Assembly (NCBI RefSeq): GCF_005503365.1
Contig: NZ_SCML01000007.1
Coordinates: forward strand, 1-64,000
DNA: 64,000 nt
Direction of reading: 5' to 3'
Source: Hydrogenophaga sp. 2FB
GTDB lineage: Bacteria; Pseudomonadota; Gammaproteobacteria; Burkholderiales; Burkholderiaceae_C
The translations under genes were made by a program, and so were the position numbers. The notes under the pieces are model-generated. The model ran no database searches, was not told where the DNA came from, and worked only from the letters and a program-made list of their open reading frames with translations. Positions 1-64,000 of this stretch are shown in pieces; the stretch's first letter is position 1; every line of letters starts with the position of its first letter.

Positions 1-32
1 ATTTGCTCCTCGGTGAACTTGCTCTTCTTCAC
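1..32 (-). CDS. IS3-family transposase OrfA, first codons only
   Basis: Only the first ten or so codons are in the window: a GTG start at 32-30 followed by KKSKFTEEQ. This is the characteristic N-terminus of the helix-turn-helix OrfA of IS407-like IS3 elements. An AGGAG ribosome binding site (43-39) sits six bases upstream, which favours this GTG over the in-frame ATGs at 65 and 62. OrfA binds the IS ends and normally frameshifts into OrfB, the DDE transposase. The remainder is outside the window, so intactness cannot be judged. Confidence 0.55.
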   Translation of the reverse strand, partial: MKKSKFTEEQ

Positions 33-113
33 GACATGCTCCTGCCCACTTGGGGCCTTCATCATGCCGGCTCTCTCTGTAACCGAACGGTTCGAAATCC
101 GGGTACAGGGTCA
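1..113 (-). mobile_element. 5' edge of an IS3-family insertion sequence (partial)
   Basis: Read on the minus strand, the first 113 bases hold a candidate terminal inverted repeat starting TGACCCTGTACCCGG at position 113 and then the beginning of a transposase OrfA. IS3-type elements start with TG and keep a short leader before orfA, which fits. The rest of the element lies beyond the window. The exact end is inferred from the TGACC start only, because the other inverted repeat is not visible. Confidence 0.5.
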
Positions 114-262
114 CTATCAATCGCCAGTGCATTCAGCGGTCACTCAACCCAAACACCCACACACGGGGCCGCTCGTATTTCATGTTGTCTTCATTTACGC
201 ATCTAGTGAATTTCGTTTTACTTGGAATTTGTGCGCTGAGCTCTTCACTTCAGAATGGCTAA

Positions 263-604
263 ATGGTGAGGGTGATCCTGCCTCTTAACTATTCGACCTT
301 CATTAGTCCCAAATCTTTGGCCCCTTATCGGGCAAAATATTTACATAATTGCATGAAAAGAAATAAGTATCGTGTTGAATGTTTGGCTAACTTAGAAATT
401 ACCAATAAAGATATCAAAAATGCATCAAAAGCCGTTGGGGAGCCTCTTCGGTCCATCCTTCGAGCAAACCTGAAACACATGCAAATTGCACAGAGATCCT
501 ATCTCGCCAATCAGGCTGTGAATATGGCTCAGCAGTTGCAGGCGGAAACGAATGAGTCGACGGAATCACCCTCGGCATGGGAGCTTGATGATCAGTTTCA
601 CTGA
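263..604 (+). CDS. Hypothetical protein of the island
   Basis: This 113-residue frame has an AT-rich composition unlike the core chromosome downstream. I do not recognise a family. The sequence is mostly charged and helical, with a Gln/Glu-rich C-terminus (around residues 90-110), no signal peptide and no membrane segment. No convincing ribosome binding site precedes ATG 263; the in-frame ATG at 353 is an alternative start giving 83 residues. It lies between the IS edge and the replication ATPase, so it may be a small accessory gene of the integrative element. Whether it is expressed is uncertain. Confidence 0.4.
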   Translation: MVRVILPLNYSTFISPKSLAPYRAKYLHNCMKRNKYRVECLANLEITNKDIKNASKAVGEPLRSILRANLKHMQIAQRSYLANQAVNMAQQLQAETNESTESPSAWELDDQFH

Positions 605-778
605 CGGATCATTTGGTCTGGACCTTTTGGCTTAAGGCTAATCTACGAGCTTTTTGACGTCACGCTAATATTTTGTGACCTGTCTCAATTGGAAATTTGG
701 AAACCTGGAAATCTAGCGTCCTCGCATGAAAGAAGGCTTAGTTGAGTTTCTAGGTTGTATATTTAAGGAAAAGTAAAA

Positions 779-2287
779 ATGAATGATGAAGTGCGGATTA
801 CTGCTCGCACCCTAAATTTAAATGAGTCCCCCCAACTGGCGCTACCCGAACTTGACGAGGCAGCGGTGGTCGACCGACTAAGGGCGCTTTTGATTCACAT
901 TGCACACACTGATCTTGCAGTTTCTCTGTGGGTAGGTTTTTCAATTTACAAAGAGTTGAATGGTGCTGATATAGGTTTGGAACTCTATCAAGAGTGGAGT
1001 GCAAAGGGGCCTGCCATTACCACGAAGGGTGCGGTAGCCAGTACATGGCGCAGCGCAAAGAAGAGGGATATGAAAGATTGGGGGTTTCAGACTCTCGAGA
1101 CTATGGTGAAGGATCGAGGTGTGGTGCTCAATTTCGCACGCTCTTCAGCGCCTGAGAACGCGCAAAAATCGGACACGGTTGAAGGCGTGATCGAGGCGCA
1201 GAACCGCTTCCAGCAGTCTTCCTTGCGCGACCGTCATCACGAGCTGAAGCAGGAGGTCCAAGAGCAGAGAGGCTTCTTGGAGGGGCTCGCACTGCTTGGA
1301 CAGTCGACGGTCTTTTACGCTGACCCCAACACCGGGAAGACTCTCTGTACGTTGAGCGCGCTCATCAACAGTGTCCGGCAAGGGGAGATCGTGCCTGAGA
1401 ATGTGTACTACCTCAACGCCGATGACTCCGGTGCTGGTCTCGCAGAGAAGGCGGCCATCCTGAAAGAATATGGCGTGCACATGCTGGGCGATGGGTACCA
1501 AGGATTCGCAGCGGAGAACTTCAAGCCTTGGACGGAGGAGATGATCAGAGACGGGAGTATCAAGGGAAAGATTTTTGTCCTCGATACCCTCACCAAGTTC
1601 GTCGACTCAAACAACAAAACTCAGGCAAGAAACTTTACCAAGCATGTAAGAGCCCTGACCTCCAAAGGTGCGACCGTTGTTGCCTTGGCTCACACCCGTA
1701 AGAATGTGGCCGCCGACGGAAGCAAAGTGTACGCAGGTACGTCTGACGTCTTCAACGACTTTGACTGCACCTATATGGTGGTCGAGCTATCGGCGGGCGC
1801 TTCTGACGGTCTCAAGACGGTCGAGTTTCAGAATAAGAAGCGTCGTGGGGATGTGAAGCTCAAGGTGGCATACAGCTATCCCAACGTGCCCATGAAGAGC
1901 TATGAGGAGCTCTTGCTGTCGGTGCAGCTTGCTGATCCAGACTTGGTGTCCACTCTCAACAAGGGGGCAGAGATCAGGTCTGACATGCAGGTCATCGAAG
2001 CCATCAAGTCATGCGTTGCGGGTGGGGTGAAAACTCGCATGCAAATCGCGAACACTGTAGGGCCCAATCTCCAGTACTCGCGTGCCAAGACGCTCGCCAT
2101 CCTGGACAAGTATTCGGGCATCGTTCCAGGTACTCACTTCTGGACTTTCACCGTGGGCGAGAGGGGCGCGCACATCTATGTACTTGTGCCCCAGGAGCGG
2201 GCGAGAACGCCAGATTTCCAGCTTTCCAGCCCGCCGCAACCGGCGCCTCAAGTGTCCCTTGAAGAGTTCGAAGCATTGGAGGTGTGA
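779..2287 (+). CDS. PriCT-2 domain / RecA-fold ATPase (RepA-like replication protein)
   Basis: This 502-residue protein has two recognisable parts. Residues ~45-112 resemble a PriCT-2 primase C-terminal domain (WVGFSIY... EWSAKG... WRSAKK... TLETMVKDRG). Residues ~165-400 form a RecA/RepA-type P-loop ATPase, with Walker A ADPNTGKT at 181-188 and Walker B IFVLDT at 265-270. Such proteins are found in phage and integrative-element replication modules, where they act as helicase or primase-helicase factors. An AAGGA site at ~765-769 supports ATG 779. The gene is followed by a strong terminator and then the integrase, the usual pairing in chromosomal islands. Its precise role (excision-replication or accessory) is inferred. 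Confidence 0.75.
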   Translation: MNDEVRITARTLNLNESPQLALPELDEAAVVDRLRALLIHIAHTDLAVSLWVGFSIYKELNGADIGLELYQEWSAKGPAITTKGAVASTWRSAKKRDMKDWGFQTLETMVKDRGVVLNFARSSAPENAQKSDTVEGVIEAQNRFQQSSLRDRHHELKQEVQEQRGFLEGLALLGQSTVFYADPNTGKTLCTLSALINSVRQGEIVPENVYYLNADDSGAGLAEKAAILKEYGVHMLGDGYQGFAAENFKPWTEEMIRDGSIKGKIFVLDTLTKFVDSNNKTQARNFTKHVRALTSKGATVVALAHTRKNVAADGSKVYAGTSDVFNDFDCTYMVVELSAGASDGLKTVEFQNKKRRGDVKLKVAYSYPNVPMKSYEELLLSVQLADPDLVSTLNKGAEIRSDMQVIEAIKSCVAGGVKTRMQIANTVGPNLQYSRAKTLAILDKYSGIVPGTHFWTFTVGERGAHIYVLVPQERARTPDFQLSSPPQPAPQVSLEEFEALEV

Positions 2288-2339
2288 TCACCTAACTTAG
2301 CCCCGGCCAGTCTCCGAACTGAGCCGAATTCCATTCCCA

Positions 2340-2385
2340 GGCCATGCCTGTGCACTCAATGAGTGTGCCGGTGTGGCCTTTTTTT
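2340..2385 (+). terminator. Strong intrinsic terminator between ATPase and integrase
   Basis: Two 18-base arms (2340-2357 and 2361-2378) pair along nearly their whole length, counting G-U pairs, around a 3-base loop. Seven T follow (2379-2385). It ends the ATPase transcript and lies wholly upstream of the integrase start, so the integrase must have its own promoter or receive read-through. Confidence 0.85.
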
Positions 2386-2415
2386 CGTCTGTACTTTTCC
2401 AATAGGAGGTCCATC

Positions 2416-3588
2416 GTGCCCACCGCAACCCTGTCCACTTCTCTCGTGAATTCAGCTGTGTGCCCGGAGGGGCGCAGCAAGCTCGACCTCTACGACACCG
2501 CCGTGCCGGGCTTCATCCTGGAGGTGCGTCCGTCCGGCGGCAAGACCTATCACCTGCGCTACCGCGACCAGTACGGCAAGCAGCGCCAGTTCAAGATCGG
2601 CGACGCCGGGTCCATCAGCTTCACCAAGGCGCGTGACATTGCCCAGCGTGTTCGCTCGCGCGTAGTCGGCGGAGATAGCCCCATGGATGAGCGCCGAGCA
2701 CTCCGCACGGTGCCCACCCTCTCGGAGTTCATCCGCGACACCTACATGCCGCACATTCGGGTGCATCGTCGGAACTTCCAATCCACGGTGAGCTTCATCC
2801 GGCATCACATCGAACCCCGATTCGGCGCGCGGCGTCTCGATGAGATCACACCCAAGATGATCACGGAGGCGCACGACGAGCTGAAGCTGAAGGGGTACGC
2901 ACTGGCGACCGCAAACAAGATGCCGATCCTGTTCAGCATCTTCTACAACCTGGGAAAGAAGATGAAGGTGCAGGGCGCATCGACGAATCCCGCGCAGTCG
3001 CTGAAGCTATTCCAGTTGAACAACAACCGGGAGCGCTACTTGTCGGCGGAGGAGGTCCAACGGCTGCGGTCTGTGCTGGAGGAGTGCCCCTATGAACAAA
3101 TGAGGACCATCGTCCCGCTGCTGCTCATGTTGGGGTGCCGAAAGAGGGAGCTGCTGGAGGCCCGGTGGGAGCACATCGATCTTGAGAGAAGGGTGTGGCA
3201 CATCCCGATGTCCAAGTCGGGGAGGGCGCGCAACGTGCCGCTGTCGTCGTCGGCCATTGAGGTGTTCCGCTCGCTGGAGCGCCGGGAGGGGTGTCCCTAT
3301 GCGGTCCCCAATCCGGCCACGCTGAAACCCTGGGGCAACCTGCACCATCAGTGGGACGCCGTGCGTAGGCGGGCCGGTCTTGACGGTGTGAGGATGCATG
3401 ACCTGCGGCACAGCTTCGCGAGCAACCTAGTGAACTCCGGTCGGTCCATCTATGAGGTGGGGAGGCTGCTGGGGCATTCCCAGGTGAAGACAACGCAGCG
3501 GTATGCGCACCTCTCGGACACCGTGCTCATGTCCGCCATGGAGGAGGCGGCAAATGCGCTGGCACCGATGCTGAAGGAGCGCGCGTAG
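2416..3588 (+). CDS. Tyrosine-recombinase integrase
   Basis: This site-specific recombinase of 390 residues integrates and excises the island. Residues 1-90 form the DUF4102-like arm-binding domain, ~100-200 the core-binding SAM-like domain, and ~210-390 the catalytic domain. The catalytic set is complete: R242 (GCRKRE), H328 and R331 (HDLRH), H354 (LLGHS) and nucleophile Y363 (TTQRYAH). GTG 2416 is chosen because AGGAGG (2404-2409) sits six bases upstream and residues 1-10 match family N-termini. The in-frame ATG at 2344 lies inside the preceding terminator stem. Direct att repeats could not be identified by eye. Confidence 0.92.
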   Translation: MPTATLSTSLVNSAVCPEGRSKLDLYDTAVPGFILEVRPSGGKTYHLRYRDQYGKQRQFKIGDAGSISFTKARDIAQRVRSRVVGGDSPMDERRALRTVPTLSEFIRDTYMPHIRVHRRNFQSTVSFIRHHIEPRFGARRLDEITPKMITEAHDELKLKGYALATANKMPILFSIFYNLGKKMKVQGASTNPAQSLKLFQLNNNRERYLSAEEVQRLRSVLEECPYEQMRTIVPLLLMLGCRKRELLEARWEHIDLERRVWHIPMSKSGRARNVPLSSSAIEVFRSLERREGCPYAVPNPATLKPWGNLHHQWDAVRRRAGLDGVRMHDLRHSFASNLVNSGRSIYEVGRLLGHSQVKTTQRYAHLSDTVLMSAMEEAANALAPMLKERA

Positions 3589-3811
3589 CGACCACACCCA
3601 ACTCAGTGACTCAGGTTGCTGGGATGGGTGTGGCTGGCCCAAATGGCGTGCTGCTCTAAATTCGGTGCGAATAAACACGTGTCGGCGGGAAAAAGTTACA
3701 AACCAAAGCAACTCTCGACGAGCCCCCGCAAAACCAAGTTACATTTTGTGACTGTTCTGGCGTGCGGGCCAAAGCCGGTCTGGACGCTTCCTTACGTCAC
3801 ACGAGGTACTG

Positions 3812-4519
3812 ATGGACATGAAAGTCACGCTACTTGCATCCCTGTTGCTCATCGGAGGCTGTGCTACGCAAGGCACCAGCACTCATCACTATAGCGAGAG
3901 TGTCAAAAGGAAAATTGCAAATGAGACTACGGTAGATGGAGCGTACTCAGCGGTCTGGGATGTGCTGGTTCGCGATCTTGCAAAGAGCTTCTATGTTATC
4001 AACAACATTGACAAGGAATCCCGAATCATCAACGTTTCATTCACATCAACTGATGCGGACGATTACGTCGATTGCGGTCGAACTCAAAGGACTTTCGCGG
4101 AAGGTGAAAGAGTGGAGCGATACGACTACGCTGTGGCGTCTAAGTCAACCTTTAAGGTTGCCGCGCAAAGACAAGAACACCCTGCATTCTCAAACTATGC
4201 AGTCATTGTGCGAGAGCCAATCCTCGAAGGTAGAGCAAACATCTACGTCGCACCAGTCCCTGGTGATGTGGCCCGCACCACTATCTCTGTGAATACACGA
4301 TACATACTGAACATTCGGGTTCGCGGCGAAGGCTTCGCAAAACATATCTCAGGGAACATTCAGTCCAGAGGGCGCCTGCCTGAAGAGACCTCTACGTACA
4401 CATTTAATACCGGTGGGTCTTCCTCGAAGGATGCCGGCAACGGTGTGACGGTGACCTGTTCATCCAGAGGAAAGCTTGAGTCCGAGATTCTCGGGTTTGT
4501 AGCAATGAAGCGCCCCTGA
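3812..4519 (+). CDS. Predicted lipoprotein of unknown function
   Basis: This 235-residue protein has a type II signal peptide: a short basic N-terminus, a hydrophobic stretch and the lipobox LIGGC with the lipid-bearing cysteine at 17. It should be membrane-anchored on the periplasmic side. Two further cysteines (in DCGRTQ and TVTCSS) could pair. The region after residue 35 (AYSAVWDVLVRDLA...) recalls BamC-like lipoprotein modules, but this is only an impression. GAGG at 3803-3806 supports ATG 3812. It follows the integrase with 223 bases between and precedes the Thoeris pair. No link with either neighbour is established. Confidence 0.65.
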   Translation: MDMKVTLLASLLLIGGCATQGTSTHHYSESVKRKIANETTVDGAYSAVWDVLVRDLAKSFYVINNIDKESRIINVSFTSTDADDYVDCGRTQRTFAEGERVERYDYAVASKSTFKVAAQRQEHPAFSNYAVIVREPILEGRANIYVAPVPGDVARTTISVNTRYILNIRVRGEGFAKHISGNIQSRGRLPEETSTYTFNTGGSSSKDAGNGVTVTCSSRGKLESEILGFVAMKRP

Positions 4520-4649
4520 GTTCCACTAAGTCGTTGCTGGCATATGGAGTCAATTATTTCCTCGGATCCACTCCAATCACATCTGCGCTTTCGCGTTCAG
4601 CTACCATGACGTCTTTCGGATGGGCGGACGGACAGGGCAATCATTCAAT

Positions 4650-5489
4650 ATGATATCAAAAGTAAAAATCTTTGATCGAAATGTGATCAAGAGGTCCGTG
4701 AGATTTATTGCTAGCGCATCAACCGGACTGTCCGCAGTGCTGTTGTTCGTCGACATCCCGTCCAACTGCAAGATGCGGGCTGGTATCGCCTACTTGGTCG
4801 TGCTTGCCTTGATTCATCTTTTCACTTGGTTGCGCGCAAACTCGCTTCGAGAAATCACCATCGATATTGAAGGTAGTGAAATTAACATCATTACTGGCAA
4901 TATTTTCAAGCAAAAGGGGTTGAAGGCAATCGCTTTCAACGAATACTTTGATACGCAGGTTGACAACGTCATCATCAGTAAAGAATCGCTAAATGGAAAA
5001 TTTATCGAATTAGAGTTGAAGGATTCTGTCGAGGCTCTTGATGCCCATATCGCGAACTTCTCATTTGATGATGGGGATATTGTTGAGGCAGGGGCGCAGC
5101 GACATATCGGAAAGAAAACTCGATACCGGCTTGGAACGATCTGTGTGTATAACGACTTCCTGCTCACTGCATTTGCCCGGTTTGACACCAAAAACAGGGC
5201 TAACCTGACAATGCCGGAGTACCTTGAGTTCCTGATAAATTTTTGGGATAAAGTTAATAAAATCTATGCTCAGCAGAGCGTGTCAACGACTATTTTTGGT
5301 TCGGGAATTACCCGCATAAAGGGTCATCGAACAATCAGCGATGAGGACTTGTTGAAGATCATGCTGTGGACCTTTCGGATTAGCGAGATGCGTTTCAAAT
5401 ATCCGGCAAAGCTCACTGTAGTTATTCATGAGAGCAAGATCGATCAGATCAACCTCTTGGACATCGCGTCAGTGAAGAACGGTGTGTAG
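4650..5489 (+). CDS. thsA: Type II Thoeris effector ThsA (two TM helices + macro domain)
   Basis: The 279-residue protein has two N-terminal membrane segments (~16-36 and ~44-62) followed by a macro-like domain (DUF6430-type) with the hallmark stretch LKAIAFNEYFDTQVD at 91-105 and the glycine-rich loop FGSGI at 216-220. In type II Thoeris, the TIR partner makes a histidine-ADP-ribose signal during phage infection. The macro domain binds it and the membrane effector kills or arrests the cell. That is family knowledge; here it is inferred from architecture and from the adjacent TIR gene. An in-frame ATG at 4620 would add ten residues; 4650 fits the usual short N-tail better. Neither has a good ribosome binding site. 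Confidence 0.82.
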   Translation: MISKVKIFDRNVIKRSVRFIASASTGLSAVLLFVDIPSNCKMRAGIAYLVVLALIHLFTWLRANSLREITIDIEGSEINIITGNIFKQKGLKAIAFNEYFDTQVDNVIISKESLNGKFIELELKDSVEALDAHIANFSFDDGDIVEAGAQRHIGKKTRYRLGTICVYNDFLLTAFARFDTKNRANLTMPEYLEFLINFWDKVNKIYAQQSVSTTIFGSGITRIKGHRTISDEDLLKIMLWTFRISEMRFKYPAKLTVVIHESKIDQINLLDIASVKNGV

Positions 5490-5618
5490 AGTCAAGCCTT
5501 TCTCAGTGAGTGGTGACATGACCTAGTCGCTGTACTGTCGTCAATCTTTTCACGGCTCATCGACGACTGTGGGCGATAAAATTTAATCGAGATCGATCGA
5601 GGTATTTTGGAGACATTG

Positions 5619-6179
5619 ATGGCTTATCGCAACGGCAGCTATATCGCCTTCCATGCAGGTGGAACAAGTGATCCAACAGCATCTGATATTAAGTACTACA
5701 ACACGATGAAAATGTGGAGTGCCAGCAAAAACACTGAATTCACATTGATAAATAGCCACGAGAAGACCTCGGCAGTACGAGACTCCTCGGCAAAGGAGAC
5801 TTTGCGTCGGTCGCTGGTTGCGCGCCTCAACAACTCCAAGCACATGGTTCTTATCCTGACGGCGACGACAAAGAATGACACCGACTGGGTTCCATTCGAG
5901 ATAGCTTACGCCGTAGATAAGTGTCAGATGCCCATCATCGCAGTCTATCCGGACTACGAATGGATACTGGCACCGAAAGAGCTCGCGAACTATTGGCCTC
6001 CTGCACTTGCATCCCGCATCGCGAACGGCACGGCCCGTGTGATTCACATTCCATTCAAACTACCGGCTGTGCTCGATGCAATTGAGCAGTTCGGAGTCTC
6101 GAACACAGAGTATCCGAAGAATGGCTACGGCTTTTATAGTCGTGAAACTCACGCTGTTTGGGGGCTCATAAAGCCCTAG
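5619..6179 (+). CDS. thsB: Thoeris ThsB TIR-domain sensor/enzyme
   Basis: The 186-residue protein is a TIR-like domain of the DUF1863/ThsB type: MAYRNGSYIAFHAGGTSDPT at the N-terminus, the NSHEKTSAVRDSS segment (45-57), and DTDWVPFEI (87-95) carrying the expected catalytic glutamate E94. ThsB proteins sense phage infection and convert NAD to an ADP-ribose signal that activates ThsA. The start at 5619 is set by GGAGA (5609-5613) five bases upstream and matches conserved family N-termini. It lies 129 bases after thsA on the same strand; the pair is complete. Low GC relative to the core supports horizontal acquisition. Confidence 0.88.
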   Translation: MAYRNGSYIAFHAGGTSDPTASDIKYYNTMKMWSASKNTEFTLINSHEKTSAVRDSSAKETLRRSLVARLNNSKHMVLILTATTKNDTDWVPFEIAYAVDKCQMPIIAVYPDYEWILAPKELANYWPPALASRIANGTARVIHIPFKLPAVLDAIEQFGVSNTEYPKNGYGFYSRETHAVWGLIKP

Positions 6180-6233
6180 CTGGTAAATCATGTCGCTACC
6201 ACTGCTGAAACGAAACAACCGCATAGGGGACAT

Positions 6234-6584
6234 GTGATTAAATTTTCCTTTCTTCCCGCACTTGCCCTGGTGTGCCAAGTCGCTGCAGCGGAGACCGTGC
6301 AGGTCAAATACCACGGAGGGGTTTCCCTGGACTCATTCACTTGTGTGGAGGTCAAGGAGAGCAGTGACGTGTCTAGGATCTGCTATGACAGAGCCGAGCA
6401 GTACATGGTCATTCGTCTCAAGACCACCTACTACCACTACTGCGAGATTGACCCCGCTACCGTGCAGGGCCTGCAGGGAGCCGGTTCAAAACGGCAGTTC
6501 TTTGAGGCGCGCATACGGGGCAGTGGTTCTGACGGTCCGTTCGACTGTCGGACTCACCCCATTCCGAAGAAATATCGGCGGTAG
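6234..6584 (+). CDS. Exported KTSC-domain protein
   Basis: The 116-residue product has a Sec signal peptide (positive start, hydrophobic LPALALVCQ core, likely cleavage after VAAA near residue 19). It is followed by a small domain resembling KTSC: VSLDSFTCVEV, then TTYYHYCEIDP and RQFFEARIRG. KTSC domains are ~60 residues, sometimes fused to lysyl-tRNA synthetase, and of unknown function. GTG 6234 is the start, with AGGGGA just upstream; an overlapping ATG at 6232 runs straight into a stop. A cysteine pair is consistent with periplasmic folding. Its relation to Thoeris is unclear. Confidence 0.65.
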   Translation: MIKFSFLPALALVCQVAAAETVQVKYHGGVSLDSFTCVEVKESSDVSRICYDRAEQYMVIRLKTTYYHYCEIDPATVQGLQGAGSKRQFFEARIRGSGSDGPFDCRTHPIPKKYRR

Positions 6585-6662
6585 AGTTTGATCGACTCGA
6601 TTCTCTCGGGCTATTGAGTGTTGGTGTGGCCTGGGAGTTTCACCGTTTGCCGCACAACTAGA

Positions 6663-7097
6663 TCACGGAGTCTGGACTCCTCGCCTCCGCCAATCCCAGG
6701 GCGCCACTGCATTGATCGACCACAGTCCGCGACCTGCATCTCGTGCCTGCTGCTCGACCTGCGCAAGATGCTCATAACCCTTGCCGTACTTCACGTAGTA
6801 CCAGGCGAGGCCGGCGCGAACCTGTTCCTGAGCAACGTCCTTGCCGCGACACTCGACATCGGCGATGGTCCTCCTGTATCGATCCGTGCCTCTGGGTGTG
6901 ATTCCGCCGACCTGCTGGAAGCACAGCGCGGCCAGATGCTGCCTCGATACGTTCCCGAAGTCCTGACCCTTCTCGGGTGCGTCGATGGCGCTGATGCGGA
7001 CCGTGATTTGCTGGTAGCTCCCGGGCTCTCCGCAGCGAGCCTTGAGGGTGTCGCCGTCGCTGATGGCCACGACCAAGCAGAGCAATGCCGCACTCAA
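6663..7097 (-). CDS. Staphylococcal-nuclease-like (thermonuclease) protein
   Basis: The ~144-residue protein carries the SNase fold signatures: SDGDTLKAR near the N-terminus, then RISAIDAPEKGQDFG, RYRRTIADVECRGKDVAQEQVRAGLAWYY, and the C-terminal DAGRGLW. The catalytic residues (two Arg, Glu, Asp) all appear present. Such enzymes are calcium-dependent nucleases, usually exported. The start proposed here is TTG 7097-7095, overlapping the stop of the upstream gene (TTGA); it would give a short hydrophobic leader (SAALLCLVV). An ATG at 7169 would overlap the upstream gene by 76 bases. It is the last gene of a three-gene minus-strand unit headed by a LexA-like site. Confidence 0.75.
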   Translation of the reverse strand: MSAALLCLVVAISDGDTLKARCGEPGSYQQITVRISAIDAPEKGQDFGNVSRQHLAALCFQQVGGITPRGTDRYRRTIADVECRGKDVAQEQVRAGLAWYYVKYGKGYEHLAQVEQQARDAGRGLWSINAVAPWDWRRRGVQTP

Positions 7098-7360
7098 CTC
7101 TTTTCTTCCTCGACGATGGATAGGGCGATGCGGATCGAGATCTCGTGAGCTGCATGCATCCACGACCAACCCTCGGGCATCTCGGACTCATCCGTCTCAC
7201 TTAGGGCGAATAGAACCCGTTGTTCCAGGGCGTCCCGAGCTGCTGTGATCTTGGCGAGATCGTAGGTGCGGTCATGAGAGATTCGATGAGCCGTGAGAAA
7301 GTCGAGCGCCAGCAGTGTGCTCACACGTAGGTCGCCGTGGTCGAGTTTGGTCACGTCCAT
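7094..7360 (-). CDS. Hypothetical protein, middle gene of the SNase operon
   Basis: This acidic, mostly helical protein of 88 residues has no signal peptide, membrane segment or motif that I recognise. Its stop codon overlaps the proposed TTG start of the nuclease by two bases, implying translational coupling. It begins 47 bases after the upstream 64-residue gene. Its function is unknown. A regulatory or immunity role for the nuclease is conceivable but has no sequence support. Confidence 0.55.
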   Translation of the reverse strand: MDVTKLDHGDLRVSTLLALDFLTAHRISHDRTYDLAKITAARDALEQRVLFALSETDESEMPEGWSWMHAAHEISIRIALSIVEEEKS

Positions 7361-7407
7361 GCGTCCATGCTACCCGCACGGAGTTCGGTCATGGATACGC
7401 GCATCGG

Positions 7408-7602
7408 TCATCGCGCGGTGACGGGTTCCAGCCACACCCGTGCAGCCTCGTCGGGCCCCAAGGTGCGCAGGCGCTCGTCCCGCCAGAGATCGCCCGCAAG
7501 GTCCTCAAGCTGAACGGGATCCACCGTGCGCCACTGCTGCTGCAGTTGGTGGGCACAGGCGGCTATCCAGATGTGTGCGGGGAGGGCGTCCATGGGCGTC
7601 AT
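7408..7602 (-). CDS. Small protein, first gene behind a LexA-like box
   Basis: The 64-residue product (MTPMDALPAHIWIAACAHQL at its N-terminus) is rich in Trp, Leu and Gln and has no recognised domain. The second ATG four codons in is an alternative start. Its main interest is position: a perfect CTG-N10-CAG palindrome lies 13 bases upstream of the start, where a LexA repressor would block transcription. The two genes after it on the same strand end in an SNase-like nuclease, so all three may be DNA-damage induced. No ribosome binding site of standard strength is visible. Confidence 0.5.
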   Translation of the reverse strand: MTPMDALPAHIWIAACAHQLQQQWRTVDPVQLEDLAGDLWRDERLRTLGPDEAARVWLEPVTAR

Positions 7603-7615
7603 GGTACCCGAAATG

Positions 7616-7631
7616 CTGTACGAATGTACAG
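7616..7631 (-). promoter_or_regulatory. Putative LexA (SOS) box
   Basis: The 16-base palindrome CTGTACGAATGTACAG matches the proteobacterial LexA consensus CTGT-N8-ACAG exactly at all eight outer positions. It lies 13 bases upstream of the minus-strand start at 7602, close enough to cover the promoter. Inferred to repress the three-gene unit 7602-6663 until DNA damage. Confidence 0.7.
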
Positions 7632-7777
7632 TACAGTGCGATTGCTGTTGTCTCCTTGAACTTCGCCCGTCTGCCTCTCCGGTGGGCGAGCGTCTTTCTG
7701 TGGTGTGGGTCGACTGCAAGTGAAAATAGCGCCCAGCCTCCGTCTGGCATGGCGGCCATCGGCCACAAACGGACGGA

Positions 7778-7894
7778 ATGAATGCAACGCCCATTGAGCT
7801 CTTGGTATTTGCCCTGTTGATCTGCGCGCCCAACGCCTACATTATCTGGCCTAGTTGGCGGACTTGGTTGGCATCCCGCCTGCCGCTGTCCTGA
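7778..7894 (+). CDS. Possible 38-residue single-pass membrane peptide
   Basis: An ATG at 7778, preceded by GGACGGA, opens a 38-codon frame. Its product has one hydrophobic helix (residues ~6-24, IELLVFALLICAPNAYIIW) and a basic tail. It is shorter than the usual annotation cut-off. Size and topology recall small stress or toxin-like membrane peptides, but nothing identifies it further. It could equally be chance. Confidence 0.3.
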   Translation: MNATPIELLVFALLICAPNAYIIWPSWRTWLASRLPLS

Positions 7895-8003
7895 ATGAGG
7901 CGACATGGCGCGACGTTGTGTTAGAAGGAAAACGCCGTACCGTGGTCCATGTGAATCGCCGGACTGCAACGCTAAAAGCAAATTACACAACGAGGGAAAT
8001 TCA

Positions 8004-8990
8004 ATGACACTGCCGCTGCGAAAACGCACTGTTCACTTCTACGAAATAAAAGTTGAATCTCGAGCCAAAGCAGACATTAAAAGTCCCTCGGGCGCCCATC
8101 TCAGCGATCTGTTAAGCAGCTTTGCCAAATTAGCATCTAGCCAGCGCTTGCCCGCCACCATTCGAAAATCGCCCAATATTCACACTGTACTGGGCGACTG
8201 GAAGTACGATGCTGCTCATAATTGCTATGCGTTGCTAATAAGCAAGGCCAATGCAGCCGTTTCTGATATTGCTCTTCGCGATTTAACTACTAGGCGGCTG
8301 CGTAAAGCAGGAAAGACGAAAATCGAAGGTATTGAGGACTCTGCCCATTTATTGATTCGACCTAATAAGGATGGTCGAACCGCAGCCGTTCTTTTGACGA
8401 TGGGGGCCGGAGTATCTGTTAGAGATCTTGAAATGCTATTGCGCATGCTTAGCAAGGAGGCTTCGGCCGTTCTAACGAACCGCTCCCTGTTCAATTTTGA
8501 CGAACCATCGGGAGCCAAGGACGAGAATAACAAGCCTAAGCAATACAAGGTCGGATATCTGTTTTCAGCAACGGCTCATCAGGGGCAGACTCTGACCCAT
8601 GCCCTCGCAGGCGGCGAGTTCCAAGGTATGGAATTGATCGCCCACGAGCAAAGTAGATTCGACACGGGTGGAAATCTCCAAATCACTGAGCGCAGCTTGG
8701 CTGTGCGGGCAGTTTTGCCTAAGACAGTGACCGGTGCGGCTGTTCGCAACGCTGTAAATGCTTACCTTAGAAGTCCCTCGAATACCATCCAATACGATAA
8801 AGTCCGTATACGGTACAAGAGTCCCTCAGGTAAGGATACCTCCGCCACCTTGGAGATTCAACAACTCGATGCTGCTTTCACTTTGAAGGAACTTATCGAA
8901 TTTGATACCGATGTGGAGTCCCAGCAGGAAAAACTGAGCCCCACGATCCTGGACGGCATGAAGCCACTGCTTCAATTGATTCCTACCTAG
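8004..8990 (+). CDS. Soluble protein of an unassigned two-gene module
   Basis: The 328-residue protein has no signal peptide and no membrane helix. I do not recognise a family; it begins MTLPLRKRTVHFYEIKV and looks alpha/beta with many Lys/Arg residues. ATG 8004 is chosen because GAGGGAA (7992-7998) is five bases upstream; frame 7905 would add 33 unlikely residues. Ten bases after its stop begins a four-helix membrane protein, so the two are almost certainly co-transcribed. A cytosolic partner of ~330 residues paired with a ~190-residue four-TM protein, inside an island already carrying Thoeris, resembles the layout of known antiphage pairs such as Kiwa. Homology to KwaB was not seen. Confidence 0.7.
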   Translation: MTLPLRKRTVHFYEIKVESRAKADIKSPSGAHLSDLLSSFAKLASSQRLPATIRKSPNIHTVLGDWKYDAAHNCYALLISKANAAVSDIALRDLTTRRLRKAGKTKIEGIEDSAHLLIRPNKDGRTAAVLLTMGAGVSVRDLEMLLRMLSKEASAVLTNRSLFNFDEPSGAKDENNKPKQYKVGYLFSATAHQGQTLTHALAGGEFQGMELIAHEQSRFDTGGNLQITERSLAVRAVLPKTVTGAAVRNAVNAYLRSPSNTIQYDKVRIRYKSPSGKDTSATLEIQQLDAAFTLKELIEFDTDVESQQEKLSPTILDGMKPLLQLIPT

Positions 8991-9000
8991 CAGGTGAACC

Positions 9001-9564
9001 ATGTTCGACCTTCTGAGGCCATTCTCATTCTTGTCAATTCAGCATCCTTCAAGATTGCCTGTGTTTGTGAACTGGGTGCTGCCTCTGCTCATAAGTGTCC
9101 TATCTCTATGGGCGCTTTGGGCACTCGGCGAACAAGTAAATATGTTTGGCCAACAAGGGATACTAGATCGTCTGCTGACGTTAATTCAAACGCTCGCAGG
9201 CTTCTATATTGCGGCCCTTGCGGCAGTGTCATCCTTTAATAGTCCGCATTTGGATAGGACTATGCCGTCGCCGCCCCCTACTATGTTCGTCAAATACAAC
9301 GGGGTGCTGGAAGAGGTGGAATTGACAAGAAGGCGATTTCTTACCTCGATGTTTGCATATCTAACCGCTCTAAGTCTGTTGTTGAGCCTTACGTTGCTTG
9401 CAACTGTGGTTCTTGCTCCAACAATGAAGCTTGTATGGACCAACTCCACGTTTGTTCTTCACTGGCTAGCAGCGGGGCTGTTCTTCTTCTTCCTATTTCA
9501 GATGATGTGTGTGACGTTCTGGGGTCTTTTTTACCTTGGAGAGCGCATGATCACGCCAGATTAA
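9001..9564 (+). CDS. Four-helix membrane protein of the two-gene module
   Basis: The 187-residue protein has four predicted membrane helices at about 22-43, 56-78, 113-139 and 151-178, with a cytosolic or periplasmic linker (~80-112) between helices 2 and 3. No catalytic motif is visible. It follows the soluble partner by ten bases and CAGGTG lies just upstream of ATG 9001. The helix count and size resemble KwaA of the Kiwa system, but no sequence similarity can be claimed from reading alone. Possible roles are membrane sensor or membrane-damaging effector. Confidence 0.7.
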   Translation: MFDLLRPFSFLSIQHPSRLPVFVNWVLPLLISVLSLWALWALGEQVNMFGQQGILDRLLTLIQTLAGFYIAALAAVSSFNSPHLDRTMPSPPPTMFVKYNGVLEEVELTRRRFLTSMFAYLTALSLLLSLTLLATVVLAPTMKLVWTNSTFVLHWLAAGLFFFFLFQMMCVTFWGLFYLGERMITPD

Positions 9565-9678
9565 CTCGGAGCTTGAGATCGGCGCAACCCAGCGGAGTCC
9601 GGCGCATCGAAGAGCCTAAGCGGCGAGTCAGCCTCGATCCTTCCGCCACCCGTCGTGTGTTTGAGCCACGGCATTGGG

Positions 9679-10434
9679 CTATAAAAAGATATTTTCAAGA
9701 ATCCATTTTTCAAAAATATGCCCGTTTTTAGCGCTATAGCCAAGTTTCCCTGCGTCCGCTATTGTTCTCTTTATAGCGTAGTAAGCATGATCGAATATAT
9801 TGATTTCGAGTTGTTTGTCGTCATTTAAATCATGATGCTTGAGCCTATTCTGAAAAAAATTCCACTCGTTGAATGCATCCTGGGCGGTTCGGTCGCCTGC
9901 AATATTTTTCCCGGTTGCTGTCCTGGCTTCTTCAATACTTGTCCATGTTTCCTCAGCAGAAGATTTCCTGTTTTGACTTTTTAATATTCCAGAAAAAATC
10001 CCATCTGCCGCTGCAGCCAGTGTTATTGAGGAGAGCCTTTTGTTTGTCAAAAATAAATCGATGGCGTCTTCTAACTGGGTGAGGGCGATGTCTGCTTTGT
10101 TGATGGTGATTGACTCCTCATAGCCGAGTGAGGGCAGCGGCGAGCGTTTAGGTGCAGGCTTATCAATTTTTGGTAAGTCTATTGAGATGTGTAGCCACCC
10201 GAAGCACGATCGAAAGTCGGCCAATATTTCATCAGACGTTTTCTTTTTGTCGGAGATGGTGAAGGTAATTCCATCGCCTTCAGGGAACTCGCTTGCCCAA
10301 TAGTCTAATTTTCTAAGTTGGGTGATTGAAGTATTTATGCTATTTCGATGGTTGTCAATTGCACTGACGTTCCAAAGCAAGTTGCCGTTATATTGATGGC
10401 TCGGTGGTCGCAGAGTTGCGAGAATTTTGTTCAT
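9679..10434 (-). CDS. HEPN-like hypothetical protein
   Basis: The protein has about 251 residues from ATG 10434; an in-frame ATG at 10473 would add 13. Its AT-rich sequence shows TQLEDAIDLFL...SSITLAAAADGIF followed by FFQNRLKHHDLND. This pattern is seen in helical HEPN-like proteins of defence and stress loci (helix with paired alanines, then RNxLKH-type segment). The catalytic R-x4-6-H spacing of HEPN RNases is not exactly met, so activity is doubtful. It is the last complete gene before the island junction and is convergent with the membrane-protein gene. Function is not established. Confidence 0.6.
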   Translation of the reverse strand: MNKILATLRPPSHQYNGNLLWNVSAIDNHRNSINTSITQLRKLDYWASEFPEGDGITFTISDKKKTSDEILADFRSCFGWLHISIDLPKIDKPAPKRSPLPSLGYEESITINKADIALTQLEDAIDLFLTNKRLSSITLAAAADGIFSGILKSQNRKSSAEETWTSIEEARTATGKNIAGDRTAQDAFNEWNFFQNRLKHHDLNDDKQLEINIFDHAYYAIKRTIADAGKLGYSAKNGHIFEKWILENIFL

Positions 10435-10787
10435 TGGAAATGGCTCAGAAGCCTGTTTAATGGCTGCGAACATCGGTTTAGATTGCTTGCAAGTCTATAT
10501 CCACGTCTGGCGGAAGTCGACATTGGGGCCCCGCACGAAAATAGTTCAGCGCACTACGCCAAAACTGGGCAGAATTTCTCCGCACCAAAGTTCTGTGTTC
10601 TGCCCCCGTCCCCCCGTGGGTTGGGTGTGAGGTGGGAAACCACCGCGTGTCTATGTTGCCGGTGGCGCGACCCCCGACCGATGCGGACCTCGCCATAGAC
10701 GGCCCCGTTGGGTGGGCGCTGGGTGCTCAGATCCACGGACCCTCCGGCCCGTCGATGCTACAGACCAATGTTCAAGATTCCCTATGG
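10435..10787. other. Island/chromosome junction region without a clear gene
   Basis: GC rises sharply through this stretch. No frame here has a recognisable product. It joins the AT-rich HEPN-like gene to the isocitrate lyase remnant and should contain the right-hand boundary of the island. No obvious direct repeat of the integrase flank was seen by eye. Confidence 0.5.
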
Positions 10788-11026
10788 CCGGCAGAATCAA
10801 CACCTTCCAGTTCGCCCACGCCTACGCCCGTGGCGAAGGCATGAAGCACTACACCGAAATGGTGCAGGAACCCGAATTCGCCGCACGCGACAAGGGCTAC
10901 ACCTTCGTGTCGCACCAGCAGGAAGTGGGCGCGGGTTACTTCGACGACGTGACCACCGTCATTCAGGGTGGTTCGTCCAGCGTGAAGGCGCTGACGGGGT
11001 CTACCGAGGAAGAGCAGTTCCACTGA
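10788..11026 (+). pseudogene. aceA: 3' remnant of isocitrate lyase
   Basis: The last ~75 codons match the C-terminus of AceA-type isocitrate lyase closely: FAHAYARGEGMKHYTEMVQE, YTFVSHQQEVGAGYFDD, and the terminal SSSVKALTGSTEEEQFH. The catalytic part (about 360 residues, including the KKCGH loop) is missing, so this cannot be an active enzyme. Upstream of ~10788 the frame continues into unrelated sequence. An intrinsic terminator follows at the normal place. The break is best explained by insertion of the island, or by a deletion at its edge, in or near aceA. A full copy may lie elsewhere. Confidence 0.85.
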
Positions 11027-11058
11027 TCTGACCCCGTTGGGGGTTTGAGGAGACAGGA

Positions 11059-11083
11059 GCCCGGGCCAGCCCCGGGCTTTTTT
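11059..11083 (+). terminator. Intrinsic terminator after the aceA remnant
   Basis: GCCCGGG (11059-11065) pairs perfectly with CCCGGGC (11071-11077) and six T follow. It is presumably the original aceA terminator, kept with the gene's 3' end. Confidence 0.85.
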
Positions 11084-11223
11084 GTGTGAAAATCAAACCT
11101 CGTTTGAATCAGCAAGAGCGAGAAAGGCAGTCTGGTTATGACACCGCGAACTATGGAGTTGACTTCCACGGCCCTTTGAGGCCCGCAGTTCGCGCCTGCC
11201 CGATTCCCTTTTGATCCCACACC

Positions 11224-11247
11224 AGCGCGGCCCCTGCCGCGCTTTTT
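11224..11247 (+). terminator. Terminator-like hairpin in the thrS leader
   Basis: AGCGCGG (11224-11230) pairs with CCGCGCT (11237-11243), followed by a T run. It ends only 17 bases before the thrS start. Termination here would stop transcription just before thrS, so it may work as an attenuator or end a short leader RNA. Confidence 0.6.
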
Positions 11248-11263
11248 GTTTTCTGGACCTCCC

Positions 11264-13171
11264 ATGTTGCATATCACGCTCCCCGACGGCTCCCAACGCG
11301 AATACCCCGGCCCGGTCACGGTGGCCGAGGTCGCGGCTTCGATCGGCTCTGGTCTGGCCAAGGCCGCGCTGGCCGGCAAGATCGGTGACAAAGTGGTCGA
11401 CACCAGCTTCCAGATCACGCAGGACAGCCCGCTATCGATCGTGACGGCCAAGGATGCGGATGGGCTCGAAGTCATTCGCCACTCCACGGCCCATTTGCTG
11501 GCTTATGCGGTGAAGGAGCTCTTCCCCGATGCGCAAGTGACGATCGGCCCCGTGATCGAACACGGCTTTTTCTACGACTTCGCCTACAAGCGCCCTTTCA
11601 CGCCGGAGGATCTGGTCGCGATCGAAAAACGCATGACCGAACTCGCCGCGAAGGACGAGCCCGTGGTGCGCCGCGTGCTGCCGCGTGACGAAGCGGTGGC
11701 GTATTTCAAAAGTCTGGGCGAGCACTACAAGGCCGAAATCATTGCCAGCATCCCGAGCAATGAAGACGTGTCGCTGTACCGTGAAGGCGCCTTCGAAGAC
11801 CTGTGCCGCGGCCCGCACGTGCCCAGCACCGGCAAGCTCAAGCACTTCAAACTGATGAAAGTAGCCGGCGCCTACTGGCGCGGTGACCATCGCAACGAGA
11901 TGCTGCAACGCATCTACGGAACGGCCTGGGCCACCAAGGACGAATTGCAACAATACCTGACCATGCTCGAGGAAGCCGAGAAGCGCGACCACCGCAAGCT
12001 CGGCCGCGAACTCGATCTGTTCCACATCGATGAGCACTCGCCGGGCACCGTGTTCTGGCACCCCAAGGGCTGGACGGTGTGGCAGGAGGTCGAGCAATAC
12101 ATGCGCCGGGTCTATCGCGAGAACGGGTACCAGGAGGTCAAAGGTCCGCAGATCCTCGACCAGAGTCTGTGGGAAAAGACCGGTCACTGGGACAAGTACC
12201 GCGAGAACATGTTCGTCACGGAGTCGGAGAAGCGCGACTACGCGCTCAAGCCGATGAACTGCCCTGGACACATCCTGATCTTCAAGCAGGGGATCAAGAG
12301 CTATCGCGATCTGCCGCTGCGCTATGGTGAGTTCGGCCAGTGCCACCGCAACGAGCCCTCGGGTGGCCTGCACGGCATCATGCGCGTGCGTGGCTTTACC
12401 CAGGACGATGGGCACATCTTCTGCACCGAGGACCAGATCCAGTCGGAGGTCGTGGCATTCACGACATTGCTGAAAAAGGTCTACAAGGACTTCGGTTTCA
12501 ACGACATCATCTACAAGCTCTCCACACGGCCCGAGAAGCGCATTGGCACGGAGGAAAGTTGGGACCGCGCCGAGAAAGCACTGGCCGAGGGCTTGCAAGC
12601 CTCAGGTTGCGAGTTTGAGTACTTGCCGGGCGAGGGCGCTTTTTACGGGCCGAAGGTCGAATACACGCTCAAGGATGCCTTGGGTCGCCCCTGGCAATGC
12701 GGAACGATCCAGGTCGACCCGAACTTGCCCGAACGTCTGGACGCCGAGTTCGTGGGTGAGGATGGCGCACGCCACCGCCCCATCGTCCTGCACCGCGCCA
12801 TCGTGGGCAGCCTTGAGCGCTTCATTGGTATCCTGATCGAGCAGCATGCGGGAGCCTTGCCCACGTGGCTGTCTCCCGTGCAGGTGGCCATCCTCAACAT
12901 CACGGATTCCCAAGCCGATTACTGTCGGGAAATCGCGAAATCTCTGCAGAATCAAGGGCTTAGGGTCATAACTGACCTGCGCAACGAGAAAATTACGTAT
13001 AAAATACGGGAGCACGCGTTGCAAAAGCTGCCTTTTATCGTTGTCGTGGGCGACAAAGAGAAAGAAGCTGGTGCCGTGGCTGTGCGGGCCCGAGGGAACA
13101 AAGACCTCGGTGTCATGCCGCTGGAAGCCTTTTCCAAACTCATTGCGGCAGACGTTTCATCCAAAGTTTGA
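11264..13171 (+). CDS. thrS: Threonine-tRNA ligase
   Basis: The 635-residue class II synthetase charges tRNA-Thr. The order is TGS domain (1-62), the editing second additional domain (~165-225), the catalytic core (~240-530) and the anticodon-binding domain (~540-635). The zinc cysteine is C333 in MNCPGH, matching the position in E. coli (C334). Length is normal. The start at ATG 11264 gives [10 protein letters not shown], the standard N-terminus; an upstream in-frame TTG at 11246 lies in the leader hairpin. It heads the classic thrS-infC-rpmI-rplT-pheST order. A hairpin just upstream suggests leader control. Confidence 0.97.
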
Positions 13172-13280
13172 TTTCAAACGCTTCGGTTGATGCCCCCACT
13201 GCTGTGGCGCACCTCGAGTGCATGGTGGCGGCCGTGGGGCCGCCATTCCGCTTGATCAAGCCCACACAAAGGAACTCACC

Positions 13281-13880
13281 ATAGCTACCAACTTTCGCGA
13301 CCGCCGCCAACGTGAAGAGCGCGCACACAGATTGAACCGGGAAATCATGGCTCCCGAGGTTCGCCTCAATGGCCCCGAAAACGAGCCGTTGGGCATCGTC
13401 AGTCTGCAAGAAGCGCTGCGCATGGCCGGTGAACTGGACGTGGACCTGGTCGAAATCGCGGCCACTGCCGTGCCTCCCGTGTGTCGCTTGATGGACTACG
13501 GCAAGTTCAAGTACCAGGAGCAGAAAAAGGCCGCGGAAGCCAAAGCCAAGCAAACGGTCATCGAGATAAAGGAAGTCAAATTCCGGCCGGGCACCGACGA
13601 CGGTGACTACAACATCAAGATGCGCAACATCCGCCGGTTTCTGGACGATGGTGACAAGTGCAAGATCACGCTGCGGTTCCGTGGCCGTGAGATCACCCAC
13701 CAGGATCTGGGTCTGGCCCTGTTGAATCGCATTCGAGATGAGCTGGCCGACTCCATCGTGGTGGAGCAGTTCCCCAAGCTCGAAGGGCGCCAGATGATCA
13801 TGATGATCGCGCCAGGACGAAAGAAGGCCGCAGGTGGTTCGACCAAGCCGGCCGAGGTGGCAAGCCAGCCGACAACCTGA
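13281..13880 (+). CDS. infC: Translation initiation factor IF-3 (AUA start)
   Basis: IF-3 binds the 30S subunit and rejects non-canonical start codons. The 199-residue product has the N-domain ([18 protein letters not shown], ~3-75), a lysine-rich linker (~75-95) and the C-domain ([12 protein letters not shown]..., ~95-180), then a short extra tail. The start is read as ATA at 13281, seven bases after AGGA (13270-13273). No ATG or GTG lies nearby. infC genes typically use AUU, AUC or AUA, which IF-3 itself discriminates against, giving autoregulation; this gene keeps that feature. It lies 109 bases after thrS. Confidence 0.95.
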
Positions 13881-14064
13881 GAACGGTGGTCGGCAAGAAC
13901 AGGATTGGATGGGCAGGGTAGTCTCCTGCCGATCCGAGGCGCTGGCTGAAAAGTCAGACGCCGAATCGGAGAGCCGAAAGGCTTTCCATAAAAGTGGCTC
14001 GGGGCCAACAAGTTCGCGGAAGGTTCGCGGCGCCTCACGAGCACAAATGAAAAGGAGCATGAAG

Positions 14065-14268
14065 ATGCCCAAAATGAAGACCAAGAGCAGCGCGAAAAAG
14101 CGCTTTCGCGTTCGTCCAGGTGGCACCGTCAAGCGCGGTCAAGCCTTCAAACGTCACATCTTGACCAAGAAGACCACCAAGAACAAGCGCCACCTGCGTG
14201 GAGCAGTCACAGTGCATGAGACCAATATGGGTCACATGGCACAGATGCTGCCCGGCATGGGCATTTGA
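14065..14268 (+). CDS. rpmI: Ribosomal protein bL35
   Basis: The 67-residue basic protein of the large subunit reads [20 protein letters not shown] at its start and ends MLPGMGI, typical of bL35. AAAGGAG at 14051-14057 is in front of ATG 14065. It sits between infC and rplT in the conserved operon. In other proteobacteria rpmI and rplT are repressed by bL20 binding to the leader; the 184-base infC-rpmI gap could hold that site, but I cannot show it. Confidence 0.97.
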
Positions 14269-14293
14269 TCAACGACGAACAAGGAGAACACAC

Positions 14294-14653
14294 ATGCCTC
14301 GCGTCAAACGTGGTGTAACGGCTCGCGCCCGACACAAAAAAGTATTGGCTCTGGCCAAAGGTTTCCGCGGCCGCCGCGGTAACGTCTTCCGCATCGCCAA
14401 GCAGGCGGTGATGAAGGCTGGGCAATATGCCTACCGTGACCGTCGTACCAAGAAGCGCGTCTTCCGTCAGCTGTGGATTGCCCGTATCAACGCCGGTGCT
14501 CGCGCATGCGGCCTGACATACAGTCAATTCGCCAACGGCTTGAAGAAGGCTCAGATCGAAATCGACCGCAAGGTTCTGGCTGATCTGGCAGTGAACGATC
14601 CAGCTGCCTTTGGCAGCATCGTGGAGCAGGTCAAAGCCAAGCTGGCCGCTTGA
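14294..14653 (+). CDS. rplT: Ribosomal protein bL20
   Basis: The 119-residue protein is very basic. It has the long N-terminal extension ([28 protein letters not shown]) that threads into 23S rRNA and a globular C-half ([15 protein letters not shown]). bL20 is needed early in 50S assembly and usually autoregulates its operon. AAGGAG at 14281-14286 precedes ATG 14294. It begins 25 bases after rpmI. A terminator-like hairpin follows. Confidence 0.97.
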
Positions 14654-14703
14654 TTCACGGCTAGGTGTGCGGCGGCTAACGCGGCACTCCCTGGTCGCTC
14701 AAA

Positions 14704-14751
14704 GGGGTTGAGGCTTGAGGGGTTCCCTCATCGGCTTCAATCCCTTTTTTT
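14704..14751 (+). terminator. Hairpin and T-run between rplT and pheS
   Basis: GGGGTTGA (14704-14711) pairs with TCAATCCC (14737-14744), with one G-U pair and a second small hairpin nested inside. Seven T follow. It ends 27 bases before pheS, so it can be the terminator of the ribosomal operon or an attenuator for pheST. Confidence 0.7.
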
Positions 14752-14778
14752 ATTTCTCCCAACGATTCAAGCACACAC

Positions 14779-15831
14779 ATGAACGAGTTGGACGCATTGG
14801 TCGACAGCGCGCGCACCGGTTTTGCGCAAGCCTCCACTCCGGCCGATCTGGAAAATGCCAAGGCCCAGTACCTCGGAAAGTCGGGGCGCATCACGGAGTT
14901 GATGAAGGGTATGGGAGCTCTTTCCGTGGACGAGAAGAAGTCCCGCGGCGCGGCCATCAATCAGGCCAAACAGGCCATCGAATTGGCGCTGACCGAGCGC
15001 CGGCAAGCGTTGGCCGATGCCGAGCTGCAGGCGCAGCTCAAAGCCGAGGCGCTCGATGTGACCTTGCCCGGTCGTCAGCGTGGGCAAGGTGGTCTGCACC
15101 CGGTGAGCCTCACTTTGGAGCGTATCGAGGCCATCTTCGGTTCCATGGGTTTTGAGGTGGCGGACGGCCCCGAGATCGAATCGGATTGGTTCAATTTCAC
15201 CGCGTTGAACACGCCAGAAGACCACCCGGCGCGCTCCATGCACGATACCTTCTACGTGGAAGGTGGAAGTGAAAAAGCGCCAAACCTGCTGCGTACCCAC
15301 ACCAGCCCGATGCAGATTCGCCATGCCGTCCAGCACGTCAAGCGCCATCGCGCAGACCTGGATGCGGGGCGCTCCATGCCGGAGATTCGCGTGATCGCGC
15401 CCGGCCGCACCTACCGCGTGGACAGCGATGCGACGCACTCACCCATGTTCCATCAGTGCGAGGGGCTGTGGATTGGCGAGAACGTCAGTTTCAAGGACTT
15501 GAAATACGTCTTCACCGACTTCTGCCGCACCTTCTTCGAGTCCGATGACCTTGTGCTGCGGTTCCGCCCCAGCTTCTTTCCCTTCACCGAGCCCAGTGCC
15601 GAAATCGATATTCAGTTCCAGCAGGGCCCGCTGGCAGGCCGCTGGCTGGAGGTCGCGGGATCTGGTCAGGTGCATCCCAACGTGGTGCGCAACATGGGGC
15701 TTGATCCTGAGCGCTACATCGGCTTTGCCTTTGGTATGGGCCCAGACCGCCTGACCATGCTGCGCTACGGCGTCAATGATCTGCGATTGTTCTTCGACGG
15801 TGACGTCCGTTTTCTCGCCCAGTTCCGCTGA
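14779..15831 (+). CDS. pheS: Phenylalanine-tRNA ligase alpha subunit
   Basis: The 350-residue catalytic subunit works in the (alpha-beta)2 enzyme that charges tRNA-Phe. Residues ~1-100 form the coiled-coil arm that binds tRNA. The class II core follows, with [42 protein letters not shown], and motif 3 near the C-terminus in [17 protein letters not shown]. Length is normal. It ends nine bases before pheT, so the two subunits are co-translated. A terminator-like hairpin precedes it. Confidence 0.97.
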
Positions 15832-15840
15832 GACCACGAC

Positions 15841-18276
15841 ATGCAATTTCCCGAATCCTGGCTGCGCGCCTTCTGCAATCCGCCGCTGAGCAGTCAGCAA
15901 CTGGCCGACACCTTGACCATGGCGGGTCTGGAGGTGGAAGAACTTCAGCCCGTGGCTCCCCCGTTTTCAAAAGTTGTGGTGGGCGAGATCATCTCCGCCG
16001 AACAACACCCGAACGCGGATCGCCTTCGCATTTGCCAGGTGAACGTGGGGCAGGGCGATCTGCTCAATGTCGTCTGCGGCGCACCCAACGCGCGAGCGGG
16101 CATCAAGGTGCCGTGCGCGCTGGTGGGTGCCGAACTGCCGCCTGGTGAAGATGGCAAACCGTTCCAGATCAAGCTGGGCAAGCTGCGTGGCGTCGAGAGC
16201 CAGGGCATGTTGTGCTCAGCCCGTGAACTCAAGCTGTCGGAAGACCATGGCGGATTGTTGGAGCTGCCTGCCGACGCGCCACTGGGGCGCGACATCCGCG
16301 AGCAACTCGCATTGGACGACATGCTGTTCACGCTGAAGCTCACGCCCAACCTCGCGCACTGCTTGAGTGTTTACGGCATTGCGCGGGAGGTGGCCGCATT
16401 GACTGGAGCGCCGTTGAATGAGCCGACGTTCCCCTCCGTGAACGTGGCTCTGCAAGACCGTTTGCCCGTCAAGGTGGAGGCCCCCGATCTGTGTGGGCGG
16501 TTCACCGGCCGCATCGTGCGTGGTGTGAACACCCGCGCAACGACGCCGGCCTGGATGGTCGACCGTTTGGCGCGGTGTGGCCAACGCAGTGTTTCGCCGT
16601 TGGTGGACATTTCGAACTACGTGATGTTCGAGTTGGGCCGACCATCGCACATCTTCGATCTGGACAAGATTCACGGTGGGTTGCATGTGCGGTGGGGGCG
16701 CGATGGTGAATCGCTCAAACTGCTCAACGGCAATACGATCACCGTGGACACGCAGGTCGGAGTGATCGCCGATGATCAATCGGTGGAATCGCTGGCAGGC
16801 ATCATGGGCGGTGATTCAACCGCCGTGTCTGACGATACGCAGAACATCTATCTCGAAGCGGCCTTCTGGTGGCCCAAGTCCATCGCAGGACGCTCACGCC
16901 GCTACAACTTTTCCACCGATGCGGGCCACCGGTTCGAGCGCGGCGTGGACCCATCCACCACACGTGAGCACGTGGAGCGCATCACCCAATTGGTGCTGGA
17001 CATCTGTGGCGGCGATGCGGGTGTTCTCGACGATCATGTGATCAATCTGCCGCAGCCGTTAGCGGTCAAGCTGCGCGTGGCGCGCGCGGCCAAGGTGATT
17101 GGGATGCCGCTCACTCAGGTGCAGTGTGCGGATGCATTGCGCCGACTGGGGTTGCGGGTGGAAGAGGGCGAAGGCCAGATCGAGGTTGTCGCTCCGGCCT
17201 ATCGGTTTGACCTGCAGATTGAAGAGGACCTGATTGAAGAGGTTGCTCGCGTGATCGGCTATGAGCACTTGCCCAATACGCCGCCTTTGGCGCCCATCAC
17301 GGCCAAGATCCGTGTTGAATCGCGTCGAGGCCCCTTCGAGGTTCGCCGCAACCTGGCTCGACTTGGCTACCAGGAAACCATCAACTTCAGTTTCGTGGAA
17401 GAACGTTGGGAGCGCGAACTCGCGGGCAACCTCAACCCGATCCGCTTGCTCAACCCCATTGCCAGCCAGATGAGCGTGATGCGCTCGTCGCTCCTGGGTG
17501 GCCTGTTGTCCGTGCTCAAGTTCAATCTGGATCGCCGTACCGACCGCGTGCGGCTGTTTGAACTGGGGCGGGTGTTTTTCAAAGACCTATCGGTTGTCGA
17601 CAGCGACACCACAGTGGCCGGTTTTCACCAGCCCATGCGCGTGGCGGGCCTTGCCTACGGTGCAGTCGACACGCTGCAATGGGGCGCGAGTGATCGTCTT
17701 GCTGATTTTTTCGATGTGAAGGGCGACGTGCAGGCGCTGCTGTCGTCACACCGGCTCGACTTCAAGGTGGCCGCGCACCCGGCAATGCATCCGGGGCGCA
17801 GCGCTGGCGTCTGGTTGAACGATCGTTGCATTGGCCATGTAGGTGAGCTGCACCCCAAATGGCGCCAGGCCTACGACTTGGCGCAAGCGCCCGTGCTGTT
17901 CGAGTTGGAGCTCGATGCAGCGCTGGCCCGGGCGGTGCCCATGTACCAATCGGTCAGCCGCCACCAAATGGTTGAGCGCGACCTGGCGATTGTGGTGAAG
18001 GAGTCTGTGACGCACGATGCCGTGGTGGATGCGATCCAGTCACTCCACCGTCCCTGGCTGCGCGATGTGGTGTTGTTCGACGTGTACCGGCCAAAGAAGG
18101 CTGCGCCTCATGATGCAGCTCACGCGAGCGGGTTGGGTCAAGATGAAAAGAGCCTGGCCGTGCGGCTGGTGCTCAACCGTGACGACGCTACACTGACCGA
18201 AGAGGACATTGAAGCAACCGTGCAAGCTGCTGTCGAGGCCGTGATGCAGCGTGTGGGTGGTCGGCTTCGTGCCTGA
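15841..18276 (+). CDS. pheT: Phenylalanine-tRNA ligase beta subunit
   Basis: The 811-residue beta subunit partners PheS and holds the editing site. The order is tRNA-binding OB fold (~39-150), B3/B4 editing domain (~210-360), B5 DNA-binding-like domain (~405-475), catalytic-like core (~480-690) and the C-terminal FDX-ACB anticodon domain (~715-811). Length is slightly above the E. coli protein. It follows pheS closely and precedes ihfA by 22 bases, the usual pheST-ihfA arrangement. Confidence 0.97.
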   Translation: MQFPESWLRAFCNPPLSSQQLADTLTMAGLEVEELQPVAPPFSKVVVGEIISAEQHPNADRLRICQVNVGQGDLLNVVCGAPNARAGIKVPCALVGAELPPGEDGKPFQIKLGKLRGVESQGMLCSARELKLSEDHGGLLELPADAPLGRDIREQLALDDMLFTLKLTPNLAHCLSVYGIAREVAALTGAPLNEPTFPSVNVALQDRLPVKVEAPDLCGRFTGRIVRGVNTRATTPAWMVDRLARCGQRSVSPLVDISNYVMFELGRPSHIFDLDKIHGGLHVRWGRDGESLKLLNGNTITVDTQVGVIADDQSVESLAGIMGGDSTAVSDDTQNIYLEAAFWWPKSIAGRSRRYNFSTDAGHRFERGVDPSTTREHVERITQLVLDICGGDAGVLDDHVINLPQPLAVKLRVARAAKVIGMPLTQVQCADALRRLGLRVEEGEGQIEVVAPAYRFDLQIEEDLIEEVARVIGYEHLPNTPPLAPITAKIRVESRRGPFEVRRNLARLGYQETINFSFVEERWERELAGNLNPIRLLNPIASQMSVMRSSLLGGLLSVLKFNLDRRTDRVRLFELGRVFFKDLSVVDSDTTVAGFHQPMRVAGLAYGAVDTLQWGASDRLADFFDVKGDVQALLSSHRLDFKVAAHPAMHPGRSAGVWLNDRCIGHVGELHPKWRQAYDLAQAPVLFELELDAALARAVPMYQSVSRHQMVERDLAIVVKESVTHDAVVDAIQSLHRPWLRDVVLFDVYRPKKAAPHDAAHASGLGQDEKSLAVRLVLNRDDATLTEEDIEATVQAAVEAVMQRVGGRLRA

Positions 18277-18298
18277 ATGAACGAGATGGAGATTCCGC

Positions 18299-18625
18299 AT
18301 GGAACTTGCTGTTGAAAGCCTGGAAACGCCCGCATTGACCAAAGCGCAGCTCGCCGAGTTGCTGTTCGATCAGATCGGTTTGAACAAGCGCGAATCCAAG
18401 GACATGATCGATGCCTTCTTCGATCTGATCACCGACAGCCTCGTCGATGGCACCGATGTGAAGATTTCCGGCTTCGGAAATTTCCAGATTCGCACGAAGG
18501 CACCAAGGCCGGGGCGCAATCCTCGCACTGGAGAACCCGTGGCGATTGAGGCACGTCGAGTGGTCACTTTCCACGCCAGTCCCAAGCTCAAGGAGCAGGT
18601 GCAGGCGGCTGTGATCGGCGGATGA
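18299..18625 (+). CDS. ihfA: Integration host factor alpha subunit
   Basis: IHF is a heterodimer that bends DNA by more than 160 degrees and supports replication, recombination and transcription. The 108-residue product has the HU/IHF fold with the signature [22 protein letters not shown] at ~59-80, where the arm proline intercalates. An extra ~10 residues at the N-terminus precede [15 protein letters not shown] lies before ATG 18299. It is downstream of pheT and is followed by a very strong terminator. Confidence 0.96.
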
Positions 18626-18655
18626 ATCCGGCTTAGCCCAGCGTTCTTGGGCGCA

Positions 18656-18692
18656 AACAAAAATCGCACCCTTATGGTGCGATTTTTGTTTG
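18656..18692 (+). terminator. Intrinsic terminator after ihfA
   Basis: The arms 18656-18670 and 18676-18690 form a perfect 15-base stem around a five-base loop, with the T-run inside the right arm and an A-run in the left. The symmetry means it can also work on the opposite strand. Confidence 0.9.
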
Positions 18693-18796
18693 GAGGGGCG
18701 GATTGCAACATTTCGCGCGGAAATGAACAATCCGCTGCGCACACCAACGTGAGTTAGAGTAGATTTCAAGGTTCGGTTCATACCGCCTTGATTTTC

Positions 18797-19249
18797 ATGG
18801 AAAAAACTCTGCCAACTATTCCTGCGAAACGCTACTTCACGATCGGTGAAGTCGGCGAGTTGTGTGGCGTCAAGCCGCATGTGCTGAGGTACTGGGAGCA
18901 GGAGTTCACGCAGCTTCGACCGATGAAGCGTCGTGGCAACCGGCGGTATTACCAGCATCATGAGGTACTCATGATTCGCCGGATTCGAGAGTTGCTGTAT
19001 GACCAGGGCTTCACCATCAGCGGGGCTCGCAACAAGCTTCAGGAGCTTGTGCAGGCCGAGCGCGACAAGCGCCGCAGCGACGAAGATGACGCCATTGACG
19101 TGATTGATCTCGATGGACGCGATCAAAGTGAGGAGGTCGCGCCACTTGCCGATGCCGGTTTTCCAGCGGTGAGCGCTTCAGGTACTTTGCTGAGCGACGT
19201 GCGCCGCGAGTTGCTAGAAATTCGAGAGCTTCTTACGAGATCGGCCTGA
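18797..19249 (+). CDS. MerR-family transcriptional regulator
   Basis: The 150-residue protein has the N-terminal winged helix of MerR proteins: YFTIGEVGELCGVKPHVLRYWEQEF (residues ~12-36) and RRYYQHHEVLMIRRIRELLYDQGFT (~51-75). A coiled-coil dimerisation helix follows and then a diverse acidic tail. Metal-binding cysteines are absent, so this is not a mercury or copper sensor. This gene sits after ihfA in many betaproteobacteria, but its targets are unknown. ATG 18797 is preferred to TTG 18788. The tRNA gene follows on the same strand 35 bases later. Confidence 0.85.
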   Translation: MEKTLPTIPAKRYFTIGEVGELCGVKPHVLRYWEQEFTQLRPMKRRGNRRYYQHHEVLMIRRIRELLYDQGFTISGARNKLQELVQAERDKRRSDEDDAIDVIDLDGRDQSEEVAPLADAGFPAVSASGTLLSDVRRELLEIRELLTRSA

Positions 19250-19273
19250 ACACATGTGTTTGGACGCTATAAT
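19245..19273 (+). promoter_or_regulatory. Promoter of tRNA-Pro
   Basis: A perfect -10 box TATAAT lies at 19268-19273 with a weak -35 (CTGAAC, 19246-19251) 16 bases upstream. The tRNA starts 11 bases after the -10 box. The -35 overlaps the end of the merR-like gene. Confidence 0.65.
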
Positions 19274-19284
19274 TTGAGGCTTGT

Positions 19285-19361
19285 CGGCGTGTAGCGCAGC
19301 CTGGTAGCGCACTTGCATGGGGTGCAAGGGGTCGCGAGTTCGAATCCCGCCACGCCGACCA
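19285..19361 (+). tRNA. tRNA-Pro (anticodon GGG)
   Basis: The 77-base cloverleaf has a seven-pair acceptor stem (CGGCGTG/CACGCCG), a D-arm with GCGC...GCGC, and an anticodon stem CTTGC/GCAAG whose seven-base loop carries GGG at 19319-19321. The T-arm contains GTTCGAATC, and CCA is encoded at 19359-19361. It reads CCC proline codons. Its 3' end is followed by a terminator, not by an integrase or a partial tRNA copy. Confidence 0.97.
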
Positions 19362-19370
19362 TTTATACAA

Positions 19371-19404
19371 AGCCCGAAATTGAAAGATTTCGGGCTTTTT
19401 CTTT
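19371..19404 (+). terminator. Intrinsic terminator after tRNA-Pro
   Basis: AGCCCGAAAT (19371-19380) pairs with ATTTCGGGCT (19387-19396) and a T-rich tract follows. Confidence 0.88.
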
Positions 19405-19600
19405 TTGCCGAACGAGCAGATGGCTTTCTGCGGCATGGGACAGACATAAAGACTTGCCACACCGGTAATTTGCCCGCTTTCTACCCCTCATTTGCTTACT
19501 TTTTGTTGCTGATGCACCTATACTCAGCCTGCAAGTGCCAGATCACGACCATTGGTCGCCCATTCGCTGCAGTATCAGATGTTCAAGTGAGGTAAACAAG

Positions 19601-20191
19601 ATGATCGATTCTTCACAATCCACGCCTTCTTCCTCTTCCGGCGTCTCTCGTCGCCGTTTGGTGCGTGCTGGCTTGTCGGCGGCTCCCGTGATGGCTGCGT
19701 TGAAGAGCAACAGTGTGCTGGCGGGGGACCACACTTGCATTCGCCCGTCTTCGTTCTCGTCGTTGTCCGCTGCGCAGATGAAAGTCAGTCAAGGTCGCGC
19801 CATCAAGACGGACTTTGAATGCAAGTCGCATGGATATTGGAAGAACAACAATGCCGGCTTGGCAACGAACTTCAAGGAAACCACCAAGTTTCTGTCGACG
19901 ACTACGGGCTTCACGCAAGACCCCGGCAATGCCTACAACAAGCTGACCATCCAGCAGGTGCTCGAACAAGGTGGCAATCGCAACAATGCAGCGTTGGCTC
20001 GCCACGTTGCGGCAGCGTTCCTCACGGCCACTGCATTCAACAACGATTCAACGCGCGTGCTGTTGACCAAGAGCCAGTGCCGCGCGATATGGAACGGGCA
20101 AGGTGTGTGGTCGCCCTTTGCCGGCGCCACCTGGACGCTGTCTCAGACGATGGCCTACTTTGACGCGATCTACGGTCCAGCCTTCCTGTGA
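19601..20191 (+). CDS. Tat-type secreted GYWKN-motif protein, head of the HPr-rel-A-like cassette
   Basis: The 196-residue protein starts with a Ser-rich tail, a twin-arginine signal (SRRRLV at 16-21) and a hydrophobic stretch to about residue 41. The mature part contains CKSHGYWKNN (74-83). This recalls the GYWKNHP segment of a poorly understood family of secreted bacterial proteins, here with N in place of HP. It then has a helical repeat-like region and a conserved-looking Trp-rich end. It is the first gene of five that overlap or abut, so it is a candidate substrate of the downstream kinase and nucleotidyltransferase. That link is inference. A GAGGT site precedes ATG 19601. Confidence 0.65.
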   Translation: MIDSSQSTPSSSSGVSRRRLVRAGLSAAPVMAALKSNSVLAGDHTCIRPSSFSSLSAAQMKVSQGRAIKTDFECKSHGYWKNNNAGLATNFKETTKFLSTTTGFTQDPGNAYNKLTIQQVLEQGGNRNNAALARHVAAAFLTATAFNNDSTRVLLTKSQCRAIWNGQGVWSPFAGATWTLSQTMAYFDAIYGPAFL

Positions 20192-20481
20192 CCCTGGAGC
20201 AGGCCCAGGTCAACTGCCGTTGTCCACGGGCCGGTCAATTTGCCGTTCAGTATTGGTCGGATGGCGCGGTGGTGTATGACGATGCGAACGGTAGCCTGCA
20301 CGCGCTGACACCCATCGCCGGCGAGGCATTCGCCTTGCTGCAAGCCGAGCAGGCCTCCGATGCCAGAAGCCTTGCGTATGCCATGGGGCTGGCTGAGCCA
20401 GAGGTTGAGGAACTGGACATGCTGCAGTCCTTGCTCTTGCAATTCGAGTCGATGGGTTTGATCGCGTGCACTCAGGGGTGA
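20188..20481 (+). CDS. PqqD-like protein of the HPr-rel-A type
   Basis: The 97-residue protein resembles PqqD-family peptide chaperones: a small beta-rich domain with SDGAVVYDDANGSLHALTP near residues 24-42, then helices ending in LLLQFESMGLI. PqqD proteins hand peptide substrates to modifying enzymes. In this variant the partner enzyme is not a radical SAM protein but the HprK-like kinase next door. GTG 20188 overlaps the previous stop (GTGA), so translation is probably coupled. Assignment to the HPr-rel-A PqqD subgroup is from gene order and motif impression. Confidence 0.75.
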   Translation: MTLEQAQVNCRCPRAGQFAVQYWSDGAVVYDDANGSLHALTPIAGEAFALLQAEQASDARSLAYAMGLAEPEVEELDMLQSLLLQFESMGLIACTQG

Positions 20482-21398
20482 GATTCACGCAGGTGCTTTC
20501 TGCATTCTCTCCAGCGGAACTGGCGCGGCGCCTTCGCTCTGGCGGCATCTTTCTGCGCATCCCGCCGTTTGTCATGCACATCTGCAGCCCGATTCCGGTG
20601 GTCGCGCAGGGCCTGCATGCGCTGTATCCCGACCATGAGGTTTTAACGGACGAGGATATCTTCGCGGACTTCCACGTCTCGGTGAAGCCCAAACGACGCT
20701 TGCTGAAGACCGTCTGCGTGTTCGAGATGGATGGTTTTCAACCCTTCACGCCCTTGGCATATGGCGAGGCTTACGCCTTTCTGGAGTGGGGCATGAACTG
20801 GTGCGTGACCAGCTATTGCCATACTTGGATCACCGTGCATTCAGCGGTGCTTGAACGTGGTGGACGGGTGGTGATACTGCCCGCGCCGCCGGGATCGGGC
20901 AAGAGCACGCTGTGCGCGGCGCTGATGTTGAATGGCTGGCGTTTGCTGTCGGACGAAATGGCATTGCTCGATCCTGTTTCTGGTCTGGTCACCCCATCGC
21001 CGCGTCCCGTGAGTTTGAAGAACGAGTCCATCGAGGTGATTCGAGGTCTGGCACCCGATGCGAGCTTTGGACCCGTCGCCCGCGACACGATGAAGGGCAC
21101 CGTGGCGCACATGCGCATTTCACCGCAGAGCCTGGCGCTTGCGGGAGAGTCGGCGCGACCGGCATGGGTGGTCTTTCCGCAGTTCAAAAGGGCGGCGGCG
21201 CTGTCTGTGCAAGAGCGGCCCAAGGCCAATGCATTGGTGGAACTGGCGTCCAACAGTTTCAACCACCATGTGCACGGCCGTGCCGGATTTCAGGCCTTGG
21301 CAACGCTGGTGGATGAATGTGGCTGCTACGACCTGCAGTACGGCCACCTCGACGAAGCCATCGCGTGGTTTGCGGCGCTTGCCGCCTCTCCGACATGA
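20478..21398 (+). CDS. HprK-related kinase (HPr-rel-A type)
   Basis: The 306-residue protein resembles the catalytic domain of HPr(Ser) kinase. The P-loop is PPGSGKST at 137-144 and the following SDEM (158-161) matches the acidic site that positions phosphate. The N-terminal ~125 residues are family-specific (SPAELARRL, FADFHVSVKP). True HprK phosphorylates Ser46 of HPr in sugar regulation; the target of this branch is unknown. GTG 20478 is chosen because it overlaps the previous stop as GTGA, like the junction before it; GTG 20466 is possible. It ends in an ATGA overlap with the nucleotidyltransferase. Confidence 0.8.
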   Translation: MRFTQVLSAFSPAELARRLRSGGIFLRIPPFVMHICSPIPVVAQGLHALYPDHEVLTDEDIFADFHVSVKPKRRLLKTVCVFEMDGFQPFTPLAYGEAYAFLEWGMNWCVTSYCHTWITVHSAVLERGGRVVILPAPPGSGKSTLCAALMLNGWRLLSDEMALLDPVSGLVTPSPRPVSLKNESIEVIRGLAPDASFGPVARDTMKGTVAHMRISPQSLALAGESARPAWVVFPQFKRAAALSVQERPKANALVELASNSFNHHVHGRAGFQALATLVDECGCYDLQYGHLDEAIAWFAALAASPT

Positions 21399-22501
21399 CA
21401 CTGCCCCGCATCGACACACTTGTTGCTGCTTTGAAGCAGCCTGCCAGCCTGGCCGCTTTGGGCCCGGGCGCGTGGGACGTGCTCATTCGCCAGGCCCGTC
21501 AGGCCGACTTGCTGGCCCGCATCGGCCGCGTTGCGCAGGCCGAAGGCCATTGGGACGGGCTTCCTCTCGCGCCACGCCGGCATCTTGCGTCGGCCATGGG
21601 GTTGGCTGCTCGGCAACAGACCGAACTGCACTACGAAGTGGTGGAGATCGCGCGCGCGCTGGAGCCGATCGAACTGCCCGTGGTGCTGCTCAAGGGCGCG
21701 GCTTACACCATGGCAGGCCTGGACGCTTCTCGTGGGCGCATGGTGTCCGATGTGGACATTCTGGTGCCCCGCCAGCGTCTGGCCGAGGTGGAGTCCGTGT
21801 TGATGATGGGCGGATGGGTGTCGATGAACCGCGATGCGTATGACCAGCGCTACTACCGCACCTGGATGCACGAGTTGCCGCCGCTCAAGCACATGAAGCG
21901 GGGAACGGTGCTCGACGTCCACCACGCCATCATGCCGCTGACGGCCCGGCTCAAGCCCGACTCCAACCTGCTCCTGCACAGCGCCCGTCCCCTCGAGAGC
22001 GATCCGCGGGTACAAGTGCTGTGCCCCGCCGACATGGTGTTGCACAGTGCGGCACACCTTTTCCATGAAGGTGATCTGGAGCTGGGTCTTAGAGGGTTGG
22101 TCGATCTGGACGCGCTGTTGCGTGAATTCGGATCGGATCCTGCGTTCTGGCCCGAGTTGCTCGTGCGTGCCCGCGACCTGCAGCTGGACTGGCCCCTGCA
22201 TCAGGCATTGCGCTATGTGGGGACGCTGTTGAACTCGCCCGTTCCTTCGCATGTGACCGAGGCCCTGTACGCAAGCCCTGGCGTGAGCATCGCACCATGG
22301 CGTCAGCGCACGCTGGACGCCTTGTTCTTGCGCGCGCTGCGCCCGGCCCATGCATCGGCTTCGGATGCATGGACGCCCGCAGCGCGTTTTCTCCTGTATC
22401 TGCGCGGGCATTGGCTGCGCATGCCGCCGACGATGTTGCTGTGGCACCTGTTGCGCAAGTTGGTCAAATCAACGCACTCAGCTCCCGTGGAGGCGAAATG
22501 A
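21395..22501 (+). CDS. Nucleotidyltransferase-fold protein (NTP_transf_5 type)
   Basis: The 368-residue protein carries the signature of the uncharacterised NTP_transf_5 group: LPVVLLKGAAYTM (95-106), then MVSDVDILV (116-124) supplying the metal-binding aspartates D119 and D121, and LDVHHAIM further on. Nucleotidyltransferases of this fold move NMP groups onto proteins, RNA or small molecules; the acceptor here is unknown. ATG 21395 overlaps the kinase stop (ATGA) and its own stop overlaps the protease start the same way. The tight coupling implies the products work in fixed ratio. Confidence 0.78.
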   Translation: MTLPRIDTLVAALKQPASLAALGPGAWDVLIRQARQADLLARIGRVAQAEGHWDGLPLAPRRHLASAMGLAARQQTELHYEVVEIARALEPIELPVVLLKGAAYTMAGLDASRGRMVSDVDILVPRQRLAEVESVLMMGGWVSMNRDAYDQRYYRTWMHELPPLKHMKRGTVLDVHHAIMPLTARLKPDSNLLLHSARPLESDPRVQVLCPADMVLHSAAHLFHEGDLELGLRGLVDLDALLREFGSDPAFWPELLVRARDLQLDWPLHQALRYVGTLLNSPVPSHVTEALYASPGVSIAPWRQRTLDALFLRALRPAHASASDAWTPAARFLLYLRGHWLRMPPTMLLWHLLRKLVKSTHSAPVEAK

Positions 22502-23268
22502 AGCGGCGTTTCTTTCACGCCATCGGCCTGTCGGTGATCGGGCTGATGTGGGGCAGTTCGGTGTGGGCGGGACTCGCCGACGCCGTGGTTCGCGTGAAGC
22601 CTTCGGTGGTTCTGGTTGGCACGTTCAAAACCACAGACACCCCCCGTTTTCAACTGCGCGGTGCGGGTTTTCTGGTCGCGGGTGGGGACTTGGCAGTGAC
22701 CACCGCCCATGTGCTGCCGTCTGACTCAGGTTCTGCAGAATCGGCTTCATTGTTTGTTCAGGTCCGCGCTGGGTCGGGCGAGTGGCAGATGCGCGCCGCC
22801 ACGGTGCTGGAGATCGATGTGGCCCGCGATCTCGCCTTGATTCGCATCACCGGCACGCCCGGGCCCGCGCTCAAGATCGGGGACTCGAGACGCGTGAGGG
22901 AGGGCGACAACCTGGCTTTCATGGGGTTTCCCATCGGCGGCTCCCTCGGCTTTTCGCATGTGACGCACCGGGCGACGGTGTCCAGCATCACCTCCGCCGC
23001 GTTGCCCAGTCCTTCCGCCGAGCGCTTGAAGGAGCAGGCCATTCGCGGCTTGCGCAATGGCACCTTCGATATTTTTCAACTCGATGCCACGGCCTACCCA
23101 GGCAACAGCGGCGGCCCCTTGTTCGATCCGGACACCAGCGAGGTCATGGGGGTGATGAGCATGGTGCTCATCAAGAACACGCGCGAATCGGCGTTGAGCC
23201 AGCCATCTGGCATTTCCTATGCCATTCCCAGCCGCTATGCGCAGGCGTTGGTGGATCGTCACCGCTGA
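22498..23268 (+). CDS. Exported trypsin-like serine protease
   Basis: The 256-residue protein has a Sec signal peptide (MKRRFFHAIGLSVIGLMW..., cleavage near residue 24). A chymotrypsin-fold protease domain follows with a full triad: H71 in TTAHV, D111 in ARDLAL and S204 in GNSGGPL. There is no PDZ domain, unlike DegP/DegQ, and the length fits a single protease domain. It closes the five-gene cassette with an ATGA overlap, so it may process the secreted GYWKN protein in the periplasm. That role is inferred only from position. Confidence 0.82.
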   Translation: MKRRFFHAIGLSVIGLMWGSSVWAGLADAVVRVKPSVVLVGTFKTTDTPRFQLRGAGFLVAGGDLAVTTAHVLPSDSGSAESASLFVQVRAGSGEWQMRAATVLEIDVARDLALIRITGTPGPALKIGDSRRVREGDNLAFMGFPIGGSLGFSHVTHRATVSSITSAALPSPSAERLKEQAIRGLRNGTFDIFQLDATAYPGNSGGPLFDPDTSEVMGVMSMVLIKNTRESALSQPSGISYAIPSRYAQALVDRHR

Positions 23269-23277
23269 GGGCCGGCC

Positions 23278-24393
23278 ATGAGTGGCTTCGAGCCGGTGGA
23301 TGCACTCGTGGTGGGCGCTGGCGTCGTGGGGCTCGCGGTGGCCCGTGCGCTGGCATTGGCGGGGCGCGAGGTCATGGTGTTGGAGCGCGAGGCCGACATC
23401 GGCACCGGAACCAGCTCTCGCAACAGCGAGGTGATTCATGCAGGTATCTACTACCCGGCGGGCTCGCTCAAGGCGCAGCTCTGTGTGCAGGGCAAGCAGG
23501 CGCTGTATGCCTACTGTGACGATCGCGGCGTGGCATACCAGCGCTGCGGCAAGCTCATCGTGGCCAACACCCCATCGCAACGGGCTGCACTGCCATCGAT
23601 CCTCGAGAAGGCGCGCGCGAACGGCGTACACGACCTGAGCCTGCTCGGCCGCGAGCAAGCGCGCGAATTCGAGCCGGCGCTGGAGTGCCTGGGGGCTGTG
23701 TATTCGCCCTCCACGGGCATCGTGGACAGCCATGGTTTGATGCTATCGCTGCAGGGGGAACTGGAACACGCGGGCGGCATGGTGGTGTGTCATGCGGGTG
23801 TGGAACGCCTGTCTGCAACGGATGCGGGCATCGATGTGCAGACGCTGGATGGCACCCGCTTGCGCGCGCGAACGGTGATCAACGCTGCAGGTCTTGGCGC
23901 GTGCGATCTGGCGCTGCGGGTAGAGGGCCTCGATGTGCGGTATGTGCCGAAAGCCTGGTTCGCCAAGGGCAGCTACTTCACCCTGTCGGGCCGCGCGCCC
24001 TTCACGCACCTCATTTACCCCGCTCCGGAGCCCGACAAACACCTGGCAGGACTGGGCGTGCACCTCACCCTCGATCTGGGTGGTCAGGTCAAGTTCGGGC
24101 CGGATGTGGAGTGGGTCGATGCGGCCGATGATCTGCAAGTGGACCCGGCGCGCGGTGAGGCGTTTTATGCGGAGGTCCGCCGCTACTGGCCCGACTTGCC
24201 CGACGGCGCGCTGCAGCCCGGTTATGCGGGCATGCGCCCCAAGATCAGTGGCCCGCAGGAGCCCGCGGCCGACTTCGTGATCCAGGGGCCTGCGACGCAC
24301 GGTGTGCCGGGCCTGGTCAACCTGTTCGGCATCGAGTCCCCCGGGCTCACCAGTTGCCTGGCCATCGCGCAGCGGGTGGTTGCAGTGGTCTGA
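23278..24393 (+). CDS. FAD-dependent oxidoreductase (DAO / L-2-hydroxyglutarate oxidase-like)
   Basis: The 371-residue flavoprotein begins with the FAD dinucleotide fold [19 protein letters not shown] (8-26) and has the family segment [21 protein letters not shown] (~45-65), typical of LhgO-like enzymes. Such enzymes oxidise 2-hydroxy acids or amino acids and pass electrons to oxygen or quinone; the substrate here is not certain. It starts nine bases after the protease gene but shows no functional link to it. It is convergent with pyrD, whose stop directly abuts its own. Confidence 0.85.
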
Positions 24394-25482
24394 TCAGGCG
24401 TTCTTGCCGAGTGCCTGGATCGCGCGGGCCGATTCCCAGACCAGCGAAGGCCCCTGGTAGATCAGGCCGGTGTAGATCTGAACCAGATTCGCGCCCGACT
24501 CGATCTTGCTCACCGCATCGTTCGCACTCATCACGCCGCCCACGCCGATGATGGGGAAGCTCTCACCCAGGCCAGCGCGCAACTGGCGGATCACACGGTT
24601 GCTGGCTTGCAGCACGGGTGCGCCCGACAGGCCGCCGGCTTCCTGCGCGTGCGACAAACCGGCCACGGCGTCGCGGTTGAGCGTGGTGTTGGTGGCGATC
24701 ACGCCCAAGGCGCTGGTCGCGATGCCATCGCTGTCGGTGCCGTAGCGTTTGAGCGTGGCCGCAATGATGCCGATCTGTGCGTCGTCGAGATCGGGCGCGA
24801 TCTTGACGAAGACCGGAATGCGTCGGGCATGGCGTTGTGCGAGTTGCTCCCGCCGTTCGGCGACGGCGCCCAGCAACGCGTCAAGGGCCTCATCGCTCTG
24901 CAGGCTGCGCAGGTTCTGCGTGTTGGGGCTGGAGATGTTGACCGTGACGTAGTCGGCGTGCGGGTAGACGCCATCGAGACAGGTCAGGTAGTCCTCGGTC
25001 GCGCGTTCGATCGGCGTGCTGGCGTTCTTGCCGATGTTCAGGCCCAGCAGCATGGGACTGACACCCTTCTGCTTGCGAAAGCGCGCCAGTTTCACGTTGG
25101 CGATGAAGGCGTCCAGTCCTTCGTTGTTGAAGCCCAGGCGGTTGATCAGGGCGTTGGCCTTGGGCAGGCGGAACATGCGCGGCTTCGGGTTGCCAGGCTG
25201 CGCCTTCGGGGTGACCGTGCCCACCTCCACGAAACCGAAGCCCATGGCCGCCAGTCCGTCGATGCAGCGCGCGTTCTTGTCGAGCCCTGCGGCCAGCCCG
25301 ACACGGTTCGGGAACTGCAGGCCTGCCAGCGTGTACGGGTCCTGCACGCGGGGCTCGCCGTAGAGACAGGTCAGTGGCGAGTGCTGCAGTTTGGCGATGG
25401 AGGCGAGGGTGAGTTCGTGGGCGGCTTCGGGGTCCAGTCCGAACAGGAAGGGGCGGGCAAGGGCGTAGGGGAGAAGCGACAT
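24394..25482 (-). CDS. pyrD: Dihydroorotate dehydrogenase (quinone), class 2
   Basis: This enzyme oxidises dihydroorotate to orotate, the fourth step of pyrimidine synthesis, and passes electrons to quinone. The 362-residue protein has the N-terminal membrane-associating helices of class 2 ([21 protein letters not shown]), the FMN barrel, and [14 protein letters not shown] with the catalytic serine of class 2. Phosphate-binding [11 protein letters not shown] is near the C-terminus. Length is typical. It is transcribed away from rpiA, sharing a 38-base intergenic region. Confidence 0.97.
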
Positions 25483-25520
25483 TGGATAATCCGGCGTGTT
25501 GTTCCAACCGATTGTCTCAA

Positions 25521-26192
25521 ATGACCCAAGACGAACTCAAAGCCCTGGTGGGCCAGGCCGCCCTTCAATACGTGACCCCTGGCGACATCGTCGGTGTGGG
25601 CACGGGCTCGACCGTCAACAAATTCATCGACGCTCTGGCCAGCATGAAGGATCAGATTCCCGGTGCGGTGTCGAGCTCGGAAGCGTCCACCGCGCGCCTG
25701 AAGGCATTGGGCATCCCGGTGTTCGAGGCCAATGCCGTGGGCGAGCTCTCGGTCTACATCGATGGTGCGGACGAGATCGATGCCCAAGGCCACATGATCA
25801 AGGGCGGTGGCGCCGCCCTCACGCGCGAAAAGATCGTGGCGGCGCAATCGCGCCGCTTTGTCTGCATCGCGGACGAGTCCAAGCTGGTGAAGGCGCTGGG
25901 CCGCTTCCCCTTGCCGGTGGAAGTCATTCCCATGGCCACCGCACGGGTGGTGCGCCAGTTCGCCGAGATGGGGGGCACCGCGCAAGTGCGGCTCAAGGAT
26001 GGCGCTCCGTTGATCACCGACAACGGCCAGCACATCCTGGACGTGACCGGCCTGCAGATCACCGACCCGTTGGCGTTTGAAAGCCAGGTGAACCAATGGC
26101 CGGGGGTGGTGACGGTGGGGGTTTTCGCCAACCAGAAAGCCAGCGTGTGCCTGCTGGGCACCACCGATGGCGTGAAGACGCTGACGTTTTGA
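25521..26192 (+). CDS. rpiA: Ribose-5-phosphate isomerase A
   Basis: The 223-residue enzyme interconverts ribose-5-phosphate and ribulose-5-phosphate in the pentose phosphate pathway. Motifs present: [12 protein letters not shown] (~28-39), DGADEID (~85-91) with the catalytic aspartates, and [11 protein letters not shown] (~98-108). Length is normal. ATG 25521 gives the standard start MTQDELK. It is divergent from pyrD and convergent with the glutaredoxin-like gene. Confidence 0.97.
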
Positions 26193-26194
26193 AG

Positions 26195-26225
26195 CACCGA
26201 GGCCGGCGAAGAACGCCGGCCGGTG
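26195..26225. terminator. Hairpin between convergent rpiA and glutaredoxin-like gene
   Basis: GGCCGGCG (26201-26208) pairs perfectly with CGCCGGCC (26214-26221), and CACC/GGTG extend the stem past a two-base bulge. There is no T-run, so it is a weak or Rho-assisted terminator, possibly bidirectional. Confidence 0.45.
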
Positions 26226-26226
26226 A

Positions 26227-26874
26227 TCAGAAGCGGATGCCTGCGGGGTTCTGCGGCGATGGCGTCACCGGCACCTCCGCCTGGGCCGGGGGGGCTCCCG
26301 CGGAAGACGGTGTGGTCGGGGTGTCAGGCCTCACCGCTACCAGGGGTGTAGCCGTTGGACGGCGGTAGTTGGTGGGCAGGGCCGACTGCTTGGGGTAGCC
26401 GGCCGCATCCAGGAACTGGGTCCATTCGCCGTCCGAATAACCTTTGATCTGCTGGCTGCCGATGGTCAGAAAAGGCAAGGAAGACTCGCCGCTGACACGC
26501 TTGAGCGCCTCGCCATCCTGCGGTGTTTCGACCGTTTTCTCGCTGTACGGAATACCACGCGCGTTCAGCAGATTGCGCCCGCTGTTGCAGGGCGCGCACT
26601 CCCGGCTGGTGTACAGGGTGACGGGGAAACGGTTGCTGACCTGGCGCAGTTCATAAGGGAGCTGGGCGTTGCTGCCGGCGGGCGATGCGCTCGCCGTCGA
26701 GTTGCCCGCAGGCCGTTGTGGCGCGGTGCTGGGTGGGGGCTGGTCGGAGAACGTGACCTTGCCATCCGGACCGACGATGCGGTAGACCCCTTGCGCGAGG
26801 ACCGGCGCGGCGAGAACGCTGGCCAGCACGGCCAGTGTCAGCAGTCGGGGGGCGGAATGGGCGGCGGCGTTCAT
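26227..26874 (-). CDS. Exported DUF4124 / glutaredoxin-like protein
   Basis: The 215-residue protein has a Sec signal peptide (cleavage after VLA near residue 27). A DUF4124 segment follows (GVYRIVGPDGKVTFSDQPPP, ~29-48), then a glutaredoxin-like domain with the redox pair C-A-P-C in YTSRECAPCNSGRN (~88-101) and a proline-rich tail. It probably works on disulfides in the periplasm. ATG 26874 is the start that gives the signal peptide. It begins 31 bases after the oligopeptidase gene on the same strand, so the two may share a transcript. Confidence 0.82.
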   Translation of the reverse strand: MNAAAHSAPRLLTLAVLASVLAAPVLAQGVYRIVGPDGKVTFSDQPPPSTAPQRPAGNSTASASPAGSNAQLPYELRQVSNRFPVTLYTSRECAPCNSGRNLLNARGIPYSEKTVETPQDGEALKRVSGESSLPFLTIGSQQIKGYSDGEWTQFLDAAGYPKQSALPTNYRRPTATPLVAVRPDTPTTPSSAGAPPAQAEVPVTPSPQNPAGIRF

Positions 26875-26905
26875 GACGGTTCCTCTCTGCGGGCCACGGG
26901 ACAAA

Positions 26906-28987
26906 TCAAGCCATGCCCTGGTGGCGCAGCAGGGCGTCGATGCTGGGTTCTCGACCACGGAAGGCCTTGAAGGACTCCATGGCGGGACGGCTGCCGCCTG
27001 CCTCGAGAATCGCCCGACGGTAGCGACGCCCGGTGGCCACATCCAGCGTGCTGTGGCCACTTTGCTGCGCTGCTTCTTCGAACGCGGCATACGCATCGGC
27101 CGACAGCACTTCCGCCCACTTGTAACTGTAGTAGCCGGCCGAGTAGCCACCCGCAAAAATGTGACTAAAGGTATGGGGCGTGCGGCTGTACGGCGGCGGT
27201 TGCAGCACCGCCACCTCGTCACGCACCTGCTGCTGCAGTGCGAGGATCGCGGGTCCGCTGGACGCTGGCTCCGGCAGGCTGTGCAGCAGCATGTCGAACA
27301 GCGAGAACTCCACCTGGCGCAGGGTCTGTAGGCCGCTCTGGTAATTCTTCGCGGCCAGCATCTTGTCGAACAGCGCGCGCGGCAAGGGTTCGCCGGTGTC
27401 CACGTGGGCGGTCATGTGCTTGAGCACGTCCCACTCCCAGCAGAAGTTTTCCATGAACTGGCTGGGCAGTTCGACCGCGTCCCACTCCACGCCGCTGATG
27501 CCGGAGACATCGCGCTCGTTCACTTGCGTGAGCATGTGGTGCAAACCATGGCCAAACTCGTGGAAGAGGGTGATCACGTCGTCGTGTGTGAGCAGAGCCG
27601 GCTTGCCGTTGACGCCCTCGGCAAAGTTGCAGACCAGGTGCGCCACGGGCGTTTGCAGCGCACCGGTGTCGGGGCGCAGCCATCGTGCGCGCACATCGTC
27701 CATCCAGGCACCACCGCGTTTGCCGGTGCGCGCTGCCGGGTCCAGGTAGAACTGGCCCACCAGCTCGGGGCCTTTCGGGCCTGCGCGCTCGATGCGGTAG
27801 AACTCGACGCCGGGGTTCCAGACGGGTGCCTGGTCTTTGCGGATGGCGACCTCGAACAGGGTTTCGACGATCTGGAACAGACCGGCGAGCACCTTCGGGG
27901 CGGTGAAATACGGTTTGACTTCCTGTTCGCTGAAGGCGTAGCGCGCTTCCTTGAGCTTTTCACCGATGTAAGGCCAGTCCCAGGCCTGCGGGTCGTTGAG
28001 ACCGAGTTCGGCTGATGCGAACTCGCGCAGATCGGCCAGGTCTTTTTCGGCGTACGGCCGGGCCTTGGCGGCCAGGTCGCGCAGGAAGGCGATGACCTGT
28101 TCGGGTGACTCGGCCATCTTGGGCACGAGTGACACGTCGGCGTAGTGGCGGTAGCCGAGCAATCGGGCTTCTTCGTGGCGCAGGGCCAGCAGTTCGCCCA
28201 TGATGGCGGTGTTGTCGAACTTCACCGCCTCACCGCTGGCCTGGTCGCTCGCGCGGGTGGCATAGGCGCGGTAGAGCTTTTCGCGCAGCGCGCTGCTGTG
28301 GGCGAACTGCATCACCGGCAGATAGCACGGCATTTTCAACGTGAGCTTGTGGCCGGTCTTGCCTTCGGCCTGGGCGGCTGCGGCCGTGGACTGCAACACG
28401 TCGTCCGGCACGCCCACCATCTCTTGCGGCGTCGCATAGAGAGCGAAGGCGTCGGTGGCGTCGAGCGCGTTTTCGCTGAACTTCTGACCCAGTTCGGCTT
28501 GCCGTTCCTGCAGCCAGGCGAAACGCGCCTTGGCCTCACCCTGCAGGGCTGCGCCCCCCAACACGAAGCCACGAATGGCGTTGTGGTGCGCCTGTGCCTG
28601 CTCGGCATCGAGCGAAGCCGGGTCCATGGCCTTGTACTTGTCGTAGAGCCGCTCGTCGGCACCCAGTCGGGTCCAGAACTCGGTGACCTTGGGCAGCGCT
28701 TCGTTGTAGGCGGCGCGCAGCTCGGGGGTGTCGGCCACGCTGTTGAGGTGGCTCACGGCGCCCCAGGCGCGCGACAGGCGCTCGGTAGAGACGTCCAGCG
28801 TGCGGGAGATGCGAGACCAATCGTTCGGGAAGTCCGGCGCCGTGGCCTCCTCCAGCGCGCTGTTGGCGGCCTGGAGCAGTTCGTCGATGGCCGGGCCGAC
28901 CAAGGCGGGGGTGATGGCGTCAAACAACGGCAGATCGCCGAAATCGAGCAACGGGTTGAGGACAGGCGGAGTAGAGCGGTCGTTCAT
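26906..28987 (-). CDS. prlC: M3-family oligopeptidase A
   Basis: The 693-residue cytosolic zinc peptidase of the thimet oligopeptidase family degrades signal-peptide fragments and other short peptides. The zinc site HEFGH is at about residue 478 in TLFHEFGHGLHHML, with the downstream conserved FMENFCWEWDVL. Length matches E. coli PrlC (680). It starts 66 bases after the YhbY gene and is followed by the glutaredoxin-like gene. Confidence 0.94.
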   Translation of the reverse strand: MNDRSTPPVLNPLLDFGDLPLFDAITPALVGPAIDELLQAANSALEEATAPDFPNDWSRISRTLDVSTERLSRAWGAVSHLNSVADTPELRAAYNEALPKVTEFWTRLGADERLYDKYKAMDPASLDAEQAQAHHNAIRGFVLGGAALQGEAKARFAWLQERQAELGQKFSENALDATDAFALYATPQEMVGVPDDVLQSTAAAAQAEGKTGHKLTLKMPCYLPVMQFAHSSALREKLYRAYATRASDQASGEAVKFDNTAIMGELLALRHEEARLLGYRHYADVSLVPKMAESPEQVIAFLRDLAAKARPYAEKDLADLREFASAELGLNDPQAWDWPYIGEKLKEARYAFSEQEVKPYFTAPKVLAGLFQIVETLFEVAIRKDQAPVWNPGVEFYRIERAGPKGPELVGQFYLDPAARTGKRGGAWMDDVRARWLRPDTGALQTPVAHLVCNFAEGVNGKPALLTHDDVITLFHEFGHGLHHMLTQVNERDVSGISGVEWDAVELPSQFMENFCWEWDVLKHMTAHVDTGEPLPRALFDKMLAAKNYQSGLQTLRQVEFSLFDMLLHSLPEPASSGPAILALQQQVRDEVAVLQPPPYSRTPHTFSHIFAGGYSAGYYSYKWAEVLSADAYAAFEEAAQQSGHSTLDVATGRRYRRAILEAGGSRPAMESFKAFRGREPSIDALLRHQGMA

Positions 28988-29053
28988 GCGTTCTCAGATG
29001 TGGCGCTGCGGGGGAAGTTCAAGGCACGCGGGCCGGCGTGCCTGCTGTCGCAC

Positions 29054-29530
29054 CTATTGGGACTGGGCGCTCTTTTTCACGCTCTTCTTCAAGACCTTGG
29101 CGCGTTTGACCTGCCCGCCGGGCGTGAGGCGCTGGTTGCCCAGCACGCGCACCATCTTGACTTCGGGGCGTTGGCCGCCGCGCTTGCTGAACTTGAGCAC
29201 CTTCACGTCGCGCGGGCCGGGTTTGCGGTCTTCGTCGACCGCCTTTTCCTTCTCCGGCATCGGGCGCCAGAGCACGAGCAGCTTGCCGATGTGCTGGATC
29301 GGCGCGGCGTCCAGTTCATCTGCAAGTGTTTGCAACATCGTGTCGCGCGCGACGCGGTCGTCGTTCAAGACCCGGATCTTGATCAGGCCATGGGACTTGA
29401 GGGCCGCATCGGTTTCTTTCTTGACCGCCGCGCTCAGGCCGTCGCCACCGATATGGACGACGGGATCGAGGTGGTGCGCCTCGGCTCGGTGGACTTTGCG
29501 CTGGGCGGGGGTGAGTGTGATCTGGGGCAT
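29054..29530 (-). CDS. yhbY: YhbY-family (CRM domain) RNA-binding protein
   Basis: The 158-residue protein has an N-terminal CRM domain (LTPAQRKVHRAEAHHLDPVVHIGGDGLS... KIRVLNDDR, ~6-90) that binds pre-50S ribosome precursors. A lysine-rich tail of ~60 residues, absent from the 97-residue E. coli protein but common in betaproteobacteria, follows. It is divergent from rlmE (38 bases between starts), the same pair found in many proteobacteria, where both act on 23S rRNA. Confidence 0.92.
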   Translation of the reverse strand: MPQITLTPAQRKVHRAEAHHLDPVVHIGGDGLSAAVKKETDAALKSHGLIKIRVLNDDRVARDTMLQTLADELDAAPIQHIGKLLVLWRPMPEKEKAVDEDRKPGPRDVKVLKFSKRGGQRPEVKMVRVLGNQRLTPGGQVKRAKVLKKSVKKSAQSQ

Positions 29531-29568
29531 GGGACAATTATCGTTTACACAGAACCCAGGCGACCCAT

Positions 29569-30249
29569 ATGGGCATGAAAGTCAAGACCCAAAGCAAAAA
29601 GGTCAACAAGGCCTGGCTCAACCAGCACGTCAACGACCCGTACGTGCGTCTGGCAAAGAAGGACGGCTACCGGGCCCGCGCCGCCTACAAACTCAAGGAA
29701 ATCGACGAATTGCTGGGCCTCGTGCGGCCTGGGCAGTGCGTGGTGGACCTGGGCTCTACGCCCGGCGCCTGGAGCCAATACCTGCGCCGGCGCCTCAGCC
29801 CGCAGGGCGCGGCAGTGGGCGAACTGCACGGCACCATCGTCGCGCTGGACATGCTGCCGATGGACGCGGTGGAGGGCGTGCACTTCATTCAGGGCGACTT
29901 CCGCGAGGCCGCGGTGCTGGCCGAGCTCGAACAATCGCTGGTGGATCGCGGCGTGGAACAGGTGGATGTGGTGGTGTCCGACATGGCTCCCAACCTCTCC
30001 GGCATCGGCATGACCGACGCCGCCCGCATCACCGATCTGGTGGAATTGGCGGTGGATTTTGCCGTTCATCACCTCAAACCCGACGGTGCCCTGGTGGTCA
30101 AACTCTTCCATGGCGGTGCTTACGACCCCATGGTGGCGCTCTTTCGCGACACCTTCCGCGCGGTGAAGACGGTCAAGCCCAAGGCGTCCCGTGACAAATC
30201 GTCGGAAACCTTCCTGGTTGGCATGGGTCTGAAAAAGACCGTGAAATAA
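29569..30249 (+). CDS. rlmE: 23S rRNA (uridine-2'-O-)-methyltransferase
   Basis: The 226-residue SAM-dependent enzyme (FtsJ/RrmJ) methylates U2552 in the ribosomal A-loop. It has the basic N-terminus ([14 protein letters not shown]), the SAM motif [15 protein letters not shown] (~59-73), [12 protein letters not shown] (~136-147) and the K-D-K-E tetrad, with the last lysine in ALVVKLFHG. An in-frame ATG at 29575 is an equally good start. It precedes ftsH, a conserved order. Confidence 0.96.
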
Positions 30250-30364
30250 CCTCGATTCCTCATGGTCATGCCTTTGTCATGCACAAGGGCATGGGCGCTT
30301 GAAAGTCCTAGAATGGGCAACATATGAGCATGTCAGTCGTCACTATTGCTTCCAGGAGCTGCAC

Positions 30365-32281
30365 TTGAACAACCAGTGGTTTTCGAAAATCGCCGTGTGG
30401 ATGGTTATCGCCATGGTGCTTTTCACCGTCTTCAAGCAGTTCGACACACGCACTGCCGCGGGGTCGGGGTACATGGGCTACTCCGAATTCCTTGACGAGG
30501 TCAAGGCCCAGCGCATCAAGAGCGCCACCATCCAGGAAGGCCAGGGCGGCACCGAGATCGTGGCCGTCACGCAAGACGATCGCCGCGTGCGCACCACCGC
30601 CACCTACCTCGACCGCGGTCTGGTCGGTGACCTGATCAACAACAACGTGAAATTCGACGTGCGTCCGCGCGAAGAGAGTTCGTTGCTGATGACGCTGCTG
30701 GTCAGCTGGGGCCCCATGCTGCTCTTGATCGGCGTCTGGATTTACTTCATGCGACAGATGCAGGGCGGCGGCAAAGGCGGGGCGTTCAGCTTCGGCAAAA
30801 GCAAGGCCCGCATGCTCGATGAAAACAACAACACGGTCACGTTCGCCGACGTGGCGGGCTGTGACGAGGCCAAGGAAGAAGTGAAGGAGGTCGTGGACTT
30901 CCTGAAGGACCCGGCCAAGTTCCAGAAGCTTGGGGGGCGCATTCCACGCGGCCTGTTGCTGGTCGGGCCTCCCGGCACCGGCAAGACGCTGCTGGCCAAG
31001 GGTATCGCGGGCGAAGCCAAGGTGCCGTTCTTCAGCATCTCGGGCTCCGACTTCGTGGAAATGTTCGTCGGCGTGGGCGCGGCCCGCGTGCGCGACATGT
31101 TCGAGAACGCCAAGAAGAACGCGCCCTGCATCATCTTCATCGATGAAATCGACGCCGTCGGCCGCCAGCGTGGCGCTGGCCTGGGCGGTGGCAACGACGA
31201 GCGCGAGCAGACCCTCAACCAGATGCTGGTCGAGATGGACGGCTTTGAAACCAACCTCGGCGTGATCGTGGTTGCGGCCACCAACCGCCCCGACATCCTG
31301 GACGCCGCCTTGCTGCGCCCAGGCCGTTTCGACCGCCAGGTCTATGTGACGCTGCCCGATATCCGCGGCCGCGAGCAGATCCTCAACGTGCACATGCGCA
31401 AAGTGCCGCTGGGCACCGACGTGAACGCCAGCGTGATCGCGCGCGGCACGCCCGGCATGAGCGGTGCCGACCTGGCCAACCTGTGCAACGAAGCCGCCTT
31501 GATGGCCGCGCGCCGCAACGCCCGCGTGGTGGAAATGCAGGACTTCGAAAAGGCCAAGGACAAGATCTTCATGGGCCCCGAGCGCAAGAGCATGGTCATG
31601 CCCGAGGAAGAGCGTCGAAACACGGCGTACCACGAGTCGGGCCACGCGCTGATCGGCAAACTGCTGCCCAAGTGCGATCCGGTGCACAAGGTCACCATCA
31701 TCCCGCGCGGCCGCGCGCTGGGTGTGACCATGAGCCTGCCCGCGCAGGACCGCTACAGCTACGACAAGGACTACATGCTGAACCAGATCAGCATGCTGTT
31801 CGGTGGCCGCATTGCCGAAGAAGTGTTCATGAACCAGATGACCACCGGCGCTTCCAACGATTTCGAGCGCGCGACCACGATCGCCCGCGACATGGTGATG
31901 CGCTACGGCATGACCGACGCGCTGGGCCCGATGGTCTATGCCGAAAACGAAGGCGAAGTGTTCCTGGGCCGTTCGGTGACCAAGACCACCAACATGAGCG
32001 AATCGACCATGCAGAAGGTCGACGCCGAAGTGCGTCGCATCATCGACGCGCAGTACAAGCTGGCGCGCGACCTGATCGAGCAGAACAGCGACAAGATGCA
32101 CGCCATGGCGACCGCCTTGCTCGAATGGGAAACCATCGATGCCGACCAGATCGACGACATCATGGCCGGCAAGCCGCCGCGCCCGCCGAAGGACTGGACG
32201 CCGCGCAACCCGTCCGTGGGCGGTGGTGGCGATGGCGGCACGCCGGCGGTGTCGACAGACCCCTCTCCCTCGGCTGCCTGA
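30365..32281 (+). CDS. ftsH: ATP-dependent zinc metalloprotease FtsH (TTG start)
   Basis: The 638-residue inner-membrane AAA protease degrades LpxC, SecY, sigma-32 and other targets as a hexamer. Two TM helices (~5-24 and ~100-121) flank a periplasmic domain. Walker A GPPGTGKT is at ~200-207, Walker B is IIFIDEID, and the zinc site is H423-E-S-G-H. The start is TTG 30365, with AGGAGC six bases upstream (30354-30359); family proteins begin [14 protein letters not shown], which matches. The low-strength codon may limit synthesis. It sits between rlmE and folP as in other proteobacteria. Confidence 0.97.
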
Positions 32282-32313
32282 GCGCGGCCCAAGACGGTCA
32301 TTCGTTCACACAC

Positions 32314-32340
32314 ACGGGGCTTCGGCCCCGTTGTTGTTTC
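32314..32340 (+). terminator. Probable terminator after ftsH
   Basis: ACGGGGC (32314-32320), a stable TTCG loop and GCCCCGT (32325-32331) form a strong stem. The following tract is T-rich but interrupted by G. It ends 24 bases before folP, so some read-through is likely. Confidence 0.65.
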
Positions 32341-32364
32341 TATCCCTTTCGGCTTCACCGTCCC

Positions 32365-33207
32365 ATGCATTGGCTGACCTCCCGTTTCGACATCGACCTC
32401 TCCAGCCCACGCGTCATGGGCATCGTCAACGTCACGCCCGACTCGTTCTCCGATGGTGGGCAACATGCGAGCACCGCATCGGCCTTGGCCCATTGCGAAG
32501 CCTTGCTCAAGGACGGCGCGCACATCCTCGACATTGGTGGCGAGTCCACCCGGCCGGGCAGCCCGGCCGTGCCACTGGATGAGGAACTGGCCCGCGTGGT
32601 GCCTGTGTTGCGCGAGGCCGCCAAGCTGGGCGTGCCGTTGTCCATCGATACCTACAAGCCCGAGGTGATGCGGGCGGCGCTGGACGTCGGCGTGGACATC
32701 GTCAACGACATCTGGGCGCTGCGCCGGGGCGATGCGGTGGACGTGGTGGCGGCCCACGCGCGTTGTGGCGTTTGCCTGATGCACATGCACCGCGACCCGC
32801 AGACCATGCAGGTGGCGCCGATGGATGGCGACGTGCTGCCCGACGTCAACGCTTTCCTGCGTGAGCATGCCAGTGCCCTGATGGCGCGTGGCGTGGCGCG
32901 TGAACGCATCGTGCTCGACCCCGGTGTGGGCTTTGGCAAGACGGTGGCGCAGAACCTGAGCCTGCTCGCGCGCCAGGCCGAGTTGCTGCCGTTGGGGTTC
33001 GCATTGCTGGCGGGCTGGTCGCGCAAGTCGACGCTGGGGGTGGTCACCGGGCACGAACGGCCGGTTGACCGTGCGGCGGCAAGCGCCGCCGCCGCCCTGC
33101 TGGCCGTGGACCGTGGCGCGCGGGTGGTGCGGGTGCACGACGTGCGCGACACCGTGGACGCGCTCAAGCTGTGGCAGGCCGTGCAGGCCGAGGTGGCCCC
33201 GCGATAA
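32365..33207 (+). CDS. folP: Dihydropteroate synthase
   Basis: The 280-residue TIM-barrel enzyme joins pterin pyrophosphate and p-aminobenzoate in folate synthesis; it is the sulfonamide target. Signatures: VMGIVNVTPDSFSDGG (~15-30) and AHILDIGGESTRPGS (~52-66), plus VLDPGVGFGKT and LAGWSRKS. ATG 32365 gives MHWLTSRFDIDL. It lies between ftsH and glmM, matching the ftsH-folP-glmM order of proteobacteria. Confidence 0.97.
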   Translation: MHWLTSRFDIDLSSPRVMGIVNVTPDSFSDGGQHASTASALAHCEALLKDGAHILDIGGESTRPGSPAVPLDEELARVVPVLREAAKLGVPLSIDTYKPEVMRAALDVGVDIVNDIWALRRGDAVDVVAAHARCGVCLMHMHRDPQTMQVAPMDGDVLPDVNAFLREHASALMARGVARERIVLDPGVGFGKTVAQNLSLLARQAELLPLGFALLAGWSRKSTLGVVTGHERPVDRAAASAAAALLAVDRGARVVRVHDVRDTVDALKLWQAVQAEVAPR

Positions 33208-33252
33208 TCGATGGCCACAACAATCACGACAAGAAAAGAGGAGAAACACACC

Positions 33253-34596
33253 ATGGCCCGCAAATACTTTGGCACCGACGGCATTCGAGGCACCGTGGGG
33301 CAGGCCCCGATCACGCCCGATTTTGTGCTGCGCCTGGCGCATGCCGTGGGGCGCGTGTTGCGGCGCACCGAAGCGCACCCCACGGTGCTGATCGGCAAGG
33401 ACACCCGCATTTCCGGCTACATGCTCGAATCGGCGCTCGAATCGGGCTTCAACTCGGCCGGGGTGGACGTGGTGCTGCTCGGCCCCGTGCCCACGCCCGC
33501 CGTGGCCTATCTCACGCGGGCCCAGCGCGCCAACCTGGGCGTGGTGATCTCGGCCAGCCACAACCCGTTTGCCGACAACGGCATCAAGTTCTTCAGCGCG
33601 TTGGGCACCAAGCTGCCCGACGACTGGGAGATGGCGGTCGAGGCTGCGCTCGAGGAGCCACCGGTCTGGGTGGAGTCGGCCCAGCTTGGCAAATCGCGCC
33701 GGCTGGACGACGCCGCCGGGCGCTACATCGAGTTCTGCAAGAGCACCTGCTCGCACGACCTCACGCTCAAGGGCTTGAAGATCGTGGTGGACGGCGCGAA
33801 CGGCGCGGCCTACCAGATCGCGCCCGCCGTGTTCCACGAGTTGGGTGCCGAGGTCATCAAGATCGGGTGTTCGCCCGATGGACTGAACATCAACAAGGGC
33901 GTGGGTGCGACCCATCCCGAGGCTTTGCTGGACGCGGTGAAGTCGCATGGCGCCCACTACGGCATCGCGCTGGATGGTGACGCCGACCGCCTTCAGATGG
34001 TCGACGCGCAAGGGCGGCTGTACAACGGCGACGAGCTGCTGTACCTGATCGCGACCGAGCGCATCGGGCGCGGCGAAAGTGTGCCCGGTGTGGTGGGCAC
34101 GCTGATGACGAACATGGCGGTCGAAGTGGCGCTCAAGTCGCGCGGCGTGAAGTTCGTGCGCGCCAAGGTCGGGGACCGCTATGTGCTCGAAGAACTCGAG
34201 CGCCAAGGCTGGTTGCTGGGGGGCGAGGGGTCGGGTCATTTGCTGGTGCTGGACCGCCACAGCACGGGCGACGGGCTGGTGTCGGCGCTGCAGGTCTTGC
34301 ATGCGTGCGTGGACACGGGCAAGACCATGGCCGAACTGCTGGCCGGCGTGACGCTGTTCCCGCAGACGCTGATCAACGTGCGCCTGCAGCCCGGGCAGGA
34401 CTGGAAGACCAACACCTTCCTGGCCGAGGAAACGCGCGCGGTGGAAGCCGAGTTGGCCGACACCGGGCGGGTGTTGATCCGCGCCAGCGGCACCGAACCG
34501 CTGTTGCGCGTGATGGTGGAGGCGCGCGATCCACAGCAAGCCCAGGCATGCGCCGAACGCCTCGTGGCGGCCGTGCAGGCGCAGGTGCCGGCCTGA
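33253..34596 (+). CDS. glmM: Phosphoglucosamine mutase
   Basis: GlmM converts glucosamine-6-phosphate to glucosamine-1-phosphate for peptidoglycan and LPS precursors. The 447-residue protein begins [13 protein letters not shown], carries the phosphoserine loop ISASHNP with S102 (same number as in E. coli), the metal loop DGDADR, and the C-terminal phosphate loop RASGTEP. ATG 33253 is preceded by AGAGGAG; an in-frame ATG at 33211 adds 14 unlikely residues. Confidence 0.97.
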
Positions 34597-34600
34597 ACCC

Positions 34601-35803
34601 TCAGTAGAGCAGGTGCGGCCTGCGGGCTTCTAGCCAGGCCGCTTCATCGGCCGCCGCTGCGCTCTCCAGCACCTCGGGCGCGGCCGACACGTCGTCCACC
34701 CACTCGCGCAACAACGGCCCGCCGTTGATGAGGTCGATCGCCAGGCGGTCGTGCTCGTACTCGTAAGGGAAGTCCCGCCACAGTGGGTAGTCGGGTGACT
34801 GCAGCCGAATGGCACGGAATGCCAGCGCCTGCAGCCGCCAGGGCTTGAAAGCCGCGTGGTCGTAGTGCGTGGGGTCTTCCACGTGGATCTGCACGCCGGC
34901 GCAGAGCTGCCCCACGTGTTTGTGGAAGGTGGGCTCGAAGAAGCACTCGCGCAACACGCAGCCTTGCAGCCACTGCGGGGCGATGCGCTGCATGTCGGCG
35001 ATCAGTTGGCGCGTGTCGATGCCGGGCGCGCCAAACAGCTCCAGCGGTCGCGTGGTGCCGCGGCCTTCGCTGAGCGTGGTGCCTTCGAGCATCACGGTGC
35101 CCGCATACGCACGCGCCATCGACAGGTTGGCCGCGTTGGGGCTGGGGTTCACCCAGGTGCGGCCTTCGGGCCAGCCAAAGCCGGGCGCTGCCTCGGGCGC
35201 CCAGCCGCTCATGGTGACCACGCGGTATTCCACCTGCAAGCCCAGCGTGGCGATGAACCAGTGGCCGAGTTCGCCCATGGTCATGCCGTGGCGCATGGGC
35301 ATGGGGCCGGCACCCACGAAGCTTTCCCAGCCTTCGCGCAGCGTGAGGCCTTCGACCGGGCGACCCGCGGGATTGGGGCGGTCGAGCACCCACACCGCCT
35401 TGCCGTGTTTCGCGGCGGCCTCGAGCACGTAGCGCAGCGTGGTGATGAAGGTGTAGATGCGGCAGCCGAGATCCTGCAGGTCGACCAGCAGCACGTCGAA
35501 GTTCTGCATCATGGCGTCGGTCGGGCGGCGCACCGTGCCGTAGAGACTGAACACCGGGATGCCCAGACGCGGGTCGTTGAAGTCCGGCGACTCGACCATG
35601 TTGTCCTGCTTGTCACCGCGCAGCCCATGTTGCGGGCCGAAGGCCGCGCTGAGCTTCACATCGGGCAACGCGGCCAGTGCGTCCAGCGAATGCGTGAGAT
35701 CGCGCGTGACCGAAGCCGGGTGGGCGAGCAGGGCGACGCGGCGGCCTTTGAGCGGCGCGCGCAGGGCAGGGTCTTGCAGGAAACGTTCGATGCCGTATTG
35801 CAT
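34601..35803 (-). CDS. NamZ-like exo-beta-N-acetylmuramidase (DUF1343)
   Basis: The 400-residue protein belongs to the former DUF1343 family, now linked to NamZ, which releases N-acetylmuramic acid from the ends of peptidoglycan fragments. Conserved stretches: AAFGPQHGLRGDKQDNM (~53-69), LVDLQDLGCRIYTF (~104-117), VLDRPNPAGRPVEG (~141-154) and the catalytic-region SEGRGTTRPLELFGAPG. Bacillus NamZ is secreted, but this protein has no signal peptide, so it probably acts on muropeptides inside the cell. It is convergent with glmM and eleven bases downstream of the DOMON-like gene on the same strand. Confidence 0.85.
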   Translation of the reverse strand: MQYGIERFLQDPALRAPLKGRRVALLAHPASVTRDLTHSLDALAALPDVKLSAAFGPQHGLRGDKQDNMVESPDFNDPRLGIPVFSLYGTVRRPTDAMMQNFDVLLVDLQDLGCRIYTFITTLRYVLEAAAKHGKAVWVLDRPNPAGRPVEGLTLREGWESFVGAGPMPMRHGMTMGELGHWFIATLGLQVEYRVVTMSGWAPEAAPGFGWPEGRTWVNPSPNAANLSMARAYAGTVMLEGTTLSEGRGTTRPLELFGAPGIDTRQLIADMQRIAPQWLQGCVLRECFFEPTFHKHVGQLCAGVQIHVEDPTHYDHAAFKPWRLQALAFRAIRLQSPDYPLWRDFPYEYEHDRLAIDLINGGPLLREWVDDVSAAPEVLESAAAADEAAWLEARRPHLLY

Positions 35804-35814
35804 GGGGTCTTCAG

Positions 35815-36390
35815 TCAGTTCAGGGGCGAGGCCAGCCGCAGGGCGCGGCCGTCGGGATGGTGGAAGTCGGGGCGTTCGCCCGGGTGGTGCAGCGCCCAGT
35901 AGCTCAGGCGGCCGTCGCGCTCCTCGATCACGGCGCTCAAGCCGATGTGGAGCACCGAAGGGCTGCGGGGCAGGGCGGTCACGGGCACGCGGGCGGTGAG
36001 CGTGAGCGCGCGGGGTGTGGTGTCGATCAACGGAGGGGGCATCGGCAGCGCCGGCTCGCGCGCTTCGGCGGCGCTATCGCGTTCGCGCTCCGCGCTGAAC
36101 CGGTAGGCCGCCCATTGGCTCGATGGTGAGAAATTGAATTCGCGGTAGGCCGCCTCACCGGTTGCGGCCACAAAGGCCTCGAAGCAGGTGTGTTGCCACA
36201 GGCCATCGGTGGGTGTGGGGGCCGCCGGCGCCGGGATGCGCAAGGCCGCGGTGTCACCGCTCAGCGTGTAGCGCAGCCGCAAGGCTTCGCCATGGGCACG
36301 CAATTCCACCGAGAGTGACAGGGCCACACCGACCGGCGTGGCGGGATGGCAGCGCAGCTGGGCGCGAAGAAGGGCAGAGCTGGGATTCAC
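35815..36390 (-). CDS. DOMON-like domain protein
   Basis: The 191-residue protein matches a bacterial DOMON-like family: a beta-sandwich with LRYTLSGDTAALRIP, DGLWQHTCFEAFVA (~62-75), YREFNFSPSSQWAAYRF (~81-97) and a C-terminal SYWALHHPGERPDFHHP. DOMON folds bind heme or sugars; the ligand here is unknown. There is no signal peptide. It precedes the NamZ-like gene by eleven bases, so both may take part in cell-wall sugar recycling. Confidence 0.75.
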   Translation of the reverse strand: MNPSSALLRAQLRCHPATPVGVALSLSVELRAHGEALRLRYTLSGDTAALRIPAPAAPTPTDGLWQHTCFEAFVAATGEAAYREFNFSPSSQWAAYRFSAERERDSAAEAREPALPMPPPLIDTTPRALTLTARVPVTALPRSPSVLHIGLSAVIEERDGRLSYWALHHPGERPDFHHPDGRALRLASPLN

Positions 36391-36551
36391 AGCCCCGCAT
36401 TCTGGCAGGCCGACGTGGCCCGTCCGGTTGTCACCAAAACTTCATGCGATTGCCACATGAGATACATGCCCGGTTCGCACACTGCCTGTTCATGACCACA
36501 GCTTCATCTACCTCGGCGCCCATGAGCGGCGCATTGCTTCAGGAGCATGCC

Positions 36552-37397
36552 ATGAAAGAACTGCCCACCCCCACGCTGGACCTCTCGCCGGTCGCCTTGC
36601 CACGGGGGTCACTTCATCCCCGCCCGGTTTTCACACCGACGCCCGCGCCCGCTGCCAGCGGCGGCATCGATGTCTCGTGGGCGCGCCATCTGGACGAGGT
36701 TCGTGAAGCGCAGCGCCTGAGATTCAATGTCTTTGCCAACGAAATGGGTGCGCGCCTGCCGCAGCAGGTGCCCGGCCACGACGTGGACCTGTTCGACGAT
36801 TTCTGCGAACACCTGCTGGTGCGCGATGCCACCAGCCGCGAAGTGATCGGCACCTACCGCGTGCTCACCCCCGCGCAGGCCCAACGTGTGGGCAGCACCT
36901 ACAGCGACACCGAGTTCGACCTTACGCGCCTGCGCCAGGTGCGCGAGCGCATGGTGGAGCTGGGCCGCAGCTGCGTGCACCGCGATCACCGCCATGGCGG
37001 CGTGATCATGGCGCTGTGGGGTGCGCTAGCCGAGTTCATGGTGCGCAACGGGCTCGACACCATGATCGGCTGCGCCAGCATCCCCATGCAACACGAAGGC
37101 CCACACGGCATCGTGGGCGGCGGCCATGCGGCGGCCAGCATCTGGCGGCAGGTGAAGGAAAACCACCTCGCGCCGATCGACTTCCATGTGCGGCCCCGCT
37201 TGCCGCTGCCGGTGGATCAACTGGACGACACGCTGAATGTGGAGCCGCCCGCGCTCATCAAAGGCTATCTGCGCCTGGGCGCCAAGGTGCTCGGCCCACC
37301 GGCCTGGGACCCGGACTTCAACGCCGCCGACCTGCCGATGCTCATGCGCATCTCGGACTTGCCGGCGCGTTACCGCAAGCACTTCCTGGGAGCCTAG
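36552..37397 (+). CDS. GNAT-fold N-acyltransferase (OlsB / PEP-CTERM-associated type)
   Basis: The 281-residue protein has a proline-rich N-terminus (~1-45) and an acyltransferase domain of the Acetyltransf_5 type: EVREAQRLRFNVFANEMGA, DDFCEHLLVRD, IGTYRVLTP and VELGRSCVHRDHR. OlsB-type enzymes transfer 3-hydroxyacyl groups from ACP to ornithine, the first step of ornithine lipids. ATG 36552 has GGAG (36542-36545) six bases upstream, which rejects ATGs 36492 and 36522. It is the first of three same-strand genes with a metallophosphoesterase and a glycosyltransferase. This suggests phosphorus-free lipid synthesis, an inference from context. Confidence 0.78.
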   Translation: MKELPTPTLDLSPVALPRGSLHPRPVFTPTPAPAASGGIDVSWARHLDEVREAQRLRFNVFANEMGARLPQQVPGHDVDLFDDFCEHLLVRDATSREVIGTYRVLTPAQAQRVGSTYSDTEFDLTRLRQVRERMVELGRSCVHRDHRHGGVIMALWGALAEFMVRNGLDTMIGCASIPMQHEGPHGIVGGGHAAASIWRQVKENHLAPIDFHVRPRLPLPVDQLDDTLNVEPPALIKGYLRLGAKVLGPPAWDPDFNAADLPMLMRISDLPARYRKHFLGA

Positions 37398-37399
37398 AG

Positions 37400-38299
37400 A
37401 TGCGCGCCGCGCTCGACGTTCTCGGTGGCTGGGCGGTCAAGTCCGGTCTGCCGGATGCGCACGGCGTCTGGGCCGCTGGTGGTGGCGGTGACGACGATGC
37501 CCACGAACCCTCCGAACGCGCCCGCTACCGGGCCGTTTTCATTTCCGACCTGCACCTGGGCACCGCCGGATGCCAGGCCCGTCCGCTGCTGGACTTTCTC
37601 AAGCACCACCCCAGCCACACGCTGTACCTGGTGGGCGACATCATTGACGGCTGGCAGCTGCGCCGCAAATGGTATTGGCCGCAGGCGCACAACGACGTGG
37701 TGCAGAAGCTGCTGCGCCGCTCGCGCAAGGGCTGTCGCGTGGTGTTCGTGCCGGGCAACCACGACGAGTTCGCGCGCCAGTTCGACGGCCACAACTTCGG
37801 TGGCATCGAGGTGGCGAACGAGGCCGTGCACACCACCGAGGACGGCCGCCGTCTGTGGGTGGTGCACGGCGACCACTTCGACGGTGTGATCCAGTGCGCC
37901 AAGTGGCTGGCCTACCTGGGCGACAACGCCTACGAACTCACGCTGCGCCTGAACCGGCACCTGAACTCGCTGCGCGCACGACTGGGCCTGCCGTACTGGT
38001 CGCTCTCGCAATACCTCAAGCACAAGGTCAAGAGCGCGTTGAACTACGTGACCGACTTCGAGCGCGCCGTGGCCGCCGAAGCGCGCTCGCGCGGCTACCA
38101 GGGTGTGGTCTGCGGCCACATCCACCGCGCGGAGATGCGCCACATCGACGGCACGCTGTATTGCAACGACGGGGACTGGGTGGAGAGCCTGACGGCCCTG
38201 GTGGAGCACATGGACGGCCGGCTCGAACTGGTGCACTGGGGCGAGGGTGTCGCACCGGTGCCCTCACACGAGGAGCGGGCCGAGCGCCAACTGTCTTGA
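37400..38299 (+). CDS. Metallophosphoesterase (PlcP / LpxH-like)
   Basis: The 299-residue calcineurin-type phosphoesterase shows all five metal motifs: ISDLHLG (48-54), GDIIDGW, GNHDE, VVHGDHFD and CGHIH. It is usually annotated as UDP-2,3-diacylglucosamine diphosphatase. The longer N-terminus, the YWSLSQYLKHKVK segment and its pairing with a GT4 glycosyltransferase resemble PlcP, the phospholipase C-like enzyme that breaks down phospholipids under phosphate starvation. Which substrate it uses cannot be settled by reading. It starts two bases after the acyltransferase stop, so co-translation is likely. Confidence 0.85.
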   Translation: MRAALDVLGGWAVKSGLPDAHGVWAAGGGGDDDAHEPSERARYRAVFISDLHLGTAGCQARPLLDFLKHHPSHTLYLVGDIIDGWQLRRKWYWPQAHNDVVQKLLRRSRKGCRVVFVPGNHDEFARQFDGHNFGGIEVANEAVHTTEDGRRLWVVHGDHFDGVIQCAKWLAYLGDNAYELTLRLNRHLNSLRARLGLPYWSLSQYLKHKVKSALNYVTDFERAVAAEARSRGYQGVVCGHIHRAEMRHIDGTLYCNDGDWVESLTALVEHMDGRLELVHWGEGVAPVPSHEERAERQLS

Positions 38300-38330
38300 A
38301 TCGAACACAACAAACACAGGGAGACACCGC

Positions 38331-39428
38331 ATGAAGATACTGATCGTGACCGACGCCTGGCAACCCCAGGTCAATGGTGTGGTGACCACCCTGGTGGAGC
38401 TGGTGCGCGAACTGCAAGCCCTCGGCCACGAGGTGGTGGTGATCCAGCCGGGCCAGTTCCGCACGCGGCCTTGCCCCGGTTACGCGGGTATCGACATCGC
38501 GCTGTTCCCCGGCCGCCGCTTGCGCGCCTTGATGGACGCGGCCGAACCGGATGCCATCCACATCGCCACCGAGGGCCCGCTGGGCTGGGCCGCGCGGCGC
38601 CATTGCCTGCGCCGCCAGCTCGCTTTCACCACCGCCTTTCACACCAAGTTCCCGGAAATCCTGCACGCCGCGCTGGGTGTTCCGCTGTCGTGGGGCTATG
38701 CGCTGTTTCGCCGGTTTCACCGGCCCAGCAGTGGCGTGATGGTGCCCACCGATGGCGTGCTCGACATGCTCAAGGCGCGCGGCTTTCGCCACCTGCGTGC
38801 CTGGACGCACGGCGTGGACACGCGCCTGTTTTCGCTGACGGACCCACCCACCCCCTACGCGATGCTGGGCCCGCTCGCGCGTCCTGTCAGCCTCTTCGTG
38901 GGCCGAATTTCCTACGAGAAGAACATCGACGCCTTCCTGAGCCTCGATGTCCCGGGCAGCAAAGTGGTGTGTGGCGTGGGGCCGCTGGCGTCGACGTTGC
39001 AACAGCGCTACCCCAACGTGCACTGGCTCGGTGTGCTGCCGCGCCACGAGCTCGCCAAGGTGTATGCCGCCGCCGACGTGTTCGTGTTCCCCAGCCGCAG
39101 CGAGACCTTTGGCCTGGTCATGCTCGAGGCCATGGCCTGCGGTGTGCCCGTGGCCGCCTACCCGGTGGACGGGCCGCTGCAGGTGATCGGCGAGAGCCGC
39201 GCGGGCGCTTTGCGCGAAGACCTGCACGAAGCCTGGATGGACGCGCTCAAGGTCAAGCGCCACGAAGCGCGCGACCGCGCATTGCACTTTGGCTGGGGCC
39301 GGGCGGCCGAGTTGTTCGTCTCGCACCTGAGCGTGCTCGGCAGTCCGCGCCGCCAGCGACCCCGTGTGGGCGCTGCGCATTCCAGCAAAGAGACGCTGTC
39401 ACACAAAAGTTGTCCGGTCGTTGAATAA
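38331..39428 (+). CDS. GT4-family glycosyltransferase (Agt-like)
   Basis: The 365-residue retaining glycosyltransferase has the two Rossmann halves of GT-B enzymes: MKILIVTDAWQPQVNGVVTT at the N-terminus and the C-terminal nucleotide-sugar site SETFGLVMLEAMACGVPV with the EX7E motif. Enzymes of this branch add hexose or glucuronate to diacylglycerol or to phosphatidylinositol. Following a PlcP-like gene, it fits Agt, which makes glycolipids that replace phospholipids. AGGGAG precedes ATG 38331. It ends eight bases before ppk1, tying the set to phosphorus metabolism. Confidence 0.82.
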   Translation: MKILIVTDAWQPQVNGVVTTLVELVRELQALGHEVVVIQPGQFRTRPCPGYAGIDIALFPGRRLRALMDAAEPDAIHIATEGPLGWAARRHCLRRQLAFTTAFHTKFPEILHAALGVPLSWGYALFRRFHRPSSGVMVPTDGVLDMLKARGFRHLRAWTHGVDTRLFSLTDPPTPYAMLGPLARPVSLFVGRISYEKNIDAFLSLDVPGSKVVCGVGPLASTLQQRYPNVHWLGVLPRHELAKVYAAADVFVFPSRSETFGLVMLEAMACGVPVAAYPVDGPLQVIGESRAGALREDLHEAWMDALKVKRHEARDRALHFGWGRAAELFVSHLSVLGSPRRQRPRVGAAHSSKETLSHKSCPVVE

Positions 39429-39436
39429 TCGCCTTC

Positions 39437-41509
39437 ATGAGCGGCAACAACCCCTATCAGAAGACCCTGTTTCTCGATCGCGATCACAGCATCCTCGCCT
39501 TCAACGAGCGCGTCATGGACTGGGCGCGACGGCCCGACGTGCCTTTGCTCGAGCGCCTGCGCTACCTGAGCATCGTGTCGAGCAACCTCGACGAATTCTT
39601 CGAAGTGCGTGTAGCCCCGCACCTGACCGCGGCCCGGGCCAACGAACAGCGCGGCCCCTACACCGCCCAGACCTACGAGCAGCTGTCGCTGGAAGTGCAT
39701 GCGCTGGTAGCGCAGCAGTACGCCATCTACAACGACGAGTTGTTGCCCCTGCTGGAGAAGAAGGGCATCAAGATCATTTCCCACGGCGAGCGCAACCCGC
39801 GCCAGCGCCGCTGGGTGAAGGACTTCTTCGTGAAGGAAGTGCAACCGCTGCTGATGCCCGTGGGGCTGGACCCCGCGCACCCGTTTCCGCAGGTGGCGAA
39901 CAAGTCGCTCAACTTCATCGTGCGCCTGAGCGGCAAGGACGCCTTCGGCCGCGAGAACGAGATCGCTATCGTGAAGGTGCCGCGCATCCTGCCGCGCTTC
40001 TTTCGCATGCCGCCGGTCAAGGGATCCAGGCAGACGCACTTCGTCTCCATCTCCAGCCTGATCCGCTCGCACCTGAGCGACCTGTTCCCCGGGCGCCAGG
40101 TCACGGAGTTTTCCCAGTTCCGCGTCACCCGCCACTCCGATCTCGCGGTGGATGAGGAAGAGGTGAAAAACCTGCGCACCGCCTTGCGCAAAGGCCTGCA
40201 GCAGCGCCACTATGGCCAGGCCCTGCGGCTGGAGGTGTCGGCCGGTTGCTCGCTCTACCTTTCCAACTTTCTGCTGGCGCAGTTCGGCCTTGTCGAGCAC
40301 GACCTGTACCGCGTGTCCGGGCCGGTCAACCTGGTGCGGCTCAACCAGCTGATCGACAAGGTCGACGTGCCCTCGCTGCACTTCGAGACCTACAACGCCG
40401 GCTGGCCCGTGCAGCTGCATCCCGGAGAGTCGTACTTCGATCGGCTGAAAAAGGGCGACGTGCTGATCCACCAGCCCTACGAGAGTTTTGATGCGGTGCT
40501 CGCGTTTCTGCGCGAAGCCGTGGAAGACCCGGACGTGCTGGCCATCAAGCAAACCATCTACCGCACGGGCGCCAAATCCGAGCTCATGGACCTGCTGCGC
40601 GAAGCCGTGCGCCGGGGCAAGGAAGTGACGGCCGTGGTGGAGCTCAAGGCGCGCTTCGACGAAGAGGCCAACATCAACTACGCCGAGCGGCTGGAGTCGG
40701 TGGGCGCGCAGGTGGTGTATGGCGTGGTGGGCCTGAAGACACACGCCAAGATGCTGCTGGTCACGCGGCGCGAGGCCCAGGGCCTGCGCCGCTATGCGCA
40801 CATCTCCACCGGCAACTACAACCCCGGCACCGCGCGCCTCTACACCGACCTGAGCTACCTCACGGCCGACGATGCGCTCACCGCCGACCTGGAACACATC
40901 TTCCTGCACCTGGCCAGCCAGAACCGCCTGCCCAAGCTCAACAAGGCGATGATCGCGCCCTTCCACCTGCACAAGGCGATGCTCGACAAGGTGGACGCGG
41001 CGGGCGCGGCAGCCCGGGCGGGGCAGGACGCGCGGATCATCCTCAAGATGAACGCGCTGACCGACGAGCCGCTGGCGCGCGCGCTGGCCGGGGCCTCGCA
41101 GCAGGGCGTGAAGATCGACCTGATCGTGCGCGGCGCCTGCATCCTGCCGGCCCAGGTGCCCGGCTTTACCGACAACGTGCGCGTGCGCTCCGTCATCGGC
41201 CGCCTGCTGGAGCATTCGCGGGTGTTCTATTTCCGCACCGGCGAGGTGGAAGAGCTGTGGCTCTCCAGCGCCGACTGGATGAACCGCAACATGCTGCGCC
41301 GCATCGAACTCGCGTGGCCCGTGACCGACGCGGCGCTGCGCCACCGCCTCATCGAAGAATGCCTGCTGGCCTACATGCACGACACCAAGGACGCCTGGCT
41401 GCTGCAGCCCGATGGCCGCTATGTGCCCGCGGGTGCCCTGGAGCGGCCCGGCACGGTGCTGCACTCGGCGCAGGTCAGTCTGATGGCCCGCTACGGCGGC
41501 AAGGGATGA
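39437..41509 (+). CDS. ppk: Polyphosphate kinase 1
   Basis: PPK1 builds polyphosphate from ATP reversibly. The 690-residue protein has the N-domain with ERLRYLSIVSSNLDEFFEVRV (~36-56), the head domain, and the two phospholipase D-like catalytic halves. H436 in GLKTHAKM is the expected autophosphorylated histidine (E. coli H435); the second site is in RVFYFRTG. Length matches the family. It starts eight bases after the glycosyltransferase gene and 20 bases separate its stop from the sixA start. Confidence 0.97.
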   Translation: MSGNNPYQKTLFLDRDHSILAFNERVMDWARRPDVPLLERLRYLSIVSSNLDEFFEVRVAPHLTAARANEQRGPYTAQTYEQLSLEVHALVAQQYAIYNDELLPLLEKKGIKIISHGERNPRQRRWVKDFFVKEVQPLLMPVGLDPAHPFPQVANKSLNFIVRLSGKDAFGRENEIAIVKVPRILPRFFRMPPVKGSRQTHFVSISSLIRSHLSDLFPGRQVTEFSQFRVTRHSDLAVDEEEVKNLRTALRKGLQQRHYGQALRLEVSAGCSLYLSNFLLAQFGLVEHDLYRVSGPVNLVRLNQLIDKVDVPSLHFETYNAGWPVQLHPGESYFDRLKKGDVLIHQPYESFDAVLAFLREAVEDPDVLAIKQTIYRTGAKSELMDLLREAVRRGKEVTAVVELKARFDEEANINYAERLESVGAQVVYGVVGLKTHAKMLLVTRREAQGLRRYAHISTGNYNPGTARLYTDLSYLTADDALTADLEHIFLHLASQNRLPKLNKAMIAPFHLHKAMLDKVDAAGAAARAGQDARIILKMNALTDEPLARALAGASQQGVKIDLIVRGACILPAQVPGFTDNVRVRSVIGRLLEHSRVFYFRTGEVEELWLSSADWMNRNMLRRIELAWPVTDAALRHRLIEECLLAYMHDTKDAWLLQPDGRYVPAGALERPGTVLHSAQVSLMARYGGKG

Positions 41510-41529
41510 ACATGACGGAGGACCGAACC

Positions 41530-42012
41530 ATGGACCTGATCCTCTGGCGGCATGCCGAGGCGCACGACCACCCCGATGTGCAGACTGGCCTGCCCGGCGA
41601 TGCGACCGACCTGGCGCGCCGGCTCACACCGCGCGGCGAAAAGCAGGCCGCGCGCATGGCAGGTTGGCTCGATCGCCAGTTACCCGACGGCGCGCGCATC
41701 TGGAGCAGCCCGGCGGTGCGCTGCGAGCAGACGGCGCTGGCCATGGGGCGCAAGTTCAAGATGCGCGAGGAGCTGTCACCGAACAGCGACCCACTCGCGC
41801 TGCTGGAGCTGGTGCAGTGGCCGAAAGGCAAATCACCGGTGGTGGTGGTCGGCCATCAGCCCACGCTGGGCCGGGTGGTGTCGCGCCTGCTCGGCTTGAA
41901 GGACGAGGATTGCTCGGTGAAGAAGGGTGCCGTGTGGTGGCTGCGCCACCGCGAACGCGATGGCACCGGCCAGACGATTCTGGTCACGGTGCAAACACCT
42001 GAATTGATCTAG
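41530..42012 (+). CDS. sixA: Phosphohistidine phosphatase SixA
   Basis: The 160-residue histidine phosphatase has LILWRHAEAHDH at its N-terminus with catalytic H8, SSPAVRCEQTA, and the second His in VVVGHQPTLGR. SixA removes phosphate from histidine-phosphorylated proteins such as ArcB and NPr in E. coli. ATG 41530 is chosen because GGAGG (41517-41521) is eight bases upstream; ATGs at 41506 and 41512 are closer to the ppk stop but lack a site. Gene order ppk-sixA-ppx suggests a role in phosphate homeostasis. Confidence 0.88.
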   Translation: MDLILWRHAEAHDHPDVQTGLPGDATDLARRLTPRGEKQAARMAGWLDRQLPDGARIWSSPAVRCEQTALAMGRKFKMREELSPNSDPLALLELVQWPKGKSPVVVVGHQPTLGRVVSRLLGLKDEDCSVKKGAVWWLRHRERDGTGQTILVTVQTPELI

Positions 42013-42013
42013 A

Positions 42014-42571
42014 TCACGCAGCCGCAGTTGCCGTAGGGCGCTTGGCGGCGGTCTTGGCGGCCACCTTGGTGGCAGGCGCGGCCTTCCTGGCGACAGGTTT
42101 GGCCACTGCCTTGCTCGCAGGCTTTGCAGGGGCCTTGGTTGCCGTCTTCACCACGGGCTTGACCGTGGACTTCACGGCGGTTTTGACCACGGGCTTCACC
42201 GCTGCTTTGGCCACAGGCTTTGCTGCAAGTTGGGCCGCGGGCTTGACGGCGGCCTTGACCACGGGCTTCAACAGCTTTTTCGCGGGCGCTTTTGCTGGCG
42301 CCTTGACCACGGGCTTGGTGCTCGCCAGGGTAGGGCGGCCCGTCTTGAGTGTTGGCACGGCGGCGATGGCGGCCTTGTAGGCGGCATCGGTCAGGCTTTG
42401 CAGTGCCATCAGCCCCGCGCGCAGCAACTCGCTCTTCTTCACGCTGGTGCCCAGTGCAATGGCGCGCGTCTTGAGCGCATCGATCGCGGCGAACTCGTTT
42501 TTGGGAATCGTGAAACTGTCGCGCACCAGCTTGGGTTTCTTGTTGCTGATCTTGCTGTTCTGACTGGCCAT
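42014..42571 (-). CDS. Histone H1-like Ala/Lys/Pro-rich protein with N-terminal DNA-binding-like segment
   Basis: The 185-residue protein has two parts. Residues ~10-60 (KLVRDSFTIPKNEFAAIDAL, VKKSELLRAGL) look like a ribbon-helix-helix or related DNA-binding segment. Residues ~75-185 are repeats of Lys, Ala, Pro and Val (PVVK, KPVAK, KTAVK) as in H1-like AlgP/BphNP proteins. It is very basic and should bind DNA non-specifically. The repeat tail tends to vary in length between strains. It is convergent with sixA, their stops adjoining, and lies 91 bases beyond the ppx stop on the same strand. Confidence 0.78.
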   Translation of the reverse strand: MASQNSKISNKKPKLVRDSFTIPKNEFAAIDALKTRAIALGTSVKKSELLRAGLMALQSLTDAAYKAAIAAVPTLKTGRPTLASTKPVVKAPAKAPAKKLLKPVVKAAVKPAAQLAAKPVAKAAVKPVVKTAVKSTVKPVVKTATKAPAKPASKAVAKPVARKAAPATKVAAKTAAKRPTATAAA

Positions 42572-42662
42572 GAAAGGGCTCCGGGATAAATTGGGAGTCC
42601 GATTTTAAACGGTATATACGGTTTATACGAATATGACAACAGCGTGACAAACGCCGTGCAGC

Positions 42663-44147
42663 TCAGCGGATATCGGCCGTGAACTTCCAGGATGACTTCT
42701 GCCAGGCCAACACCTCTTCACCCAACAACCAAGCCGACTGCGGATAGCGCTTCGCCCAGCCCGGGTTGGTCGAGAGTTTGAACGCGCGCGGCTTGTAGCT
42801 GAGCTTGACGGACTGGTACTCCGGCATTTGCCGCGCATGGCACAGCAGCACGGCCAGCCGAAGCGCCATCAACTGCTTGCCAAACAACTCGTCGGTCAGA
42901 GCCTCTTCGAGCTTGCGCAACTTGCCACGCTGGCCCATCACCAGTTGGCTCATGCGGTGCAGCTCGGGCAAGGAAAAACCCGGCGCGTCCATGTGGTCCA
43001 GGATGTAGGCCCCATGGTGGTGCGAGCGCTCGTGCGAGATGTGGGTGCCGATCTCGTGCAGCCGCGCGGCCCAGGCCAGCTTCTGCGAGTAACGTTCGTT
43101 CTGCGCGTCGAGCGCCGCGATCTGGGAGAAGAGTGCGGTGCTGACGTCGCTCACGCGCTTGCCTTGCGCCTCGTCGGCCGAGAAACGTTGCACCAGCCAG
43201 CGCACGGTGCGCTCGCGCACGTCGCCACCATCGGTCACGCGGTCGATCAGGTCGTACAGCGCGCCATGGCGCAGCGCGCCCTGGGCCGGCAGCATTTCTT
43301 CGATGCCGAACAGGTCGAAGATCGCGCGCAGCACACTCACGCCGCCGCCGATCACGGGCCGCCGATCGTCCTTGATGCCCTCGATGCGCAACTGGTCGGC
43401 ACTGCCGGCCTTGATGAGGCGATCGGTCAACCAGTCCAGGCCCGCGCGCGTGACCACGCCAGGGGCCCAGCCGTTGGCGCCGAGCATGTCGGCAATGGCG
43501 CTCACGGTGCCCGAAGAGCCATAGGCCACGGTCCATTCGGTGGGCGGGAACTTGTCCAGCGCCTCGTCGATCACCGCCGTGGCCGCCACTTCGGCGGTCT
43601 TGAAGGCGGATGCGCTGAACTGCCCGCGCGCAAAATAGCGGGTGGACCAGGCCGCGCTGCCCAGGCGGTACGACTCCATGGTGCGCGCCGTGTAGCCCTG
43701 GCCCAGGATCATTTCGGTCGAGCGTCCGCCGATGTCGACCACCAGCCGCTTTTCGTCCGAGTGCGGCAGCAGGCGCGAGACGCCCTGGTAGATCAGGCGC
43801 GCCTCTTCGTAGCCCGACACCACGTCGATCTGGAACCCCAGAATGGCCTGGGCCTGGCGCAGGAATTCTTCGCGGTTCTTCGCCTCGCGCAGCGTTTGCG
43901 TGGCCACCGCGCGCACCTGCTGCTTCTTGAAGCCGTGCAGCCGCTCGGCGAAGCGGGCCAGGCATTCCCAGCCGCGTTCCATGGCGGCCTGGCTGAGGTT
44001 CTTCTCCTCATCCAGCCCGGAGCCCTGGCGCACGGTCTCCTTCAGGTATTCGATGCGCTCGATGTGGCCCGAGTCGTAGCGGCCGATCTCCAGCCGGAAA
44101 CTGTTGGAGCCGAGGTCGATGGCGGCGAGAAGGGTTCCGTTTTGCAT
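42663..44147 (-). CDS. ppx: Exopolyphosphatase
   Basis: The 494-residue protein hydrolyses polyphosphate (or pppGpp). The actin-like N-half has LLAAIDLGSNSFRLEI (~6-21), the second phosphate loop VDIGGRSTEMILG and AYGSSGTVSA; the C-half holds the HD-like helical domain with HEIGTHISHERSHHH. Length is typical of proteobacterial Ppx/GppA. It is divergent from pstS; a Pho box lies in the 187-base space between and may serve both. Confidence 0.95.
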   Translation of the reverse strand: MQNGTLLAAIDLGSNSFRLEIGRYDSGHIERIEYLKETVRQGSGLDEEKNLSQAAMERGWECLARFAERLHGFKKQQVRAVATQTLREAKNREEFLRQAQAILGFQIDVVSGYEEARLIYQGVSRLLPHSDEKRLVVDIGGRSTEMILGQGYTARTMESYRLGSAAWSTRYFARGQFSASAFKTAEVAATAVIDEALDKFPPTEWTVAYGSSGTVSAIADMLGANGWAPGVVTRAGLDWLTDRLIKAGSADQLRIEGIKDDRRPVIGGGVSVLRAIFDLFGIEEMLPAQGALRHGALYDLIDRVTDGGDVRERTVRWLVQRFSADEAQGKRVSDVSTALFSQIAALDAQNERYSQKLAWAARLHEIGTHISHERSHHHGAYILDHMDAPGFSLPELHRMSQLVMGQRGKLRKLEEALTDELFGKQLMALRLAVLLCHARQMPEYQSVKLSYKPRAFKLSTNPGWAKRYPQSAWLLGEEVLAWQKSSWKFTADIR

Positions 44148-44261
44148 GCGAGACAGCGGCGCTGGGGTGGGCGGGAAAACCCGGATTGTGACGCATGGTT
44201 GTGACGGACCGCCCGACGGTCGGATCGCCCGGTGCCATCCGGCGTATGTGACAAGTGTCCC

Positions 44262-44283
44262 GTGTCATGTGGTTGTCACATTG
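44262..44283 (+). promoter_or_regulatory. Pho box ahead of pstS
   Basis: Two TGTCA elements eleven bases apart (TGTCATGTGGT then TGTCACATTG) match the PhoB tandem repeat CTGTCAT-N4-CTGTCAC closely. A possible -10 (TAAAGT, 44290-44295) follows with the usual Pho promoter spacing. The pstS start is 52 bases downstream of the box. Confidence 0.85.
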
Positions 44284-44334
44284 CCTGCCTAAAGTCCACC
44301 TTGTTCTGAATTCCCAACCGCAAGGAGTCTTCTC

Positions 44335-45366
44335 ATGATCAACAAACGCATTTTCCTCAAGACCGTGGCCGCAGCCGCCATGGCCACCGCAGGCATGGGC
44401 TCCGCACTGGCCGCCGACATCACTGGCGCGGGCGCATCCTTCCCGTACCCGATCTACGGCAAGTGGGCCGAGGCGTACAAGAAGGAAACCAACGTGGGCC
44501 TGAACTACCAGTCCATCGGTTCGTCGGGCGGCGTTCGCCAGATCAAGGCCAAAACCGTGGCCTTTGGTGCTACCGACGCGCCCGTGTCCGGTGAAGACCT
44601 CGACAAGGACGGCATGGTCCAGTTCCCCGCCATCATCGGTGGCACCGTGCCCGTGTTCAACCTCGAAGGCTTCAAGCCGGGCGAACTGCGCGTGACCGGC
44701 CCCGTGCTGGCCGATATGTACCTGGGCACCATCACCAAGTGGAACGATCCCAAGCTGGCCGCCCTGAACCCGGGCAAGAAGCTGCCCGACCAGAACATCA
44801 CCATCATCCACCGCTCGGACGGCTCGGGCACCACCTTCAACTTCACCGACTACCTCGCCACCGTCAGCAAGGACTGGGCCGACAAGGTGGGCAAGGGTGC
44901 CGCCGTGAAGTGGCCCGCAGCGTCTTCGCTGGGTGGCAAGGGCAACGAAGGCGTGGCCGCCAACGTGAGCCGTGTGAAGGGCGCGCTGGGTTACGTGGAA
45001 TACGCCTACACCAAGAAGAACAACATGCCTTTCCTGCAACTGCAGAACAAGGATGGCAAATACGTGAGCCCGGACGACAAGTCGTTCGCCGCCGCTGCCG
45101 CTGGCGTGAACTGGTTCAGCGTGCCGGGCATGGGCGTGTCCATGGTGGATGCCAAGGGCGCCGAGAGCTGGCCCATCAGCACCGCCTCGTTCATCCTCAT
45201 GTACAAGCAGCCGGCCGACAAGGCGCAGTCCGCCGAAGTGTTGAAGTTCTTTGACTGGGCGTTCAAGAGCGGCAAGCAGATGGCCGCCGACCTGGACTAC
45301 GTGGCGCTGCCCGACAGCCTGACGAACGAAATCCGCTCCAAGGTCTGGAATCAGATCCAGAAGTAA
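44335..45366 (+). CDS. pstS: Phosphate ABC transporter, periplasmic binding protein
   Basis: PstS captures phosphate for the PstCAB importer. The 343-residue precursor has a Sec signal peptide with cleavage in SALA-AD (after residue 26). ITGAGASFPYPIYGKWAEAYKK follows at the start of the mature protein, with SSGGVRQI, FGATDAPVS and HRSDGSGTTFNFTDYL, which line the phosphate site. AAGGAG precedes ATG 44335. It heads pstSCAB-phoU-phoBR and follows a Pho box. Confidence 0.97.
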   Translation: MINKRIFLKTVAAAAMATAGMGSALAADITGAGASFPYPIYGKWAEAYKKETNVGLNYQSIGSSGGVRQIKAKTVAFGATDAPVSGEDLDKDGMVQFPAIIGGTVPVFNLEGFKPGELRVTGPVLADMYLGTITKWNDPKLAALNPGKKLPDQNITIIHRSDGSGTTFNFTDYLATVSKDWADKVGKGAAVKWPAASSLGGKGNEGVAANVSRVKGALGYVEYAYTKKNNMPFLQLQNKDGKYVSPDDKSFAAAAAGVNWFSVPGMGVSMVDAKGAESWPISTASFILMYKQPADKAQSAEVLKFFDWAFKSGKQMAADLDYVALPDSLTNEIRSKVWNQIQK

Positions 45367-45456
45367 GAAGGACGGCTTCGTCTGAAAACCTCCGCCGGCG
45401 GGAGCATCCCGCCCGGCGGACCCCCGTTGTTCTCAGCATCACAATACGGAGTCAAC

Positions 45457-46455
45457 ATGAGCGTGGGAACAACCATGAGTTCGAAATCCGAGCCGGCAAT
45501 GTCCGGCAACCCCAGCATGGTGTCGATTGCCAAGCGGCAACGCATCGAGGACATCGTCTTCCACCGCGTCACCCAGGGCTTTTCGCTGCTGGTGCTGGTG
45601 GCGCTGATGGGCATCATCATTTCCCTTTTCATCAATGCCTGGCCGGCTTTTCAGAAGTTCGGCCTGGGTTTCGTCTGGCGCGTCGAATGGGACGTGGTCA
45701 ACGAGGAATTCGGTGCCGCGATCGCCATCGTGGGCACCCTGGCCAGCGCAGGCATTGCCCTGCTGATCGCGGTGCCGCTGGCTTTTGGCATCGCGCTCTT
45801 TCTCACCGAAAACTGCCCGGTCTGGCTGCGTCGCCCCCTGGGCACGGCCGTTGAATTGCTGGCCGCGGTGCCGTCCATCATCTACGGCATGTTCGGTCTG
45901 TTCGTGTTCGCGCCGCTTTTTGCCGACCATGTGCAACCCGGCCTGCAGGGGCTGCTGGGCTCCATGCCGCTGATTGGCCCGCTGTTTGGCGGCGCCACCA
46001 ACGGCATTGGCATCCTGGCCGCGGGCATCGTGCTGGCCTTCATGGTGCTGCCCTTCATCGCGGCGGTGATGCGCGACGTGTTCGAAATCGTCCCGCCCAT
46101 CCTGCGCGAATCGGCCTACGGCCTGGGTTGCACGACCTGGGAGGTGGTGCGCCGCGTGGTCTTGCCTTACACGCAAAAGGGCGTGATCGGCGGGGTCATG
46201 CTGGGCCTGGGCCGCGCCCTCGGCGAAACCATGGCCGTCACCTTCGTCATCGGCAACGCCAACCGCCTGCCGACCTCGCTGTTTTCGCCCGGCACGTCGA
46301 TCGCGTCGACGCTGGCCAACGAGTTTGGCGAAGCGGCCGACTTCCACCTCTCCACCCTGTTTGCGCTCGGCTTCCTGCTGTTCGTCATCACCTTCATCGT
46401 GCTGTCGGCGGCCAAGATCATGCTGCTGCGCGCTGAAAAGGCCAAGGGCTTCTGA
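45457..46455 (+). CDS. pstC: Phosphate ABC transporter permease PstC
   Basis: The 332-residue inner-membrane permease has six membrane helices and the EAA loop [21 protein letters not shown] (~222-242) that docks PstB. The start at ATG 45457 has CGGAG (45447-45451) five bases upstream; the in-frame ATG at 45475 is possible. It follows pstS by 90 bases and precedes pstA by nine, consistent with one operon. Confidence 0.96.
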
Positions 46456-46464
46456 GATCACACC

Positions 46465-47319
46465 ATGGAATTCAACCAACGCCTTTACAAGCGCCGCCAG
46501 CGCGCCAACGCCATCGGTCTGACCCTGTCCATGGGCGCCATGGTCGTGGGCCTGTTCGTGCTGATCTGGATCCTGAGCGTGCTGTTCAGCAACGGCGTGG
46601 CCGCGCTGGACTGGAACATGTTCACCCATTCCACGCCCGCGCCGGGCACCGATGGCGGTGGCCTGGCCAACGCCATCGTCGGCAGCCTGATGATGGTCGG
46701 CTTCTCGGTGCTGGTCTCCACGCCCATCGGCATCTTTGCCGGCGTGTACCTGGCCGAATACGGCGACCACAGCAAGACCGCCGAACTCACGCGCTTCGTC
46801 ACCGACATCATGCTGTCGGCGCCTTCCATCGTGCTCGGCCTGTTCGTCTACGCCATCGCGGTGGCCACCCTGGGCAACTTCTCCGGCTGGGCCGGCAGCC
46901 TGGCGCTGTCGCTCATCGCGGTGCCCGTGGTCGTGCGCACCACCGAGAACATGCTGCGCCTCGTGCCGGGCAGCCTGCGCGAAGCGGCCTTCGCCCTGGG
47001 CGCGCCGCGCTGGAAAGTGGCCACGCTGGTGACGCTGCGCGCGGCCAAGAGCGGCGTCATGACCGGTCTTCTGCTCGCCGTGGCCCGCATCAGCGGCGAA
47101 ACCGCGCCACTGCTGTTCACCGCCCTCAACAACCAGTTCTTCAGCACCGACATGAGCGCGCCCATGGCCAACCTGCCGGTGGTGATCTTCCAGTTCGCCC
47201 TCAGCCCGTACGACAACTGGGTTCGCCTGGCCTGGGGCGGCGCGTTGCTGATCACGCTCTCGGTGCTGGCCCTCAACGTCGTGGCGCGGGTGTTCCTGCG
47301 CGAGAAGAAGGCCGGTTGA
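46465..47319 (+). CDS. pstA: Phosphate ABC transporter permease PstA
   Basis: The 284-residue permease partners PstC. Six helices are visible, with [14 protein letters not shown] after the second or third and the EAA loop [20 protein letters not shown] near residue 174. Length is normal. It starts nine bases after pstC. The pstB start lies 50 bases after its stop. Confidence 0.96.
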
Positions 47320-47369
47320 TGCCGGCACGTTCGAACACACACGCCCTTTTTCAAGACACGGAATCGACC

Positions 47370-48164
47370 ATGCCCACTACCGCCACGGCCGCTGCTCCTG
47401 CCATGCAAGCCAAGAACGCGCTCGAGTTGCGCAACCTGAACTTCTTCTACGGCACCTTCCAGGGCCTGAAGAACGTCAACATGAACATCGAGGAGCGCAA
47501 AGTCACGGCGTTCATCGGCCCCTCGGGCTGCGGCAAGTCCACCTTGCTGCGCACGCTCAACCGCATGTACAGCCTGTACCCGGGCCAGCGCGCCGAAGGC
47601 GAAATCAGCTTCTACGGCCAGAACATCCTGGACGCCAAGCAGGACATCAACCTGCTGCGCGCGCGCATCGGCATGGTGTTCCAGAAGCCCACACCGTTCC
47701 CCATGTCGATCTACGACAACATCGCTTTCGGTGTGAAGCTGTACGAAGATCTGAGCCGTGGCGAGATGGACGACCGCGTGGAATGGGCGCTGTCCAAGGC
47801 GGCCCTGTGGAACGAGGTGAAGGACAAGCTCAGCCAGAGCGGTCTGTCGCTCTCGGGCGGGCAGCAGCAACGCCTGTGCATCGCGCGCAGCGTGGCGGTG
47901 AAGCCCTCGGTGCTGCTGCTGGACGAGCCCACCTCGGCGCTGGACCCGATCTCCACCGGCAAGGTGGAGGAACTGGTGCACGAACTCAAGCGCGACTACA
48001 CCATTGCCATCGTCACGCACAACATGCAGCAGGCCGCCCGTTGCAGCGACTACACCGCCTACATGTACCTGGGCGAGCTGATCGAATTCGGTTCGACCGA
48101 GCAGATCTTCTTCAAGCCGAAGAAGACGGAAACGGAAGACTACATCACGGGTCGCTTCGGCTGA
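47370..48164 (+). CDS. pstB: Phosphate ABC transporter ATPase PstB
   Basis: The 264-residue ATPase drives PstCA. Walker A is GPSGCGKST (50-58), the signature [11 protein letters not shown] and Walker [12 protein letters not shown] are intact, and the switch His is in [12 protein letters not shown] 47370 matches usual PstB length; the ATG at 47316 would overlap pstA and give an unusual 18-residue extension. Confidence 0.97.
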
Positions 48165-48207
48165 TCCCGCACTGCCTGCACACCCAGCGACCCAACGGAG
48201 AATTTCC

Positions 48208-48909
48208 ATGAGCGACAAACACCTCTCCAGCCAGTTCGACGCCGAGCTGAACTCCATCTCCACGCACGTGCTCGAAATGGGCGGGCTGGTCGAATCCCAG
48301 CTGCACCAGGCCGTCTACGCGCTGATCAACATGAGCCTCGAATCCGCCGAGCAGGTGATGGAGAACGAGACCCGCATCAACCAGATGGAAGTGCAGATCG
48401 ACCACGAGATCATTTCCACCATTGGCCGGCGCCAGCCCACCGCGCGCGACCTGCGTTTTCTGATGGCCATCTCGCGCACCACGCAGAACCTGGAGCGTGC
48501 GGGCGACGAAATCGCGCGCATTGCGCGCATGGTCAAGTCCATCATCCAGAACGGTTCACCGCGCAACCTGCCCAGCTCCGAACTGCGCATGGCCGCCGAC
48601 CTGGCCGCTGCGCTGCTGCGCAACTCGCTGGACTCGTTCGCGCGCCTGGACACCGCCATGGCCGTGGCCATCATCAAGGGCGACGACGCCATCGACCGCG
48701 AATACAACGGTTTCCTGCGCAAGCTCATCACCTACATGATGGAAGATCCGCGCACCATTTCTCCCAGCCTGGACCTGCTGTTCCTGGCCAAGTCGATCGA
48801 GCGCGTGGGCGACCATGCCAAGAACATCGCCGAGCAGATCATCTTCATCGTCAAGGGCGAAGACGTGCGCCATACGCCCATGTCCCAGGTTGAATCGGTG
48901 GTCGGATGA
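48208..48909 (+). CDS. phoU: Phosphate signalling protein PhoU
   Basis: The 233-residue all-helical protein has two PhoU repeats, each with an E/D-x3-D metal motif (VMENETRINQMEVQID; AIIKGDDAIDREYNG). PhoU links PstB to PhoR so that the Pho regulon is off when phosphate is plentiful. Its stop overlaps the phoB start (ATGA), so the signalling chain is translationally coupled. Confidence 0.96.
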   Translation: MSDKHLSSQFDAELNSISTHVLEMGGLVESQLHQAVYALINMSLESAEQVMENETRINQMEVQIDHEIISTIGRRQPTARDLRFLMAISRTTQNLERAGDEIARIARMVKSIIQNGSPRNLPSSELRMAADLAAALLRNSLDSFARLDTAMAVAIIKGDDAIDREYNGFLRKLITYMMEDPRTISPSLDLLFLAKSIERVGDHAKNIAEQIIFIVKGEDVRHTPMSQVESVVG

Positions 48910-49637
48910 GGAAATTGCCCCGTGTCCTCGTGGTCGAGGACGAACCCTCCATCGCCGAGTTGATCGCCGTCAACCTGCGCCACAACGGCTTCGCCCCGAC
49001 GGTGGTGTTCGATGGTGCCGCCGCCCAGCGCGAAGTGGATGCGGTGCTGCCCGACGTGATCCTGCTCGACTGGATGTTGCCCGGCGAGAGCGGGGCGGTG
49101 CTGGCGCGCCAATGGCGCAAGAACGAACGCACCAAGACCGTGCCCATCCTCATGCTTACCGCGCGCAGCGACGAGAGCGACAAGGTGCAGGGCCTCGACG
49201 CCGGCGCCGACGACTACATCACCAAGCCGTTCTCCACGCAGGAACTGCTCGCGCGCATCCGTGCGGTGCTGCGCCGGCGCGCGCCCGAGATCGTCAACGA
49301 CTCGGTGCAGGTGGCCGAACTCGCGCTGGATGCCTCGACCTACCGCGTCACCTTCCGCGGCACGGAGCTCAAGGTCGGCCCGACCGAGTTCAAGCTGCTG
49401 CACTACCTCATGAAGCACGCGGAGCGCGTGCATACCCGTGGTACGCTGCTCGACAAGGTCTGGGGAGACCATGTGTTCATCGAGGAGCGGACCGTGGACG
49501 TGCATGTCAAGCGATTGCGTGAATCATTGGGCGAAGCGTCTGCGATGGTGGAAACGGTGCGTGGCGCCGGCTACCGCCTCACCGCGATGCACCACACAGG
49601 AAAGCCGGCTCAAGGCGCACCCATCTCGGCCACATGA
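48906..49637 (+). CDS. phoB: Phosphate response regulator PhoB
   Basis: The 243-residue OmpR-type regulator has a receiver domain with acidic pocket E11-D12, phosphoacceptor D55 in VILLDWMLPG, and the conserved Lys in ITKPFST. A winged-helix domain follows (TEFKLLHYLMKHAERVHTR... VDVHVKRLRESL). It binds Pho boxes such as the one before pstS. It overlaps phoU upstream and phoR downstream by four bases each. Confidence 0.96.
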   Translation: MRKLPRVLVVEDEPSIAELIAVNLRHNGFAPTVVFDGAAAQREVDAVLPDVILLDWMLPGESGAVLARQWRKNERTKTVPILMLTARSDESDKVQGLDAGADDYITKPFSTQELLARIRAVLRRRAPEIVNDSVQVAELALDASTYRVTFRGTELKVGPTEFKLLHYLMKHAERVHTRGTLLDKVWGDHVFIEERTVDVHVKRLRESLGEASAMVETVRGAGYRLTAMHHTGKPAQGAPISAT

Positions 49638-50953
49638 CCCGTCGCGCCATCGAACTGCTGCTTCTGGTTGCACTGGGAGCGGTGTGGGGTTGGACCAAGG
49701 AATCGCCTGCCATCACCTTCGCGGGTGGTCTGGTGGGCGCCTTGGCGTGGTCGTTTCTGGACGGCATGCGCGCCCGGCGCGTGCTGCGCTGGCTCAACAA
49801 GGGCGAAGCCACGCGCGCGCCCAACCTCGGCGGCACCTGGGGTGAGCTCGTCGAGCGTTGCCGCAAGGTCATCAAGAAACTGGAAAAGAAGGCGCAAGGC
49901 AGCGACGCGCGCCTGGAAGATTTCCTGGCCGCCATCCAGGCCTCGCCCAACGGCGTGGTGTTGCTCGATGCGTCCGGGCGCATCGAGTGGTCCAACCTGA
50001 CCGCGGCCAACCACCTGGGTTTCGACCCGCAGGGCGATCTGGGTCAGTACGTGCGCAACATGGTGCGCAGCCCCGCGTTCACGGCCTACATGGCGGGCGG
50101 CGATTTCAACCATGAGATCCAGATCGACGGGCCCGGCCCGCGGCCGTCGCAACCCACCAAGATCTCGCTGCAGATCCACCCGTATGGCAAGAAGCGCAAG
50201 CTCATGATCTCGCGCGACGTGACGGCCGTGCAGCTGGCCGAAACCATGCGGCGCGATTTCGTCGCCAACGTGTCGCACGAAATCCGCACCCCGTTGACGG
50301 TGCTCAGCGGCTTCGTGGAAACCATGCAGAGCATCCCGCTGGAGGATGCCGACCGCAGCCGTTATCTCGATCTCATGAGCCAGCAGGCGCACCGCATGCA
50401 GACGCTGGTGAGCGACCTGCTCACGCTCTCGCGCCTGGAGGGCAGTCCGTCCCCGGGGGCCGGCGAGTGGATCGACAGCGACGAACTGCTGCAGCACGTG
50501 ATCTCAGAGGCCCGGGGCCTCACCCAGGCCATTGCCGCCGTGCCGCACGAGATCGAGCCCCTGGAAGGGCCTGGCCTGTGGGTCTCGGGCGCCAGGACCG
50601 AGCTGTTGAGTGCGATGTCGAACCTGATGAGCAACGCCGTGCGCTACACGCCGGGCGGCGGGGAGATCCGTGCAGGTTGGCGCGTGCGCACCGATGGCTG
50701 GGCGGAATTCTTCGTCAGCGACACCGGGCCGGGCATCGCCGCCGAGCACCTGCCGCGCCTGACCGAACGTTTTTACCGCGTGGACCGCAGCCGTTCGCGC
50801 GAGACCGGTGGCACGGGCCTGGGGCTGGCCATCGTCAAGCACGTGGCGCAGCGGCATGGTGGGCGCATCGATGTGCAGAGCGCGCTGGGCGAAGGCTCGA
50901 CCTTCAGCATCGCGCTGCCGCCGTCGCGCGTTCGCGAGCGCGTCAGCGGCTGA
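49634..50953 (+). CDS. phoR: Phosphate sensor histidine kinase PhoR
   Basis: The 439-residue kinase has two N-terminal membrane segments (~5-44), a PAS domain (~93-200), and the dimerisation helix with the phosphorylated H215 in NVSHEIRTPLTVL. The ATPase part carries the N box (LMSNAVRYTPGGG), DTGPGIA and GTGLGLAIVKHVAQRHGG. It phosphorylates PhoB when phosphate is scarce. Its last eleven bases overlap the 3' end of the convergent glycosyltransferase gene. Confidence 0.96.
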   Translation: MTRRAIELLLLVALGAVWGWTKESPAITFAGGLVGALAWSFLDGMRARRVLRWLNKGEATRAPNLGGTWGELVERCRKVIKKLEKKAQGSDARLEDFLAAIQASPNGVVLLDASGRIEWSNLTAANHLGFDPQGDLGQYVRNMVRSPAFTAYMAGGDFNHEIQIDGPGPRPSQPTKISLQIHPYGKKRKLMISRDVTAVQLAETMRRDFVANVSHEIRTPLTVLSGFVETMQSIPLEDADRSRYLDLMSQQAHRMQTLVSDLLTLSRLEGSPSPGAGEWIDSDELLQHVISEARGLTQAIAAVPHEIEPLEGPGLWVSGARTELLSAMSNLMSNAVRYTPGGGEIRAGWRVRTDGWAEFFVSDTGPGIAAEHLPRLTERFYRVDRSRSRETGGTGLGLAIVKHVAQRHGGRIDVQSALGEGSTFSIALPPSRVRERVSG

Positions 50954-52676
50954 CGCGCTGGAAGACCAGCAGACTTTCCTTGTTGTCCGTGAGCCGCCGC
51001 ACGGTGGCTTTGAAGGCCCACTGCGTGAGGTCGATGCGCTGGTCCAGCGTCGCCTGGTGTTCCGGTGACGCAATCAGGCTGCGGCAGCGCCCTTCGTCGC
51101 TCGAACCCGTGCGCACCAGTTCCAGGCCACCGTGGTACTGCAGCGCGGCGATTTGCGCCTGGCTCAGGCTGTCGGCCAGCACGCAGCTCTGCGGCGTCAC
51201 CAGGCTGGCGATGCGGCGTGAAATCGGGCCGTAGCTGCGGCCGAAGTCCAGCAAGGGCAGCCAGAGCGTCATCAGCAACAACCAGCACAGCGTGCTGCCG
51301 GCGGCCGGCAGCACCAGGCTCTTCCACAGGGCCTGGCGGTGTTGGCCGGCGCGCCAGGCCACGAGCCAGAGCCAGGCGGCCGTGGCGATGGCGCCCAGCG
51401 CGAACAGCACAAAAGAGAACTCGGGCACAAAACCCGGCGCCAGCCTGGCCACGTTGGCCGCGGGCTTGGCGGGCACGCCGGTCTGCATGGCCACCCAGAT
51501 CACCCAGATCACCAGCGCACAGCCCGAGAAGAACACCAGGGTGAACCAGTCCACCAGCGCCGACACGCTGCGGCGCAGTGTGGGCAAGGCAAAGGCCGCC
51601 AGCGCGGACAGCGCGGGCAGGGCGAGCAGCAGGGCGCGGTCCCGTTCGTCTGAAAGCGCGCTGTCCGCCACGCTCACCAGTACCGCCCACAAGGGCAACG
51701 CCACATGGGGGCGCAGCAGCTGGTGGCGCCAGCGCCAGAGGGTCCACAGCACCAGGGGCCAGGCCGGCCAGGTGAACCACACCAGCAGCTTGGTCCAGCT
51801 GCGCCACTGCACTTCGCTCAAGGGGGTTTGCAGAGCAGGTTCGGGCACGAGGCCGATGAAGGCCGCGCCTGCGAACGCCGCCACGAGCAGCACGGTCGCC
51901 CAGAGGAGAGGGTGCAGCGTCGACGCGGGCGTTTCCTGCGTCCAGTCGCTCTGCGGTGCATCCGGGTCGTTGTCCCGGCGCGAGAGCCACAGAATCAGCA
52001 GCAGCCCACTGGCCAGCAGGCCTGCGATCCAGGGCGCACCGCTGAACACCAGGGCTACCACGGCCACACCCCAGGTGAGCACACCGCGAACGGGATGGCG
52101 GCTCCTGGCATGGGCCAGGCGGGCGGCCGAGAACAACAGCAGCGACACCCAGGCCAGGCGGGCCAGATCGGGCGTGGTCTCGTGCGAGAGCTGGGCCAGC
52201 CCCAGGCAGGCCACCAGCGCCAGCAGGCCGGCGTCGGCCAGGGCGCGCGCGTAGTCGGTGGGTTTGGCCTCGCCGCCGAAGGCGAAGGCCACGGGTTGCG
52301 CCGCGGGCTGGCGCGCCAGGTGGTACACGGTGTACCAGGTGCACACCAGCGTGAGCGCGAGCAACAGGGCAAACGGAATGCGCACCGCGAAGTCGGGCGA
52401 CACAAAAGGCAAGAGCCGGATGAAAGCGGCGCCGAGCCAGTAAGGCAGCGGGCCCGACTCCTCCACGGCCACGCCCAGCACCTGGGGGTTCCACCAGCCG
52501 CTGTGGCCGGCGGCCATTTCCAGCATCACGCCAAAGGCGGACACATCCGCGTTCTTCCAGGGCTCGCGCCCCAGGAAACCGGGCAGCACATAGGCCACGC
52601 AAAACAGAATGAGCGCGATGCGCGGCAGGCGGCGCACGGCAGACTGGGTGACGATGGCGGGGGTGGGCTGATTCAC
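50943..52676 (-). CDS. ArnT/GT39-like membrane glycosyltransferase
   Basis: The 577-residue protein has about twelve hydrophobic helices and the N-terminal acidic motif of GT-C enzymes in GREPWKNADVSAFGVMLEMA (~36-55), followed by EESGPLPYWLGAAFIRL. ArnT-type enzymes move a sugar from an undecaprenyl or polyprenyl carrier to lipid A or protein outside the membrane; the acceptor here is unknown. No arn operon is nearby. It overlaps phoR tail to tail by eleven bases and is a single-gene unit. Confidence 0.78.
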   Translation of the reverse strand: MNQPTPAIVTQSAVRRLPRIALILFCVAYVLPGFLGREPWKNADVSAFGVMLEMAAGHSGWWNPQVLGVAVEESGPLPYWLGAAFIRLLPFVSPDFAVRIPFALLLALTLVCTWYTVYHLARQPAAQPVAFAFGGEAKPTDYARALADAGLLALVACLGLAQLSHETTPDLARLAWVSLLLFSAARLAHARSRHPVRGVLTWGVAVVALVFSGAPWIAGLLASGLLLILWLSRRDNDPDAPQSDWTQETPASTLHPLLWATVLLVAAFAGAAFIGLVPEPALQTPLSEVQWRSWTKLLVWFTWPAWPLVLWTLWRWRHQLLRPHVALPLWAVLVSVADSALSDERDRALLLALPALSALAAFALPTLRRSVSALVDWFTLVFFSGCALVIWVIWVAMQTGVPAKPAANVARLAPGFVPEFSFVLFALGAIATAAWLWLVAWRAGQHRQALWKSLVLPAAGSTLCWLLLMTLWLPLLDFGRSYGPISRRIASLVTPQSCVLADSLSQAQIAALQYHGGLELVRTGSSDEGRCRSLIASPEHQATLDQRIDLTQWAFKATVRRLTDNKESLLVFQRVSR

Positions 52677-52736
52677 TGCGGGGAATATACAGGTGCCATG
52701 CGCAAGGAGTGGACTCCCCGAGGGCGGAAGCGGGCG

Positions 52737-52767
52737 AAAAAAAAGCAGCCGGATGGGCTGCTCTTTT
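52737..52767 (-). terminator. Intrinsic terminator after rpmE2
   Basis: On the minus strand GAGCAGCCC pairs with GGCTGC around a short loop and is followed by eight T. It lies 42 bases beyond the rpmE2 stop. Confidence 0.85.
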
Positions 52768-52808
52768 CTGTGCGGGGTGCAGGCACGTTGGGGTGCCCGG
52801 TTGCCCGC

Positions 52809-53066
52809 TTACTTGGCTGCGGTCTTGCCGTAACGGTTGCGGAAGCGCTCGACGCGGCCACCCATGTTGTCCACGCTCTTTTGCGTGCCGGTGTAGAAGG
52901 GGTGCGATTCGCTGGAGGTGTCCAGCTTGTACAGCGGCAGTTCGCGGCCGTCTTCCAGCTTGATCATCTCTTTCGTGTTCGCGCAGGAGCGGGTCACGAA
53001 TTTGAAGCCGTTGGAGAGGTCCTGGAAGCAGACTTCGCGGTAGTTGGGGTGAATCCCGTCTTTCAT
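52809..53066 (-). CDS. rpmE2: Ribosomal protein bL31, type B
   Basis: The 85-residue protein ([45 protein letters not shown]) is the zinc-free B form of bL31. It lacks the paired CxxC motifs of type A; its two cysteines (EVCF, SCAN) are far apart. In many bacteria the B form replaces the A form under zinc limitation, but in Burkholderiales it is often the main copy. It precedes a terminator and follows rho on the minus strand, separated by 86 bases. Confidence 0.95.
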
Positions 53067-53152
53067 GGCATTTCCTTCAGGTCAGGTGCGGGAGCCGCAG
53101 GAGAACCATTCCCCCGTACTTGCCGCAATTCGTAAAGCCTCGGATTATAACC

Positions 53153-54415
53153 TTAGCCGCCGCGCCGCATCATGTCGAAGAACTCGGAGTTGTTCTTCGT
53201 GGACTTCATGCTCTTGAGCACCATTTCCATGGCCTCGATTTCGTCCATGTTGTACATGAACTGGCGCAGGATGCGGGTCTTCTGCAGGATCTCGGGCTGC
53301 AGCAGCAACTCTTCGCGGCGCGTGCCGCTGCGGTTGAGCTGGATCGAGGGGAATACGCGCTTTTCGTACAGGCGGCGGTCCAGGTGGATTTCGCAGTTGC
53401 CGGTGCCCTTGAACTCTTCAAAGATCACTTCGTCCATGCGGCTGCCGGTGTCGACCAGGGCCGTGGCGATGATGGTGAGCGAGCCACCTTCTTCGATCTT
53501 GCGCGCCGCGCCGAAGAAGCGCTTGGGGCGTTGCAGGGCGTTGGCGTCGACACCACCGGTCAACACCTTGCCGCTGGAGGGCAGCACGTTGTTGTAGGCG
53601 CGGGCCAGGCGGGTGATGGAGTCGAGCATGATCACGACGTCCTTGCCGAGTTCGACCAGACGCTTGGCGCGCTCGATCACCATCTCGGCCACGTGCACGT
53701 GGCGGGCGGCAGGTTCGTCGAAGGTGGAGGCGATGACCTCGCCGCGCACGGTGCGCTGCATTTCGGTCACTTCTTCCGGGCGCTCGTCGACCAGCAACAC
53801 CATCAGCACCACCTCGGGGTGATTGGCAGAAATGGCGTGGCACAGATGCTGCATCATCACCGTCTTGCCGCTCTTGGGCGGCGCGACGATCAGGGCGCGC
53901 TGGCCACGGCCGATGGGGGCGATGATGTCGATCACGCGGCCGGTGATGTTCTCTTCGCTCTTGATGTCGCGTTCCAGGCGCATCTGTTCCTTGGGGAACA
54001 GCGGCGTCAGGTTCTCGAACATGATCTTGTGCTTGTTGTCCTCGGGGGGCAGGCTGTTGATCTTGTCGAGCTTGTTCAACGCGAAGTAGCGTTCGCCATC
54101 CTTGGGGATGCGCACTTCGCCTTCGATCATGTCGCCGGTGTGCAGGTTGAAGCGGCGGATCTGGCTGGGCGAGATGTAGATGTCGTCGGTGCTGGCGGTG
54201 TAGCTGGTGTCCGGCGCGCGCAGGAAACCAAAGCCGTCGGGCAGCACTTCGAGCACGCCGTCCGCATACACCAGTTCACCGCCCTTGGCGCGCTTCTTGA
54301 TGATGGCGAACATCAGCTCCTGCTTGCGCATGCGGCCGGGGTTTTCGATCTCAAGGGCTTCGGCCTGCTTGAGGACTTCAGACACGTGCAGTGCCTTGAG
54401 TTCGTTAAGGTGCAT
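53153..54415 (-). CDS. rho: Transcription termination factor Rho
   Basis: The 420-residue hexameric RNA helicase ends untranslated transcripts. It has the N-terminal Rho domain ([19 protein letters not shown]), the cold-shock-like RNA-binding fold ([12 protein letters not shown]...), Walker A APPKSGKT (~177-184), [11 protein letters not shown] and [14 protein letters not shown] 54415 gives the standard start; an in-frame ATG ten codons upstream is less likely. A GGAG is eight bases before it. It lies between trxA and rpmE2. Confidence 0.97.
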
Positions 54416-54600
54416 GGAATTCACTCCGAGAGGGAGTTGAGTCAAAAACCGGGGGAGGGGGCGCTGGCGTCCGGATGGCGGGCGGTGCGCTGAAAGAAGT
54501 GCGGGTGTCTGTCAGGCCCGCTGAGGCAAATTATGACAGGAAAAATGCGCCAGAGAAAACAGCGACCGAGCATTGCACCCGGTCGCGCATCGGAGAGGCC

Positions 54601-54933
54601 TCAGGCCAGTTGCTGGTCGATGAAGGCGGTGAGCTGTGCCTTGCTCACGGCGCCGACCTTGGTGGCGGCAAGCTGGCCATCCTTGAACAGCATGAGCGTG
54701 GGGATGCCGCGGATGCCGAACTTGGCGGGCACATCGCGGTTGTCGTCCACGTTGAGCTTGGCGACTTTGAGCTTGCCGTTGTACGAGCCGGCCACTTCGT
54801 CGAGGATCGGCGCGATCATCTTGCACGGGCCGCACCATTCGGCCCAGAAGTCCACGAGCACCGGTGCACCGGCATCCAGCACATCAGCCTGGAAGCTGGC
54901 ATCGGAAACGTGTTTGATCAGGTCGCTGGCCAT
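54601..54933 (-). CDS. trxA: Thioredoxin
   Basis: The 110-residue cytosolic protein reduces disulfides with its active site WCGPC (C34, C37). The conserved cis-proline is in [11 protein letters not shown] and the buried aspartate is D28. Length and sequence are standard. The trxA-rho order is conserved in proteobacteria; 185 bases separate the two genes here. Confidence 0.97.
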
Positions 54934-55061
54934 GATTCATCCTAAAAGTCGTTGAACGGGGAGGGGGTACAGTTTGGGGCCCATGCCCGCAGTTCAAGAG
55001 GTTCCTATAGCCTCTCTCTGTGCGCACGGTCCGCCTCATTGTGACAGAAACACCCATTTCC

Positions 55062-57689
55062 ATGACGCTTGTAAGCCCGATCGACGAGGCCGGTTCGCCC
55101 GTGACAGACCAGGGCCACCCATCGGCTCGCCACTGGGCAGCCTGGATCGCGCGCATCGACCAGGCCGCGCACGATCGCGCATTGCCCGCTGGCCGCGTGG
55201 TCGTGCTGGTGCCGTATGCCCAGTTGATGGACGCGGGGCGGCGGGCCTGGGCCGTGTCGCACCCCATCGGCTTTGCGCCCCGTTTCGAATCCACGCGCAA
55301 CTGGGCCGCCAGCTTGCGCCCCTTTTTGCCCAGCCCTGGCGACCTCAGCATGGACATGGCGCGCGACAGCCTCATGGCGGCCGCCCTGATCGATCGCGTG
55401 GCCCCCGCGCGCGCCGACGCGGCCCTGCGTGCCGTGATGGTGGGTCGCCTGGTGGAAGCGGCGCGCCAGCTCGCGCCATTGGCCGCCGCGGTGCCGCCCG
55501 AACAACGGCTGGCCTGGGCCGAGCCCTTGCGCGCATCCATGGTGCCCACCGCGTCGTCGCTGCACTGGGAAGGCCTGCTGGCGACTTTGGCGCTCACCTG
55601 GGTGAGCACGTCCGCCTACGCCACCGATGTGCTGTGGGCGCCGATGGCGCAACCGGGCGCGCACGCCGACCTGCTGGTGGTGCTGCAAGGCTTTCAGGAC
55701 GATCCTCTGGCCACGGCGCTGGCGGCGCAATGGGGTGACCAGGCACTGGTGCTGTCGCTGGGCGAGACCGATTGGCGTGCCAGTGACGCGTATCGCCTGC
55801 ATGCGTGCGGCGATGCGGAGGACGAAGCGCAACGCGCCGCCGCCTGCGTGATCGAGCACATCAACCACGGCCGCATGCCGGTGGCCCTGGTGGCCAACGA
55901 CCGCCTGCTCACGCGCCGTGTGAGCGCCATGCTGCACCACGTGGGCGTGTCGGTGCGCGATGAAACCGGCTGGAAGCTCTCCACCACCCGCGCCGCGGCG
56001 CAACTCATGAGTGTGTTGCGCGCGGCCGATGCGCGCGCGTCGATGGACGACGTGCTGGACCTGCTCAAGCAAACCACGGCCTGGCCCGAGGCGCAGGTGC
56101 AGCAACTGGAACAGCTCGCACGCGAACTCGGTGTGTCGCGCTGGAAGGCCGCGCCGCAGCACGCGCGGCTCGCCACCGCCATTCCCGAAGGCCTGCCCGC
56201 GTGGATCGAGAGCCTGCAAGCCGGGCGGCCATTGACCGTGTGGCTCGGCGACCTGTCGCTCGCGCTCAAGGCCTCTGGCCTGTGGGCCTCGTTCGAGGCC
56301 GATCCCGCGGGACTGCAACTGCTGCAGACCTTGCGCCTGGGCGAGGGTGCGGCCATGGAGTTGGCCGGTGTGGCGCAGGCGGTGGACGCGTCCGCGCGCA
56401 GCGGTGCGCGCATGTCCTTGAGCGCGTTCACGGCCTGGGTGCGCGACGTGCTCGAGGGCGCCAGCTTCAAGCCGCGCAGCGCAGGCGACGCGGCCGTGGT
56501 GATCCTGCCCATGGAACAACTGCTCGGCCGCGCTTTCCCCGCCACCGTGGTGCCGGGATGCGACGAGACGCACCTGAGCCCCAGCCCCGAGCCGCCGGGC
56601 GACTGGACGGCCGCGCAGCGCGAACTGCTGGGTCTTCCCTCCCGAGAGATCTTGGCCCAGGCTGCGGCGAAAGCCTGGCAGGCCACGCTGGCCTTGCCGC
56701 AGCTCGACCTGCTGTGGCGCACGCAGGACCGGGGCGAAGCCACGCTGCCGAGCGCCTGGTTGCAGGCGTTGCCCGCACACGCCGCGCTGGACCCGCGCGC
56801 GCCTCGTGCGCTCGAGGCGATGGCCCAACCCAAGCCCATGCCCTCCGCGCGCGATGTGCTGCCCGAGTCGCTCTCGGCCAGCGCCTACCAGGACCTGCGC
56901 GACTGCCCCTACCGCTTCTTCGCGCTGCGCCAGTTGCGCCTTGCCGAGGCCGCGGAACTCGAAGCCGAGCCCGACCAGCGCGACATGGGCAACTGGTTGC
57001 ACGCGGTGTTGCGCGCCTTTCACGAACAGCGTCGCGACGCGCGCCCGGGGCGTGACGCCGACCGCGCCGAACTCGACCGGCTCGCCGACGAAACCGCCAC
57101 CACCATGGGCCTCAACGCAGGCGAGGGCGGTGCCGGCTTTCTGCCCTACCAGGCGGTGTGGCCAGCGCTGCGCGAGGGTTATCTGGACTGGCTCGCCGGC
57201 TTCGAGGCGACGGAACACGGACCCGGGCCGCGCTTTGCCGAAGCCGAGGCCGAGCGCACCAACCGAGCGGGCGAATGGAAGCTCTACGGCAAGCTCGACC
57301 GCATCGACCTGCAGCAGAGCCCCGAAGGTCCGATCCCCTTCGTGATCGACTACAAGACCGAGAGCCGGATCAAGACCAACGACCGCGTGAAAGAACCGCT
57401 GGAAGACACGCAGCTCGCGTTCTACGCCGCCTTGTTGCCCGACGACAACCTGCGCGCGGCCTACCTCAGCATCACCGACAAACGCAGCGACAGCGGCAAG
57501 GACACGCCCACCTGGCTGGTCGAACAGCCCGACGTGCTGCTGGCGCGCGAGCACCTGCGCGAAGGCCTGGCGCACGACATGGCGCGCGTGGCCGCCGGCG
57601 CGCCCATGCCCGCGCTCGGCGAAGGCCGCGTGTGCGACTTCTGCGCGGCGCGCGGCCTGTGCCGCAAAGACTTCTGGACCGCCGCATGA
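55062..57689 (+). CDS. AddB-like PD-(D/E)XK nuclease with Fe-S-type cysteines
   Basis: The protein has about 875 residues. Its N-half is a helicase-like fold without an intact Walker A. The C-terminal nuclease shows DCPYRFFALRQLRL, GKLDRIDL and IPFVIDYKT (nuclease Asp and Lys). The four cysteines that in AddB hold a 4Fe-4S cluster seem present: one in DCPYRF and three in CDFCAARGLC at the end. With the next gene it should form an AddAB-type double-strand-break end processor that replaces RecBCD. The start is uncertain: ATG 55062 is used, with GTG 55041 or 55020 possible. The stop overlaps the helicase start (ATGA). Confidence 0.87.
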   Translation: MTLVSPIDEAGSPVTDQGHPSARHWAAWIARIDQAAHDRALPAGRVVVLVPYAQLMDAGRRAWAVSHPIGFAPRFESTRNWAASLRPFLPSPGDLSMDMARDSLMAAALIDRVAPARADAALRAVMVGRLVEAARQLAPLAAAVPPEQRLAWAEPLRASMVPTASSLHWEGLLATLALTWVSTSAYATDVLWAPMAQPGAHADLLVVLQGFQDDPLATALAAQWGDQALVLSLGETDWRASDAYRLHACGDAEDEAQRAAACVIEHINHGRMPVALVANDRLLTRRVSAMLHHVGVSVRDETGWKLSTTRAAAQLMSVLRAADARASMDDVLDLLKQTTAWPEAQVQQLEQLARELGVSRWKAAPQHARLATAIPEGLPAWIESLQAGRPLTVWLGDLSLALKASGLWASFEADPAGLQLLQTLRLGEGAAMELAGVAQAVDASARSGARMSLSAFTAWVRDVLEGASFKPRSAGDAAVVILPMEQLLGRAFPATVVPGCDETHLSPSPEPPGDWTAAQRELLGLPSREILAQAAAKAWQATLALPQLDLLWRTQDRGEATLPSAWLQALPAHAALDPRAPRALEAMAQPKPMPSARDVLPESLSASAYQDLRDCPYRFFALRQLRLAEAAELEAEPDQRDMGNWLHAVLRAFHEQRRDARPGRDADRAELDRLADETATTMGLNAGEGGAGFLPYQAVWPALREGYLDWLAGFEATEHGPGPRFAEAEAERTNRAGEWKLYGKLDRIDLQQSPEGPIPFVIDYKTESRIKTNDRVKEPLEDTQLAFYAALLPDDNLRAAYLSITDKRSDSGKDTPTWLVEQPDVLLAREHLREGLAHDMARVAAGAPMPALGEGRVCDFCAARGLCRKDFWTAA

Positions 57690-60600
57690 CCGCACCCGCC
57701 TACCGCATCAACGGCGCGCCCACCGAACGCGGGGCCTTCTACACCCTGGCGTGCGACCCCGCGCGCAGCATCGCGGTGGAAGCCTGCGCTGGCGCCGGCA
57801 AGACCTGGATGCTGGTCTCGCGCATCCTGCGCGCGCTGCTCGACGGTTGCGCGCCGCAAGACATCCTGGCCATCACCTTCACCAAGAAGGCGGCGGGCGA
57901 AATGCGCGACCGGCTCAACACCGAGTTGCGCCGCTGGTCCAGCCTGAGCGACGAACAACTGGTGGGCGAATTGCGCGCGCGTGGCCTGAGCGAAGCCGAC
58001 GCGCAACGCCGCGTGCCCGACGCGCGTGGCCTGCACGCGCGCGTGAACGCGCTCGGGCGCTCGGTGCAGGTGCGCACCTTCCACAGCTGGTTCGCCGCGC
58101 TGCTGCGGGGCTCGCCGCTGTCGGTGTTGCAGGACATGCAGTTGCCCGTGCAATACGAACTGCTGGAAGACGACGCACGCGCCGTGGCGCAGGTCTGGCC
58201 GCGCTTCTATGCCGCCTTGGCCGCCCACCCGAGCGAGCGGCAGGATTTCATGGACAGCGTGGCCCGGCATGGCCGCCACCAGACCCTCGTGGCCCTGAAG
58301 AGGGCCCTGGACAAGCGCGTGGAGTTCGCGCTGGCCGATGCGGCCGGCGTGGTGGACGCGTCGGTCGACCCCATGGCCGAGCGCTACCCCGAGTTCGCGG
58401 GTTTTGACGAGCCCGTGCAATGGCTGGTGCAGGATGCGCGCGCCACCACGCTGCTGCGCGAAGCCGCCCAGGCCCTGGGCCGCGCCAGCGCCGTGACCTT
58501 CGCCGCCAAGGGTGTCGAACTGGAGCAAGCGTTGACGGGCGGCAGCGGTGCCAGTGTGCTCACGGCCCTGCTCACGCAGAAAGACGAGCCGCGCAAGTTC
58601 AGCGACAAGCTCGCCGGCATCGAAGCCGTGCGCGCCGCGCAGCAACTGGCGCTGCGCACCCTGGAGGCCCTGCGCCAACACGAAGCCTGGTGCCACCACC
58701 AACGCATGGCGCGACTGGCGCGTGTGCTGCTGGCGAGTTATGCCGCCCTCAAACGCGAGCGCGGATGGGTCGACATGAACGACGTGGAGGGCGCGGCGCG
58801 CCGACTGTTGGGCGACGCCGAACTCTCCGGCTGGCTGCAGCAGCGGCTGGATGCGCGGTTGCGCCACGTGCTGATCGACGAGTTCCAGGACACCAACCCG
58901 CTGCAGTGGCAAGCGCTGTATGGCTGGCTGTCGGCCTACGCGGGCGCGGGCCCGGGCGAAGCACCCTGCGTGTTCCTCGTGGGCGACCCCAAGCAGTCGA
59001 TCTACCGCTTCCGCCGCGCCGAGCCGCAGGTGTTCAAGGCCGCGCAGGCCTTCGTGGTGCAAGGTTTGTCCGGTGCGCTGCTCAGCTGCGACCACACGCG
59101 CCGCTGCGCACCGGCGGTGGTCGACGTGCTCAACGCCGCCATGGGCGCTGCCGTGCAGGCCGGCCAGTACAGCAGCGACTACCGCGCGCACACGACAGAA
59201 AGCACCGCGCCCGGCGACGTGCTCTGCCTGCCGCAACTGCCGCGCAGCCTGCGCGAACGCAATGCCGGCACAGGCGACACGATGGCGTGGCGCGACAGCC
59301 TGACCACGCCGCGCGTGTCACCCGAAGACAGCCTTGCCGCGCTCGAAGCCGCGCAGGCGGCCGACTGGGTGGCCCTCCAGATCGAGGACGGGCGCCTGCA
59401 CGCCGGCGAGATCATGGTGCTGGCACGCCGGCGCGAACGCCTGGGCTGGATGCACGAAGCCTTGCGCGAACGCGGCATCGTCAGCGAACAACCCGAAAAG
59501 CTCGACCTCGGCGAATCGCCCGCAGTGCTGGATGTGGTCGCGCTGCTGGACGCCCTGGTGTCCACCCGGCACGACCTGAGCCTGGCGCGCGCACTCAAAT
59601 CCCCCCTGTGCGGCTGGAGCGACGACGATCTGGCGCAACTCGCCCGACTGCGCTTGCGCTGGACGCCCCCCGCCACGCCAGAGGGCGTTCGGGCCAGGCC
59701 TTCGTGGTGGGACGTGTTGCAGCGCGTCTCCAGCCTGCCCGCACAAGAGCAGACCGAGCATGCGCAAACGCCCGAGCAAGCCACGCGCTTTTTGGAGACC
59801 GCGCAGCGCCTCGCGCTCTACCGAGACTGGCTGCGCATGCTGCCACCGCATGACGCGCTCTCGGCGCTGTACGACCATGGCGACGTGCTCGCGCGTTTCG
59901 CGCAGAACGTGCCCATGAGCCAGCGCACCGCCGTGCTGGCCCAACTGCGCGACCTGCTCACCCAGTCCCTCGCGCAGGACGGTGGACGCTTTCTCACCCC
60001 CTACCGTTTCGTGCGTGCGCTCAAGGCCGGTGGCATCAAGGCCACGGCGGTGCAGACACCCGACGCCGTGCGCCTGCTCACGGTGCACGGCGCCAAGGGC
60101 CTGGAGGCGCACACGGTGTTGATGCTCGATACCGACACCGGCCCATCGCGCCCCGAGAGCATGGGCGTGCTGGTGGACTGGCCGGGCGAGGCCCCGTTGC
60201 CGCGCCGTTTCGTTTTTCTGGCGAGCGAAAAATCGCCACCCGCTTGCGCGGTGGAAGCCTTGCAACAGGAGCAGGAGGCGCGCGCGCTGGAAGAGCTCAA
60301 CGGGCTGTACGTGGCCATGACCCGCGCCGAATCGCGCTTGTTGATCTCCAGCTTCGAACCGCACCTGCGCACCAACGCGCCCACCTGGTACCAGCGCCTG
60401 CAGCCCCTGGCCTCGCCGATGGAAACGCCGCCGCAGGCCGCCACGCAGGTCTTGGCCGAAGAGGGCGCGGCCCCATTTGACTTGCCGAGCCTGCCCACGG
60501 TGCACGCAGTGGCCCTGTCGAACGAGCCCACCGTGCCGGAGCCGGTGGACGACACCGCCAACCGCATCGGCCTGGCGCTGCACCGCCTGTTGCAATGGTG

Positions 60601-61024
60601 GCCCACCCCAACCCAGGGCTTCGACTGGGGCCCCGAGCACGCGCAAGCCGTCGCGCGCGAATTCGCCCTCAACCCCGCGCAGGCGCGCGACACACTGGCC
60701 ATGGCCCGGCGCATCATCGGTGGCGAAGCGGCCTGGGCCTGGGATGCCGACACGCTCAACCACTGGGGCAGCGAAGTCGAGCTGTTCCACCAGGGCGAAT
60801 TGCTGCGGCTCGACCGCCTGGTGCGCCGCCGCGACACCGGCGAGTGGTGGGTGCTCGACCACAAGAGCGCCGCACACCCCGAACGCCAGCCCGCGCTGAT
60901 CGAACAGATGCGAGGCTACCAGCGGGCCGTCGCCGCAGCGCGGCCCGGCGAACCCGTGCGGCTGGCCTTCATCAACGCACAAGGGCGTCTCATCGAATTG
61001 ACCGATGCGGCGCTCGCACCCTGA
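57686..61024 (+). CDS. AddA-like UvrD/Rep helicase-nuclease
   Basis: The 1112-residue protein is a superfamily 1 helicase fused to a nuclease. Walker A is ACAGAGKTWML (~33-43), Walker B LIDEFQDTNPLQW (~396-408), then GDPKQSIYRFRRAEP and VHGAKGLEAHTVLMLD. The C-terminal PD-(D/E)XK part has WWVLDHKSA, whose Asp and Lys are in place. AddA unwinds DNA ends and degrades the 3' strand until a regulatory site. It overlaps the AddB-like gene by four bases. Confidence 0.9.
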   Translation: MTAPAYRINGAPTERGAFYTLACDPARSIAVEACAGAGKTWMLVSRILRALLDGCAPQDILAITFTKKAAGEMRDRLNTELRRWSSLSDEQLVGELRARGLSEADAQRRVPDARGLHARVNALGRSVQVRTFHSWFAALLRGSPLSVLQDMQLPVQYELLEDDARAVAQVWPRFYAALAAHPSERQDFMDSVARHGRHQTLVALKRALDKRVEFALADAAGVVDASVDPMAERYPEFAGFDEPVQWLVQDARATTLLREAAQALGRASAVTFAAKGVELEQALTGGSGASVLTALLTQKDEPRKFSDKLAGIEAVRAAQQLALRTLEALRQHEAWCHHQRMARLARVLLASYAALKRERGWVDMNDVEGAARRLLGDAELSGWLQQRLDARLRHVLIDEFQDTNPLQWQALYGWLSAYAGAGPGEAPCVFLVGDPKQSIYRFRRAEPQVFKAAQAFVVQGLSGALLSCDHTRRCAPAVVDVLNAAMGAAVQAGQYSSDYRAHTTESTAPGDVLCLPQLPRSLRERNAGTGDTMAWRDSLTTPRVSPEDSLAALEAAQAADWVALQIEDGRLHAGEIMVLARRRERLGWMHEALRERGIVSEQPEKLDLGESPAVLDVVALLDALVSTRHDLSLARALKSPLCGWSDDDLAQLARLRLRWTPPATPEGVRARPSWWDVLQRVSSLPAQEQTEHAQTPEQATRFLETAQRLALYRDWLRMLPPHDALSALYDHGDVLARFAQNVPMSQRTAVLAQLRDLLTQSLAQDGGRFLTPYRFVRALKAGGIKATAVQTPDAVRLLTVHGAKGLEAHTVLMLDTDTGPSRPESMGVLVDWPGEAPLPRRFVFLASEKSPPACAVEALQQEQEARALEELNGLYVAMTRAESRLLISSFEPHLRTNAPTWYQRLQPLASPMETPPQAATQVLAEEGAAPFDLPSLPTVHAVALSNEPTVPEPVDDTANRIGLALHRLLQWWPTPTQGFDWGPEHAQAVAREFALNPAQARDTLAMARRIIGGEAAWAWDADTLNHWGSEVELFHQGELLRLDRLVRRRDTGEWWVLDHKSAAHPERQPALIEQMRGYQRAVAAARPGEPVRLAFINAQGRLIELTDAALAP

Positions 61025-61041
61025 ACCACAACGGAGAACTT

Positions 61042-62310
61042 TTGGAACCCCTGCAAGTTGATGTCGCCGTGATCGGCGGCGGCCCTGCCGGCCTGATGGC
61101 CGCGGAAGTGATGGGCCGCGCCGGCCTGGCCGTGCACCTGTTCGACGCCATGCCGTCGGTGGGGCGCAAGTTCCTGCTGGCCGGCAAGGGCGGTTTGAAC
61201 CTCACCCACGCCGAACCGCTGCCCGCCTTCATCGGCCGTTACGGCGCTCAAGCCGCGCGCCTGCAACCCCTGCTCGACACCTTCGGTCCGCAGGCCGTGC
61301 GCGACTGGGCCGAGGGTCTGGGCATCAGCACCTTCGTCGGCAGTTCGCAGCGCGTGTTCCCCACCGACATGAAAGCCGCACCGCTGCTGCGCGCGTGGCT
61401 GAGCCGCTTGCGCCGTCCGGAAGGCGAAGGCCGTGCACCGGTGGGTTTTCACATGCGGCACCGCTGGACTGGCTGGAATGGCGAAGGCCATTTGACGTTC
61501 GAGACGCCACAGGGGCCACTGCGTGTGCAAGCCCGCGCAACGGTGCTTGCCCTGGGCGGCGCCAGTTGGGCACGCCTGGGTTCCGACGGCACCTGGGCAC
61601 CGCGTTTGCAGGCAGCAGGCATTGACGTGGCGCCTTTGTTGCCGAGCAACTGCGGCTTCGACGTGGCCGGCGGCTGGAGCACCTTCTTCACCGAACGCTT
61701 CGCGGGCCAGCCTTTCAAATCGGTCGCCATCCGCGCCACCGACAGCCAGGGCAACGTCTTTCACCGCAAGGGCGAATTCGTCGCCACGGCCACTGGCGTC
61801 GAAGGCAGCCTGGTCTACGCTGCGTCCAGCCTGCTGCGCGACGAGATCACACGCCACGGACAAGCCACCTTCGAACTCGATCTGCTGCCCGACCGCACGC
61901 CCGACCACGTGTTGACCCAGGTCGCCCATCCGCGCGGCTCGCGCAGCCTCTCCAGCCACCTCAAGAGCCGCCTGGGGCTGGAGGGCATCAAGATGGCGAT
62001 CGTCAACGAGTTGCTCGACAAGGCCGCGATGCACGAACCCGCGCGCCTGGCCGCCGCGCTCAAGGCACTGCCGATCACGCTGTCAGCGGCGCGACCGATC
62101 GACGAAGCCATCAGCACCGCTGGCGGTGTGCGCTGGGAGGCTCTGGACGATCACCTGATGGCCCAGGCCCAACCGGGTTTGTTCTGCGCTGGAGAAATGC
62201 TGGATTGGGAGGCGCCCACGGGCGGCTATCTGCTCACCGCGTGTCTCGCCAGTGGCGTGGTGGCGGGCGAGGGCGTGCGCCGCTGGCTCGCCGCTGCCTC
62301 CACCTCTTGA
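61042..62310 (+). CDS. TIGR03862/BaiN-like flavoprotein (TTG start)
   Basis: The 422-residue flavoprotein resembles the HI0933/TIGR03862 group: VDVAVIGGGPAGLMAAEVM (FAD fold, ~6-24), GRKFLLAGKGGLNLTHAE, and the C-terminal GEMLDWEAPTGGYLLTAC. Function is not known for most members. TTG 61042 is the start: GGAGA (61033-61037) is four bases upstream and no ATG lies close by. It begins 17 bases after the AddA-like gene and so may be part of its transcript. Confidence 0.82.
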   Translation: MEPLQVDVAVIGGGPAGLMAAEVMGRAGLAVHLFDAMPSVGRKFLLAGKGGLNLTHAEPLPAFIGRYGAQAARLQPLLDTFGPQAVRDWAEGLGISTFVGSSQRVFPTDMKAAPLLRAWLSRLRRPEGEGRAPVGFHMRHRWTGWNGEGHLTFETPQGPLRVQARATVLALGGASWARLGSDGTWAPRLQAAGIDVAPLLPSNCGFDVAGGWSTFFTERFAGQPFKSVAIRATDSQGNVFHRKGEFVATATGVEGSLVYAASSLLRDEITRHGQATFELDLLPDRTPDHVLTQVAHPRGSRSLSSHLKSRLGLEGIKMAIVNELLDKAAMHEPARLAAALKALPITLSAARPIDEAISTAGGVRWEALDDHLMAQAQPGLFCAGEMLDWEAPTGGYLLTACLASGVVAGEGVRRWLAAASTS

Positions 62311-62313
62311 GAT

Positions 62314-62646
62314 TCAGTGCGCCGAGGTCTTGGAGAGCAGGTTGAGCACCAGCACCCCGGCCACGATCAGCGCCATGCCCAGCACGCCGGCCGCATCGAG
62401 CTTCTGGTCGAAGACGATCCAGCCAATCAGTGCGATCAGCACCACACCCACGCCCGACCAGACGGCATAGGCAATGCCCACGGGGATGGTGCGCAAGGTC
62501 AGCGCGAGCAGGTAGAAGGCCGCGCCGTACGACACCACGACGACCACCGAGGGCCAGAGCTTGCTGAAGCCCTCGCTGGTCTTCAGGGCCGAGGTGCCGA
62601 TGACCTCGGCAACGATCGCGAGGCCAAGCAGAAACCAATGGTTCAT
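62314..62646 (-). CDS. Small multidrug resistance (SMR) transporter, EmrE-like
   Basis: The 110-residue protein has four membrane helices and the essential glutamate E14 in [31 protein letters not shown] is the conserved helix-3 segment. Members export quaternary ammonium and other cationic compounds in exchange for protons as antiparallel dimers. Whether it belongs to the Qac drug type or the guanidinium type cannot be set by reading alone. It starts nine bases downstream of the DOPA-dioxygenase-like gene stop on the same strand. Confidence 0.92.
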
Positions 62647-62655
62647 GGGCTCGTC

Positions 62656-63009
62656 TTAGTCCACCAACGCCTGCAAGTCCAGCGTGTAGGACTTGCCGAT
62701 CCACAGAGCGCCATCGCGGTGGTCGCTCAGCGCATCGCCCGTGTTGGGGTGGACCAGCACGTCCAGCGCACCGTGGTTGAGCGACAGCCAGCTCACCACG
62801 TACGCAAACTCGCGCGCGCCGAAGGCCACCTGGTAGGTCCACGCCGGGTGCGGTCCCACCGGCTTTTCGTGGAAGCGCCCGATTTCAACCCGCGTGCCCA
62901 ACTCGTTGGCAATCACCTCGCGCAGTGCCCAGGCCGCGTCGCGGGTGTCCGCATTGAAATACACGTGGGCATGCCAACTGGTGATGAGGGAGGGGTCGCG
63001 CGCAGACAT
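62656..63009 (-). CDS. DOPA 4,5-dioxygenase family protein
   Basis: The 117-residue protein matches the DOPA 4,5-dioxygenase family: SWHAHVYFNADTRDAAWALRE near the N-terminus (metal histidines), GRFHEKPVGPHPAWTYQVAF (~43-62) and LNHGALDVLVHPNTGDALSDH. The eukaryotic relatives open the DOPA ring in betalain synthesis, but bacterial members have no proven substrate. ATG 63009 gives the family start; an ATG at 63036 is possible. It precedes the SMR gene by nine bases. Confidence 0.85.
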   Translation of the reverse strand: MSARDPSLITSWHAHVYFNADTRDAAWALREVIANELGTRVEIGRFHEKPVGPHPAWTYQVAFGAREFAYVVSWLSLNHGALDVLVHPNTGDALSDHRDGALWIGKSYTLDLQALVD

Positions 63010-63196
63010 GGATGTTCGGAAAACGGAGTGGCGCAAACTTTACTCCACCGATGGCCGAAAAAATACCCGCGTGCCAGTCCGAGGTTTTGCGGAGGTCGGC
63101 AGGCCGGGTCGCCGTGCCGCCCGGAAATTTACGCAGTATTACGGACAGGAGGAGGGGCATATTCGCCCTAAAGTGCTTCCATTCATGAAAGAAAAG

Positions 63197-63218
63197 CGCC
63201 GCGTCACTGCGGCGTTTT
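63197..63218 (+). promoter_or_regulatory. Hairpin in the leader of the TerC-family gene
   Basis: CGCCGC (63197-63202) pairs with GCGGCG (63209-63214), followed by four T, ending 25 bases before the start codon. It may be an attenuator or the expression platform of a leader RNA. The yybP-ykoY manganese aptamer common before such genes was not recognised in the 233 bases upstream. Confidence 0.45.
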
Positions 63219-63242
63219 CGTATTCAAAACAATGGAGCAAGC

Positions 63243-63941
63243 ATGGAATTTCTCAGTACCTCGGACTTCTGGATCGGCCTGCTGAAGATCATCTGGATCA
63301 ACATCATCCTGTCTGGCGACAACGCCGTCGTCATTGCCCTGGCGGCCCGCTCGTTGCCCCCTGAGCAGCAAAAGAAAGCCATCATGTTCGGCTCCGGCGC
63401 TGCCGTGGTGCTGCGCATCTTGCTGACGGTGGTGGCCGCCAAGCTGCTGGAGCTGTCGTTCCTGCAAGTGATCGGTGGCGTGCTGCTGCTGTGGATTGGC
63501 TACCAACTGCTGAGCGGCGACGAAGAGGACGATGGCCACCACAAGGGCACGGGCACGATGATGGCCGCCATCCGCACCATTCTGATTGCCGACCTGGTGA
63601 TGAGCCTGGACAACGTGATTGCAGTGGCCGCGACCGCGCAGGGCAACATGGTCCTTCTGATCCTGGGCCTGGCCATCAGCATCCCGCTGGTGGTCTTCGG
63701 TTCCACGCTGATGATCAAGCTCATGGGGCGCTACCCGGTCATCGTGACCCTGGGCGCCGCCCTGATCGGCTGGGTCGGTGGCGAGACCATCGTCAACGAC
63801 AACCTGGTGCACGGCTATACCATGGCCCATCCTTGGCTGCACTATCTCGCTGCTGCTGCGGGCGCCGTGCTGGTGGTGGGCGTGGGCAAATTCATGCAGG
63901 CCCGTGCTTCCGGGAAGCAGGAGACTGAAGCGCAGGCTTGA
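63243..63941 (+). CDS. TerC-family integral membrane protein
   Basis: The 232-residue protein has about seven membrane helices and the TerC hallmarks: IWINIILSGDNAVVIALAAR (~18-37) and ADLVMSLDNVIAVAA (~117-131), both with conserved acidic residues inside the membrane. Relatives such as Alx and MeeF/YceF export or balance manganese and help metalate exported enzymes. The cytosolic loop DEEDDGHH (~97-104) between helices could bind metal. A strong terminator follows. A hairpin in its leader suggests post-transcriptional control. Confidence 0.88.
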   Translation: MEFLSTSDFWIGLLKIIWINIILSGDNAVVIALAARSLPPEQQKKAIMFGSGAAVVLRILLTVVAAKLLELSFLQVIGGVLLLWIGYQLLSGDEEDDGHHKGTGTMMAAIRTILIADLVMSLDNVIAVAATAQGNMVLLILGLAISIPLVVFGSTLMIKLMGRYPVIVTLGAALIGWVGGETIVNDNLVHGYTMAHPWLHYLAAAAGAVLVVGVGKFMQARASGKQETEAQA

Positions 63942-63968
63942 TCCGGGGTGCTTGCGCCGCCCTTCAGC

Positions 63969-63998
63969 AAAAAAGCACTGCCCTGGCAGTGCTTTTTT
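63969..63998 (+). terminator. Intrinsic terminator after the TerC-family gene
   Basis: GCACTGCC (63975-63982) pairs with GGCAGTGC (63985-63992) around a two-base gap, with an A-run before and six T after. It can act on both strands. Confidence 0.9.
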
Positions 63999-64000
63999 GT

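Follow-up and report, generated by a model that had tools for sequence, protein, structure and literature searches.

A recurrent HPr-related kinase cassette with a leader-bearing, predicted Tat-exported protein as its candidate substrate

The window, by which we mean the whole stretch of 64,000 nucleotides analysed here, contains at positions 19601 to 23268 five genes (g1 to g5, Table 1) that lie on one strand and, from the reading of the open reading frames, are joined by four overlaps of four bases each (GTGA, GTGA, ATGA and ATGA), just as an earlier note on this DNA had described them. The cassette has no gap able to fit another gene. The terminator-like stem that separates the tRNA-Pro gene from g1 suggests a separate transcription start for the cassette; the consensus scan found 5 such sites in the region against 4.1 expected. 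An alternative, longer in-frame GTG start is available for g3 at 20466. The genome to which the window belongs (6.31 Mb) contains one g1 match and one kinase match; judged by the named proteins closest to g1, the host is Hydrogenophaga-like.

Table 1. Features of the cassette and of the sequence directly upstream.
Feature	Coordinates	Strand	Description
tRNA-Pro (ggg)	19285..19361	+	ARAGORN; directly upstream of the cassette, boundary marker, outside the system
Terminator-like stem and T run	19369..19398	+	Consensus scan only; between tRNA-Pro and g1
g1	19601..20191	+	196 aa; GYWKN protein with predicted Tat export; proposed as substrate
Twin-arginine leader of g1, residues 16-46	19646..19738	+	Leader profile E 2.7e-11; proposed g2 recognition sequence
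Cys46-Ser54 motif of g1, C-I-R-P-S50-S-F-S-S54	19736..19762	+	Behind the signal; proposed phosphorylation site
GYWKN motif of g1, residues 78-82	19832..19846	+	Mature part; W80 conserved in at least 90% of 75 g1
g2	20188..20481	+	97 aa, GTG start; PqqD-like, predicted RiPP recognition element
g3	20478..21398	+	306 aa, GTG start; HprK-related kinase A; proposed protein kinase
g4	21395..22501	+	368 aa; NTP_transf_5 nucleotidyltransferase; proposed phosphoserine capping
g5	22498..23268	+	256 aa; trypsin-like protease, predicted signal peptide; role uncertain

The earlier note had linked the cassette to the HPr-rel-A system, for which NCBIfam has the models TIGR04352 and TIGR04353. The first of these (HprK_rel_A) is matched by g3 with 352.3 bits (cut-off 200). 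The second is aligned over its entire length (1-74, E 3.8e-7) by g2, which lies at the expected position but stays just under the cut-off of 35 with 31 bits; these missing 4 bits count against the reading proposed below. In g3, residues H121, K142, D159, E160 and K181 are kept in all 132 aligned sequences. Its second-best NCBIfam match is ScmC of the SynChlorMet cassette (TIGR04249; P-loop region, 24.4 bits against a cut-off of 125), a cassette in which a PqqD-like protein and a peptide target likewise occur. With HPr(Ser) kinase/phosphatase (TIGR00679), g3 shares the P-loop region, the conserved H, GxGKST and DE, but scores only 13.5 bits where the cut-off is 240. The product of g4 is matched in Pfam only, not in NCBIfam (PF14907, NTP_transf_5, E 3.4e-55), and retains K100 and G101 in 127/127 and R115, D119 and D121 in 126/127 aligned sequences. 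Searches of PDB sequences with the kinase profile and the nucleotidyltransferase returned no useful relative. Finally, g5 belongs to PF13365 (Trypsin_2, E 1.7e-22), with H71, D111 and S204 present in all 35 aligned sequences.

The structure model of g2 (pLDDT 89.8) adopts a winged-helix fold of the B1/PqqD type, and its nearest fold is that of the lasso B1 proteins, the best solved matches being TbiB1 and TfuB1, both with leader peptides. A search of PDB sequences with the PqqD profile recovers the same two proteins weakly (E 0.07-0.08), ranked below designed proteins; the likeness is therefore drawn from the structure model. On this basis g2 is predicted to be a RiPP recognition element.

As for g1, no NCBIfam or Pfam family is reached at cut-off. 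Toxin_10 (E 0.077, 13 bits against a cut-off of 28.6), MamG and fimbrial usher (one member each of 75) and PCEMA1 (a single member) are chance-level matches and were rejected. The structure model has a mean pLDDT of 75.2, with the leader mostly below 50; it finds no Foldseek match in the PDB at E<=0.001, and the g1 profile finds no match among PDB sequences at E<=1.

The recurrence of the cassette was followed in two samples. Set A comprises 81 loci, namely the window and the best 80 of 585 confirmed kinase-relative candidates, a choice which biases it toward close relatives; set B comprises 51 loci in 50 genomes and comes out of 397 genomes sampled evenly across the Pseudomonadota, 51 of which, the window's own included, carry a kinase over the TIGR04352 cut-off. 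Six-frame open reading frames of the 132 loci were searched with iterated profiles; since these were iterated on the very loci scored, weak matches lean on the profiles themselves, and gene position was left out of the scoring and kept as a check. In set A a g1 homologue adjoins the kinase in 80/81 loci, lying upstream on the same strand in 79 and downstream in one (L059); the remaining locus (L075) has neither a g1 nor a PqqD match. In set B g1 stands beside the kinase in 45/51 loci when three detection routes are combined: the g1 profile at E<=0.01 (37 loci), a short sphingomonad-type profile (7 more) and inspection by eye (L127). The arrangement thus recurs far beyond chance. The secreted protein, whose absence from most cassettes would have refuted the proposal of the earlier note, is found at nearly all of them. 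That the genes form a recurring system with the layout for peptide or protein modification described in the earlier note is in this way supported. With the same iterated profiles, PqqD was detected in 118/132 loci and the nucleotidyltransferase in 127/132; the PqqD misses include ten loci (L120-L128 and L169), nine of which have g1. The four-base overlaps are not universal among the set A relatives: a gap of at most 20 bases (overlaps counted) separates g1 from the PqqD gene in 32 of the 63 loci of this set where the two were called, and the kinase from the nucleotidyltransferase in 72 of 77. A short unassigned open reading frame lies between g1 and the kinase in L120 and L125, and L082 holds two leader-bearing copies within one locus.

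Six set B loci (L123, L140, L141, L155, L156 and L160) have no adjoining g1. The genomes of L123, L155, L156 and L160 carry g1 elsewhere, at L171, L206, L172 and L205, respectively, and a PqqD gene adjoins the displaced g1 in L171, L206 and L205, not in L172. Together with G117, which has a second pair of g1 and PqqD genes (L207) in addition to its cassette, the PqqD gene is next to g1 in four of the five unlinked cases. For the PqqD-bearing L140 and L141, no g1 was found either in the cassette or, with the leader profile, genome-wide, which counts against g1 as the substrate of the system. The full g1 profile (A3), which contains no set B rows, matches 31 of the 397 genomes, 22 of them in the cassette, two at unlinked g1 (G219 and G077) and seven at other places, of which the two strongest (G288 and G230) match through the mature part only.

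The N-terminus of g1 has the features of a predicted Tat signal, in which the twin-arginine motif (R17 R18) precedes a hydrophobic stretch; among 75 relatives R18 is invariant and R17 conserved in at least 90%. Signal peptides generally diverge faster than mature domains. In g1, judging from the aligned sequences, the order is reversed and the leader is unusually conserved: identity is 0.419 in the leader against 0.290 in the mature part (78 proteins; shuffled 0.224 and 0.199), and leader identity exceeds mature identity in 88% of 800 sampled pairs. The neighbouring protease shows the usual order, with an identity of 0.216 in the signal and 0.479 in the mature part (26 proteins). These leader figures and the motif counts below were obtained without L012, in which g1 is cut by the contig end, and L060, which has a misplaced start.

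A leader profile of 31 positions (A5), built from 47 hand-picked of 80 thinned fragments from sets A and B, has a single match at E<=0.01 in the window genome, namely g1. Run on the 51 kinase genomes, it finds at E<=0.01 a total of 46 places in 42 of them, which by coordinates are 37 cassette g1, five unlinked g1 and four doubtful cases; as A5 was partly built from kinase genomes, this reach is partly by construction, which does not apply to its silence elsewhere or to the unlinked matches. Across the 397 genomes, with at most 20 candidates scored per genome, so that absence is weak evidence, 44 match at E<=0.001, of which 35 have an over-cut-off kinase and nine do not. Kinase genomes account for all 28 places with E<=5.0e-6, whereas the one that follows (5.3e-6) falls outside them. 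Furthermore, a leader profile made from set A alone gives 19 set B matches at E<=0.01, all of which are the g1 open reading frame. As far as sequence matches can tell, the leader profile selects mostly g1.

Behind the signal, g1 carries a conserved serine motif. Over the 75 aligned g1, outside the gaps of the alignment's first sequence, only R18 and S54 are invariant; besides R17, at least 90% conservation is reached by M1, C46, S50, W80, F97, F104 and L141. The pattern of a Cys followed by Ser-x3-Ser occurs in 70 of 78 set A proteins, the other eight matching neither this nor a second pattern, [STA]C[WFYLI]xS[FLIS], located near the C-terminus. Among the 45 set B proteins, seven have Cys-Ser-x3-Ser, 29 the C-terminal motif, one both and eight neither; shuffled controls give, per 123 sequences, 8.7 and 0.1 occurrences, respectively. 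The patterns were written after viewing the sequences, and related sequences are counted many times over. The five unlinked g1, which stand outside these counts, all have SC[WL]xS[FL] near their end. The two motifs, the N-side one and the SCWxS-type one at the C-terminus, may serve one kind of kinase; their placement, at one end of the protein in some lineages and at the other end elsewhere, and the 16 of 123 g1 with neither pattern count against the mechanism proposed below.

The GYWKN motif, which the earlier note had used to define the secreted protein, had to be abandoned as a hallmark of the system. It is the leader and the serine motif that unite the g1 proteins: in other lineages, many of the genes in first position encode the leader but no GYWKN, and related domains occur behind other N-termini, without the leader, in open reading frames of 760 (L173) and 299 residues (L174), whose genomes have no over-cut-off kinase. 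The suggestion that the secreted protein is the substrate is strengthened by its co-occurrence with the kinase, but rests now on the leader and the serine motif.

The other end of the cassette fared differently. The secreted protein remains a probable substrate; the protease, which the same proposal had cast as the processing enzyme, lies near the kinase in only 26/81 set A and 9/51 set B loci. At E<=1e-20 it occurs in 29 of the 397 genomes, 17 of the 51 with kinase against 12 of the 346 others (Fisher p 9e-10, relatedness ignored), and in every one of the 16 kinase genomes from the window's class. In a 289-genome exosortase draw (up to G288), 19 protease genomes can be placed; 18 of these have an exosortase match at E<=1e-20 too, and protease and exosortase lie within 10 kb of each other in several genomes (G219:C16, G282:C1, G266:C1 and G196:C1). 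The distribution of the protease thus tracks that of exosortase genes no less closely than that of the kinase; the protease is loosely tied to the cassette, and a role as its own processing enzyme is rated lower.

An enzyme set of this kind is known from the tailoring of lasso peptides. According to reviews, an HPr-kinase homologue phosphorylates the C-terminal serine of lasso precursors, for which a His-Lys-Asp-Asp set is required, and in pseudomycoidin a nucleotidyltransferase puts one or two hexoses on the serine phosphate (PMC9266682, PMC8498205); PadeB1, a PqqD homologue, is described as binding its own leader (Kd about 5 nM; PMC5067487), and a survey of ruminal bacteria gives, for the genomes that it examined for lasso clusters, HPr kinase in about 58%, PqqD in about 46% and an uncharacterised nucleotidyltransferase in about 30% (PMC7533575). 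The tailoring of paeninodin and pseudomycoidin combines an HPr-kinase homologue, a nucleotidyltransferase and a PqqD/B1 protein, as here. The His, the Lys and one Asp of the lasso-kinase set have clear counterparts in g3, and the fourth residue is unmatched. The substrates differ in size: the one proposed here has about 200 residues and a predicted Tat leader, and the lasso precursors are short. No family match to a lasso B2 peptidase or C cyclase was found among the five cassette genes, and the cassette is not filed as a lasso cluster. That this trio stands here next to an exported protein with a leader suggests that a protein undergoes the chemistry known from lasso peptides. We found no paper on the HPr-rel-A system under its name or accessions, and none joining a RiPP recognition element with a signal peptide and the Tat pathway; the NCBIfam models of HPr-rel-A name no substrate, and here the leader-bearing g1 is added as a constant member.

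We lean slightly toward the view that the kinase-, nucleotidyltransferase- and PqqD-like trio modifies the leader-bearing g1 in the cytoplasm, before its predicted Tat export. The PqqD-like g2 would bind the leader of g1, and this binding would bring in the kinase g3. The latter would phosphorylate the motif serine, which is S54 or S50 here and, in other lineages, that of the SCWxS motif close to the C-terminus, and g4 would then add a sugar or a nucleotide to the phosphate, by analogy with PsmN, reported to act after PsmK on pseudomycoidin. Modified g1 would be exported and lose its leader. Trimming or turnover of this product by the coupled protease may follow, which is the weakest step. The bolder form of this proposal is a tentative one, to which we give somewhat less than an even chance: the Tat signal would double as a RiPP-type leader, the kinase and the nucleotidyltransferase would phosphorylate and then glycosylate or nucleotidylate the motif serine of a whole protein, and many Pseudomonadota would export phospho-capped proteins. 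Under the proposed mechanism, a widespread and named system gains candidates both for its substrate family and for the residues involved, along with a predicted recognition sequence. If it is true, HPr-rel-A has its substrate and lasso-style tailoring extends from peptides to secreted proteins; RiPP leader recognition would be joined to protein export, and bacteria would have a route to phospho-linked sugars on secreted proteins.

The same data would be produced if the PqqD-like protein were an export chaperone that recognises the Tat signal of g1 for quality control, with the kinase and the nucleotidyltransferase acting not on g1 but on this chaperone or on when export takes place. The pairs of g1 and PqqD genes that separate from the two enzymes fit such a role. 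However, it leaves the conserved serine motifs outside the signal unexplained, and the precedent for the enzyme pair, in the lasso literature cited above, is the tailoring of a leader-bearing peptide; we consider it unlikely. A different question, that of purpose, is raised by exosortase A, since the cassette could be an accessory of the XrtA/PEP-CTERM exopolysaccharide system and g1 a matrix protein readied for it, for example with a phosphate-linked sugar. XrtA is over cut-off in 29 of the 51 kinase genomes, including 15 of the 16 of the window's class, and 20 of the 26 XrtA genomes in the 289-genome draw carry the kinase; moreover, XrtA-type polysaccharide genes, recognised as clusters with one annotated member each, adjoin 31/81 set A loci. 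Yet XrtA does not reach its cut-off in 22 of the 51 kinase genomes, and the window genome has neither an XrtA match at E<=0.001 nor a PrsT over cut-off, which means that the cassette and its coupled protease can exist independently of XrtA. Such an accessory role, which would be compatible with the mechanism proposed for g1, seems to us unlikely.

It could also be that another small peptide or protein is the target of the trio and that g1 is only a co-regulated neighbour. The known relatives of the enzyme set act on short lasso precursors, and the kinase has no direct link to g1. We hold this to be very improbable, given the lack of room for a further gene in the window cassette and of a second leader match at E<=0.01 in its genome. 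Indeed, among the five g1 genes unlinked to the kinase, all but one adjoin a PqqD gene.

Genes of the XrtA (exosortase A)/PEP-CTERM polysaccharide system adjoin the cassette in 31 of the 81 loci formed by the best 80 of 585 kinase relatives plus the window, and the order and orientation of the cassette relative to these genes vary among the loci. In contrast, a search of the window's own genome did not find XrtA. The trypsin-like protease family encoded by the fifth gene also lies less than 10 kb from exosortase genes at four places (genome:contig G219:C16, G196:C1, G266:C1, and G282:C1), in three of which the genome has no kinase above the TIGR04352 cut-off (200 bits). This protease family may be an unrecognised component of exosortase loci.

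In the gammaproteobacterial cassettes L120–L128 and L169, PqqD was not found by profile search of the locus ORFs; in L120 and L125, one short ORF without assigned family lies between the first gene and the kinase gene, and may be a diverged PqqD. A profile of the short sphingomonad-type first gene matches cassettes L129–L137, where the product ends in TC(F/Y)ASLQ and GYWKN is absent. At L171, L205, L206, and L207, the first gene adjoins a PqqD gene, distant from the kinase and nucleotidyltransferase genes of the same genome; genome G117 has two pairs of first gene and PqqD, L207 being additional to the pair in its cassette.

The GYWKN-type domain is a wider secreted module. The genomes of L173 and L174, which encode proteins with such domains, have no kinase above the cut-off.

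Coordinates of first-gene copies and GYWKN-type domain proteins
Locus	Coordinates	Feature
L082 (Azohydromonas lata)	7025-9539	Tandem pair of first-gene copies, each with leader
L173	2113-4393	GYWKN-type domain, without twin-arginine leader
L174	3904-4801	GYWKN-type domain, without twin-arginine leader

Finally, the cassette of L054 (kinase identity 46%) comes from a contig of 4.2 kb that is assigned to Pirellulaceae by its label but is possibly proteobacterial and misbinned.
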